Below are positions 1 to 43,234 of a DNA stretch of 43,234 nt, in pieces. The notes under the pieces are model-generated. The model was given only the letters and a program-made list of their open reading frames with translations. It ran no database searches and was not told where the DNA came from. Both the position numbers and the translations under genes were made by a program. The DNA lies in the NCBI GenBank assembly GCA_945890755.1, contig CAMDDA010000006.1, forward strand, positions 1-43,234, in the 5' to 3' direction. The DNA comes from Candidatus Kuenenia stuttgartensis (GTDB taxonomy: Bacteria > Planctomycetota > Planctomycetia > Pirellulales > UBA1268). The stretch's first letter is position 1, and the number at the start of each line of letters is the position of its first letter.

Positions 1-1
1 C

Positions 2-955
2 GCCGTTCGCGAGCACTCCGATCTGCTGCGGGAGTATTTCGGAAAGATCATCCCCCCGACCGACAACAAGTTCGCCGCCCTCAACTCGGCCGTGTGGTCC
101 GGCGGCTCGTTCATCTACGTGCCCAAGGGCGTGTCGATCGAATTCCCGCTCCAGGCGTACTTCCGCATCAACGCCGAAAGCATGGGGCAGTTCGAGCGGA
201 CGCTGATCATCGTCGACGAAGGCGCTCACGTGCACTACGTGGAGGGCTGCACCGCGCCGATGTACTCGACCGAGAGCCTCCACTCGGCGGTGGTGGAGAT
301 CGTGGTCAAGAAGCATGGTCGCTGCCGTTACACGACGATCCAAAACTGGGCCAACAACATCTACAACCTCGTCACCAAGCGGGCCATGGCCTACGAAGGC
401 GCCCTCATGGAGTGGATCGACGGCAACCTCGGCAGCCATCTGACGATGAAGTATCCGGCGGTCTACATGATGGAGCCCGGCGCACGCGGCGAGATTCTTT
501 CGATCGCCTTCGCCTCGGCCGGTCAGCACCAGGATGCCGGCGCCAAACTCGTGCATGCCGCCCCGCACACCAGCGGCCGGATCGTCTCCAAGAGCATCTC
601 GAAGAACGGCGGCCGGGCCAGCTACCGTGGCCTCGTGAAGGTGGAGCCGGGGGCCCGCAAGAGCCGGTCGAGCGTCGTCTGCGACGCGCTCATCCTCGAC
701 GACAAGAGCCGCAGCGACACCTACCCCTACATCGAGATCGAAGAGCAGGACGTATCGATCGGTCACGAGGCGAGTGTCTCGAAGATCGGCGAGGAGCAGC
801 TCTTCTATCTGATGAGCCGCGGCCTCACCGAGGCGGAGGCGAGCACGATGATCGTCGGCGGGTTCATCGAGCCGCTCGTGAAGGAACTGCCGATGGAGTA
901 TGCCGTCGAGATGAACAAGCTGATCCAGCTCCAGATGGAAGGCTCGGTGGGCTGA
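2..955 (+). CDS. sufB: Fe-S cluster assembly protein SufB (5' truncated by window edge)
   Basis: The frame is open from base 2, so the ATG at 92 in the ORF track is internal. Upstream codons read [31 protein letters not shown], typical SufB sequence. The visible part covers the SufB/SufD beta-helix core, with [12 protein letters not shown], the EGCTAP segment and the C-terminal block around [19 protein letters not shown]. SufB is the scaffold subunit of the cytoplasmic SufBCD complex, which builds Fe-S clusters. The stop is 4 bases before the sufD ATG, so the two are almost certainly co-transcribed. sufC would be expected upstream, outside the window. The family assignment is secure; only the N-terminus is missing. 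Confidence 0.96.
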
Positions 956-959
956 CCTC

Positions 960-2336
960 ATGACGACCGCCGTCGCTCCGCCGCCTGCCGCCACGCCCTT
1001 CACCCGCGAACTGCTCGAGTTGATGATCCGCGGGTCGGCGTCGCCCGACTGGGCGTCCGATCTCCGCCGCGATGCCGTCGATCGGCTCGCGGCTCTCGGC
1101 CTCCCCGACCGCCGAGACGAAAACTGGATGCGGACCGACCTGCGGCTGTTCAAGCCTGCCAACTGGTCGTTCCGTCCCGCCCCGGCGGCCGACGCATCGC
1201 TGCCTCGGGGTCTGCTCACCACCGGATCCACCGCGCTCGCCGAGGACTTCGACGACGCCCCGACCGAAGCGGCCCCGGCCACGCTTGCCGGCCGGTTTAC
1301 GGCGCTCGACGGCCATGTCGTGGTCGATGAACTCGCTCCGGAACTGGCCGCTCAAGGTGTGGTATTCGGCTCCGCCGATCGCCTGCTCGCGGAACGGCCC
1401 GATGCCTTTCGGCCGCACTGGTTTTCGGTCATCGATCCCGGGTGCGACTGGTTCGCCGCCCTGCATGCCGCGTTCCATCGGGCCAGTGCGGTGCTCTACG
1501 TGCCGCCGGGCGTGCGGGTCACGGCTCCGTTTCATGTGCTCTCCGCCCTCTCCGATGGCGGCCTCGATACCGGGCACGTGCTCGTGGTGCTCGGCGACGG
1601 AGCCGAGGCCACCGTGCTCACGGAGACGGCCGGCGGTGGAGCGAGCGGCAACGGCGGATTCCACTGCGGCGGCACCGAGATCGTCGTCGGCCAGTCGGCC
1701 TTCCTGCGGATGGTGAATCTCCAGAATTGGAACACGGGCGTCTGGCACTTCGCCCGGCAGAAAGCGGTCGTCCATGCCGGGGGCAGGCTCCAGTGGACGC
1801 TCGGCGCCCTCGGCAGCCGGCTCTCGCAGGTGGCGCAGGACGTCGCCCTCGTCGGCCGCAATGCCAACGCCCAGGTGAACGGCGTGATGTTCACGGAAGG
1901 CCGCCAGCAGCTCGTCTACAACACACTTCAGCACCACGAGGCCCCGGCCTGCAAGAGCGACCTGCTCTACAAGGGGGCCCTGCAGGATCGCAGCCGGCTC
2001 GTGTGGCGCGGCATGATCAAGGTGGACAAGGCGGCCCAGAAGACCGACGGCTACCAGCGGAACGACAACCTGATGCTCTCCAAGGAGTCGCGGGCCGATT
2101 CGATCCCGGGCCTGGAGATCGAGGCCGACGATGTGCGGTGCACGCACGGTGCAACCAGCGGCCGGGTGGACACCGACCAGATTTTCTACGCCCAGGCCCG
2201 CGGTCTCACGGCCGACGAGGCGGCGAGGCTGGTGGTGGCCGGCTTCTTCCAGCAGGTGTTCGACCGCATCACGATCGCACCCGTTCGCGAGGCTCTCGCC
2301 CGCGCGATCGGGCAGCGAATCCGCCGAATCAACTGA
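960..2336 (+). CDS. sufD: Fe-S cluster assembly protein SufD
   Basis: This 458-residue protein has the SufD layout: a variable N-terminal half, then a SufB/D-like beta-helix. That core includes the ALHAAFHRASAVLYVPPGV region and the conserved C-terminal block with LMLSKESRADSIPGLEIEADDVRCTHGATSGRVD and RGLTADEAARLVVAGFF. It partners SufB and SufC in the cytoplasmic SufBCD complex, which assembles and delivers Fe-S clusters. The ATG at 960 sits 4 bases after the sufB stop, and the next gene starts 13 bases after the sufD stop. This is therefore a tight operon. The length is normal for the family. Confidence 0.96.
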   Translation: MTTAVAPPPAATPFTRELLELMIRGSASPDWASDLRRDAVDRLAALGLPDRRDENWMRTDLRLFKPANWSFRPAPAADASLPRGLLTTGSTALAEDFDDAPTEAAPATLAGRFTALDGHVVVDELAPELAAQGVVFGSADRLLAERPDAFRPHWFSVIDPGCDWFAALHAAFHRASAVLYVPPGVRVTAPFHVLSALSDGGLDTGHVLVVLGDGAEATVLTETAGGGASGNGGFHCGGTEIVVGQSAFLRMVNLQNWNTGVWHFARQKAVVHAGGRLQWTLGALGSRLSQVAQDVALVGRNANAQVNGVMFTEGRQQLVYNTLQHHEAPACKSDLLYKGALQDRSRLVWRGMIKVDKAAQKTDGYQRNDNLMLSKESRADSIPGLEIEADDVRCTHGATSGRVDTDQIFYAQARGLTADEAARLVVAGFFQQVFDRITIAPVREALARAIGQRIRRIN

Positions 2337-2349
2337 GGTGCCACAACGC

Positions 2350-3138
2350 ATGGCCGAATTCGTGAAGGTTGCGAACGTCTCCGAAGTGCCCGATCCGGGC
2401 AAGACGCTCGTCGAGGTCGATGGCGAGATGGTGGCCCTGTTCCACGTCGACGGGCAGTGGCATGCGATCGACGACGTCTGCACGCACGACGGCGGCCCGC
2501 TGGCCGACGGCGAGCTCCGCAATCACACGATCTCCTGTCCGCGGCACGGAGCGAAGTTCGATATCCGCACCGGTGCCGCCCTCACGATGCCGGCCATCCG
2601 GCCGACGCGGGCCCACGACGTGAAGGTCGAAGGGGCCACGGTGTTCGTGCGGCTTCGGGAAGAGCCCGGGTCCGCCGGCCCGGCAGCCCATGCGTTGCCG
2701 ATCCAGGCGACGGGAACGGCCGGCTCGGCGCAGGTGGCGGCGTCCGTGCCTGCGGCCGCCACGCCCGGGGCGGCAACTGCGTCCGCGACAGCCGCTGCAT
2801 CCCCGGCGGCCGGCCAGCCGCTCTGCGAGGATGCCGTTCGCGAACTGCTCAAGGACGTGAAGGACCCCGAGCTCTTCGTCAACATCGTCGACCTCGGTCT
2901 CATCTACGGCGTGACGCTCTCTCCGGCCGCCGATACCGGCGGCAAGCAGCACGTGGCGATCGACATGACGATGACGAGCCCGGCCTGCCCTGCCGGTCCG
3001 CAACTGATCGGCGACACGAAGCGGGTGCTGGCCGCCCATCCGGAGGTCTCGGCCGTCGAGGTGCGGATCGTCATGGATCCTCCCTGGACCCCCGACCGCA
3101 TGACCGAAGCCGCCCGCGACCAGCTCGGGATCTTCTAA
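2350..3138 (+). CDS. Rieske [2Fe-2S] ferredoxin fused to a MIP18/SufT-like (DUF59) domain
   Basis: The protein has 262 residues in two domains. Residues 1 to about 105 are a Rieske-type ferredoxin with both cluster boxes visible: CTHDGG (C44, H46) and CPRHGAKFD (C63, H66). An Ala/Pro/Gly-rich linker of about 50 residues follows. The C-terminal part of about 105 residues is a MIP18/PaaD/SufT-type domain, with KDPELFVNIVDLGLIYGV and the conserved cysteine in MTSPACPAGPQL, ending MDPPWTPDRMTEAARDQLGIF. MIP18-family proteins act in Fe-S maturation, so its place after sufBD suggests a carrier or targeting role with a bound redox cluster; that role is inferred. The start is the ATG at 2350, with GAGGTG 9 bases upstream. 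The longer ORF from 2131 would run through sufD. Confidence 0.9.
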   Translation: MAEFVKVANVSEVPDPGKTLVEVDGEMVALFHVDGQWHAIDDVCTHDGGPLADGELRNHTISCPRHGAKFDIRTGAALTMPAIRPTRAHDVKVEGATVFVRLREEPGSAGPAAHALPIQATGTAGSAQVAASVPAAATPGAATASATAAASPAAGQPLCEDAVRELLKDVKDPELFVNIVDLGLIYGVTLSPAADTGGKQHVAIDMTMTSPACPAGPQLIGDTKRVLAAHPEVSAVEVRIVMDPPWTPDRMTEAARDQLGIF

Positions 3139-3174
3139 TGCGGCCCGCAGCAGGTTGACCTCCTGTGGCGGAGT

Positions 3175-3214
3175 TCGGGGCTGCCCACGCCCCGTCGCCG
3201 GACGCTCGCTGAGG
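3175..3214 (+). repeat. Family C hairpin repeat, copy 1
   Basis: The sequence TCGGGGCTGCCCACGCCCCG followed by GCCGGACGCTCGCTGAGG recurs at 10815-10855 with few changes. CGGGGC and GCCCCG can form a 6-bp stem. It lies 36 bases past the stop of the Rieske-MIP18 gene, and the other copy lies past lepA, so it may mark gene ends. Two copies are too few to define a family firmly. Confidence 0.55.
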
Positions 3215-3394
3215 TAGCGCAGGTAAAAGGTGCGTCACCGGCTCGGGAGCGGTACAAGTCTCGTCGCGGGACCTCGAAGACTCGGTCCAAATGCTCCTCG
3301 AGCTTGCACCGACCCCCTTGCCTCCCTGGCTGCGCTCGGCGGCATACGCCGGCGACGGGGCACGGGCAGCCCCTCACGGCCGTATTCGCGAACT

Positions 3395-3444
3395 GTAGGC
3401 CCGTTGCTCCGCAACGGGCTGCCCGTCACGGAGTGACGGGCCTA
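3395..3444. repeat. Family A double-hairpin palindromic repeat, full copy
   Basis: Two 9-bp stems with 3-base loops stand side by side: GCCCGTTGC-tcc-GCAACGGGC and GCCCGTCAC-gga-GTGACGGGC. Outer ends TAGG and CCTA are also complementary, so the whole 50-mer is an imperfect palindrome. It separates the convergent Rieske-MIP18 and TlpA-like genes. A second, damaged piece (GCAACGGGCAGCCCCTCACGGCGT, 3450 onward) follows at once and runs into the 3' end of the TlpA-like gene. The rest of the 3139-3465 gap shows no gene. Confidence 0.9.
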
Positions 3445-3465
3445 CGTCAGGCAACGGGCAGCCCC

Positions 3466-4083
3466 TCACGGCGTCGTGGTTGGCAGCAGGCTGCGGATTT
3501 CAGCCTCGACGTCGGCGTAGGTGAACGGCCGGCCGAGCCGGCGGGCTGCGTCGTCGTCGTCGAACCGGCGGGCGAGCGTGCCGTCGGGCTTCCAGACGTA
3601 AACGGCCGGGATGCTCACGAGGTCGAGCTTCTCGTAAAGCGAGTCCGCGTCTTCCTTCGTGAGCATGTTCTCGATCCCGCCCGCGCCGACCTTCTCCAGG
3701 AACGACCGCACCGGCGGCAGGACCTCCTCGGGGGTGCCGAGGCCCTCGTAGTCGAAGGAGATGGAGAGGCAGGCCACCTGATCGCGATACTTCTGCGCCA
3801 GCGCGACGAGGCTCGGGAATTCCTTCACGCAGGGGGGGCACGACGTGCTCCAGCAGTCGAGCACGACGATCCGGCCGCGATGGCGCTCGACGGCCGCCAT
3901 CAGGCCGGCGTGATCGACGAGCGCGACGTCGATGGCCTGCGTGGCCGAGCGCGGCTCGACCGGTGCCGGTGCGGCCGTGGCGGCCGGCGGCGGCTGCGGA
4001 GGTGGCGAGCAGCCGGCGATCGGGCAGAATGCCAGACCAGCCGCCACGATCAGATGCCACGCGATGCCACGATTCGAGCACAT
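3466..4083 (-). CDS. TlpA-like thioredoxin-fold lipoprotein
   Basis: This is a 205-residue protein with a lipoprotein signal: hydrophobic WHLIVAAGLAF, lipobox PIAG-C at Cys25, then a Pro/Ala-rich tether. The mature part is a TlpA/ResA-type thioredoxin fold with the active site WSTSCPPC (C82, C85) and the cis-Pro region near SIPAVYVWKPDG. Such proteins exchange thiols and disulfides at the cell envelope, often for cytochrome c maturation or protein repair; the substrate here is unknown. The start is the ATG at 4083, because the ORF-track start at 4317 adds 78 residues of shadow sequence before the signal peptide. This start overlaps the divergent trmH-like start by 20 bases. The stop codon lies inside family A repeat sequence. 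Confidence 0.85.
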   Translation of the reverse strand: MCSNRGIAWHLIVAAGLAFCPIAGCSPPPQPPPAATAAPAPVEPRSATQAIDVALVDHAGLMAAVERHRGRIVVLDCWSTSCPPCVKEFPSLVALAQKYRDQVACLSISFDYEGLGTPEEVLPPVRSFLEKVGAGGIENMLTKEDADSLYEKLDLVSIPAVYVWKPDGTLARRFDDDDAARRLGRPFTYADVEAEIRSLLPTTTP

Positions 4084-4579
4084 CAGGCACAAGCCTCCCG
4101 AGATCCTGCCGACGCCGCGCGAGCTCGTCGTCGCCTGCGCGGCGATGCGCAGCCATGTCAATCTCTCGCATATCGTACGGACCTGCGGCTGTTTTGGCAT
4201 CCGCCGCGTGATCGCCTGCGGCGCGGCCCGGCTGCATGAGCGGATCGCCCGCGACGGCGCCGAGTCGGTGGTGCTCGACGTGCATCGCAGCCTGCCCCCC
4301 GTGCTCGACCGGCTCAAGGCCGAGGGCTATCAGCTCGTGGGCCTCGAGCAGACGACGCATTCGGAGCGGCTGTTTTCGTTTGCGTTCGCGCCACGGACGG
4401 TGCTGGTGATCGGCAACGAGCGGACGGGGCTGGAGCCCGACGAGCTCGTGCGGCTCGACCGCGTGGCCGAGATTCCGATGGCCGGGATGCCCCACAGTCT
4501 CAATGCCGCCACGTCCACGGCGATCGCGGTCTATGAATACTGCCGCCAGCATCCGGTGGCCGTGGGGATTGCACCGTGA
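4064..4579 (+). CDS. TrmH/SpoU family RNA 2'-O-methyltransferase
   Basis: The 171-residue product shows the SPOUT (trefoil-knot) motifs. They are NLSHIVRTCGCFGI (motif 1), LVIGNERTGL (motif 2) and IPMAGMPHSLNAATSTAIAVYEY (motif 3). These enzymes methylate ribose 2'-OH groups in tRNA or rRNA using SAM; the target cannot be told from sequence. The start at 4064 keeps the HIRHKPPEI lead-in. An alternative is the ATG at 4145, which would remove the overlap with the lipoprotein gene but cut close to motif 1. The stop TGA overlaps the GTG of the next gene (GTGA), which suggests translational coupling. Confidence 0.85.
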   Translation: MPRFEHIRHKPPEILPTPRELVVACAAMRSHVNLSHIVRTCGCFGIRRVIACGAARLHERIARDGAESVVLDVHRSLPPVLDRLKAEGYQLVGLEQTTHSERLFSFAFAPRTVLVIGNERTGLEPDELVRLDRVAEIPMAGMPHSLNAATSTAIAVYEYCRQHPVAVGIAP

Positions 4580-5490
4580 CGCTCGTCATCGGTGCTGACG
4601 AAGCGGGCTATGGGCCCAACCTCGGCCCGCTCGTCGTCGCGGCCACGGCCTGGCGGGTCGATGCCGTGCCCGACGACGTCGAGCAGCGATTCGCCGCGGT
4701 CGCGGCCGAGCTTGCCGGCCTGTGGGGCGACTCGAAGCAGATCTACAAGGGCGGAGCCGGCCTCGCAGCGCTCGAGCGCGGCGCACTGGCCGGCATCGCG
4801 GTCACGACCGGGCGCATGCCCGCGGCCTGGAGCGAACTCGCCCCCGTCGTCGGCTGCCTGCAGGATGTCGAGCTACCGGAGTACGAGTCGCTGTGCGCGA
4901 TCACCCTGCCGGTCGCAGCCGATCTCGATGCCGGTCTGCCTCCAGCGCTCGCTGCAACGCTGGCCGCTCAGGGCGTGACGCTCGCGGCGGTGCGGTGCAC
5001 GGTGGTCTCTCCGGCGGCCTTCAATCGACTCCTCGACGCCGGCCTCAACAAGTCGGATCTGCTCTCGCAGGTGACGCTCGACCTCGCGGCGGGCCTGGTC
5101 GCGGCGGCTGGGCCGACGGTCGTCTGGTGTGATCGGCACGGCGGCCGCAAGCGGTATGCGCCGCTGGTCTCCAGGCATTTTTCCGCGCCACTCGTGCAGG
5201 CCCGGGAGGAGACGAACGTCCGCTCCGTCTATGCCATCCCGGCGGCGAACCTCCGGATCGAGTTCAGCGTGGGGGGCGAGGCGAGGACGCCCGTGGCGTT
5301 GGCGAGCATGACGGCGAAGTATGTGCGGGAACTGGCGATGCGGGCCTTCAACGGCCACTGGGGCCGGCTGGTGCCCGGCCTGGAGCCGACGGCCGGGTAT
5401 CCCGTCGATGCGGTTCGCTGGCGGCGAGCGGCGGCGGCGGCCGTGGAGCAGGCGGGCACCGACTGGGATGCGGTCTGGCGCCGGGCGTGA
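4576..5490 (+). CDS. Ribonuclease HII-like protein, divergent family
   Basis: The 304-residue protein opens with IGADEAGYGPNLGPLVVAA, which matches the RNase HII DEAG active-site block (D8, E9). A DSK motif (GDSKQIYKG) follows, as in RNase HII DSKKL. A later WCDRHGGRKRY supplies a possible third carboxylate. GGEARTPVALASMTAKYVRE resembles the RNase HII block GDA..siAAASilAKvtRD, with Glu where the fourth Asp is expected. Typical RNase HII is about 200 residues, so this protein has about 100 extra residues between the blocks. The role in cleaving RNA in RNA/DNA hybrids is inferred. The start is GTG at 4576, overlapping the trmH-like stop (GTGA). Confidence 0.7.
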   Translation: MTLVIGADEAGYGPNLGPLVVAATAWRVDAVPDDVEQRFAAVAAELAGLWGDSKQIYKGGAGLAALERGALAGIAVTTGRMPAAWSELAPVVGCLQDVELPEYESLCAITLPVAADLDAGLPPALAATLAAQGVTLAAVRCTVVSPAAFNRLLDAGLNKSDLLSQVTLDLAAGLVAAAGPTVVWCDRHGGRKRYAPLVSRHFSAPLVQAREETNVRSVYAIPAANLRIEFSVGGEARTPVALASMTAKYVRELAMRAFNGHWGRLVPGLEPTAGYPVDAVRWRRAAAAAVEQAGTDWDAVWRRA

Positions 5491-5508
5491 GGCCCGTTGG
5501 GCTGCCCG
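5491..5508. repeat. Family A remnant with internal deletion
   Basis: GGCCCGTTGGGCTGCCCG directly follows the TGA stop of the RNase HII-like gene. It equals the start of the copy at 3395 (GGCCCGTTG-CTCCGCAAC-GGGCTGCCCG) with nine bases, CTCCGCAAC, removed. It still allows a small GCCC-gtt-GGGC hairpin. Confidence 0.55.
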
Positions 5509-5561
5509 CCCCGAACGTCGCTGCTTGCGTGCTGTCCCGGCGCGTCGCACAATCTCGCCGC

Positions 5562-6047
5562 ATGCCCCCGACGCATCTGTTTATCGTTCGTCATGCCGTC
5601 GCCGAAGACATATCGGAGGCGGGTGACGATGCCTCGCGCCGGCTGACGAAAAAGGGGCGCAAGGCCTTCGTGCGACTCGTCGGCCAGCTCCGCGCCGCTG
5701 GGATGGATGTCGACCTCGTCGCCACCTCGCCACTCGCCCGCACGCGGGAAACGGCCGCCGCGCTCGCCGAAGAAGTCGGGGGCAGGCCGCCGGTCGAGGT
5801 CGTCGATGCGCTCGCCCCGGGGTCCGATTGGCGGGCCATGGTGGAGTGGACCTCCCGCCAGGATGCCGACCGGGTCGCCTGGGTGGGGCATGCGCCGTGC
5901 GTCGGGCAGCTCGTGGCGCAGGCGATCGGTGCCGCCGGGGCCGGGGTCGTGATGCAGAAGGGAGCCGTGGCCTCGATCCGGCTGCCGGGCGGCATCGGCG
6001 AGCCCGGCGACCTGGAGTGGCTGGTGACGCCCGACCTCGTCGATTGA
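5562..6047 (+). CDS. sixA: SixA-like phosphohistidine phosphatase (histidine phosphatase superfamily)
   Basis: This 161-residue protein has the histidine phosphatase signature early (FIVRHAVAE, the catalytic RH), then ATSPLARTRETA and the second catalytic histidine in GHAPCVGQL. Length and motifs match SixA, which removes phosphate from histidine phosphotransfer domains in E. coli. The substrate here is unknown. The ATG at 5562 is preferred because the 25 extra residues of the ORF-track start have no homology to the family. A weak promoter-like pair (TTGCGT-17-CACAAT, 5525-5553) ends only 8 bases before the ATG, so the transcript may have a very short leader. Confidence 0.85.
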   Translation: MPPTHLFIVRHAVAEDISEAGDDASRRLTKKGRKAFVRLVGQLRAAGMDVDLVATSPLARTRETAAALAEEVGGRPPVEVVDALAPGSDWRAMVEWTSRQDADRVAWVGHAPCVGQLVAQAIGAAGAGVVMQKGAVASIRLPGGIGEPGDLEWLVTPDLVD

Positions 6048-6101
6048 ACCGCTGCCTTGCCGGCGGGAGAGGCCGGACTCCACCTCCCCGGGGCTGGCGT
6101 C

Positions 6102-6107
6102 TACAAT
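6102..6107 (+). promoter_or_regulatory. Possible -10 element for the cytochrome peroxidase gene
   Basis: TACAAT differs from TATAAT at one base and lies 75 bases before the ATG at 6183. No convincing -35 box is at the right spacing, so this is a weak call. Confidence 0.3.
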
Positions 6108-6182
6108 CCTGGCAACCAAACGGGCCGCCGATGCAAAAGTATCGGCCCCAGGCCGCCGTGCCATTTCATTCGGAGTCGAGTC

Positions 6183-7721
6183 ATGTCCGTTCTCGCCGAT
6201 CGTCGTGATGCCGCGTGGATCTGCCCGCTTTCGCTCCTCGTAATCGGCCTCGCGGCCGTGGCCGTCGGCTGTGCGCCGGCTGCAGGCCCTGGTGTGCCGG
6301 CTGGCAACGTCGTCGAGACGATCGAGGTGATCTCCGCCGATGAGCCGAAGCCGGCCAACCCCGGCGTGGTCGAAACGGCTGCAGCCGTGCGGAAGGCGGT
6401 CGAGGAGACGAACGAGGCCATCGCCGATGCCGACCAGCGGATTGCCGAGGCGGCGGAGTCGCTCGAACGCAAGGAGACGCCGGCCGAGCAGCAGACGGTC
6501 GCGGCCAAGACGGATGCGTCGTCAGAGCAGGCGAAAGCCGGCGCCGTGGAGCCGAAGAAGACCGCCGCCCCTCGTGAGCCGGTGAAGCTCGGTGATCCGG
6601 CCCTGACGGCGGGCGTGCCCGCGAAAGCCGCCGGCGTACCGATCACGCTTCCCGAGATCACGGAGTGGCTCGACGACCCGAGGAACTTCGTGGAGTTGGA
6701 GCCTGTGCTGCCGCTTGGCCTCTCACAGGGCGCCGCCCAGATCACGGGCCTCGACAAGAACCCACTCACGCGGGCCAAGATCGAACTTGGTCGGCAGCTG
6801 TACTTCGATACGCGGCTCTCGGCCGACTCCACCGTCAGCTGCGCCAGCTGCCACAACCCGGCCGAGGGTTACTCCGCGCATACCACCACCGGCGTGGGCA
6901 TTCGAGGTCAGCTGGGGGGGCGGAATTCCCCCGTCTCATTCAATCGCATCCTGTCGGGGCCGCAGTTCTGGGACGGCCGCGTCGATTCGCTGGAAGCCCA
7001 GGCGGTGGGGCCGATTCAGAATCCGATCGAGATGGGCTTCACCCACGAGGGCGTCGTCAAGCGGCTCAGCGAGATTCCGGTCTACCAGCGGCAGTTCGAG
7101 AAGATTTTTGGCGAGCTCACGATCGACCGCGTCGGTGAGGCGATCGCAGCCTTCGAGCGGGTGCTCGTGACGGCGCCATCCCCCTATGATTATGGCGAGC
7201 AACTGCGGGCCTTCGCCGGCCTCGACGAGGACGACATCGCCGACGATCCCGAATTGGCCGCCAAATATGCGGCTGCGAAGGAGGCGGCCGTGGCCCATCC
7301 GATGAGCGAGTCGGCCCAGCGCGGTCGCGACATCTTCTTCAGCGAGAAGGGGAACTGCACCGCCTGCCACGTCGGGGCCAATCTCGCCGACGAGCAGTAC
7401 CACAACATCGGCATCGGCATGGACAAGGAGCAGCCCGACCTGGGCCGATTCGTTGTCACGAAGGACGAGAAGGACACCGGCGCCTTCAAGACGCCCACGG
7501 TGCGCAACGTGGCCCTCACGGCTCCCTACATGCACGACGGCTCGGTGGCGACGCTCGAAGAAGTCGTCGAGTGGTACGACAAGGGGGGCCACCCCAATCC
7601 GCACCTCAGCGGCAAGATCAGGCCACTCAAGCTCACGCCGCAGGAGAAGGCCGACCTCGTCGAGTTCATGAAGGCCTGCACGGGCCCCACGCCGACCGTC
7701 GAAACCAGCCGCCTTCCCTGA
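6183..7721 (+). CDS. Di-haem cytochrome c peroxidase (CcpA/MauG family) lipoprotein
   Basis: The 512-residue protein carries two haem c sites, CASCH (220-224) and CTACH (392-396). It also has the family's C-terminal signature GAFKTPTVRNVALTAPYMHDGS. A lipoprotein signal is visible (LLVIGLAAVAVG-C, Cys30). Residues of about 55-140 are charged and Ala/Glu/Lys-rich with heptad-like spacing (AAVRKAVEETNEAIADADQRIAEAAESLE), a probable coiled-coil stalk that is unusual for this family. The enzyme would reduce peroxide, or act MauG-like, on the periplasmic face while tethered to the membrane. The start at 6183 has GGAG upstream and leaves the signal peptide at the N-terminus. Family is certain, physiological electron donor unknown. 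Confidence 0.9.
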   Translation: MSVLADRRDAAWICPLSLLVIGLAAVAVGCAPAAGPGVPAGNVVETIEVISADEPKPANPGVVETAAAVRKAVEETNEAIADADQRIAEAAESLERKETPAEQQTVAAKTDASSEQAKAGAVEPKKTAAPREPVKLGDPALTAGVPAKAAGVPITLPEITEWLDDPRNFVELEPVLPLGLSQGAAQITGLDKNPLTRAKIELGRQLYFDTRLSADSTVSCASCHNPAEGYSAHTTTGVGIRGQLGGRNSPVSFNRILSGPQFWDGRVDSLEAQAVGPIQNPIEMGFTHEGVVKRLSEIPVYQRQFEKIFGELTIDRVGEAIAAFERVLVTAPSPYDYGEQLRAFAGLDEDDIADDPELAAKYAAAKEAAVAHPMSESAQRGRDIFFSEKGNCTACHVGANLADEQYHNIGIGMDKEQPDLGRFVVTKDEKDTGAFKTPTVRNVALTAPYMHDGSVATLEEVVEWYDKGGHPNPHLSGKIRPLKLTPQEKADLVEFMKACTGPTPTVETSRLP

Positions 7722-7740
7722 GCGCTGGCGCGGGGACGCT

Positions 7741-7884
7741 CATACAAGCCCTGAGCGCGAGCGCCGGGATTCCTCCGCGCGCGATCCCCCGGCTTGCGCC
7801 TGGGGGCTTTTATGGGAGGGGATCTCCTGGCTTGCGCCTGGGGCTTTTGACGCTCATACAAGCCCTGAGCGCGAGCAACGGGAT
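7741..7884. repeat. Family B repeat cluster, four degenerate copies
   Basis: The interval holds CATACAAGCCCTGAGCGCGAGCGCCGGGAT (7741-7770), ATCCCCCGGCTTGCGCCTGGGGGCTTTTATG (7784-7813), a decayed copy with ATCTCCTGGCTTGCGCCTGGGGC (7822-7848), and a fourth in the first orientation (7855-7884). The outer two copies are inverted relative to the inner two. The cluster begins 19 bases past the peroxidase stop and fills most of the gap before the ROK kinase gene. Confidence 0.85.
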
Positions 7885-7942
7885 TCCGTCGCCCCACGGC
7901 AGGCGTCATACTCGGGGGCTCGCCGCAGGCACTCCGACGCAC

Positions 7943-8965
7943 ATGAACCGCACCACGCTTCCACTCTCCGCCGCGACGCTGCCGCTCTATGCGGGCGTGG
8001 ACCTCGGTGGCACGAACATCAAGGCGGCGCTGGTCGACGACACCGGGCGGATCGTCGCCTTTCACACCGAGCCGACACACGCCACCCGCGGTCCGGAGGA
8101 CGCCGCCGCCCGCATGGGCCGCGCGGTGCACGCCCTGGCCGCCCAGGCCGGCATCGCCACGGCCGACGTAGCTGCCGTCGGCCTCGGCTCGCCCGGGCCG
8201 CTCGACATTCCAGCCGGTAGGATCGTGCGAGCCGGCAACCTGCCTGGCTGGGACGACTTCCCGCTGCGGGATCGCGTGGCTGCTCACTGCGGCCGGCCCG
8301 TGACGTTCGCCAACGACGCCAATGCGGCGGCATATGGCGAGTTCTGGGTCGGCTCCGGCCGCGACGAGACGAGTCTCGTCATGCTCACGCTCGGCACGGG
8401 CGTGGGTGGCGGGATCATCATTGGCGACCTCAACGTGGAGGGCGCCCACAGCCACGGATCGGAGTGCGGCCACATACTCGTCGATCCGTCGCCCGAGGCC
8501 CGCGCGTGCCCCTGCGGCCAGCCGGGCCACCTCGAGGCCTACGCGAGCGCGACGGCGGTCGTGCGGCGGGCCGACGAGGCGATCCGGTCTGGGGGCTCGG
8601 GGTCGCTGGCCCGGGCGGTGGCTGCCGGCGAGCCGCTCACGCCGATCCTGGTGGGCCGTGAATGTGCCGCGGGCGATCCGCTGGCCACGGCACTCGTGGC
8701 CGAGACAGCCCGCTGGCTCGGCATCGGGATCGTGACGCTCATGCACGCGATCGACCCCGAGGCCGTGATCATCGGCGGCGCCATGACGTTTGGCGGCGAG
8801 GCCGACCCGGTGGGTCATCTGTTCATCGAGGCGGTTCGCGCCGAGGTGCGATCCCGCACATTTCCGCTCCTGGCCGCCCAAACGGCGATTCGCTACGCCA
8901 GCCTCGGGGGCGATGCCGGGGCCATCGGCGCCGCCGGCCTCGCGCGGCTCGCCCATCGCGGGTAA
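7943..8965 (+). CDS. ROK family sugar kinase (glucokinase-like)
   Basis: This 340-residue protein has the ROK phosphate-1 motif DLGGTNIKAAL (20-30), the catalytic region FANDANAAAYGE and the LTLGTGVGGGI loop. The zinc site is GHILVDPSPEARACPCGQPGHLE. The usual CxCGxxGCxE motif is changed here to CxCGxxGHxE, with His in place of the third Cys; His is a competent zinc ligand. ROK kinases phosphorylate glucose or other hexoses, or act as repressors, but there is no N-terminal HTH here, so it is an enzyme. The ATG at 7943 is chosen because upstream in-frame sequence is repeat DNA and peroxidase shadow. lepA starts 9 bases after its stop. Confidence 0.88.
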   Translation: MNRTTLPLSAATLPLYAGVDLGGTNIKAALVDDTGRIVAFHTEPTHATRGPEDAAARMGRAVHALAAQAGIATADVAAVGLGSPGPLDIPAGRIVRAGNLPGWDDFPLRDRVAAHCGRPVTFANDANAAAYGEFWVGSGRDETSLVMLTLGTGVGGGIIIGDLNVEGAHSHGSECGHILVDPSPEARACPCGQPGHLEAYASATAVVRRADEAIRSGGSGSLARAVAAGEPLTPILVGRECAAGDPLATALVAETARWLGIGIVTLMHAIDPEAVIIGGAMTFGGEADPVGHLFIEAVRAEVRSRTFPLLAAQTAIRYASLGGDAGAIGAAGLARLAHRG

Positions 8966-8974
8966 GATTCGTTC

Positions 8975-10786
<1,812 letters not shown>

Positions 10787-10814
10787 GGGTGACGTTCAAT
10801 GCCTCTGGGATAGG

Positions 10815-10855
10815 TCGGGGTTGCCCATGCCCCGACAGCCGGACGCTCGCTTAGG
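10815..10855 (+). repeat. Family C hairpin repeat, copy 2
   Basis: TCGGGGTTGCCCATGCCCCG then GCCGGACGCTCGCTTAGG matches the 3175 copy closely. TCGGGG and CCCCGA form a short stem. It lies 28 bases beyond lepA in the convergent gap before the HAD gene, so it could serve as a terminator hairpin, although no T-run follows. Confidence 0.5.
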
Positions 10856-10927
10856 GCATCCTGCCCTGCGCTCGCTCGGATGCCGCCCGCGGCCTGCTCG
10901 CGCTGATCATGCCGCGCCGTTGAGCGT

Positions 10928-11557
10928 TCAGCCGATCGGGAGCACGTGCCAGCCGGCACGGCGGCCGGCGGCAATGTCGAGCTCGGGGTCGTCACCCACG
11001 AGCACGAGCTCGGTCGGGCTGCGGCCGAGCCGCCGCTCCACCGTGCGGAAGAACTCGACGGCCGGCTTCCGCCAGCCGAGCTCCGACGAGGCGAAGACAT
11101 GATCGGCCCACGACAACGGCTCGATCAGCGGTGCGATTTCGAACAGTCGCTCGTCGAAATTGCTCGCGAGCGCCACCGTGAGCCCGGCATCGCGGGCGGC
11201 TCGCACGAGGTCGCGACCCGCGGGGATCGGCCGCCAGGCATCGGGCCGCCCGAAGTGGACCCAGAGATCATCGAAGATCGTGTCTCTCTGCGGCGCCGCG
11301 TCGAACACATCGGCCACGATCGCCCGCCACCGCTCCCGCTCCCGGCCGCCACTCGTGGCGAACGGGGGCACCGCGGCCGCGTCCAAGGCCTCCTGCCGCC
11401 GCCAGGCGGCCCGAAACCGGCGGTCGATGTCGGCGACATCGTGATCGATCCCGTGCCGCAGTGCGGCTGCGCGATAGGCCTCGGCCACCGCCGGCGCCGG
11501 TTCGACGAGCGTGCCCACCACGTCGAACACGATCGCCTGTGCGGCGGCGGGAAACAT
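10928..11557 (-). CDS. HAD superfamily hydrolase
   Basis: The 209-residue protein shows HAD motif I FDVVGTLV (nucleophile D12), motif II ASNFDE, motif III lysine in GWRKPAVEFF, and motif IV LVGDDPELDIAAGRRAGW. An alpha-helical cap region lies between motifs I and II, as in subfamily I phosphatases and dehalogenases. In motif I the usual second aspartate (DxD) is Val14, so general acid/base catalysis may differ from a standard phosphatase. The substrate is unknown. Its ATG shares one base with the rseP stop (TGATG), so it is the third gene of the dxr-rseP operon. Confidence 0.82.
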   Translation of the reverse strand: MFPAAAQAIVFDVVGTLVEPAPAVAEAYRAAALRHGIDHDVADIDRRFRAAWRRQEALDAAAVPPFATSGGRERERWRAIVADVFDAAPQRDTIFDDLWVHFGRPDAWRPIPAGRDLVRAARDAGLTVALASNFDERLFEIAPLIEPLSWADHVFASSELGWRKPAVEFFRTVERRLGRSPTELVLVGDDPELDIAAGRRAGWHVLPIG

Positions 11558-13623
11558 CAGCGGCGGGGAATGAGTCCGAGGTCGAGGCCGAACACGAACA
11601 TCATCAGCGTGAGGATGAGGGCGAGGCCGAGGTACGAGAGCACCGCCACCACGTTCTCGCTCGGCGGCTTCCCGCGAATGAGTTCGTACACCAAAAACAC
11701 CATATGCCCGCCGTCGAGCACGGGGATGGGCAGAAAATTCACGACCGCGAGATTCGCGCTGAGCATCGTCAAAAACAGGAGCAGACGCCCGAATCCCTCC
11801 TGGGCCGACCGGCCGGCCTGCTTGGCTATCTCGATGGGACCGCCGAGCAGCCGGGGGCTGATCTGGTTGCTCGTGAGCTTTTGGAGAAAGCTGTAGACGA
11901 GCGACAGGTCCTCCATGGCCTTACGGCTGCCGCGGGCAAAGGCCGCTCCGACCGATCCTGCCCGCACCGTCTTATAGACCGGGTCGAACACGAGGCCACG
12001 ATCGACGACGAACCGATCGGCTGCCGCAACGGGCACCAGGTCGACGTCACGCCGGCCGGCGTCGTTCTCGACCGTGAGCCGAAGGGTGGTGTCGGCAGGC
12101 ACCCGCTGGAGCACGGCGGCCACAGCCACCCAGTTTGGCGCCTGCTCCGACAGTTCGACGCCGGCGTCTGGCTCGTCGGCCTTGGCATCGGGGTCGATGA
12201 ACCGGGCTCGCACCACCCGGTCCCCCGCCGTGATGTCGGCCGCAGCTGCCGGACTGCCGGGCTCGACCGCAGCCACGACGGAGTCCACCACCAGCGCGAT
12301 GCCGAGTGAACCGATCGAGGCCGGGCTGGACGGCCAGTTGGCTTCGTTGTCGATCCAGGTCACGGCCCGCGGCGTGATCTCCAACTCGCGATTGGCGGCG
12401 TTGTCGCGGCCGATCGTGAGCGTCACGGTCTGTCCGGCACGGGCCGCGAGTCGCGCGTCGAGCGTGAGCGGGTCGCCGAGCGGTTCACCATCGACCGCCA
12501 CCAGCCGGTCCCCCGCCGCGAGTCCGGCCACCGCCGCCGGTGAGCCGTCCTGAACGGCGGAGATCGCGCGCGGTGTCATCACCAGGCCGACCGTGCGGGC
12601 GGGCTCGGCCGGCAGTTCGATCGAGAGCGTCTCGGCCGGGCCGTCCGGCTGCCCGCCCGCGGGTCGACGCGCCACGGTCAGCGTCACCGGCTTCGACATG
12701 GCCCGTGAGAGCGTGGCAATCAGTTCGGCGTACGACGCCACCGGCGTGCCATCGACCGCTTGAATCGTGTCGCCCCCCGCGAGCGCGGGCGTGGCGGCGG
12801 CCGCACCGCCGATGAGGCCCTTGCGCAGGTCGGCCGGGAGGGTGAGCGAGAGCGGGTTCGTGACGCCGATCGTCGGGGCGCCGAGATCGGTGTCGGGCTT
12901 CAGCAGCACGGTGCGGGTGGTGTCGTCGGCGGGCCGGCGAACCGTGAACTCGATCCCCTTGGCCACGCTGCCGACTGTCACGCCGTGTCGCAGGTCGTTG
13001 AAGATCGGATCCTTGCGGCTGCCGATCGCCGTGATCTCGTCGCCCGTCCGCAGGCCGGCCCGCCAGGCCGCGCCGCCCGGACGCACGCTCGACATCGCGC
13101 AAGTCATCTCGCGCACGCCGAGGCCGAAGGCCCACGACGCCATCAACACGGCGAAGATCACGTTCATGATCACGCCGGCTGAAATGATCGCCATCCGCTT
13201 GGGCACGCTCTGGGCCGGGTAGCTGCGGGGATCCCAGGCCGGATGCGGGCCGGCCGTCGGCTCGGGGGGCAGGTCGCCGGAGAGCCGGGCCCGCTCCGCC
13301 TCGGCCGCCGCCGCCGCGGGGTTGTCGTCCTGGCCGAGCATCTTCACGTAGCCGCCGAGCGGCAGGGCGCCGATGCCATACTCCGTCTCGCCCCACTTGA
13401 AGCTGCAGATCTTGGCGCCGCCGACATCGAAGCCGAGATAGAACTTCTCGCACTTCACACCGCAGGCCTTGGCGACGAGGAAATGGCCCAGTTCGTGGAC
13501 GAAGATCACGAACCCGAGGCCGCCGGCCACCTGGAACACGACCCACCAGTTGGCGGGCTGGGCCAGCCATTCCGCCCACGTTGCCGCGATGCAGGGAGCG
13601 ATTCCCGTCAGACCATTGCCCAC
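11557..13623 (-). CDS. rseP: RseP-type site-2 protease (M50) with several PDZ domains
   Basis: The 688-residue protein has the zinc motif HELGH (43-47) in the first membrane segment and the second metal site NFLPIPVLDGG (629-639) near the C-terminus. Membrane segments flank both. Between them lie repeated PDZ-like stretches (for example SSVRPGGAAWRAGLRTGDEITAI, VQDGSPAAVAGLAAGDRLVAVDG and VEPGSPAAAADITAGDRVVRA). RseP cleaves anti-sigma factors and leftover signal peptides within the membrane. E. coli RseP is 450 residues with two PDZ domains, so this is a long version. The start is GTG at 13623, overlapping the dxr stop by 16 bases; no other in-frame start keeps the HELGH helix. The 1069-residue ORF in the track runs on into dxr shadow. 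Confidence 0.92.
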   Translation of the reverse strand: MGNGLTGIAPCIAATWAEWLAQPANWWVVFQVAGGLGFVIFVHELGHFLVAKACGVKCEKFYLGFDVGGAKICSFKWGETEYGIGALPLGGYVKMLGQDDNPAAAAAEAERARLSGDLPPEPTAGPHPAWDPRSYPAQSVPKRMAIISAGVIMNVIFAVLMASWAFGLGVREMTCAMSSVRPGGAAWRAGLRTGDEITAIGSRKDPIFNDLRHGVTVGSVAKGIEFTVRRPADDTTRTVLLKPDTDLGAPTIGVTNPLSLTLPADLRKGLIGGAAAATPALAGGDTIQAVDGTPVASYAELIATLSRAMSKPVTLTVARRPAGGQPDGPAETLSIELPAEPARTVGLVMTPRAISAVQDGSPAAVAGLAAGDRLVAVDGEPLGDPLTLDARLAARAGQTVTLTIGRDNAANRELEITPRAVTWIDNEANWPSSPASIGSLGIALVVDSVVAAVEPGSPAAAADITAGDRVVRARFIDPDAKADEPDAGVELSEQAPNWVAVAAVLQRVPADTTLRLTVENDAGRRDVDLVPVAAADRFVVDRGLVFDPVYKTVRAGSVGAAFARGSRKAMEDLSLVYSFLQKLTSNQISPRLLGGPIEIAKQAGRSAQEGFGRLLLFLTMLSANLAVVNFLPIPVLDGGHMVFLVYELIRGKPPSENVVAVLSYLGLALILTLMMFVFGLDLGLIPRR

Positions 13624-14825
13624 TTGACGACCTCCTGTCTGGCCCAGGCGTCGAGCCGCAGCACCTCGTCGAGGGTCGGCTCCGCCTGATGCGGATGCTC
13701 TTCGAGCAGCCGCGCACAAATGTCCGTAATGTCGGTGAATGCGATGGCGCCGTCGAGGAAGCCGCGAACGGCCTCCTCGTTGGCGGCGTTGAGCACGGCC
13801 CCTGCCGTGCCGCCGCGGGCCGCTGCTTCGTACCCCAGTCGCACGGCCGGAAACCGCGCGAGATCCGGGGGCTCGAAGTCGAGCCGCGCCGCCTGGGTGA
13901 AGTCCATCCGCCGCGCCGGTCCCGGGAGCCGTTCGGGATACGAGAGCGCGTATTGAATCGGGAGTCGCATGTCGGGAGGGCTGAGCTGGGCGATCACCGA
14001 GCCGTCGACGAACTCCACCAGCGAGTGCACGATCGACTGCGGGTGCACCACCACGCCGAGTTTTTCGGCCGGCGTGTCGAAGAGCCAGCGGGCTTCGATC
14101 AGCTCCAGCGCCTTGTTCATCATCGTGGCGGAGTCGACCGTGATTTTCGGTCCCATCGACCAGGTGGGATGTCGCAGCGCCTCGGCCGGCGTCACCGTGG
14201 CGAGCGACTCGCGGGAGCGCGTGCGAAACGGTCCGCCGCTGGCGGTGAGCAGAATGCGGGCCACCTCGGCAGGCTGTCCCGAGCAGAGGGCCTGATGGAT
14301 GGCGGAGTGTTCGCTGTCCACCGGCAGGATCGTCGCTCCGGAGTCCGCGGCCAGCCGCATGACGAGCGGCCCGGCCATCACGAGCGTCTCCTTGTTGGCC
14401 AGGGCGACGGTCTTGCCGGCGGCCACGGCCGCCCACGTGCTCCGCAGACCGGCGGCGCCGACGATCGCCGACACGACCCGATCGACCACCGGGGCCGCCA
14501 CGAGGTCGTCGAGCGCCTCTTCGCCGACCGCCAGCTGCGTGCCCGGCGGCAGGCTGTCCGCGCCGATCTTGGCGGCGGCAGCGGGGTCGGTCACGACCAC
14601 CCACCGCGGGCGAAACTCGCGGGCTTGCTCGAGGAGGAGACCGACGCTGCGGCGGGCCGCAAGCAGATGCGGCACGAACCTCCCTCCGGAGGAGGTGATC
14701 ACGTCGAGCGTGCTCTTCCCGATGCTCCCTGTGGAACCCAGCACTGCGACGGCAAGCCCGCCCCATGGCGGGCGTGTCGGCGTCGGTGGCCCCGCGGGGG
14801 CGGAACCGCTGGGGCGGAACGGCAT
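13608..14825 (-). CDS. dxr: 1-deoxy-D-xylulose 5-phosphate reductoisomerase (Dxr/IspC)
   Basis: The 405-residue protein contains the NADPH-binding VLGSTGSIGKSTLDV (about 28-42) and ANKETLVMAG. The catalytic metal and substrate region is ILPVDSEHSAIHQAL, followed by ASGGPFR, PTWSMGPKITVDSATMMNKALELIEA and VHPQSIVHSLVEF. It converts DXP to MEP, the committed step of the non-mevalonate isoprenoid pathway. A Pro/Gly-rich N-terminal extension of about 20 residues precedes the Rossmann fold and may mean the true start is further in. rseP follows with a 16-base overlap. dxr next to rseP is a common bacterial arrangement. Confidence 0.97.
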   Translation of the reverse strand: MPFRPSGSAPAGPPTPTRPPWGGLAVAVLGSTGSIGKSTLDVITSSGGRFVPHLLAARRSVGLLLEQAREFRPRWVVVTDPAAAAKIGADSLPPGTQLAVGEEALDDLVAAPVVDRVVSAIVGAAGLRSTWAAVAAGKTVALANKETLVMAGPLVMRLAADSGATILPVDSEHSAIHQALCSGQPAEVARILLTASGGPFRTRSRESLATVTPAEALRHPTWSMGPKITVDSATMMNKALELIEARWLFDTPAEKLGVVVHPQSIVHSLVEFVDGSVIAQLSPPDMRLPIQYALSYPERLPGPARRMDFTQAARLDFEPPDLARFPAVRLGYEAAARGGTAGAVLNAANEEAVRGFLDGAIAFTDITDICARLLEEHPHQAEPTLDEVLRLDAWARQEVVKWAMV

Positions 14826-14956
14826 GATGTGGGCGTTCGGAGGGAGGAACCAGATAACAAAAGCTTAGAAAAACCGGACTTCAACTTCCACATCGGCTTT
14901 CAAACTGCCGGCCGGCGACCCCCATTCACCCGTTTGCCGGGGGATGTGCCGAGCGT

Positions 14957-14985
14957 TTGTCGGGCGGTCTGCCCGCACATACCAT
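14957..14985 (+). promoter_or_regulatory. Candidate sigma-70 promoter for ftsH
   Basis: TTGTCG (14957-14962), a 17-base spacer, then TACCAT (14980-14985). Each box matches four of six consensus bases. The predicted transcript would start about 37 bases before the ftsH ATG, within the divergent dxr/ftsH interval. Confidence 0.4.
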
Positions 14986-15028
14986 TGAATACTGCGGAAT
15001 TCCCCCGCGGCACCACCCCGGACACCCG

Positions 15029-17101
15029 ATGACAAAACGACGCGAAACCCCCAAGCGGCCCGGCGATCGTCGGCCGGCTTTGGGAGGGAATCTGGTCTGG
15101 TCGCTGATTGCCGCCGGCGCGGCCAGCCTGTTTGCCTTGAGTCTGATCGGCACGACGCCGGACCTCGAACTCCCCTACAGCGACCTGGAGCGGTTGATCG
15201 TGGCCGCCGATGCGTCGGGGAGCGACCAGTGGGTCACCGTCGAGCGAAACGGCGTGTCGGGCCGGTCCGAGGCCCGCTACGGCAGCCTGCACGACGTGGT
15301 CATCGGCGCATTTCAGGTGTCTGGCAAGGTTCGCGAACCCAATGCGGCCAAGGCCGCCGATGCCACCGAGCCGCCGCCGGTCGGTCGCGGCACCTCGTCC
15401 GTCCGGCGGTTCACCACCGCCAAACTCCCGAGCGAGAACTCCGAGTCGGGGCTGATGCGGCTGCTCAAGGAGCATGGCGTGCCCTTCCGCTACGAGGATC
15501 CGCCGAGCGCGTGGCGAAACTGGCTGCCGATGCTCGTGCTCACCGGGCTCTTCGGCGTACTGCTCTTCGTGATGATGCGGCGACTCGGCGGTGCGGGGAG
15601 TCCGATGGCCTTCGGCCGCAGCCGCGGCAAGATGTATGCGCAGGAGGACCTCGGGATCACGTTCGACGACATCGCCGGGATCGACGAGGCAGTCGACGAA
15701 CTGCGGGAGGTCGTGGAGTTTCTCCGCAGCCCCGAAAAGTATCAGACGCTCGGCGGCCACATCCCCAAGGGTGTGCTCCTGGTGGGCCCGCCGGGCACGG
15801 GCAAGACGCTCCTGGCCAAGGCGATCGCAGGCGAGGCCGGCGTGCCCTTCTTCGGCCTGTCGGGCAGCGACTTCGTGGAGATGTTCGTGGGCGTCGGTGC
15901 AGCGCGGGTGCGTGACATGTTCCAACAGGCGGCGGCGAAGGCCCCGTGCATCATCTTCATCGACGAACTCGACGCGCTGGGCAAGACCCGTGGCACGAGC
16001 GTGGTCGGCGGTCACGACGAACGGGAGCAGACGCTCAACGCCCTGCTCGTGGAGATGGACGGCTTCGGCAGCAACAGCGGCGTGATCGTGCTCGCAGCGA
16101 CCAACCGTCCCGAGACGCTCGATCCGGCGCTCCTGCGGCCGGGCCGGTTCGATCGCCACGTGCTCGTCGATCGGCCGGATGTCCGCGGCCGCGAGGCGAT
16201 CCTGCGGGTGCATATCGCCAACGTGAAACTCGACCCGAGCGTCGATGTCGAGCAGATCGCCAGGATCACGTCGGGCTTCGTGGGAGCCGATCTCGCCAAC
16301 CTCGTCAACGAGGCGGCGCTGCTCGCGGCCCGCAACGACAAGACCGCCGTCGGCATGGAGGAGTTCAACGAGGGCGTCGAGCGGGTGACGGCCGGGCTCG
16401 AGAAAAAGAAGCGCGTGATCCATGAAGACGAGAAGAAGCGGGTGGCCTACCACGAGGCGGCCCATGCCCTCGTGGCGTTTTCGCTGCCCAACACCGATCC
16501 CGTGCACAAGGTGTCGATCATCCCCCGCGGCCTCGCGGCCCTCGGCTACACGATGCAGCGGCCCGAAGACGACCGCTACCTGCTCACGCAGAGTGAACTG
16601 GAGAGCCGCATCCAGGTGCTTCTGGCCGGCACGATCGCCGAGGAGTTGGTGTATGCCGACGTCTCGACCGGAGCCCAAAACGACCTGGAGCGGGCCAGCG
16701 AGATCGCCCGGTCGATGGTGATGGACTACGGCATGAGCCGGCTGGGCCGGGTGACCTACCGCGAGAACCCGCGGTCGCCGTTCCTCGCCGGTGCGGGCTC
16801 CGAGATGCCGGCCGCCCGCAGCCACAGCGAGCAGACGGCCCGCGAGATCGACGAGGAGGTGCGGCGGATCATCGACGCCTCGATGGAGAAGGTGCGGCGG
16901 ATCATTGAGGCGCGACGGGCGGCCCTGGAGGCGGTGACGGGGCGGCTGATCGAATGCGAGGTGATCGACGGTGCCGAACTCAAGGCGATCGTGGATGCTG
17001 CCATGGGAGTGCCCCAGATCGTGCCGGGCACGGATACCGACCGGCGGCCGCTGCGACCGGTGGCCGATCCCGAGGCGGCAGCCGGCTCGGCCGAGGCCTG
17101 A
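15029..17101 (+). CDS. ftsH: ATP-dependent zinc metalloprotease FtsH
   Basis: The 690-residue protein has two membrane segments (about 22-41 and 165-184) bracketing a periplasmic domain of about 120 residues. The AAA module follows: Walker A GPPGTGKT (253-260), Walker B IIFIDE (308-313) and the second region of homology [19 protein letters not shown]. The M41 protease domain carries HEAAH (475-479). FtsH degrades membrane and regulatory proteins; in E. coli these include the lipid A enzyme LpxC, of interest because lpxD and lpxI lie nearby. The start at 15029 is preferred over 14957 because the extra 24 residues overlap the candidate promoter. Confidence 0.97.
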
Positions 17102-17105
17102 CGAG

Positions 17106-17132
17106 GCCCGAAGCGGGCAGGGCCGTTGGCCC
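17106..17132 (+). terminator. Paired short hairpins after ftsH
   Basis: GCCCG-aag-CGGGC (17106-17118) is followed, after AG, by GGGCC-gtt-GGCCC (17120-17132). The pair begins 5 bases past the ftsH stop. The layout (two hairpins split by AG) echoes family A repeats, so it may be a decayed copy or a simple transcription-end structure. No T-run follows. Confidence 0.4.
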
Positions 17133-17278
17133 CGACAACCGTCACGATCGCCGCATGCTGCCCGAGCGGCAGCGGCCTCCAGCCGAAGTGGCCTGCCGGT
17201 CGATGAGCGACACAGGCTCTGGCGGTTGTTCGCCTGTGGCCCTGTTCCCATACCCTGTCAGCCGGTCGTTGGCCTCTC

Positions 17279-17515
17279 ATGTGGAAGAGCGTGTTTCTCG
17301 CGTCCGGTATCTTTGCCACGGTCGTCGGCTTCGAGATGCTGCTCATCGACTCCGCCGTCATCCTGCCGATCGACGGCCAGGGCACGCCGCGGCAGTTCAC
17401 CGCGCCCGACTGGGCCCCGTGGACGCTCCTTTCCGCGGGCGCCGTGACGATCCTCCATCTCTGCACGTCGGTGAGGGGTGCGTCGTCCGCACCGCCGCCG
17501 CGGTTCCACGGCTAG
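17279..17515 (+). CDS. Small two-helix membrane protein, conserved in planctomycetes by recollection
   Basis: The 78-residue product starts MWKSVFLASGIFATVVGFEMLLIDSAVIL, a hydrophobic helix. A short polar middle (GQGTPRQFTAPDWAPW) and a second helix (TLLSAGAVTILHLCT) follow. I recall similar short proteins with a DWAPWSLLSAGAV motif in planctomycete genomes, but no search was run. It lies 41 bases before the DCC-family gene on the same strand. No function is assigned. Codon use and the clean start/stop fit a real gene rather than a shadow. Confidence 0.6.
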   Translation: MWKSVFLASGIFATVVGFEMLLIDSAVILPIDGQGTPRQFTAPDWAPWTLLSAGAVTILHLCTSVRGASSAPPPRFHG

Positions 17516-17556
17516 GCGGACGGCGGCGGCACACTACGATTCGGGTGGCCAGTCGC

Positions 17557-17958
17557 ATGATCACCACCGCCACTCGTCCGCCGCGCGACACCGTGATCTA
17601 CGACGGACACTGTCGGTTTTGTCGCAGCCAGATCGCAGTGCTTCGTCGGCTGGATCTGGGCGGCAGTCTCGAGTTTGTATCGCAGCACGACCCGAGCGTG
17701 CCGCGGGACTATCCGGAACTGTCGGCGGATGATCTGCACGCGCAGATGTTCGTGATCGACCGCGCCGGTCGGGCTCGTGGCGGCGCCGAGGCGGTGCGGT
17801 ATCTATCGCGGCGGCTGCCTTTGCTGTGGCCGCTCGCGGTGTTGCTGCACGTGCCGGGCAGCCTGCCGGTGTGGTCGGCGGCGTACCGATTCGTGGCCCG
17901 CCATCGCTTTCGTATCGCCGGCAGTTGCGACGACGGCACGTGCCGGCTCCCGCCGTGA
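17557..17958 (+). CDS. DCC family thiol-disulfide oxidoreductase-like protein (DUF393)
   Basis: The 133-residue product has the family hallmark near its start, VIYDGHCRFCRSQI (DGxCxxC). LEFVSQHDP, a variant of the common second motif, follows, then a C-terminal RFVARHRFRIAG. DCC proteins are predicted thioredoxin-like oxidoreductases with poorly known targets. The ATG at 17557 lies just upstream of the motif, so the 334-residue ORF in the track is mostly shadow. A family B repeat begins 4 bases past the stop. Confidence 0.82.
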   Translation: MITTATRPPRDTVIYDGHCRFCRSQIAVLRRLDLGGSLEFVSQHDPSVPRDYPELSADDLHAQMFVIDRAGRARGGAEAVRYLSRRLPLLWPLAVLLHVPGSLPVWSAAYRFVARHRFRIAGSCDDGTCRLPP

Positions 17959-17961
17959 GGA

Positions 17962-18185
17962 ATCCCCCGGCTTGCGCCTGGGGGCTTGTATGGGGACGAA
18001 TTCGCCCGCTTTCATACAAGCCCTGAGCGCAAGCGCGGGGATGCGGTGGCCAGGAACGTGATCCCCCGGCTTGCGCCTGGGGGCTTGTATGGGGACGAAT
18101 TTGCCCGCTTTCATACAAGCCCTGAGCGCAAGCGAGGGGATGCGGCTGCCAGGAACGCGATCCCCCGGCTTGTGCCTGGGGGCTT
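17962..18185. repeat. Family B repeats in a 99-bp tandem duplication
   Basis: Two 99-bp units (17962-18060 and 18061-18159) are nearly identical, and a third begins at 18160 and stops after about 26 bases. Each unit holds ATCCCCCGGCTTGCGCCTGGGGGCTTGTATG, then GGGGACGAATT, then an inverted form CATACAAGCCCTGAGCGCAAGCG. Each unit is thus itself an inverted pair of elements. The array fills the convergent gap between the DCC gene and the sigma-54 activator. Confidence 0.92.
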
Positions 18186-18198
18186 CCTTGCGACGTGC

Positions 18199-19257
18199 TT
18201 ATTCGGCGTCGGCTGCGTCGTCGGCGTCCGGAGCACCGATGTCCTTCAGCAGCCGCGTCATCGTGTTGGCGTGCACGCCGAGCAGCTTCGCGGCCCGGGC
18301 CTTGTGGCCGCGGGTGATCTCGAGGGCTTCTTTGATCGCCTGCTCACGCAGCTTGGCGAGATCGAGGCAGGGAAGCTTGCCAGAGGACACCTGCGCGACC
18401 GAACGCACGGGCACTTTCGGCTCGGTCTGCAGCACATACGCCTGCTCGATCGCGTGCTCCAGCTGCCGCACGTTGCCCGGCCACTGGAAGCTGCAAAATT
18501 CCGCCAGGGCATCGGCGCTCGGCTCCCAGACGGGCAGGCGATACCGATCTGCGAACTTCTGGGCGAAGAACTCGATGAACTGCGGGATGTCTTCCTTCCG
18601 CTCGCGGAGCGGCGGCACCCGTAATTCGATCATGTTGAGACGGTAGTAGAGATCCTCGCGGAACGTCCCCTTCTCGACCTCCTGCTCGAGGTCGCGATTG
18701 GTGGCCGCGACGATCTGCACGTCGATCGGCACGGGCTCCGTGGCACCGACGGGAATCACCTCGCGCTGCTGGAGCACGCGGAGCAATTTGGGCTGCAGTT
18801 CGGGCGGCATCTCCCCGATCTCGTCGAGGAACACCACGCCTCCCTGGGCGGCGCGGAAGATGCCCAGCGAGCGGCCGGCGGCGCCGGTGAACGCGCCCTT
18901 CTCGTGACCGAAGAGCTGGCTCTCGGCAAGCGTCGGCGTGAGCGCGGCGCAATTGACGGGGATGAATGCCTTGGAGCGGCGTGGGCCACTGCGATGCAGG
19001 AGCCGTGCCCAGAGTTCCTTGCCGGTGCCGGTCTCGCCGCTGACGAGCACGGTGCACTCGACTTCGGCGGCGCGTTCGATCGACTTCGCGATCCGCCGCA
19101 TTGCGGCGTTCGATCCCAGCACCCAGTTCGAGGTCGGGGCGACGGCGGGTGATTTCACGCCACGGTCATCGACGGCGATCGCCGGATCGAGCGACCCACC
19201 GCGCGGATCGCGTCCAGCCGATTCGCTCGCGCGGAAGCTTAGTGGGCGAATGGCCAT
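18199..19257 (-). CDS. Sigma-54-dependent transcriptional activator without a sensory domain
   Basis: The 352-residue protein is a sigma-54 activator AAA+ module with Walker A GETGTGKE (74-81), the sigma-54 contact loop GAFTGA (121-126), Walker B GGVVFLDEIGEM and the WPGNVRQLEHAIEQAYVL region. A Fis-type HTH closes it (ITRGHKARAAKLLGVHANTMTRLLKDIG). Only about 45 low-complexity residues precede the AAA domain, so no receiver, PAS or GAF sensor is present. Control must come from expression level or a partner protein. The start is the ATG at 19257 (MAIRPLS); the ORF-track start at 19371 would run through the predicted promoter. Confidence 0.9.
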   Translation of the reverse strand: MAIRPLSFRASESAGRDPRGGSLDPAIAVDDRGVKSPAVAPTSNWVLGSNAAMRRIAKSIERAAEVECTVLVSGETGTGKELWARLLHRSGPRRSKAFIPVNCAALTPTLAESQLFGHEKGAFTGAAGRSLGIFRAAQGGVVFLDEIGEMPPELQPKLLRVLQQREVIPVGATEPVPIDVQIVAATNRDLEQEVEKGTFREDLYYRLNMIELRVPPLRERKEDIPQFIEFFAQKFADRYRLPVWEPSADALAEFCSFQWPGNVRQLEHAIEQAYVLQTEPKVPVRSVAQVSSGKLPCLDLAKLREQAIKEALEITRGHKARAAKLLGVHANTMTRLLKDIGAPDADDAADAE

Positions 19258-19314
19258 GATCTGCGGCCTTGCGATCGTTTTCGGAAATCGGGATGACAAA
19301 GGTGTCCAGCCCGC

Positions 19315-19356
19315 CTCAACACGATTGAGTATCGCGCTTGCCGAGGCCGGATGCAA
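19315..19356 (-). promoter_or_regulatory. Candidate promoter with overlapping inverted repeat, sigma-54 activator gene
   Basis: On the minus strand TTGCAT (19356-19351), 17 bases, then GATACT (19333-19328). The -10 box overlaps a perfect inverted repeat CTCAA-tcgtg-TTGAG (19329-19315), which is operator-like. The transcript would have a leader of about 60 bases before the ATG at 19257. The consensus match is moderate. Confidence 0.4.
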
Positions 19357-19440
19357 TCTCCAGGACCACAAAATCCAGGAATTTATCCGGTGTTCCCCGG
19401 CCCGTCCGGCAAACCGGGTGGATTTCGCTGGAAAATGGGG

Positions 19441-20196
19441 TTATTTGGGTCGTTCGGCACCCTCGCGCACACCCCAAAATAGCAGGTGCTGCCAGGGCAG
19501 GCGGTCGAATTCCCGGGTCAGTTCGAAGCCTGCGGGCTCCAGTTCGGCCCGGACCTGGGCCTTGGTCATCTTGTGAAGTGGCTTGATCGGCACGGCCGGA
19601 TCCTCGCCGCGAAACTCCGCCAGCACCAACTGGCCCCCGTCGGCAAGGCTCTCGCGAATCCGGGCGAGCATGGCCTCAGGATGCGAGAACTCGTGATAGA
19701 CATCCACGCACAGCACGACGTCGAGTTCACCCGCGGGAAGCCGCGGATCGATCGGCGTGCTCAGCACCGGCCGGATGTTTCGCAGTCCCTCCGCCGCGGC
19801 CCGTTCGGCGAGCATTCGCAGCATCTCGGGCTGGATGTCGACGGCATAGACCGTGCCCCGGGGGCCAACCTGACGAGCGAGCTCAACCGTGTAAAAGCCG
19901 TTGCCGCAGCCCAAGTCGCACACCTTCTGTCCGGGCTTGATGGCGAGCGCCTCCAGCAGCATCCGGCAGTCTTCCTCCCGCTGGCGACTCTCACGCACGA
20001 GCCACGGTGCACCGGTGTAGTGCATGGTCTGCGCGATCTCGCGGCCCATGTGATGGGTCTGCGGAGGCGGGATCGGCTCGGCGCGGTCGATGGCCATGTC
20101 GATCGCCACGGCAGGCGGCGCGACGACGGCCTGGCCGTAGGCAACGGAGGCCGCGAGCGAGCCGACGAGAACCGCGAACGATGTGAGGATCCGCAT
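19441..20196 (-). CDS. Exported SAM-dependent methyltransferase-like protein
   Basis: The 251-residue protein begins with a clear signal peptide, MRILTSFAVLVGSLAASVAYGQA. It then has a class I methyltransferase fold with SAM motif I VCDLGCGNGFYTVELA (92-107), the acidic VYAVDIQPEM and LDVVLCVDVYHEF. The combination is odd, since SAM is normally cytoplasmic. Related periplasmic methyltransferase-like proteins are, as I recall, seen in planctomycetes. The start at 20196 gives the signal peptide; the ORF-track start at 20376 is repeat-derived sequence. Real enzyme activity outside the cytoplasm is uncertain. Confidence 0.8.
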   Translation of the reverse strand: MRILTSFAVLVGSLAASVAYGQAVVAPPAVAIDMAIDRAEPIPPPQTHHMGREIAQTMHYTGAPWLVRESRQREEDCRMLLEALAIKPGQKVCDLGCGNGFYTVELARQVGPRGTVYAVDIQPEMLRMLAERAAAEGLRNIRPVLSTPIDPRLPAGELDVVLCVDVYHEFSHPEAMLARIRESLADGGQLVLAEFRGEDPAVPIKPLHKMTKAQVRAELEPAGFELTREFDRLPWQHLLFWGVREGAERPK

Positions 20197-20231
20197 GGTG
20201 GAAGTGTAGCGGAACGTGGGATCCCCTCGCT

Positions 20232-20301
20232 CATACAAGCCCCCAGGCGCAAGCCGGGGGATCGATTCTGCATACAAGCCCCCAGGCGCAAGCCGGGGGA
20301 T
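20232..20301 (-). repeat. Family B repeats, two direct copies
   Basis: CATACAAGCCCCCAGGCGCAAGCCGGGGGAT occurs at 20232-20262 and again at 20271-20301, 39 bases apart and identical over the core. They sit 3' of lpxI and upstream of the exported methyltransferase gene. Confidence 0.9.
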
Positions 20302-20320
20302 TCTGGACGTCAATCCTGCG

Positions 20321-21217
20321 TCAGGCGGCTGCCGAGGGGAGCGCCGGCAGGCCGGCGGTGTCGCAGAAGCTTGCAATCGTGATGCCGTGTCGCTCGGCAG
20401 ACGACGCGAGCGCCGGCCGATCGACGAGGATCGTGCGGCCCGCTTCGATCGCGAGCACGGTCGCGCCGGCAGCTGCGAGCGACTCGAGCGTGCCGATCCC
20501 GATCGTCGGCATGTCGAACCGCAGATCCTGCTGCGGCTTGGCGACCTTGACCACGACCATGCCCCCGGTCGGGCAGAGCGATCCGGCGCGGCGGATGCAG
20601 GCGTCGGTACCCTCGATCGCTTCGAGGGCGAGCGGCGCCCGGTTTTTCACGACGACCGTCTGGCCAATGTCGAGCCGGCCGAGTTCTTTCGCCAGCCGCC
20701 AGCCGAAGGCGACGTCGGCCTCCTGCCGCGCGGTGAGCGGTCGACCGGCGAGCACCCCTTCGTCGGCGAGCAACTCCGGCGCGAAGTCGGTGGCCGGACA
20801 GATCGTCACGCCGCGGGCATCGAAGGCGGCGGAGATCGCGCCGAGCAGCGAGTCGTCGCGGTTGTCGCGGCGGCGGCTCACGAAGTGGGGCCAGAAGGTC
20901 TTCAGGCCGATCCAGTCTGGCAGATTCCGCACCCAGGCCGCCCGGCCGAAGAGCCTGGTCTTGTGAATCTTGCCGGCCATCGTCGCGCGGCGCACGCCGT
21001 GGCTGCGGAAGAAGTGGATCGCCTTGCCGATCTCGGCCACGCCGACGTCGCCGTAGGCATCGGCCAAGGGCTCCAGCGCCGCATCGGCATGGTCGCGGAT
21101 CGAGAGGATCGCCGTGCGGCCGCCGCGCCGGCGGATCGCCTCGGCGACGACGACGGGATAACGGCCCCAGCCGGCGAGGATGCCGACGGTTTCGCCGGCG
21201 AGCGAGAGCGTGGTCAT
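20321..21217 (-). CDS. lpxI: UDP-2,3-diacylglucosamine pyrophosphatase LpxI (DUF1009)
   Basis: The 298-residue protein matches the LpxI family. It has the N-terminal VGILAGWGRYPVVVAEA, the ATMAGKIHKTRLF motif, the RRRDNRDDSLLGAI segment and the C-terminal domain with GGMVVVKVAKPQQDLRFDMPTIGIGT. LpxI hydrolyses UDP-2,3-diacylglucosamine to lipid X, replacing LpxH in lipid A synthesis in many bacteria. It lies 22 bases downstream of lpxD, with which it forms a lipid A operon. Its presence points to a Gram-negative type outer membrane. Confidence 0.92.
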   Translation of the reverse strand: MTTLSLAGETVGILAGWGRYPVVVAEAIRRRGGRTAILSIRDHADAALEPLADAYGDVGVAEIGKAIHFFRSHGVRRATMAGKIHKTRLFGRAAWVRNLPDWIGLKTFWPHFVSRRRDNRDDSLLGAISAAFDARGVTICPATDFAPELLADEGVLAGRPLTARQEADVAFGWRLAKELGRLDIGQTVVVKNRAPLALEAIEGTDACIRRAGSLCPTGGMVVVKVAKPQQDLRFDMPTIGIGTLESLAAAGATVLAIEAGRTILVDRPALASSAERHGITIASFCDTAGLPALPSAAA

Positions 21218-21239
21218 GGTCTTCGTCTCTGTCGTAGTC

Positions 21240-22286
21240 TCAGGCAGCGCGGGACGTGGCGTCTTTCTGTTCGAGGGTTGTGACTCGATTCACGAGGTCT
21301 TTGAGATCCTTGCGCATCTCGGGGAGCTTGCTCATCGTCGCGAGTTGCAGCTTGCGGTCGCGGAGGTCGATGGCCGGCTCGCCGAGCACCGTCTTGCCGG
21401 GCTCCACGTCGTTCGACACGCCGGAGCGGGCGCCCAGCACGGCCTTGTCGCCGATGTGCACGTGGTCGCGAACGCCCACCTGCCCCGCCATCACCACCCA
21501 ATCGCCGGTGGTCGTGCTGCCGGCCACGCCGACCTGTGAGCAGATCATGTTGTGCCGGCCGAGCCGGCAGTTGTGGGCGATCATCACGAGGTTGTCGAGC
21601 TTGGTGCCGGCGCCGATCACCGTCGGGCCGTAGGTGCCGCGGTCGATCGTCGTGCCCGCGCCGATTTCGACGTCGTCGGCGATCTCCACCCAGCCGAGCT
21701 GGGCCGAGATCCGGTAGCCGTCGGCCGTGGGCTTGTAGCCGAAGCCGTAGGCGCCGAGCACGGCACCGGCGTGGATGATGCAGCGGCTGCCGACGCGGGT
21801 GTTCTCGTAGAGCACGGCGTTCGGAAAGATCTCGGTATCGACGCCGATCCGCGTGCCCGCCATCAGGTGCACGCCGGAGTGGATCGTGGATCCGGGCCCG
21901 ATCTCGACGTCGGGTCCCACGGTGGCGAAGGCGTGGATCTCGACATCGGCTGCGAGTCGCGCCGACGGATCGACGGCGGCCTGCGGGCTCACGCCCGTCC
22001 GGGGCCGCTGCCGCGGCGGATGGAAGTGGAGGATCGTGGCGGTGAAGGCGGCGTGTACGTCGGCTACCTCGAGCGCCGGCCGGTCGAGCGGGCCGGTGCC
22101 CTCGGGCACGATCACGGCGGCGGCGCGGCTCTTGGCGAGGAGATGGAGCCGCTCGGCCTTGTCCACGAGCGTCACATCGGCGGCCGATGCCGTCTCGAGC
22201 GTCGCGGCGCCGGTGAGCACCAGGCCGCCGTCACCCGTGAGCCTGCCCCCGACACGTTCCGCCAATTCCCCGAGTGTGATCGACAT
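21240..22286 (-). CDS. lpxD: UDP-3-O-acylglucosamine N-acyltransferase LpxD
   Basis: The 348-residue protein has the LpxD N-terminal domain (ITLGELAERVGGRLTGDGGLVLTGAATL), then a left-handed beta-helix of hexapeptide repeats (VEIGPGSTIHSGVHLMAGTRIGVDTEIFPNAVLYENTRVG). The catalytic-region NLVMIAHNCRLGRHNMICSQVGVAGSTTTG follows, and the C-terminus is a short probable coiled coil. It adds the second hydroxyacyl chain in lipid A assembly, on the cytoplasmic side. The start is the ATG at 22286, with GGGAG upstream; the ORF-track start at 22304 is a TTG without a clear ribosome site. lpxI follows. Confidence 0.95.
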   Translation of the reverse strand: MSITLGELAERVGGRLTGDGGLVLTGAATLETASAADVTLVDKAERLHLLAKSRAAAVIVPEGTGPLDRPALEVADVHAAFTATILHFHPPRQRPRTGVSPQAAVDPSARLAADVEIHAFATVGPDVEIGPGSTIHSGVHLMAGTRIGVDTEIFPNAVLYENTRVGSRCIIHAGAVLGAYGFGYKPTADGYRISAQLGWVEIADDVEIGAGTTIDRGTYGPTVIGAGTKLDNLVMIAHNCRLGRHNMICSQVGVAGSTTTGDWVVMAGQVGVRDHVHIGDKAVLGARSGVSNDVEPGKTVLGEPAIDLRDRKLQLATMSKLPEMRKDLKDLVNRVTTLEQKDATSRAA

Positions 22287-22423
22287 TGCAGCAACTCCCT
22301 GCAAGACATCCTGGGTGTCATCCGGCCTGCGGTGCCTGGTGCAGGCGGGCGGGGAAGGTAGGGAGCGGCGGCCTTGGCCGCAAGACCGCAGGCAGGCTGC
22401 AAAATCGGTGCTTCGTCTTGCGC

Positions 22424-22580
22424 AGGCCTGTTGCTCCGCAACGGGCAGCTCGGTTCTGTAGGCCTGTTGCTCCGCAACGGGCAGCCCGGTTCTGTAGGCC
22501 TGTTGCTCCGCAACGGGCAGCCTGGTTCCGTAGGCCTGTTGCTCCGCAACGGGCAGCTCGTCACGGAGTGACGGGCCTAC
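22424..22580. repeat. Family A half-element array, four 36-bp units
   Basis: AGGCCTGTTGCTCCGCAACGGGCAGC(C/T)(C/T)GGTTC(T/C)GT repeats at 22424, 22460, 22496 and 22532 with an exact 36-base step. Only the last unit is followed by the second hairpin, TCACGGAGTGACGGGCCTA (22561-22579). The array lies 3' of the MFS gene and fills much of the 303-base gap before lpxD. The rest of the gap (22287-22423) shows no gene. Confidence 0.92.
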
Positions 22581-22589
22581 GGGCCGCTG

Positions 22590-23882
22590 TCACGTCACGA
22601 GGCCCGGCTCTGTCTCGAGGTCGTCCTGGGTCTCGCCGGCGGCGGCGAGGGACCGCGGCGGCCAGAAGGCGATCGCGAGCACCACGGCCGCGGCGAGGGC
22701 CATGAACGTCGGCACGAGGAAGAGCTGCCGGTAATCGACCGTGCCGTCCGTCGTGAGCCGGCTCTGCAGCGGGATGAAGAGCCACTTGGCGGCCAGGTCG
22801 CCGAGGCCCAGCACGAGGAGGTTGAAGAGGCTTTGGGCGCTCGAGCGCACGTCCTTGGGGAAGGCGGCGTCGATGAAGATGTAGAGCGTGGCGAAGAAGA
22901 AGGCGTAGCAGATGCCGTGCAGCACCTGCACGGCCACGATGACGGCCTGACTCTGGGGAAAGAAGGCGAAGACGGCGAACCGGGCGGCATGGCCGAGGAT
23001 GCCGAGGATCATCGTCGTCTTCCAGCCGAGCCGGGCGAGCACGGCGCCGAGCACCGCCATCGTGAGGATCTCGGCCACCTGCCCGATGCTCATCACGGGC
23101 ATGATCCACTCCGGCTTGATGCCGACGGACTGGCTCTTGAGGAAGTCTCCGGCCAGCACGAAGTAGCCGTTGTGGATCACGGCGTCGATGAACGTGACGA
23201 TGAAGAGCACGAGCAGATAGGGATGGGCGAGGAACTTCGTCGCCTTGAGCCAGGCGAAGCCGCTGTCGCCGGGTACGGCCCGTTTCGGCGGCGTATGGGG
23301 GAGGAACAGGCTGTAGGCCGCGAGCACCAGCGACGTGATGCCCGCCACGAGGAAGATGCTGCGGCTTGCGGCCACGGCTTCGGCGCCGGTCTTGCCTTGG
23401 AGGATGAAATAGAGCGGCCAGGCGGCCAGGATCCAGCCGATCGTGCCCCCCATCCGCACGAGACCGAATTCCTTCTGGGCGTTTTTCATGTGGGTGAACG
23501 CGATCGAATTCGTCACGGAGATCGTGGGCACGTAGAGCAGGGCGTGCACGAGCATCAGGCTGAAGAACGTGCGGAAGTCGCGGGCCCAATACATGCCGAG
23601 GATCGCCAGGCCGCCCACGAGATGGCTCACGGCCATGAATCGCTCGGCCGCGAACGTGCGGTCGGCGAACTGGCTGGAGAAGAAGATCCCCATGATCGAG
23701 GCGATCGCGAAGGCACTGCCCACCCAGGCGATCTCGGTGCCGCTGAAGCCGAGGCCGCCATCGGCCACGGCGGCCCCCATGTAGCCCCAGATCAGGGGCA
23801 GCCACGCGCCCCAGATCGCGAACTCGAGCACCATCATGAGCCAGAGGCGAAACGTCGGCGCGGCGGATGTGTGTGTGTCCAT
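22590..23882 (-). CDS. MFS transporter, nucleoside:H+ symporter-like
   Basis: The 430-residue protein has about 12 hydrophobic helices, beginning LWLMMVLEFAIWGAWLPLIWGYM. The region TNSIAFTHMKNAQKEFGLVRMGGTIGWILAAW resembles the NupG/XapB (nucleoside:H+ symporter) branch of the major facilitator superfamily. It would act in the inner membrane. The substrate is inferred from the family only. The ATG at 23882 (MDTHTS) is preferred, since the earlier residues in the ORF track are Arg-rich and overlap non-coding DNA. A family A array follows its 3' end. Confidence 0.85.
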   Translation of the reverse strand: MDTHTSAAPTFRLWLMMVLEFAIWGAWLPLIWGYMGAAVADGGLGFSGTEIAWVGSAFAIASIMGIFFSSQFADRTFAAERFMAVSHLVGGLAILGMYWARDFRTFFSLMLVHALLYVPTISVTNSIAFTHMKNAQKEFGLVRMGGTIGWILAAWPLYFILQGKTGAEAVAASRSIFLVAGITSLVLAAYSLFLPHTPPKRAVPGDSGFAWLKATKFLAHPYLLVLFIVTFIDAVIHNGYFVLAGDFLKSQSVGIKPEWIMPVMSIGQVAEILTMAVLGAVLARLGWKTTMILGILGHAARFAVFAFFPQSQAVIVAVQVLHGICYAFFFATLYIFIDAAFPKDVRSSAQSLFNLLVLGLGDLAAKWLFIPLQSRLTTDGTVDYRQLFLVPTFMALAAAVVLAIAFWPPRSLAAAGETQDDLETEPGLVT

Positions 23883-23921
23883 AGGGAGCAGGATAACAAG
23901 CCGCCGACCGCGGCGAGTCCA

Positions 23922-23992
23922 ATACAAGCCCCCAGGCGCAAGCCGGGGGATCCCCTCGCTTCATACAAGCCCCCAGGCGCAAGCCGGGGGAT
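23922..23992 (-). repeat. Family B repeats, two direct copies
   Basis: ATACAAGCCCCCAGGCGCAAGCCGGGGGAT (23922-23951) and CATACAAGCCCCCAGGCGCAAGCCGGGGGAT (23962-23992) are separated by CCCCTCGCTT. A partial third copy continues near 24010 (ATCCCCTCGCTCGCGATCAGGGCTTTTAT). They lie 3' of the SDR gene and upstream of the MFS gene. Confidence 0.9.
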
Positions 23993-24068
23993 TTCGTTGC
24001 GGAACCCCGGATCCCCTCGCTCGCGATCAGGGCTTTTATTGGGGACGGGGAATCGTGCCGCTTGCCCG

Positions 24069-24800
24069 CTACCGCCCGCGGAGATCCGCGAGGCCGCCGT
24101 CCACGCCGAGCACCTGGCCGGTGATCCAGCCCTGGGCCGGATCGAGGAGAAACGCGATCGCCCGTGCCACTTCCTCCGGCTCACCCAGCCGGCCGAGCGG
24201 GTGCATGCCCACCGACGCCTTTTCGGCCAGTTCGCTCGCCACGAGCCCCTTCGTGAGCGGCGTTCGCACGAGTCCGGGGGCCACGGCATTGAACCGGATT
24301 TTCTGCCTGGCGTAGGTGGCTGCCGCAGAAAGCACGAGGCCGATGATGCCCGCCTTTGCCGCCGCGATCGCCTCATGATTGGCGAGCCCCACCCGCGCCG
24401 CCGCGCTCGACACGAGCACCACCGAGCCACCGTCGACCTTCATCAGCCGACCTGCCGCCCGCACGCAGCCAAATGCACTCGAAAGGTTGGCGGCCAGCGT
24501 GGCCTGCCAGTCGGCGGTCGACGTCAGATGGGCCGGCTTCAAGATCAGCGAGCCGACGCAATTCGCGATGCCGTCGAGTCCGCCGAGGGCCACGGCTGCG
24601 GCATCGGCGCAGGCGTCCACCTGATCGGGGTCGGAGGCATCGACCGTGCCGCAGGGCATGGCCAGTTCATCGGCTACGGTCGCCAGCCGGCTCGGATCGC
24701 GGCCGGCGAGAAACACCTGCGCCCCTCCCTGCACGAGCTGCCGCGCAAGTGCCGAGCCGATGCCTCCCGATCCGCCGATCACGAGCACGCGGTGCGTCAC
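24069..24800 (-). CDS. SDR-fold protein lacking the catalytic tyrosine
   Basis: The 243-residue protein has the SDR cofactor loop IGGSGGIGSA (GGSGGIG at 9-15), NCVGSLIL, and the family C-terminus WITGQVLGVDGGLADL. In classical SDRs the catalytic Ser is followed 13 residues later by Tyr, then xxxK. Here Ser132 and Lys149 are kept but the Tyr position is Ile145 (NHEAIAAAK). It may thus be a non-standard reductase or a binding protein. The start is GTG at 24800, overlapping the sigma-factor stop (GTGA), so the two are translationally coupled. Confidence 0.85.
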   Translation of the reverse strand: MTHRVLVIGGSGGIGSALARQLVQGGAQVFLAGRDPSRLATVADELAMPCGTVDASDPDQVDACADAAAVALGGLDGIANCVGSLILKPAHLTSTADWQATLAANLSSAFGCVRAAGRLMKVDGGSVVLVSSAAARVGLANHEAIAAAKAGIIGLVLSAAATYARQKIRFNAVAPGLVRTPLTKGLVASELAEKASVGMHPLGRLGEPEEVARAIAFLLDPAQGWITGQVLGVDGGLADLRGR

Positions 24801-25807
24801 AGCCAGTCGCCCACTGTCTGTTCGAGACGGGCCTCGGCCGCCATTTCACGGAGCTTTTCCATCGCACGGGTCTGGATTTGTCGGATCCGTTCCTTGCACA
24901 CGCCCATCTGCGAACCGAGTTCACGAAAGGTGCGTGGCGGCTTGCCGTCGAAGCCGAAGCGAGCCACCACGATTTTCCGCTCGCGTGGCTCCAGTTGGTC
25001 GAGGAACCCGGAGAACAGCTGCTTGAGCACGTCGATCTGCTCGGCGGAGTGGTACTCCGTGGAGTCGGGATCGTCGGCCCGCGACTTCAGTGCCTCGTCA
25101 TCGCTCACGAACCGCTTCCGCTGCTGGCGTCCGCGGTGGGAGATGCGGTAGAAGTGCCGCTGGACGGCATAGGTGGCATACGTGCTGAACCGGTTGCCGA
25201 GGGCGAAGTTGAACTTCTCGACGGCCCGCATGAGGGCCACGTTGCCCTCGCTGACGAGCTCCTCGAATGCCCACGACGGGTCGACGAACTTCTTGGCGAT
25301 CGACACGACGAGACGGAGGTTCGACGTGATCAAGATGGCCTTCACTGTCTCGGCTTCGGTGAGCCAGCCTTCAATTTGCTCGATCTGTCGGAGCGTCGCC
25401 CGCTTCTTGTCGAGGCGGCCGCGGGTGGTGGCGGCACGGAACTTCAGCCAGTTCATCCGGCGGAAGTAATACTGCTCCTCATCCTTCGTCAGCAGCCGGG
25501 TCTGGTAAAGGCTGGCGAGGTAGGGCGTGAGACCCTCGCCACGGGCGGGCTCGCGGTCGTGCGTCTCGAGCGGCACCGCAGCGTCGGACGGCGGTGTCGA
25601 CGCCAGGGCCTCGGCGTCGGCCTTGAGGAACTGCCGACAGGGGATGTATTCGATGAGCCGGTCGAAGAGCTGTGCCCGCCGTGCCTTGAGAGCTTCCCGC
25701 TGGGCGGCGTAGGCTGCGGCTGTTCGGCTGGGCCTGGGCGACCGAATGGCGGCTGCTGAGCCCCGAGTTTTCTTGAGCGAAACAGCCTTTTTGGCGAGAG
25801 CGATCAC
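24797..25807 (-). CDS. Sigma-70 family RNA polymerase sigma factor
   Basis: The 336-residue protein has region 2 SNLRLVVSIAKKFVDPSWAFEELVSEGNVALMRAVEKFNFALGNRFSTYATYAVQRHFYR. Region 4 has the HTH in TFRELGSQMGVCKERIRQIQTRAMEKLRE. Domain 1.2-like sequence (LTPYLASLYQTRLLTKDEEQYYFRRMN) is present, as in primary and group 2 sigma factors. In region 2.4 the usual aromatic WW is changed to YA (STYATYAVQR), so it probably reads a variant -10 box and is an alternative sigma. The start is GTG at 25807, fixed by a perfect AGGAGG six bases upstream. No anti-sigma gene is adjacent; the coupled downstream gene is an SDR. Confidence 0.93.
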   Translation of the reverse strand: MIALAKKAVSLKKTRGSAAAIRSPRPSRTAAAYAAQREALKARRAQLFDRLIEYIPCRQFLKADAEALASTPPSDAAVPLETHDREPARGEGLTPYLASLYQTRLLTKDEEQYYFRRMNWLKFRAATTRGRLDKKRATLRQIEQIEGWLTEAETVKAILITSNLRLVVSIAKKFVDPSWAFEELVSEGNVALMRAVEKFNFALGNRFSTYATYAVQRHFYRISHRGRQQRKRFVSDDEALKSRADDPDSTEYHSAEQIDVLKQLFSGFLDQLEPRERKIVVARFGFDGKPPRTFRELGSQMGVCKERIRQIQTRAMEKLREMAAEARLEQTVGDWL

Positions 25808-25813
25808 GGTGGT

Positions 25814-25819
25814 CCTCCT
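25814..25819 (-). promoter_or_regulatory. Ribosome binding site of the sigma-factor gene
   Basis: AGGAGG on the minus strand, 6 bases before the GTG at 25807. It decides in favour of this non-ATG start. Confidence 0.8.
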
Positions 25820-25878
25820 GGCAGCCAGCCGACGAGTCGTCTGTGTCTGCCAGAAGGAACCGCAGGGGTCAGTCCGGA

Positions 25879-26646
25879 TTAACCGGCGATCTCGGCCACC
25901 ACTGAATTCCGGGCCGCGGCCCGCCGGCGGCGCCGCCAGCCGGCGGCCAGGACGCCCGCCGCCCCGAGGCCGGCCAGAGCGATGCTCGACGGCTCGGGCA
26001 CAATTTGGAATGTGTAGGTTTCCACCGGGCTCTGCAGCGGTCCATAGGATGGATCGGAGTAGCTGGCCTGCATGTCGAACGTGTAGATGCCGGGAGCCGA
26101 GAAACCCCAGTTAAAGTGGGTATGGCCCGACGAGAGGCTAAAGCTTCCGGTTCCAACTGTTCCTCCGATCGCTGAGAGTCGGAGCGCATTGCCGGACGTA
26201 AAGAGGGCAAAATTGCCGGGGTTCGAACTGCCTGATGAGAGCAGCGTGAACGTCACAGCGCCGGCTCCCTCAGGAAAGCCCGCTCGCGCGACTCCGGCTT
26301 CGAGGACGCCCAGGTTGGCGGCAGCTTCGGTGTCAGCGGGAAGAATCCACGCATTGCTGCCAAGCAGCGTGGTGATGCTGCCTGGAAGGCCAGTCGTGCT
26401 TGTATATGCCGCGTTCTTCACTTGAAGAAGCACATCGGCAGGCTCGTAATGGCCGTCATCTGTGTGCACGCCGAGATGGAGCGTGGGCGTTTCAGCTTCG
26501 ACCTGCTCGTATTCTACCTCGAAGATATCGGCATGACCGCTTGAAAGTATTGTGACGGGGTCGGCCCACGCAGTAGCCGCTCCGAACGACGCCAGCACTG
26601 GGCCGAGCGAAAGGATGGCAAAACGGTGCATGTGCAGGCGGTTCAT
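25879..26646 (-). CDS. PEP-CTERM surface protein with a choice-of-anchor M type domain
   Basis: The 255-residue protein has a signal peptide (MNRLHMHRFAILSLGPVLASFGAATAWA). Its body carries GHADIFEVEYE and HTHFNWGFSAPGIYTFDMQASY, as in the surface-anchored TIGR03769/choice-of-anchor M repeat. A C-terminal PEP-CTERM tag follows: VPEPSSIALAGLGAAGVLAAGWRRRRR. PEP-CTERM proteins are sorted by exosortase to the envelope and often occur with exopolysaccharide loci. The start is the ATG at 26646, with AAGGAG nine bases upstream; the ORF-track start at 26724 overlaps the predicted promoter. No exosortase is in the window. Confidence 0.85.
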   Translation of the reverse strand: MNRLHMHRFAILSLGPVLASFGAATAWADPVTILSSGHADIFEVEYEQVEAETPTLHLGVHTDDGHYEPADVLLQVKNAAYTSTTGLPGSITTLLGSNAWILPADTEAAANLGVLEAGVARAGFPEGAGAVTFTLLSSGSSNPGNFALFTSGNALRLSAIGGTVGTGSFSLSSGHTHFNWGFSAPGIYTFDMQASYSDPSYGPLQSPVETYTFQIVPEPSSIALAGLGAAGVLAAGWRRRRRAAARNSVVAEIAG

Positions 26647-26708
26647 TCTAGGGCTCCTTGTTCGTGCTGATGCATTCAAGATGTAGGTGCAACTGACTTG
26701 CAGTACCG

Positions 26709-26737
26709 ATCTTAGTCGTGTCACTATTGCCCGTCAA
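26709..26737 (-). promoter_or_regulatory. Strong candidate sigma-70 promoter for the PEP-CTERM gene
   Basis: On the minus strand TTGACG (26737-26732), a 17-base spacer, then TAAGAT (26714-26709). The -35 matches five of six consensus bases and the spacing is ideal. The transcript would start about 55 bases before the ATG at 26646. It is the best promoter match I noticed in the window. Confidence 0.6.
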
Positions 26738-26775
26738 GCCAATTGGTCCTTGGCGTAGAAGCCGTTTCCCGTTCT

Positions 26776-27945
26776 CTACCGCGTCGCTTCCCCCCCGTTG
26801 CGACTGCCCATGCCCCACCACACCGCTCGGTCGACCTCGTCGGCAATGAACTCGACATGGCCGTCGGCAAAACAAACGTTCACGCCTCCGCGATGCTGGC
26901 TGCTGGGCGTGACCAGGTAATTGCCCACACCCTCGCCGTTGTAGACGTGGCCGTTGTAGCCATTCGGGGGAAACACATGCATGTAGGTATTTCCCAGCGG
27001 AGTCCAGCCGCTGATCCATGCCCGGCCCAAAAGGCGGGAGTACGAGGCGTCGGATCGCTTCTCGACGAACTCGATCCATGAGGCCAACGACTGACTGTTT
27101 CCGGTTCCGCCGCACCCAGATATCAACGAAGGAGGCGTGCTGCCGGCACGACCCTCATCAGGATCGCCACTGTCGAACTCATTGGCGGCGACAAGACTCA
27201 CAATGCGTCGTTCGGCCACGAGTGCTGTCTTCGAAAGTCCATCAGCGAAGTCCTTGAGCTTGATGGTCGAAGTCTGCCAGGAGGCTGTCGTCTGTCCTGG
27301 ATCAGGATTTTCCATAGGAATTGCGCCGTTGTGCTTTCCAAGTCCAGGACTCGGAATTGCCAAGGGCCCAGGAGAGATTCCCCTCGTACGCCGCGGCCAG
27401 CCGACATTCCCGGCATAACTTCCAGGAGCGGGCATGGCGGAACCGACATGCTGAGCGTGCTCAGATCGCTGGGTAAAGCTGTCTGACGGGCAGAGAAATG
27501 ACGGCACAAGGGTAGCCGCTGCCTTTGCATTCGGATGCGATGCTGAAATACGCATGGATGTTGCCGTCGGACGGTATCCACCCGTGCAGCCATCCATCAT
27601 GCCGATGTCGCGACGGATCGAATTGAAGAGTGGCGCATCATCAAAGTGCGGCAGGATTTCGACGAGGAAACTTGCAAAGCCCGGACCGCATCCGCCAGCG
27701 GTTGACGCCGCACCCGTTGAATGAACGGGCAGGCTCCCGCGGCAATCCGTATGGGTTTGAATGGCCAGACCGATCTGCTTGAGATTGTTGCTGCATTGCA
27801 TTCGACGCGCGGCTTCTCGAGCTGTTTGAACAGCGGGCAAGAGAATGCCGATGAGCGTGGCGATGATCGCGATCACCACGAGCAATTCCACGAGTGTGAA
27901 GCCACGATCGCGGGGCGCTCGAGCGGTGGGATGAAGTGACTGCAT
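26776..27945 (-). CDS. DUF1559 prepilin-like protein
   Basis: The 389-residue protein begins with a type IV prepilin/pseudopilin signal, [53 protein letters not shown] and the C-terminal FADGHVEFI motif of the DUF1559 family follow. These are very abundant in planctomycetes and are thought to be processed by prepilin peptidase and placed at the cell surface; their function is unknown. The ATG at 27945 is preferred over 28050 because it sits close before the prepilin signal. The PEP-CTERM gene downstream has its own promoter. Confidence 0.93.
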
Positions 27946-28004
27946 GACGGGGGCGGGGGTGGGGCGGGCGCGTCGAGTGATCTCGGTGCTGGAAAACCCA
28001 CGCC

Positions 28005-28038
28005 GCTGTTTCGCCAAACAGCCAGGCGCTGGAGCGCC
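28005..28038 (-). promoter_or_regulatory. Paired hairpins in the leader of the DUF1559 gene
   Basis: GCTGTTT-cgcc-AAACAGC (28005-28022) and GGCGCT-gg-AGCGCC (28025-28038) lie back to back, 60 to 95 bases before the DUF1559 ATG. They differ from families A to C. A third, imperfect stem (GGAGC...GCTCC, about 28097-28122) lies further out. They may be leader-RNA structures. The rest of the 27946-28338 gap shows no gene; the 122-residue ORF there overlaps these stems and looks like chance. Confidence 0.35.
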
Positions 28039-28338
28039 CGCCGAAGTCACGAAAATGATCGCGCGAAGAATTGATCCACCAGGCTCAGGAAGCCTCCGGA
28101 GCGCTGCCCAAAGGGGCGGCTCCGCACCGGAATCAAGACGCGCTCACGAGCAGTTCCTGAATCACACCGTTGATTGCCGGCGTCGTCGCCGAGTTTCTGC
28201 ATCAAAGTTGCATGTAGGGTAGGCGGCACCCCGAGGGGCGTCAAGCGTTGGGCACGCGAAATCGGAACCCACACGGAAACCCCGAAAAACCTGGTCCGCA
28301 GGCCGCCAGCCCGCGAAAAACCTGGGCGTTTGCCGGCC

Positions 28339-30225
28339 CTACGTCGTCGAAAGCAGCTCGACGTCGAAGACGAGCGTGGCGTTGGGCGGGATGTTCGGCG
28401 GACTCCCGTCCGCACCGTAGGCCAGGTTTGCCGGGATGATCAGCTGGCGACGGCCGCCGACCCGCATCGAGGCCAGACCCTCGGTCCAGCCGGCGATGAC
28501 GCGGTTCAGCTGGAACGAGGTCCCGTTGTTGCCGTCGAAGCGGGTGCCGTCGAGGAGGCGGCCCTCGTAGTTGACCCGCACCGTCGCCGTGCTGGTGGAA
28601 GGCTGGGCGCCATTGCCGACGGTGAGGTCGCGGTACTGCAGGCCGCTGGCCGTCGTGACCGTCGTCACGTTCGGTCGTCCGGCATCGCCCGACAACACGC
28701 CGCGAACATTGAACGGAGCCGCCGTCATGTCGCGCTGCAGCGACACGCCGTTGCCCGTCGTCGCATCCACGACGACGAACCGTCGCCAGGCCTCGGCGTT
28801 GCGAGCCGTTTGGGCCGCGATGACCGCATTCGCTCGGCCATCGCCATCGGTATCGACCGCTGCCACGGACACCGGCGCGTTGCGGCTGGCCAGATCGCCG
28901 AATGCGGTGAAGGTGGCGAGCTTCGCGTTGGCTGCCGTCGAGACGCCGCCGTCATACACCTCCACCACCGACGAGCCGCCGCGGCCCTGCGCCACGACGA
29001 TGTCGGGGATCGAATCCTTGTTCAGGCGGGCCGTGGTCACGGCATAACTGCCCGTGAACGTCTTCGTGAACGGCGAGACCGTGTCGAGCACCGGCACCGT
29101 GCTGCCGGACGCATCGCGGATCTGGATCGTCGGCGCGAGGCCGCGGGGACTGGCGACGACGATCTCAGCCTTGCCGTCGAGCTTCGTGGCATCGACGACC
29201 TTGCCGTCGGCAAACGTGCCAAAATCGGCGACCGCCAGCGAAACGCCCGCCGTGCCACCCGCGAAGGGCGTGAACGACCGGGACAGCGTCAGCGGTGTCG
29301 CGGCCGTCGGAGTCGATTCGTAGAGCTTCACCTCGCCATTGCCGATCGCCCGCGCCACGGCCAGATCGACGCGGCCGTCGCCCGTGAAGTCGCCCGCCGC
29401 CAGCACGAGACCGTGGCGATAGCCGGCGCCGAAGGGCTGGAGCGAGTAGCGGTCGTCGCGAACGAGCGTCACGCCGCCGTCGTCGGCCACCTTCTGGGTG
29501 AAGACCCTGATCTCGCCGACGTGGCCGCGGTTGGGGGTGGTGATCACCTCGAGCTTACCGTCGCCGTCGAGATCGCCGAGCACCGCCTGTACGCCCGTCT
29601 TGAGCTTCGTGTCGAACACGAGCTGCTCGGCAAGGGTGACGCCCGTCTCAGGATCGACGAGCTTCACCACCGGCGTGCTCGTGGGGCCGGCGGCGGCGGC
29701 GATCGCGAGCGAACGCGGCACGAACGCGTCGGTGTCGGTGGCCGTGAGATCGGTGCCGTCGAGCGAGACCTGCGCCGCGACTGCCAGCGGGCCCGTGGCG
29801 GTCGGGCTCACCGTGGCGAGAACCGTGAACGTGGCCTGTGCACCGGCGGGCAGCGTGATGTCAGTCTTGAGCGGGCCGGATCCCACGACGGGCCCGGTGC
29901 CGCCGCCCGCATAGGCCGCCGTCCAAGTGGCTTGCGTGATCGCAGCCGGGAGTGTCGTGGTGACGGCCGCCTTCGTCGCGGTGGCGTCGCCGTCGTTCGT
30001 GATCGTGAGCACGTAGGCCGTTTGCGAGCCGGGCAGATAATGGTCGAGTCCGTCCGTGAGGGTGATGCCCAGATCGGCCGCCATGAGGGCCCGCTGTTCG
30101 AGCGACTCGTGGCCCTGGATCCCCAGGCCGAGCGTCTCCCAGCGGCCGCCACGCAGCCGGCGGCCGCGGCCCCGCAGCCCGCGCGACTGGGCCTCGCGTC
30201 GCCGAAAGAGCGTCTTCAACGTCAT
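28339..30225 (-). CDS. Extracellular LEPR/VCBS-repeat protein ending in an FKBP-type prolyl isomerase
   Basis: The 628-residue protein starts with an Arg-rich stretch and [10 protein letters not shown] (42-51), a variant of the LEPR motif at the N-terminus of large planctomycete surface proteins. A DUF11/CARDB-like beta-sandwich follows (about 52-170, [22 protein letters not shown]). Then come FG-GAP/VCBS repeats with DxDGDG-type calcium loops ([39 protein letters not shown]). The last 104 residues (525-628) are an FKBP domain: [58 protein letters not shown]. It would be a secreted or surface protein with peptidyl-prolyl isomerase activity. An FKBP at the end of a VCBS protein is unusual. Confidence 0.85.
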
Positions 30226-30396
30226 GGTTGCGGCCGTCCGGGGGAGATGAGTGTCTGTGGGGATAGTACGTCGCGGGGGGGCCGGATGGTTCGCGGGCCC
30301 CGCACAGTCAGCCCATTTTGGGTGTTTTCTCCTGTTTCGGCTGCGAGTTCAACGATTCTCATGCCCCCTGACGGTGGTGCCGAAGAAACAGGTCGT

Positions 30397-31443
30397 ATGG
30401 ATTGTTCCAAGCTGCTGCCGATCGCCTGCCTGCTCGTGGCCGTCGCCGGGATTCCGGGACGAGCCGTCGGGCAGTCTCCGCCGTCGGCCGACGCCCGTCG
30501 CTACGTCATCGCCGACGCGCTCTTTCTGCAGCGGAACAACGCCACCCGCGAACAGGCCCTCGTGGTGAATGCCACCGATACGAACGTGCCGGTGGTGACT
30601 GCGAACGGCCTCGACTCACAGATCGGCACAGGCGTCCGGCTGCTCTACGGCGACTACGGCTGCGACAGCCTCGGCTGGGAAGTCGGCTACACCGGCATCT
30701 ACGGCATGGACGTCGATCGCTGGTTCGAGAGCGATGGCGACATCCTCCAGGCCGGCGGAGAGCCCGGGTTCGCGGAAGCCACCGGCCTGATCGATGGCCA
30801 GCGGGCTGATGTGTCATACCGATCGCAGATCAACTCACTCGAAGCGAATACGGTCTTCAACTCGTTCGATGGCGGCCGCGATCGCCGGTCGCCCTATCCG
30901 TGGCAGCGGAGCCCCGGCTACGAAGGAGGCCACGTCGACTGGCTCCTGGGTGTCCGCTGGGCCGGCCTCGAGGAGGCGGCCCAGATGGCGATCACGCCAG
31001 GTGGCTATCCGACGGCCAACACCTACGACGTGCAGGCGAGCTCCAATCTCTTCGCGGCGCAGGTTGGCACCCGCGGCCGCTGGGCCTGGCAGAACTGGGC
31101 CTTCGAAGGCTGGATGAAGATCGGCCTCGCCGGCAGCGTGCTCTCGCAGTCGCAGTCGATGTTCGACCAGCTCGCGCCCGGGGACCCGTTCCGTTCGCCA
31201 CGGTCGAGCGATGACCTCGGCATGGGCATGATCGCCGACATGAATGCGTCGCTGATCTACCGCCTCACCGACACCTGGGGTCTGCGGCTCGGCTACAACC
31301 TGTTCTGGCTCACGGGAGTGGCCCTCGCCCCCGACTCCTGGGATCTCACGACGAACACCGGCCCCGACGCCGGCACGGAGATCCGCAGCACCGGCAGCGT
31401 GTTTCTCAACGGTGCGAATGTCGGCCTCGAGGCCCGCTGGTAG
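30397..31443 (+). CDS. BBP7 family outer-membrane beta-barrel protein
   Basis: The 348-residue protein has a signal peptide (MDCSKLLPIACLLVAVAGIPGRAVGQS). Alternating aromatic and glycine-rich strands typical of planctomycete BBP7 (DUF1551) porin-like barrels follow: YVIADALFLQRNN, GTGVRLLYGDYGCDSLGWEVGYTGIYG, LLGVRWAGLEE. It ends with strand-like NGANVGLEARW and a terminal aromatic, as in outer-membrane barrels. The start at 30397 leaves a short signal peptide; 30361 is an in-frame alternative. The 1089-residue ORF of the track is mostly antisense shadow of the FKBP fusion gene. Its TAG stop is the first three bases of a family A repeat. Confidence 0.85.
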   Translation: MDCSKLLPIACLLVAVAGIPGRAVGQSPPSADARRYVIADALFLQRNNATREQALVVNATDTNVPVVTANGLDSQIGTGVRLLYGDYGCDSLGWEVGYTGIYGMDVDRWFESDGDILQAGGEPGFAEATGLIDGQRADVSYRSQINSLEANTVFNSFDGGRDRRSPYPWQRSPGYEGGHVDWLLGVRWAGLEEAAQMAITPGGYPTANTYDVQASSNLFAAQVGTRGRWAWQNWAFEGWMKIGLAGSVLSQSQSMFDQLAPGDPFRSPRSSDDLGMGMIADMNASLIYRLTDTWGLRLGYNLFWLTGVALAPDSWDLTTNTGPDAGTEIRSTGSVFLNGANVGLEARW

Positions 31444-31557
31444 GCCCGTTGCTCCGCCCCTCGTAGGCCCGTTGCTCCGCCCCTCGTAGGCCCGTTGCTC
31501 CGCCCCTCGTAGGCCCGTTGCTCCGCAACGGGCAGCCCGTCACGGCGTGACGGGGAT
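31441..31557. repeat. Family A array: three 23-bp truncated units plus one full copy
   Basis: TAGGCCCGTTGCTCCGCCCCTCG repeats at 31441, 31464 and 31487, and a near-complete element TAGGCCCGTTGCTCCGCAACGGGCAGCCCGTCACGGCGTGACGGGG begins at 31510. The first TAG is the stop codon of the BBP7 gene. The truncated units keep the left half-stem only. Confidence 0.92.
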
Positions 31558-31609
31558 ACGCTAGGCAGTGCCGACGCCACTGATCCGTGCGACCCCCTGG
31601 AGTGATCCG

Positions 31610-33166
31610 ATGCCCCGTCATCTCGTGCTCGTGCTCGGCGACCAACTCGACCGTGCGGGGGCCGCATTCGACGGTTTCGACCGGCAGCGGGACAGCGTCT
31701 GGATGGCCGAAGTGGCCGAGGAGTCGACCCACGTCTGGACCCACAAGGCCCGGATCGCCGTCTTTCTGGCCGCGATGCGGCACTTTCGCGACACGCTCGC
31801 TGGCGAGGGCATCGACGTCGACTACACCGAACTCGCCGCCAAGCCGCAGGCGAAGGAGCCGGGCACGCTGGCGGCGGCGCTGACCGCGAGCCTCGCCGCA
31901 CTGCGGAAGAAGAAGCAGGGGCCGGAGAAGCTGGTCGTCGTCGAGCCGGGCGAGTGGCGGGTGCAGGCGGCGCTCACGGCCGCGGCCGCTGCTGCCGGGG
32001 TGCCGCTCGAGATTCGTCCCGACCGCCACTTCTTCTCGTCGCGGGACGACTTCGCGGCGCATGCCCAGGGCCGCAAGCAGCTGCGGCTCGAATACTTCTA
32101 TCGGCCGCTGCGAGAGAAGTTCGGCGTGTTGATGGACGACGGCGAGCCGGCCGGCGGCCAGTGGAATTTCGACGCCGAGAATCGCGGCGCGTTCGGGAAG
32201 GCCGGGCCGGGCGTGCTGCCGCCGCCGGTGCGGTTTTCGCCCGACGCGATCACCCGCGGCGTGATCGACCTCGTGAGCCGGCGGTTCGCGAGCCATCCCG
32301 GTGACCTCGCCGACTTCGACTGGCCCGTGACGCCCGCCGACGCGCGGGCCGCGCTCGACGACTTCCTGGCCCATCGGCTCGCCAGCTTCGGCCGCTATCA
32401 AGATGCGATCTGGACGGGCGAGCCGTGGCTCTACCACTCCCGGCTCTCCCAGGCGATGAACATGAAGCTGCTCGATCCGCGGGACGTGATCGCGGGAGCC
32501 GAGCGGGCGTGGCGTGCGGGGAAGGCGCCGCTGGAGGCGACGGAAGGCTTCATTCGCCAGGTGCTCGGCTGGCGGGAATATGTCCGCGGCATCTACTGGC
32601 ACTTCATGCCCGAGTATCTCGACCGCAACGCGCTCGGCGCCGAGCAGCCGCTGCCGGCCTTCTACTGGACCGCGGCCACGGAGATGAACTGCCTCAAGGA
32701 CGCACTCGGCCAGACGCTCCGCCACGGCTACGCCCACCACATCCAGCGGCTGATGGTCACGGGCCTGTTTGCGATGCTGCTCGGCGTGAAGCCGCAGGAC
32801 GTACACCGCTGGTATCTGGCCGTCTATGTGGATGCGGTCGAGTGGGTCGAGCTGCCCAACACGCTCGGCATGAGCCAGTTCGGCGATGGCGGCGTGATGG
32901 CGTCGAAGCCGTATTGCGCGACCGGGGCCTACATCGATCGCATGAGCAACGCCTGCAAGGGCTGCCGCTACGATCCGAAGCGGGCCACCGGCCCGGAGGC
33001 CTGTCCGTTCACGACGCTCTATTGGGACTTCCTCACGCGGCACGAGAAGCTGCTGGCGAAGAACCAGCGGATGACGATGCAGCTCAAGAATCTTGGCCGC
33101 AAGGATGCGGGCGAGCTGCGCACGATCCGCCGGCAGGCGGATGAGCTGCGGAACGGGCTGGGGTGA
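31610..33166 (+). CDS. Iron-sulfur (6-4) photolyase, FeS-BCP/PhrB type
   Basis: The 518-residue protein matches the bacterial cryptochrome/photolyase group that carries a [4Fe-4S] cluster. Ligand candidates are C361, C449, C452 and C465. Their spacing (88, 3, 13) equals that of Agrobacterium PhrB (C350, C438, C441, C454). H376-H377 in YAHHIQRLMV sits 16 residues past C361, as H366 does in PhrB. The N-terminal LVLVLGDQLD and the FAD-binding region VLGWREYVRG fit. Such enzymes repair (6-4) photoproducts using blue light, FAD and often a lumazine antenna. The start at 31610 has GGAG seven bases upstream. Confidence 0.92.
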   Translation: MPRHLVLVLGDQLDRAGAAFDGFDRQRDSVWMAEVAEESTHVWTHKARIAVFLAAMRHFRDTLAGEGIDVDYTELAAKPQAKEPGTLAAALTASLAALRKKKQGPEKLVVVEPGEWRVQAALTAAAAAAGVPLEIRPDRHFFSSRDDFAAHAQGRKQLRLEYFYRPLREKFGVLMDDGEPAGGQWNFDAENRGAFGKAGPGVLPPPVRFSPDAITRGVIDLVSRRFASHPGDLADFDWPVTPADARAALDDFLAHRLASFGRYQDAIWTGEPWLYHSRLSQAMNMKLLDPRDVIAGAERAWRAGKAPLEATEGFIRQVLGWREYVRGIYWHFMPEYLDRNALGAEQPLPAFYWTAATEMNCLKDALGQTLRHGYAHHIQRLMVTGLFAMLLGVKPQDVHRWYLAVYVDAVEWVELPNTLGMSQFGDGGVMASKPYCATGAYIDRMSNACKGCRYDPKRATGPEACPFTTLYWDFLTRHEKLLAKNQRMTMQLKNLGRKDAGELRTIRRQADELRNGLG

Positions 33167-33199
33167 GAATCAGTTGCGGCGGTCGGGCTGACGCCCGAT

Positions 33200-33307
33200 A
33201 TCCCCCGGCTCGCGCCTGGGGGCTTTTATGAGGAGTATCCCCCGGCTCGCGCCTGGGGGCTTCCTTCGACTCTCGGCATAGAAGCCCCCATGCGCAAGCA
33301 GGGGGAT
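33200..33307. repeat. Family B repeats, two direct and one inverted copy
   Basis: ATCCCCCGGCTCGCGCCTGGGGGCTTTTATG (33200-33230) and ATCCCCCGGCTCGCGCCTGGGGGCTT (33237-33262) are direct copies. CATAGAAGCCCCCATGCGCAAGCAGGGGGAT (33277-33307) is an inverted variant with compensating changes in the stem. They fill the convergent gap between the photolyase and the Ala/Pro-rich gene. Confidence 0.88.
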
Positions 33308-33344
33308 CATGCGGCCACCAACACGCGTACCGTCCACCCAACGC

Positions 33345-33857
33345 CTACGGCGTCGGCAGCAGCTCGATCGGCGCGGCCGGCGTCGGCTGTCGTCCGCCCG
33401 GCACGAGCACGCTCTTCGTGCCGTCTGCCGCCGGGTCGTCGTCGAGCGTCCACGCGCCGGTGGGCGTGGCGGTCTTCGTCGCCGGTGCCGTGCCGGCTGC
33501 CTGCTGCACACCGCTGGCGGACGGCGGCTGCGCGGGCTTTGCGGCGGCAGTGGCCGCAGGCTGCGGTGCTGCTGCAACCGGCTGCGCGGCGGCCCGTGGC
33601 CCAGGAGCAGCAGTCTTCGCGGCCGTCTGTGGCACGGCCGGGCTCGCCGGCGTTCGCACGACCGCGGGCCGGCGCGGCGGCACGGGCGCGGCGGGCAGCG
33701 TGAGCGTCGAGCCCGGGGGCAGGATGCGGGCCAGGCGGCGGGCGGCGATCCGGTCACGGGGCAGGGCCGAGGCGGTATCGGGCAGCGATACGAGCGTCGC
33801 AGCGGCGGCCGCGAGAAGTCCACGAATCACGAAACCGGAGGCGAGACGAGGCAGCAT
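33345..33857 (-). CDS. Exported Ala/Pro-rich protein of unknown function
   Basis: The 170-residue product has a signal peptide (MLPRLASGFVIRGLLAAAAATLVSLPDTASA). It then has a low-complexity Ala/Pro/Thr-rich body (PRRPAVVRTPASPAVPQTAAKTAAPG) and the C-terminal AWTLDDDPAADGTKSVLVPGG. No domain is recognised; it may be a periplasmic or envelope linker protein. The start is the ATG at 33857: GGGAG lies six bases upstream of it but abuts the earlier ATG at 33863, which therefore cannot be the start. The gene is divergent from cysD. Confidence 0.6.
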   Translation of the reverse strand: MLPRLASGFVIRGLLAAAAATLVSLPDTASALPRDRIAARRLARILPPGSTLTLPAAPVPPRRPAVVRTPASPAVPQTAAKTAAPGPRAAAQPVAAAPQPAATAAAKPAQPPSASGVQQAAGTAPATKTATPTGAWTLDDDPAADGTKSVLVPGGRQPTPAAPIELLPTP

Positions 33858-33965
33858 GGGCATCTCCCGTGGGAAAGTGGTCGAGGCATTATCACCGCTC
33901 TCCCTGAAATTCGCGAGAGGTTTCCCGCGGCTGTGAATCACTCCCTGCCGCGTCCACGGTTTCGA

Positions 33966-33995
33966 TTGCCGCGGGCGAGCCGTTTGCCCTACAGT
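33966..33995 (+). promoter_or_regulatory. Candidate sigma-70 promoter for cysD
   Basis: TTGCCG (33966-33971), 18 bases, TACAGT (33990-33995); four of six matches in each box. It would place the transcript start near 34002. That excludes the ORF-track start at 33994 and supports the ATG at 34030. Confidence 0.45.
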
Positions 33996-34029
33996 GGCGG
34001 AAATCCTCTCATTTTCACCGGATTGCCCG

Positions 34030-34941
34030 ATGACGTCCTACACGCTCACACACCTGCGCCAGCTCGAAGCCGAGAGCATCCACATCATCCGTGAGGTGGC
34101 GGCCGAGTTCGAGAACCCGGTCATGCTCTATTCGATCGGGAAAGACTCGGCGGTGATGGTGCGGCTCGCGGAGAAGGCCTTCTATCCCGCGAAGCCCCCC
34201 TTCCCGTTGATGCACATCGACACGACCTGGAAGTTCCGCGAGATGTACGACCTCCGCGACAACTACGTCGCGAAGGAGCTGGGCTTCAAGCTGCTCGTCT
34301 ACACGAACGAAGAGGGGCGGAAGCAGGGCATCAACCCGATCACGCACGGCAGCAAGGTGCACACCGACGTGATGAAGACGCAGGCCCTGCGGCAGGCGCT
34401 CGACAAGTATCGGTTCGACGCCGCCTTCGGCGGGGCTCGACGCGACGAGGAGAAATCCCGGGCGAAGGAGCGGGTGTTCTCGTTCCGCGACGAGTTTCAC
34501 CGCTGGGACCCGAAGAACCAGCGGCCCGAGCTCTGGAACCTCTACAACACGAAGGTGCGGAAGAACGAGAGCATCCGCGTGTTCCCGCTCTCCAACTGGA
34601 CCGAGCTCGACGTCTGGCAATACATCCACCTCGAGAAGATCCCGATCGTGCCGCTCTACTTCGCGAAGGAGCGGCCGATCGTGTGGCGCGACGGCGTGAT
34701 GATCATGCGGGACGACGACCGGCTGCCGCTCGAGCCGGGCGAGGTGCCCGAGATGCGACGGGTGCGGTTCCGCACGCTCGGCTGCTATCCGCTCTCAGGC
34801 GCCGTCGATTCGACGGCCACCACCCTCCCCGAGATCATCCAAGAGATGCTCCTGACGACGTTCTCGGAGCGGCAGGGGCGGCTCATCGATTCCGACGAGG
34901 CCGGCAGCATGGAAAAGAAGAAACGGGAGGGGTATTTCTGA
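34030..34941 (+). CDS. cysD: Sulfate adenylyltransferase subunit 2 (CysD)
   Basis: The 303-residue protein is CysD. It has the PP-loop variant [69 protein letters not shown] and the C-terminal [21 protein letters not shown]. With CysN it forms ATP sulfurylase, making adenosine phosphosulfate (APS) from sulfate and ATP in the cytoplasm. The start is the ATG at 34030, giving the family's usual N-terminus ([19 protein letters not shown]). cysNC follows after 91 bases. Confidence 0.97.
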
Positions 34942-35032
34942 AGCGGCCTCGTCTCCCGCCGTTGCAGCGGACCTGCGGCCGCTGAACGGCACATGCGGCT
35001 GAAAAGCGGAAGGCCACCAGGATTTTCAAGAC

Positions 35033-36967
35033 ATGTCACATCAATCAGCTTTGATCGCCACCGACATCGACGAATACCTCGCTCAGCACGAGCGGAAGGA
35101 GCTGCTCAGGTTCATCACCTGCGGCAGCGTCGACGACGGGAAGAGCACGCTGATCGGTCGGCTCTTCTACGAGTCGAAGATGATCTACGAGGATCAGCTG
35201 GCGGCGATCGCCAAGGATTCATCGCGGTATGGCACGACCGGCGGCGAGGTCGATCTGGCGCTCTTCACCGACGGCCTCGAGGATGAGCGGCAGCAGGGCA
35301 TCACGATCGACGTGGCCTACCGCTACTTCTCGACCGACAAGCGGAAGTTCATCATCGCCGACACCCCCGGCCACGAGCAGTACACGCGGAACATGGCCAC
35401 GGGGGCCTCGACGGCCGACCTGGCGATCATCCTCATCGATGCCCGCCACGGCGTGCTCCCGCAGACGAAGCGACACTCGTTCATCGTGTCGCTGCTCGGC
35501 ATCAGGCACATCGTCGTGGCCGTCAACAAGATGGACATCGTCGGCTACGACCAGGCGGTGTTCGAACGGATCCGGGCCGACTACACCGACTTCGCCTCGC
35601 GGCTCGAGCTGCCCGACGTCCACTTCATGCCGATCTCGGCGCTCAAGGGCGACAACGTCGTGGCCCACAGCCCGAACATGCCCTGGTACACCGGCTCGCC
35701 GCTGATGCCGCTGTTGGAGACGGTCTACATCGGCTCCGACCGCAACATGGAAGACTTCCGGTTCCCAGTGCAGTTCGTGCTCCGGCCCAACCTCGACTTC
35801 CGCGGCTTCGCCGGCACCGTCGCCAGCGGCATCATCCGCAAGGGCGACGAGGTGCTGTCGCTGCCCTCGCGGAAGAAGAGCCGCGTGAAGAGCATCGTGA
35901 CGTTCGACGGCGAGCTGGAGGAGGCCTTCGCCCCGCAGTCGGTCACGCTCACGCTCGAGGACGAGATCGATTCCAGCCGCGGCGACATGCTCGTGCGGCC
36001 CGGCAACGTGCCGAAGGTCGATCACAAGTTCGATGCGATGGTCGTGTGGATGGCCGAGGAGCCGCTTGTGCCCGGCAAGCAGTATCTCTTCAAGCAGACG
36101 AGCAAGGTGGTGCCCGGCGCGGTCGGCTCGCTTCGCTACCGCGTCGACATCAACACCCTCCATCGCCAGCCGGCGCCCACGCTCGCCCTCAACGAGATCG
36201 GCCGCTGCGGCATCACGCTCACGAGCCCCATCGCCTACGACGCCTATCGCCGCAACCGGGCCACGGGCGGCTTCATCATGATCGATCGGCTCACGAATGC
36301 GACGGTGGCCGCCGGCATGATCCTCGACCGCGAGCCGGAGGACGGCAGCAAGGCCCACTGGGACGACGAGCCCGCCGCGGAGCACATGCAGGCGGTCGCC
36401 AGCGGCGTGAGCGACGAGGAGCGGGCGGCCCGGTTCGGCCAGCAGCCGGCGACGGTGCTGTTCACCGGGCTCACGGGCTCCGGCAAGACGACGCTCGCCC
36501 GGGCCGTCGAGCGGCGGCTCTTCGACATGGGGCGGGCGGTGACCGTGCTCGACGGCCAGTCGCTGCGGCTCGGCATCAGCCGCGACCTCGGCTTCTCGGC
36601 CGAGGAGCGGAGCGAGAACCTCCGCCGCGGTGTCGAGGTGGCGCGGATCCTCAACGACGCCGGACTCGTCTGCCTGGCGGCGTTCGTCGCGCCCGACGAA
36701 TCGGTGCGGCAGAAGGCGGCCGAGCGGGTGGGCCGCGGTCGGTTCATCGTGGTGCATCTCTCGGCGCCGGTCGAGGCCTGCCGGAAGCGGGACACCGACG
36801 GCACCTATGCCCGGGCCGACGCGGGCGAGATCGCCAACTTCCCCGGCGTCTCGGCCGCGTATGACGCGCCGGCCGCGGCCGATCTCGTGCTGCCGACGCA
36901 CGAGTGGCCGATCGGCAAGTGTGTCGATGCCGTCGTCGCGTTGCTCGAGGCCCGCGGGATCGTGTGA
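35033..36967 (+). CDS. cysNC: Bifunctional sulfate adenylyltransferase subunit 1 / APS kinase (CysNC)
   Basis: The 644-residue fusion has CysN GTPase motifs (GSVDDGKST 31-39, DTPGHEQY about 110-117, NKMD 165-168) and EF-Tu-like domains to about 430. The APS kinase domain has its P-loop GLTGSGKTT at 479-487. The kinase part is divergent. [15 protein letters not shown] replaces the usual DGDNxRhGLnrDLGF, and [11 protein letters not shown] stands where FISPxRxDR is common, although the [21 protein letters not shown] segment is recognisable. It would make APS and then PAPS. No cysH or sulfite reductase gene is in the window. A family B repeat starts 2 bases past the stop. Confidence 0.93.
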
Positions 36968-36968
36968 G

Positions 36969-37049
36969 ATCCCCCTGCTTGCGCATGGGGGCTTCTATGG
37001 TGCGGTCATGGGTGCGATCGTGCGCATGGGGGCTTCTATGGTGCGGTCA
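36969..37049. repeat. Family B variant repeats after cysNC
   Basis: ATCCCCCTGCTTGCGCATGGGGGCTTCTATG (36969-36999) is a family B element with paired changes in the stem. A partial copy, GTGCGCATGGGGGCTTCTATGGTGCGGTCA, follows at 37020-37049, and a weaker third (GTGCGCACCGGCGCTTCTCTACGG) lies near 37060. They fill the convergent gap between cysNC and the GT4 gene. Confidence 0.8.
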
Positions 37050-37101
37050 GGGGTGCTGTCGTGCGCACCGGCGCTTCTCTACGGCGGGCTTTCGTTCTGC
37101 G

Positions 37102-38313
37102 TCAGGCGGCGCGGCGCTGGATGGCTGCGTCCACGGTCATGAGCCTATAGCCGCGGGCCGCGACCACCTCGCCATATACGGCGATGATCGACGAGAAGGT
37201 GTCGTCGACGCTGAGCTCCAGTGCACGGCGGCGGGCGGCACGCCCCAGCGAGGCTCGCAGCCAGCGGTCCGCGGCCAGCCGCCGCAGCGTCGTTGCGAGC
37301 GTGCCGACATCGCCGGCATCGTCGAGCACGATGGCGTTCACGTCATGCGTGAGCAGTTCGCCCGCACCGTTGGCCCGGGTGGTCACGACGGGCAGGCCGC
37401 CGGCGAGCGACTCGAGCGTGGCGAGGCTGCAGGCGTCGTAGAACGAGGGCTGCACGGCAATGTCGGCGGCGGCATAGTGGGCCGGCATGTCCGACACGCA
37501 GCCGACTTCGACGACCGCATTTTCGGCGGGCGACTGCCACGCGGCGTGGCCTCCGCAGAGGAGCAGTTTGAGGGGCACGCCTTCGTGTCGCAGGCCGAGC
37601 ACGGCGCGGATGAGCGTCGCCATCCCCTTGAGCCGTCGATTGTGCGCCACACCGATCACGACGACGTCGTCCGGGGTGAAGCCATACCGGCGGCGGAGGG
37701 CGGCGCCGGTGTCGCGGTGCCGGGCCGGATTGAATCGCTCCGCATCGACGCCGTTGGGCACGAGCCGGATACGGCCGGGAGAGACCCCGTGCAGCGTGGT
37801 CAGATCGGCCGCGCCGCGGTGCGACAGCGCGATGCACAGCGACTCTTCCGCGCCGAACTGCTCCGCGGCCCGGGCCGCGATCCGCCGGCGTCGGCCGGCA
37901 GACTGCACGAGCCGCCGCAGCGGCCGATACCAGGCCGGATGGGCCAGCTCGGCGGCCTGCTGGCAGGCCAGGGGCGAGCCGACGTGCGAGTGGAAGATGT
38001 CACAGCCGACTGCCACGCCCATGTCGTGGGTCACGTCGGGGGCGATCGCAGCGATGCACGCGTCTGCGGCGCGAGTGAACGCAGCCCAGTTGCGGGTCGG
38101 GGGCAGGGTGTGAAACGTGAGCGGTAGCAGCTGCTCGCGCAGCCCGCACATGCGGCCCAGCACATGCACGTCGCAGCCGCGGGCCGCCAGCCAGACGGCG
38201 AGATCGCGGCTGTATGTCTCCGCGCCCCCGCGGCCGTCGAAGCGATCGACGAGCAGGGCGATCCGCGGCGGCCGTGCGGCTCCTGTGGAGTCGCGGAGAG
38301 AGTAGCGCAGCAT
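37102..38313 (-). CDS. Glycosyltransferase family 4 protein
   Basis: The 403-residue protein is a GT-B fold transferase. The N-terminal RIALLVDRFDGRGGAETYSRDLAVWLAARG is the usual GT4 acceptor-side start. RIRLVPNGVDAERFNP and the C-terminal donor region (FYDACSLATLESLAGGLPVVTTRANGAGELL) follow. In the family the E of the last motif contacts the nucleotide sugar. The sugar and acceptor are unknown; surface polysaccharide or LPS core synthesis is likely from context. The start at 38313 (MLRYSLRD) removes 63 low-complexity residues of the ORF-track start. It is divergent from the second glycosyltransferase. Confidence 0.88.
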   Translation of the reverse strand: MLRYSLRDSTGAARPPRIALLVDRFDGRGGAETYSRDLAVWLAARGCDVHVLGRMCGLREQLLPLTFHTLPPTRNWAAFTRAADACIAAIAPDVTHDMGVAVGCDIFHSHVGSPLACQQAAELAHPAWYRPLRRLVQSAGRRRRIAARAAEQFGAEESLCIALSHRGAADLTTLHGVSPGRIRLVPNGVDAERFNPARHRDTGAALRRRYGFTPDDVVVIGVAHNRRLKGMATLIRAVLGLRHEGVPLKLLLCGGHAAWQSPAENAVVEVGCVSDMPAHYAAADIAVQPSFYDACSLATLESLAGGLPVVTTRANGAGELLTHDVNAIVLDDAGDVGTLATTLRRLAADRWLRASLGRAARRRALELSVDDTFSSIIAVYGEVVAARGYRLMTVDAAIQRRAA

Positions 38314-38540
38314 CGAGACAGTTTTCGGACCCGGTGCCGTGCGTGCTCCACTCGACCCGCCGCCGGCCGGAGAAATTCCTGAGCCGCGAACCCCCATCTT
38401 CCCCGGGCCGCGCACTCTTCCTCCGGCCTGGGGGCTCTGCGCGGCTGGCGGAAATATTTCGGCCGAGATTGCATCGCGGTGCCGTGCCCCGCCGATCCTC
38501 ATCCGGGAACGATCTCCCGGTGGCCCGAGGTGAGGAATCC

Positions 38541-39578
38541 GTGCGGCGACTGCTGGCCCTCACCGAAGACGCCGACTTCGTCTGCTACCGCTATCGGCTG
38601 GCCGCCTTCGCGCCCGCGCTGGCGGCGGCGGGCTGGAACCTGGAGCCGTGGCCGCGGCGCCGGGGCCTGTCCGACTTCACCGCCATGCTGCAGTCGATCC
38701 GGGCAGCCGATGCGGTCGTCGTGCAGCGGCGGCTGTTCAGCGCCGCGAAGGCCTGGCTCATCCGCCGCGCTGCCCGCGTGCTCATCTTCGACTTCGACGA
38801 TGCCATCTACTCTCGCGACAGCAACGCATCGCGTGCCGCGGCCGACCCGGTGCGGCTGGCGCGGTTTCGGCGGATGGTTCGCCTCGCCGATGGCTGCCTG
38901 GCGGGGTCCGAGCATCTCCGCCGCGCCGCCGATGCCTGTGGCGGCAGGGCCGCCGCGCAGCTGATGCCCACCTGTGTCGATCCACGCCGCTATCGGCTGG
39001 CCGCGCACGACCGTCCGGCCGGCCTGGCCGAGCTTGTCTGGATCGGCAGCCCGAGCACGGCAGCATCGCTCGCCGATGCCCGATCCTGCCTCCGGGCAGC
39101 AGCGGCGGCCGTGCCAGGGCTCCGGCTGCATGCGATCTGCGACGCTCAGGATCGCGACTGCGGCGTGCGAGCGCGGCATTCGGCCTGGTCGGCAGCGACG
39201 GAGGCCGACGACCTGGCCCATGCCGACATCGGGATCGCCTGGCTGCCCGACCATCCCTGGAGCGCCGGCAAGTGTGGGCTGAAGGTGTTGCAATACATGG
39301 CCGCCGGCCTGCCGGTGGTGGGCAACTCGATCGGCATCCATCGCCACCTGATCGACCACGGCACGACCGGTTTCCTTGCCGACACGCCGGCCGAGTGGCG
39401 GCGGGCGATCGCGACCCTTGCCGCCGAGCCTGAGCTGCGGCGCACGATGGGCCGCGCGGCACGGCTGCGGCTCGAGCGGCGCTGGAGCGTGCAGGAATGG
39501 GGGCCGCGGTTCGTCACGACCCTCGATCATGTGGCTGGCTGGCGTACGAGCGAGAGCCTCCGGGGCGCGGCTGCATGA
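38541..39578 (+). CDS. Glycosyltransferase (GT-B type)
   Basis: The 345-residue protein has a GT-B-like plan. It contains the N-terminal RYRLAAFAPALAAAGWNLEPWP, the LIFDFDDAIYSRDSN motif seen in several bacterial transferases, GSEHLRRAADACGG, and a C-terminal donor domain. That domain includes LVWIGSPSTAASL and GLKVLQYMAAGLPVVGNSIGIHRHLIDHGTTGFLA. It is likely cytoplasmic and acts in surface glycan synthesis. The start is GTG at 38541, with AGGTGAGG six bases upstream; the ORF-track start at 38214 covers the divergent promoter region. Its stop overlaps the next ATG (ATGA). Confidence 0.85.
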   Translation: MRRLLALTEDADFVCYRYRLAAFAPALAAAGWNLEPWPRRRGLSDFTAMLQSIRAADAVVVQRRLFSAAKAWLIRRAARVLIFDFDDAIYSRDSNASRAAADPVRLARFRRMVRLADGCLAGSEHLRRAADACGGRAAAQLMPTCVDPRRYRLAAHDRPAGLAELVWIGSPSTAASLADARSCLRAAAAAVPGLRLHAICDAQDRDCGVRARHSAWSAATEADDLAHADIGIAWLPDHPWSAGKCGLKVLQYMAAGLPVVGNSIGIHRHLIDHGTTGFLADTPAEWRRAIATLAAEPELRRTMGRAARLRLERRWSVQEWGPRFVTTLDHVAGWRTSESLRGAAA

Positions 39579-39964
39579 ACGTCGAACGCGCGGAGCCGGG
39601 TACGCCGCAGTGGGCCGAGCTCGCTGCGCCACACCTCGCCCGGTACCTCTTCGCAGCGGAACGAGTCGCGGGCCGCCGCGTCCTCGATCTGGGCTCGGGC
39701 GCCGGCTACGGTGCCGCGGTGCTGCGGTGCGCCGGGGCGGCCGCCGTGCTCGGCGTGGATGCCGACGCCACCGCCGTCGTGTGGGCCTGGCGGAAGTGGC
39801 CGTGTATGCGGCGCGACGACCGCGGCTGGGCGCGGCTCGCCGGCCTCGCGGCACCGAGCATCGGCGACTTTCCGATCGTGCCGGCGGTGGTGGCCGACGT
39901 CTATGGATCGCCGCGGTTCACCGTCGCCAGCTGCCGGCAGCCGATCGCCGCGGAGTCAGCCTGA
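39575..39964 (+). CDS. Short methyltransferase-like protein (possibly truncated)
   Basis: The 129-residue product has a class I SAM-binding start, RRVLDLGSGAGYGAAVLRCAGAAAVLGVDADATAVVWAWR (motif I and the acidic end of strand 2). After about residue 70 the sequence stops resembling a methyltransferase and ends PSIGDFPIVPAVVADVYGSPRFTVASCRQPIAAESA. Motifs for strands 4 and 5 are absent and no other frame continues them. It overlaps both neighbours (ATGA, TGATG), so it is probably translated. It may be a decayed enzyme kept for coupling, or a small SAM-binding protein with a new C-terminus. Confidence 0.6.
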   Translation: MNVERAEPGTPQWAELAAPHLARYLFAAERVAGRRVLDLGSGAGYGAAVLRCAGAAAVLGVDADATAVVWAWRKWPCMRRDDRGWARLAGLAAPSIGDFPIVPAVVADVYGSPRFTVASCRQPIAAESA

Positions 39965-40884
39965 TGGGCATGCTGACGCGCACGCCCCTGGGGCGGATGT
40001 GGGACGAGTGGCGGCACCGCGGGCACCAGGCGGGCGACGACGCCGAAGACTTCCTGCTCGTGACGTGGGACTCCTGCCGCTACGACGTCTACAGCGATGC
40101 CCACACGCCCGTGCTCGACCGCCATGGCCCGGCGCAGCGGGCCTGGGCGATGGCCACCTACACGCTGCCGGCGCATCAGGCGATGTTCAACGGCTTTTTG
40201 CCGCACGTGTTCGAGCCGCTGCCCTTCTACAACCGCTACGTGCAGCAGCTGTGGCGGATTTCCCACCGCAATCTCGCCGTGCGGCCGCTGGTGACGTTTC
40301 CGGAGGCCACGGTCAGCATCGTCGACGGCTTCCGCCGGCGCGGCTATGCCACGGTCGGCGTCGCGGCGATGGACTGGTTCGCGAAGCCGAGCCCGCTGCA
40401 GGACGGTTTCGAGTGGTTTCGCGTGACGGGCACGGCGGCCCGCGAGCAGGTGCGGCTCGTGTGCGAGCAGGTGGAGCGGCGGGCCCGCCGCCGGCCGTGC
40501 TTCGCCTTCATCAATTTCGGCGAGACGCACAGCCCGTTTCGGCACGCGGAGATGCCGCCCCTCGCGGCGGATCCCGTCGCCGAGCGGATGAGCCTCGGCC
40601 GGCTGTTCAACGCGGGAGGCGTGCCCGATGCGGCCGGCATGCTCGATCGTGGGCTTTGGGATCGGCAGCGGGAGTGTGCCGAATATCTCGATCGACGGAT
40701 GGCCGATCTCTTGGCCTGCTTCATCGCCCGTGGCCGCCCGACCACGGTGGTGGTGACGGCCGATCATGGCGAGTGCCTCGGCGAGCAGGGCCTCTTCGGC
40801 CATGCCTTCCATCACGAGAAGGTGATGGAGGTGCCGCTCCTCATCTTCCGGCTCAACGCGCCGCCGCACGCGCCGCCCGCGTAG
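39964..40884 (+). CDS. Sulfatase-like / alkaline phosphatase superfamily hydrolase
   Basis: The 306-residue protein has the metal-site start LLVTWDSCRYDVYSDAHTPVLDRHG, INFGETHSPF in the middle, and the C-terminal VVVTADHGECLGEQGLFGHAFHHEKVMEVPLLIF, with metal ligands typical of sulfatases and phospho-transferases. The usual sulfatase CxPxR or SxPxR nucleophile is absent; the corresponding place reads ATYTLPAHQAMFNG, so Thr may be the nucleophile, as in phosphoethanolamine transferases and related enzymes. No signal peptide is visible, so it may work in the cytoplasm. Its ATG overlaps the previous stop (TGATG), and its TAG stop is the start of a family A repeat. Confidence 0.82.
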   Translation: MGMLTRTPLGRMWDEWRHRGHQAGDDAEDFLLVTWDSCRYDVYSDAHTPVLDRHGPAQRAWAMATYTLPAHQAMFNGFLPHVFEPLPFYNRYVQQLWRISHRNLAVRPLVTFPEATVSIVDGFRRRGYATVGVAAMDWFAKPSPLQDGFEWFRVTGTAAREQVRLVCEQVERRARRRPCFAFINFGETHSPFRHAEMPPLAADPVAERMSLGRLFNAGGVPDAAGMLDRGLWDRQRECAEYLDRRMADLLACFIARGRPTTVVVTADHGECLGEQGLFGHAFHHEKVMEVPLLIFRLNAPPHAPPA

Positions 40885-40932
40885 GCCCGTTGCCCAGCAA
40901 CGGGAGCGGCCCGTCACGGAGTGACGGGCCTA
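40882..40932. repeat. Family A double-hairpin repeat, full copy
   Basis: TAGGCCCGTTGC-cca-GCAACGGGAGCGGCCCGTCAC-gga-GTGACGGGCCTAC. The first three bases are the stop codon of the sulfatase-like gene. The left loop is CCA here instead of TCC, and the junction between hairpins differs, so copies vary outside the stems. Confidence 0.9.
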
Positions 40933-40943
40933 CGGTGGGGCGT

Positions 40944-40972
40944 TTGCAGGTGTGTGCTTCTACGGGCATGAT
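40944..40972 (+). promoter_or_regulatory. Candidate promoter for the Cpn10-like gene
   Basis: TTGCAG (40944-40949), 17 bases, CATGAT (40967-40972). It has moderate consensus match and lies about 80 bases before the GTG start at 41053. No CIRCE-like or other heat-shock operator was seen nearby. Confidence 0.35.
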
Positions 40973-41040
40973 GCGGAGCCACGAGCCTCGTTCATTTCGG
41001 CGACGCTCGACGTGAAGCCGGCGGCACACGCACAATGATC

Positions 41041-41046
41041 GAGGAG
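41041..41046 (+). promoter_or_regulatory. Ribosome binding site of the Cpn10-like gene
   Basis: GAGGAG six bases before the GTG at 41053. It lies inside the ORF that begins at the ATG of 41035 and argues for the GTG as the real start. Confidence 0.65.
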
Positions 41047-41052
41047 ATATCA

Positions 41053-41409
41053 GTGGATGAATTCGTGGAACCGCTCGGGATGCGGGTGTTGATCCGCAAG
41101 GATGAGAGCCGGCACAAGACTCGCGGCGGCATCGTGCTGCCCGATCAGGCGGAGATTCCCACCATCACCGGCCGCGTGGTCGAGGTGAGCCTGCAGGTCG
41201 AGCGCGATGCCGACTTCCCGATCGCGAAGTACGACAAGGTGCTCTTTCACCCGAAGAACTCGATCCCCGTGGACTTCGAACAGAACAACCTGCTCTATGT
41301 CGTGCCGATCGAAGACGTCGTCGCCGTCTTCCGCCGCGATGATGAATCGCGGCCGCAGCGGCGGGGCAAGGCAGGCCAAGACGAGCAGGCATCCGGCGAC
41401 GCCGAGTAG
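41053..41409 (+). CDS. Orphan Cpn10 (GroES-like) co-chaperonin
   Basis: The 118-residue product has the Cpn10 fold motifs FVEPLGMRVLIRKDES, TRGGIVLPDQA (mobile-loop region), ITGRVVEVS, YDKVLFHPKNSIPVDF and LLYVVPIEDVVAVF. GroES caps the GroEL chamber. No groEL is adjacent, and a charged tail of about 25 residues (DDESRPQRRGKAGQDEQASGDAE) extends beyond a normal 95-residue Cpn10. It is thus likely a secondary co-chaperonin. The start is taken as GTG 41053 because GAGGAG lies at the right distance; ATG 41035 would add six residues. It converges on the FabH-like gene with a 5-base gap. Confidence 0.85.
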   Translation: MDEFVEPLGMRVLIRKDESRHKTRGGIVLPDQAEIPTITGRVVEVSLQVERDADFPIAKYDKVLFHPKNSIPVDFEQNNLLYVVPIEDVVAVFRRDDESRPQRRGKAGQDEQASGDAE

Positions 41410-41414
41410 CAGCG

Positions 41415-42530
41415 TCAGGCGGCGACGGTGGGCTGACGCTCGTGCAAGGGTGTGGCCCGGAGGAGGATGCAGCCCTGCAGCACCTCGGGACGGCCGGGGC
41501 TGCCGACCGCGGCGGTCGGGCAGGCGATGAGGCCGCCGAGCCGGTTCCACGTCTGCTTGAGGGCGTGGGGCACCGAGCATGCGCTCACGTTGCCCGTCCG
41601 GCGGGTGAGACCGTTGATCAGTTCACCCCGCACGCCGTATTCGTCGAGCTTCATGCCGGTAAACCGCACGATCCCCGTGCCAGCCTGGTGGGGCACCACG
41701 AAGTTCACATCGCCGCCTGCGAGGCCCGCGGCGGCGAGCGCCTTGGCGGTGGCCGCCGACATCGCCCGCGGCGCGAGCTCCGCGATCGCCATGCCGTCGA
41801 GCGAAAAGACGAGCCGCTCGGCTGCGTGGAGCGTGCCGCCGTTCGGAGTCGGGATGGCCACGTGCTGCTGCACATGGAAGTCGAAGGCAGGCCGCTCTGT
41901 CGCCTGCTTCTCGGCATTGGCGTGCAGGATCTCGAAGTGCACGGGATAGCGGCGGCTCGTCGCGGGAGCCACGAGCGTCGCCGAGGCCATGTCGCCGAAG
42001 AGGCCGGCAGTCTGGCCGCAGGCGAAGTCGGTGATCCGGCTGATGCGGGTGGCCACGACCACGAGCACGAATTCATCGCGGCGGAGATCGAGTCGCGGGA
42101 CCCAGCGGCGGGAGACGACCGAGAAGGCCCGGCTGTAGCCGCAGCAAAACCAGTTGAGGCCGACGGTACGGCACCGCTGCATGCCGAGCAGGCGGGCCAG
42201 TTCATCGGCCGCATGGCTGGGCCGTTCGCGGACCACGTCGTCGGCGGCGAGATGTCGGCGGGCGACTGAGGGCGGAATGAACGACGGCGACACGAACGCG
42301 ATGCCGCGGCAGTCGGCGAGATTACAGCCCGTCTCGCGCTGCAACTGCCGCACGGCCTGCATGCCCATCGCGAGTTCGTCGTCGAGCGAGATACCGCGGG
42401 CCTCGATGCCGGTGTGGTGGGCAAACTTGCGGGGCATCGTCTCGCCGAACCAGGCGTTCTCCAGTTCCCAAGCGGGCTGGTGAACGGCGATGGCGGAGAT
42501 GCCGAGCGACGAGTGACGGCGCGAGTCCAT
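41415..42530 (-). CDS. 3-oxoacyl-ACP synthase III (FabH)-like protein
   Basis: The 371-residue protein has the FabH/thiolase-fold layout. The catalytic Cys is in LNWFCCGYSRAF (C129 or C130), the His is in VPHQAGTGI (H281) and the Asn is in RTGNVSACSVPHAL (N314), giving the Cys-His-Asn triad. FabH-type enzymes start fatty-acid chains or condense acyl groups in polyketide and hydrocarbon pathways. Its specialised role is unknown; no other fatty-acid genes are adjacent. The start is the ATG at 42530 (MDSRRHSS). The longer ORF of the track runs into the shadow of the downstream ATPase gene. Confidence 0.85.
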   Translation of the reverse strand: MDSRRHSSLGISAIAVHQPAWELENAWFGETMPRKFAHHTGIEARGISLDDELAMGMQAVRQLQRETGCNLADCRGIAFVSPSFIPPSVARRHLAADDVVRERPSHAADELARLLGMQRCRTVGLNWFCCGYSRAFSVVSRRWVPRLDLRRDEFVLVVVATRISRITDFACGQTAGLFGDMASATLVAPATSRRYPVHFEILHANAEKQATERPAFDFHVQQHVAIPTPNGGTLHAAERLVFSLDGMAIAELAPRAMSAATAKALAAAGLAGGDVNFVVPHQAGTGIVRFTGMKLDEYGVRGELINGLTRRTGNVSACSVPHALKQTWNRLGGLIACPTAAVGSPGRPEVLQGCILLRATPLHERQPTVAA

Positions 42531-42730
42531 GGGATCGTTTCGCGTGAGGTGGATGGCGTGCAGAACCGCCGGCCGTGGCGACGGTGTCCATCCATGGGGG
42601 CGGGAATTGTTGCGATCGACCGCCCCCGAAGCCAGCCGAAAATCACCGCACAATCGCGGCCCAGGCTGGCACCCGGGGTCCCGCGGCAAGGGTAATTCCG
42701 CCCCGGACGCGATGCCATATTTCGGGCTTG

Positions 42731-43234
42731 TCAGCCCCCGGCCGCGTCGCCACCCGGGGTTTCGGCGGCAGCCGCCGCGGCCCCGAGCCCCACCAAAAAC
42801 CCTGAAAAACAGGCTTTCTGCAGTTCCACGGTGGCCGCGCCGAGGCCGTCGTAGTCGCGGTGATTGCACGAGAGCACGATCACCTGCAGGCCTTGGTCGG
42901 CCGCCCGGTCGAGCATGGCCTGGATGCCGGCCAGCCGCGTGGGGTCGGCGTTGACGAAGGCGTCGTCGAACACGATCGGCAGACAACCGCCGTGCTCCTT
43001 GGCCAGGATCTCGGCCATGGCCATGCGGAAGGCGGCCGCAAGCTGTTCGCGTGCGCCGCCGCTGAGCCGCTTGAAGGGCATGGCCACACCGCCGAACTCC
43101 GGCCGCGAGAGCTCGAGCGTCGTGAACATATCCCCCGCATAGCCGATCGACACCGTCGCATCGGCGCCGAACAAGCACCGCACATAGCCGGCCACGCGTT
43201 CCGCCAGCGGGGCCACGAACTGTGCCTCGATCTC
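42731..43234 (-). CDS. C-terminus of an SMC/RecF-like AAA ATPase (5' end beyond the window)
   Basis: At least 167 codons are visible, open to the window edge. The end carries the ABC-type signature MPFKRLSGGAREQLAAAFRMAMAEIL, then Walker B LPIVFDDAFVNADPTR and the D/H-loop region LQVIVLSCNHRDY. This order matches the C-terminal half-site of SMC-like ATPases such as YhaN, SbcC or RecN. Such proteins act in DNA repair or as membrane-linked ATPases; a YhaN-like identity is my best guess. The GTG in the track (43216) is internal. The tail ends in a Gly/Ala-rich stretch. Confidence 0.82.
   Translation of the reverse strand, partial: EIEAQFVAPLAERVAGYVRCLFGADATVSIGYAGDMFTTLELSRPEFGGVAMPFKRLSGGAREQLAAAFRMAMAEILAKEHGGCLPIVFDDAFVNADPTRLAGIQAMLDRAADQGLQVIVLSCNHRDYDGLGAATVELQKACFSGFLVGLGAAAAAAETPGGDAAGG

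Follow-up and report, generated by a model that had tools for sequence, protein, structure and literature searches.

A Rieske ferredoxin–SufT fusion at the end of planctomycete suf operons and its plausible redox role in Fe-S cluster assembly

The fusion gene and its operon

The window, i.e. the entire stretch of 43,234 nucleotides analysed here, opens with two genes of a suf operon, which are followed by an open reading frame encoding a Rieske ferredoxin domain and a DUF59/MIP18 (SufT) domain in one polypeptide (Table 1). This frame starts with ATG at 2350, 13 nt past the sufD stop (2336), and ends with TAA at 3138, in agreement with the place after sufBD proposed in an initial sequence-only reading. 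The first gene, sufB, is cut because the window is the start of its contig (C6); a 5′ part of sufB was registered on another contig of the same draft genome (C271), together with sufR, a nuoB-like gene and sufC.

Table 1. Features of the fusion gene and of the preceding suf genes (window coordinates)
Feature	Position	Strand	Basis
sufB, 5′ end missing	2..955	+	NCBIfam sufB, 514.6 bits
sufD	960..2336	+	NCBIfam, 247.7 bits
Rieske-SufT fusion ORF, 262 aa	2350..3138	+	Pfam domains; unbroken in relatives
Rieske [2Fe-2S] ferredoxin domain	2350..2664	+	Pfam match aa 4-86; fold reaches ~aa 104
Rieske ligand box 1, C44-T-H46	2479..2487	+	sequence; alignment
Rieske ligand box 2, C63-P-R-H66	2536..2547	+	sequence; alignment
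Disordered Ala/Pro/Ser/Thr/Gly-rich linker, aa 107-152	2668..2805	+	pLDDT <50 (AlphaFold)
DUF59/MIP18 (SufT) domain	2827..3135	+	Pfam match aa 160-238; AlphaFold; Foldseek
DUF59 cysteine C213	2986..2988	+	invariant in alignment

The operon comparison was scored on related loci with enough flanking sequence. All seven genes in the order sufR, nuoB-like, sufC, sufB, sufD, Rieske, sufT were found in 47 of them, shorter loci carry a part of the same order, and four loci lack the nuoB-like gene only. The suf gene order ending with Rieske-sufT is therefore near-invariant, and the sufB-sufD-Rieske-sufT succession, whose conservation across planctomycetes had been proposed as a check, is kept in nearly all loci with flank. 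The DUF59 domain is encoded directly after sufD and so lies within four ORFs of sufBC, the distance that marks suf-operon-associated SufT. No sufS was seen adjoining the suf operon in related loci with flank; SufS-family genes scored above cut-off elsewhere in 8 of 20 relatives' genomes, and none reached it in the window's own draft, which is 87.8% complete.

The nuoB-like gene deserves separate mention. It belongs to the family of the 20-kDa subunit of complex I and in most of these operons stands alone, flanked by sufR and sufC (L130 on the window's own contig C271; L003-L082, upstream of sufC). Its [4Fe-4S] cysteine pattern is intact in all 53 copies checked, and the window's genome encodes another nuoB (L131) within a separate nuoA-B-C-D operon. 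The extra NuoB-type protein could add a second redox component, or a client, to the SUF operon. Downstream of the fusion the window carries a thioredoxin/TlpA-like ORF of lipoprotein type with a CPPC motif (3466-4100, minus strand), beyond it a SpoU-type methyltransferase (3932-4579), the frame of which overlaps the former, and then a partial match to RNase HII (4576-5490).

Domains and linker of the fusion protein

Both domain calls of the sequence-only reading were borne out by Pfam (66.8 bits against a cut-off of 20.3 for Rieske PF00355, and 52.3 against 23.5 for FeS_assembly_P/DUF59 PF01883), and the structures agree. For the N-terminal half Foldseek returned oxygenase Rieske ferredoxins 2qpz and 2e4q (TMt 0.87-0.93, the highest for 2qpz), and the nearest solved structures by sequence are dioxygenase ferredoxins 2qpz and 5bok. 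The ligand motif C44-x-H46 - x16 - C63-x-x-H66 fits the CxH - x15-17 - CxxH pattern. Scores for dioxygenase-ferredoxin equivalogs of the HcaC/AndAb kind (NCBIfam) are all below cut-off (91.8 vs 113, 74.4 vs 150 and 66.1 vs 150 bits), and a bc1-type Rieske identity was rejected by scores. A search of 20 relatives' genomes, among them the window's own draft of 87.8% completeness, turned up no BphA4-type ferredoxin reductase (PF14759), and an oxygenase system was rejected on that ground.

For the C-terminal half the structures recovered by Foldseek are DUF59 proteins (3lno, TMt 0.79-0.83), and 3lno and 5ird are also the nearest solved ones by sequence. The characteristic residues DPE (172-174) and T209-x3-C213 are present, with 34 residues between DPE and T as compared with DPE-x26-31-T-x2/3-C, the published pattern around the hyper-reactive cysteine. 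Because the domain scores below both SufT equivalog cut-offs (85.1 vs 143.4 bits for SUF_assoc TIGR02945 and 103.9 vs 202.6 for long SufT TIGR03406), it is filed here as a SufT-like domain of the DUF59 family belonging to neither equivalog. PaaD, a subunit of phenylacetyl-CoA epoxidase, was rejected (70.5 bits against a cut-off of 180, and 45.2 against one of 108), and the second PF01883 match of the genome was dismissed as a competing SufT, being the N-terminal part of a Mrp/ApbC-type ATPase.

The Rieske ligands and Cys213, read as intact from the start, are invariant across 15 aligned fusions, and both motifs are retained in 99 of 100 related loci. In one fusion (L075:2956-3702) the DUF59 half lacks DLGLIY after DPELFVNIV, present in all other aligned rows; this gap is possibly an assembly or local error.

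The AlphaFold model consists of two confident domains with a disordered stretch between them, and its pTM of 0.45 implies that the halves have no fixed contact. Across the family the linker varies from 41 to 70 aa and is composed of Ala, Pro, Ser, Thr and Gly by ~74%; its sequence is unconserved, and the flanking domains are highly conserved. Thus the two domains are predicted to fold independently and to be joined by a flexible linker.

Distribution and history of the fusion

The possibility that the fusion is restricted to this assembly, named initially as one of two findings that would refute the idea, is not the case: it is unbroken in 60 of the 72 genomes of the window's family, which excludes chance. 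In the remaining family genomes the region is missing from draft assemblies, except for one (G306) that retains the SufT half alone, its contig ending inside the linker. Fused copies are also present in two single-contig near-complete genomes, G252 and G270, and together with the 60 unbroken family copies they reject an assembly or frameshift artefact. One genome bin (G334) contains two fused copies with equal match score on contigs C63 and C162 (L014, L015), which may reflect duplication either of the operon or in the assembly. Among the best 80 loci from a separate, independent search of public genomes, 62 were fused and 18 split, and some of these 80 loci belong to the same species as the 72 family genomes.

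The second such finding, splitting into two genes in relatives, does apply to neighbouring families. Within the 72 family genomes no stop was found between the Rieske and DUF59 domains, whereas neighbouring families have separate adjacent Rieske and sufT genes in the same operon position. In Blastopirellula marina DSM 3645, for instance, a Rieske protein of 104 aa is followed by SufT of 106 aa with 18 nt between them. The gaps of split pairs range from 0 to 216 nt by a mechanical choice of start codons. In another, more distant family of the class (f4) four genomes (G252, G281, G270 and G198) have the fusion, others have split neighbours, and in some there is no linkage between the top matches for Rieske and SufT.

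On the tree of concatenated SufB and SufD, which leaves out the window itself because its sufB is cut, the fused or split label requires five changes, and at least four of them are forced by well-supported branches, which gives a minimum of four to five; the analysis was repeated on 33 rows. The large fused clade containing the window's family has full support, and a fully supported branch separates f4 from the Pirellulales-like rows. Approximately unbiased (AU) tests on SufB+SufD rejected all fused rows as a single clade (p-AU 6.6e-69) and the Pirellulales-like fused rows held together (p-AU 1.4e-4), so that a single ancient fusion retained as one clade was discarded. These are quick trees, and neither the root nor the direction of changes was inferred from them. 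Some changes may be fissions, but several fusions would be favoured over several fissions, because most of the deep and outgroup rows show the split state. Since split genes are adjacent, share the operon and were repeatedly fused, the split state is no argument against functional coupling, and recurrent fusion in a conserved operon argues that Rieske and SufT act together.

The association is not limited to planctomycetes. A Paraburkholderia megaplasmid carries sufB-sufC-sufD-sufS-sufU-DUF59-Rieske, and a Microbacterium plasmid Rieske-sufC-DUF59; in the plasmid records no single place covers 80% of the fusion query, and separate neighbouring genes were found instead. The suf cluster of Streptomyces peucetius encodes Rieske ferredoxin SpFdx4, a working electron carrier with ferredoxin reductase (PMC12979805). 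Taken together these clusters make the association of Rieske and SufT with SUF wider than the phylum, although they are examples and not a census, as our genome searches were centred on the window's own phylum.

One can assume that all this is only a matter of convenient co-expression, in which two independent proteins of the SUF regulon, one of them an all-purpose ferredoxin used by other enzymes, were joined by the loss of a stop codon. Adjacent genes separated by 0-216 nt fuse easily, an unconserved flexible linker between domains without fixed contact is in line with such an accident, and in S. peucetius a P450 also receives electrons from the suf ferredoxin (PMC12979805). However, the fusion was repeated, the leash of 41-70 aa is retained family-wide, and both genes are present in suf clusters from two other phyla, which leaves this explanation unlikely.

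Plausible redox role in SUF and known relatives

A redox role of the fusion in SUF, which the sequence-only reading suggested as that of an electron-supplying carrier, is plausible. In a 2021 review the electron donor to SufBC2D was called unknown (PMC8593673), the leading candidate being FADH2 on SufBC2D (PMC6006206). The pairing of Rieske and SufT is genuine, has been retained widely and was fused on more than one occasion, which makes the fusion a good candidate for an electron supplier of SUF. We give about even chances to the fusion being a two-domain SUF accessory factor, i.e. SufT with its own tethered ferredoxin donating electrons.

Co-function and electron transfer are our inference, as are the partners for docking and the direction in which electrons flow. 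The SufT half would dock via its presumably reactive cysteine C213, both on SufS/SufU or SufBCD as SUF components and on client apo-proteins. Tethered by a flexible leash of ~50 residues, the Rieske half would accept electrons from a cellular reductase and hand them over locally, being presented where needed by the docked SufT. While a cluster is being built, these electrons might serve to reduce iron or persulfide sulfur (S0 to S2-); alternatively, they might support formation or repair of [4Fe-4S] clusters needed by SufT clients. The docking role fits M. tuberculosis SufT, which contains neither Fe nor an Fe-S cluster and binds SufS, SufU and aconitase via its conserved cysteine (PMC9045647). 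A tethered donor is thus favoured by docking of SufT, by the electron-carrier type of the Rieske domain, by the flexible leash and by the need of SUF for electrons. Against it stand many SUF systems, that of E. coli included, which function without a Rieske ferredoxin, as well as the absence of the PF14759 reductase in 20 relatives, the unlinked cases in f4 and the modest potential expected of the Rieske cluster. Rieske ferredoxins of oxygenase type have potentials of about -150 mV and are less reducing than the ISC ferredoxin.

The same exposed [2Fe-2S] cluster could instead sense oxidative stress or act as a redox gate, reporting oxidation or iron status and switching SufT-mediated delivery with no electron supply. 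The two exposed histidine ligands of the Rieske cluster speak for that, as do the SufR-type regulator at the head of the operon and the link of SUF with stress and iron limitation known from the literature. To our knowledge, however, Rieske ferredoxins of the oxygenase subtype are electron carriers wherever tested. So is the one from a suf cluster (PMC12979805), and a sensory function seems quite unlikely.

Yet another possibility is that the Rieske half acts not as a redox domain but as a carrier of clusters or a client, whose nascent [2Fe-2S] is passed on by SufT. Clusters with Cys2His2 ligation are usually bound stably, and the whole oxygenase-ferredoxin pattern is retained in the fusion, unlike in a labile carrier; such a role is therefore rather improbable, even though SufT, as an auxiliary factor in maturation, overlaps in function with the carrier Nfu (PMC8593673), and is also found fused to Nfu and, in architecture S5, to U-type scaffold domains (PMC4982691).

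Returning to the tethered donor, its generalization would be that the fusion exposes a dedicated electron donor for a branch of SUF, a Rieske ferredoxin that is the partner of SufT in planctomycetes and also in other phyla, where suf operons encode the two separately, as Fdx works for ISC; this is possible but on balance doubtful. In any case, a recurrent fusion of SufT and ferredoxin in the suf operon offers one soluble polypeptide for a direct test of both the SUF donor and the role of SufT. The literature poses the identity of the donor to the SUF scaffold as a question (PMC8593673), and the role of the SufT domain is puzzling as the M. tuberculosis protein has no cluster (PMC9045647).

The sequence-only reading named no characterised protein of this domain plan, but its hint at an unreported plan was not upheld. 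We found no characterised fusion of Rieske and DUF59 in the literature and no experiment on any of them, but the plan had already been listed as SufT architecture S7, an N-terminal Rieske oxygenase-type ferredoxin plus DUF59, with n = 3 of 761 (Mashruwala et al. 2016, PMC4982691); the main text of that paper leaves the organisms unnamed and does not mention planctomycetes. Judged by the described plan and not by sequences, S7 is identical to the fusion. It was catalogued only, without functional work, an account of repeated fusion or a comparison of planctomycete operons. Thus the domain combination has been on record since 2016, and the present analysis adds its fixation throughout the family, its split state in neighbouring families, its origin on more than one occasion and the operon comparison.

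Among better known systems, oxygenase Rieske ferredoxins (NDO-F 2qpz, BphA3 2e4q, HcaC) share the fold and ligand motif at 31-35% identity, but serve ring-hydroxylating dioxygenases via BphA4-type reductases, the kind not found in the 20 relatives. Stand-alone SufT (S. aureus SufT, M. tuberculosis Rv1466; 5ird, 3lno) shares DUF59 with DPE and T-x3-C and the link to suf operons, with ~44% identity between 3lno and the DUF59 half of the window protein, but, unlike the fusion, has no ferredoxin domain. SpFdx4 is similar to the Rieske half in being a Cys2His2 Rieske-type [2Fe-2S] protein of a suf cluster, but it is a separate protein and a P450 donor (PMC12979805). Finally, ISC ferredoxin Fdx has an unrelated Cys4 fold of plant/adrenodoxin type and belongs to a different assembly system, of which the fusion is not a member; nevertheless it is an operon-encoded [2Fe-2S] ferredoxin supplying cluster assembly with electrons, and the fusion is proposed to work likewise.
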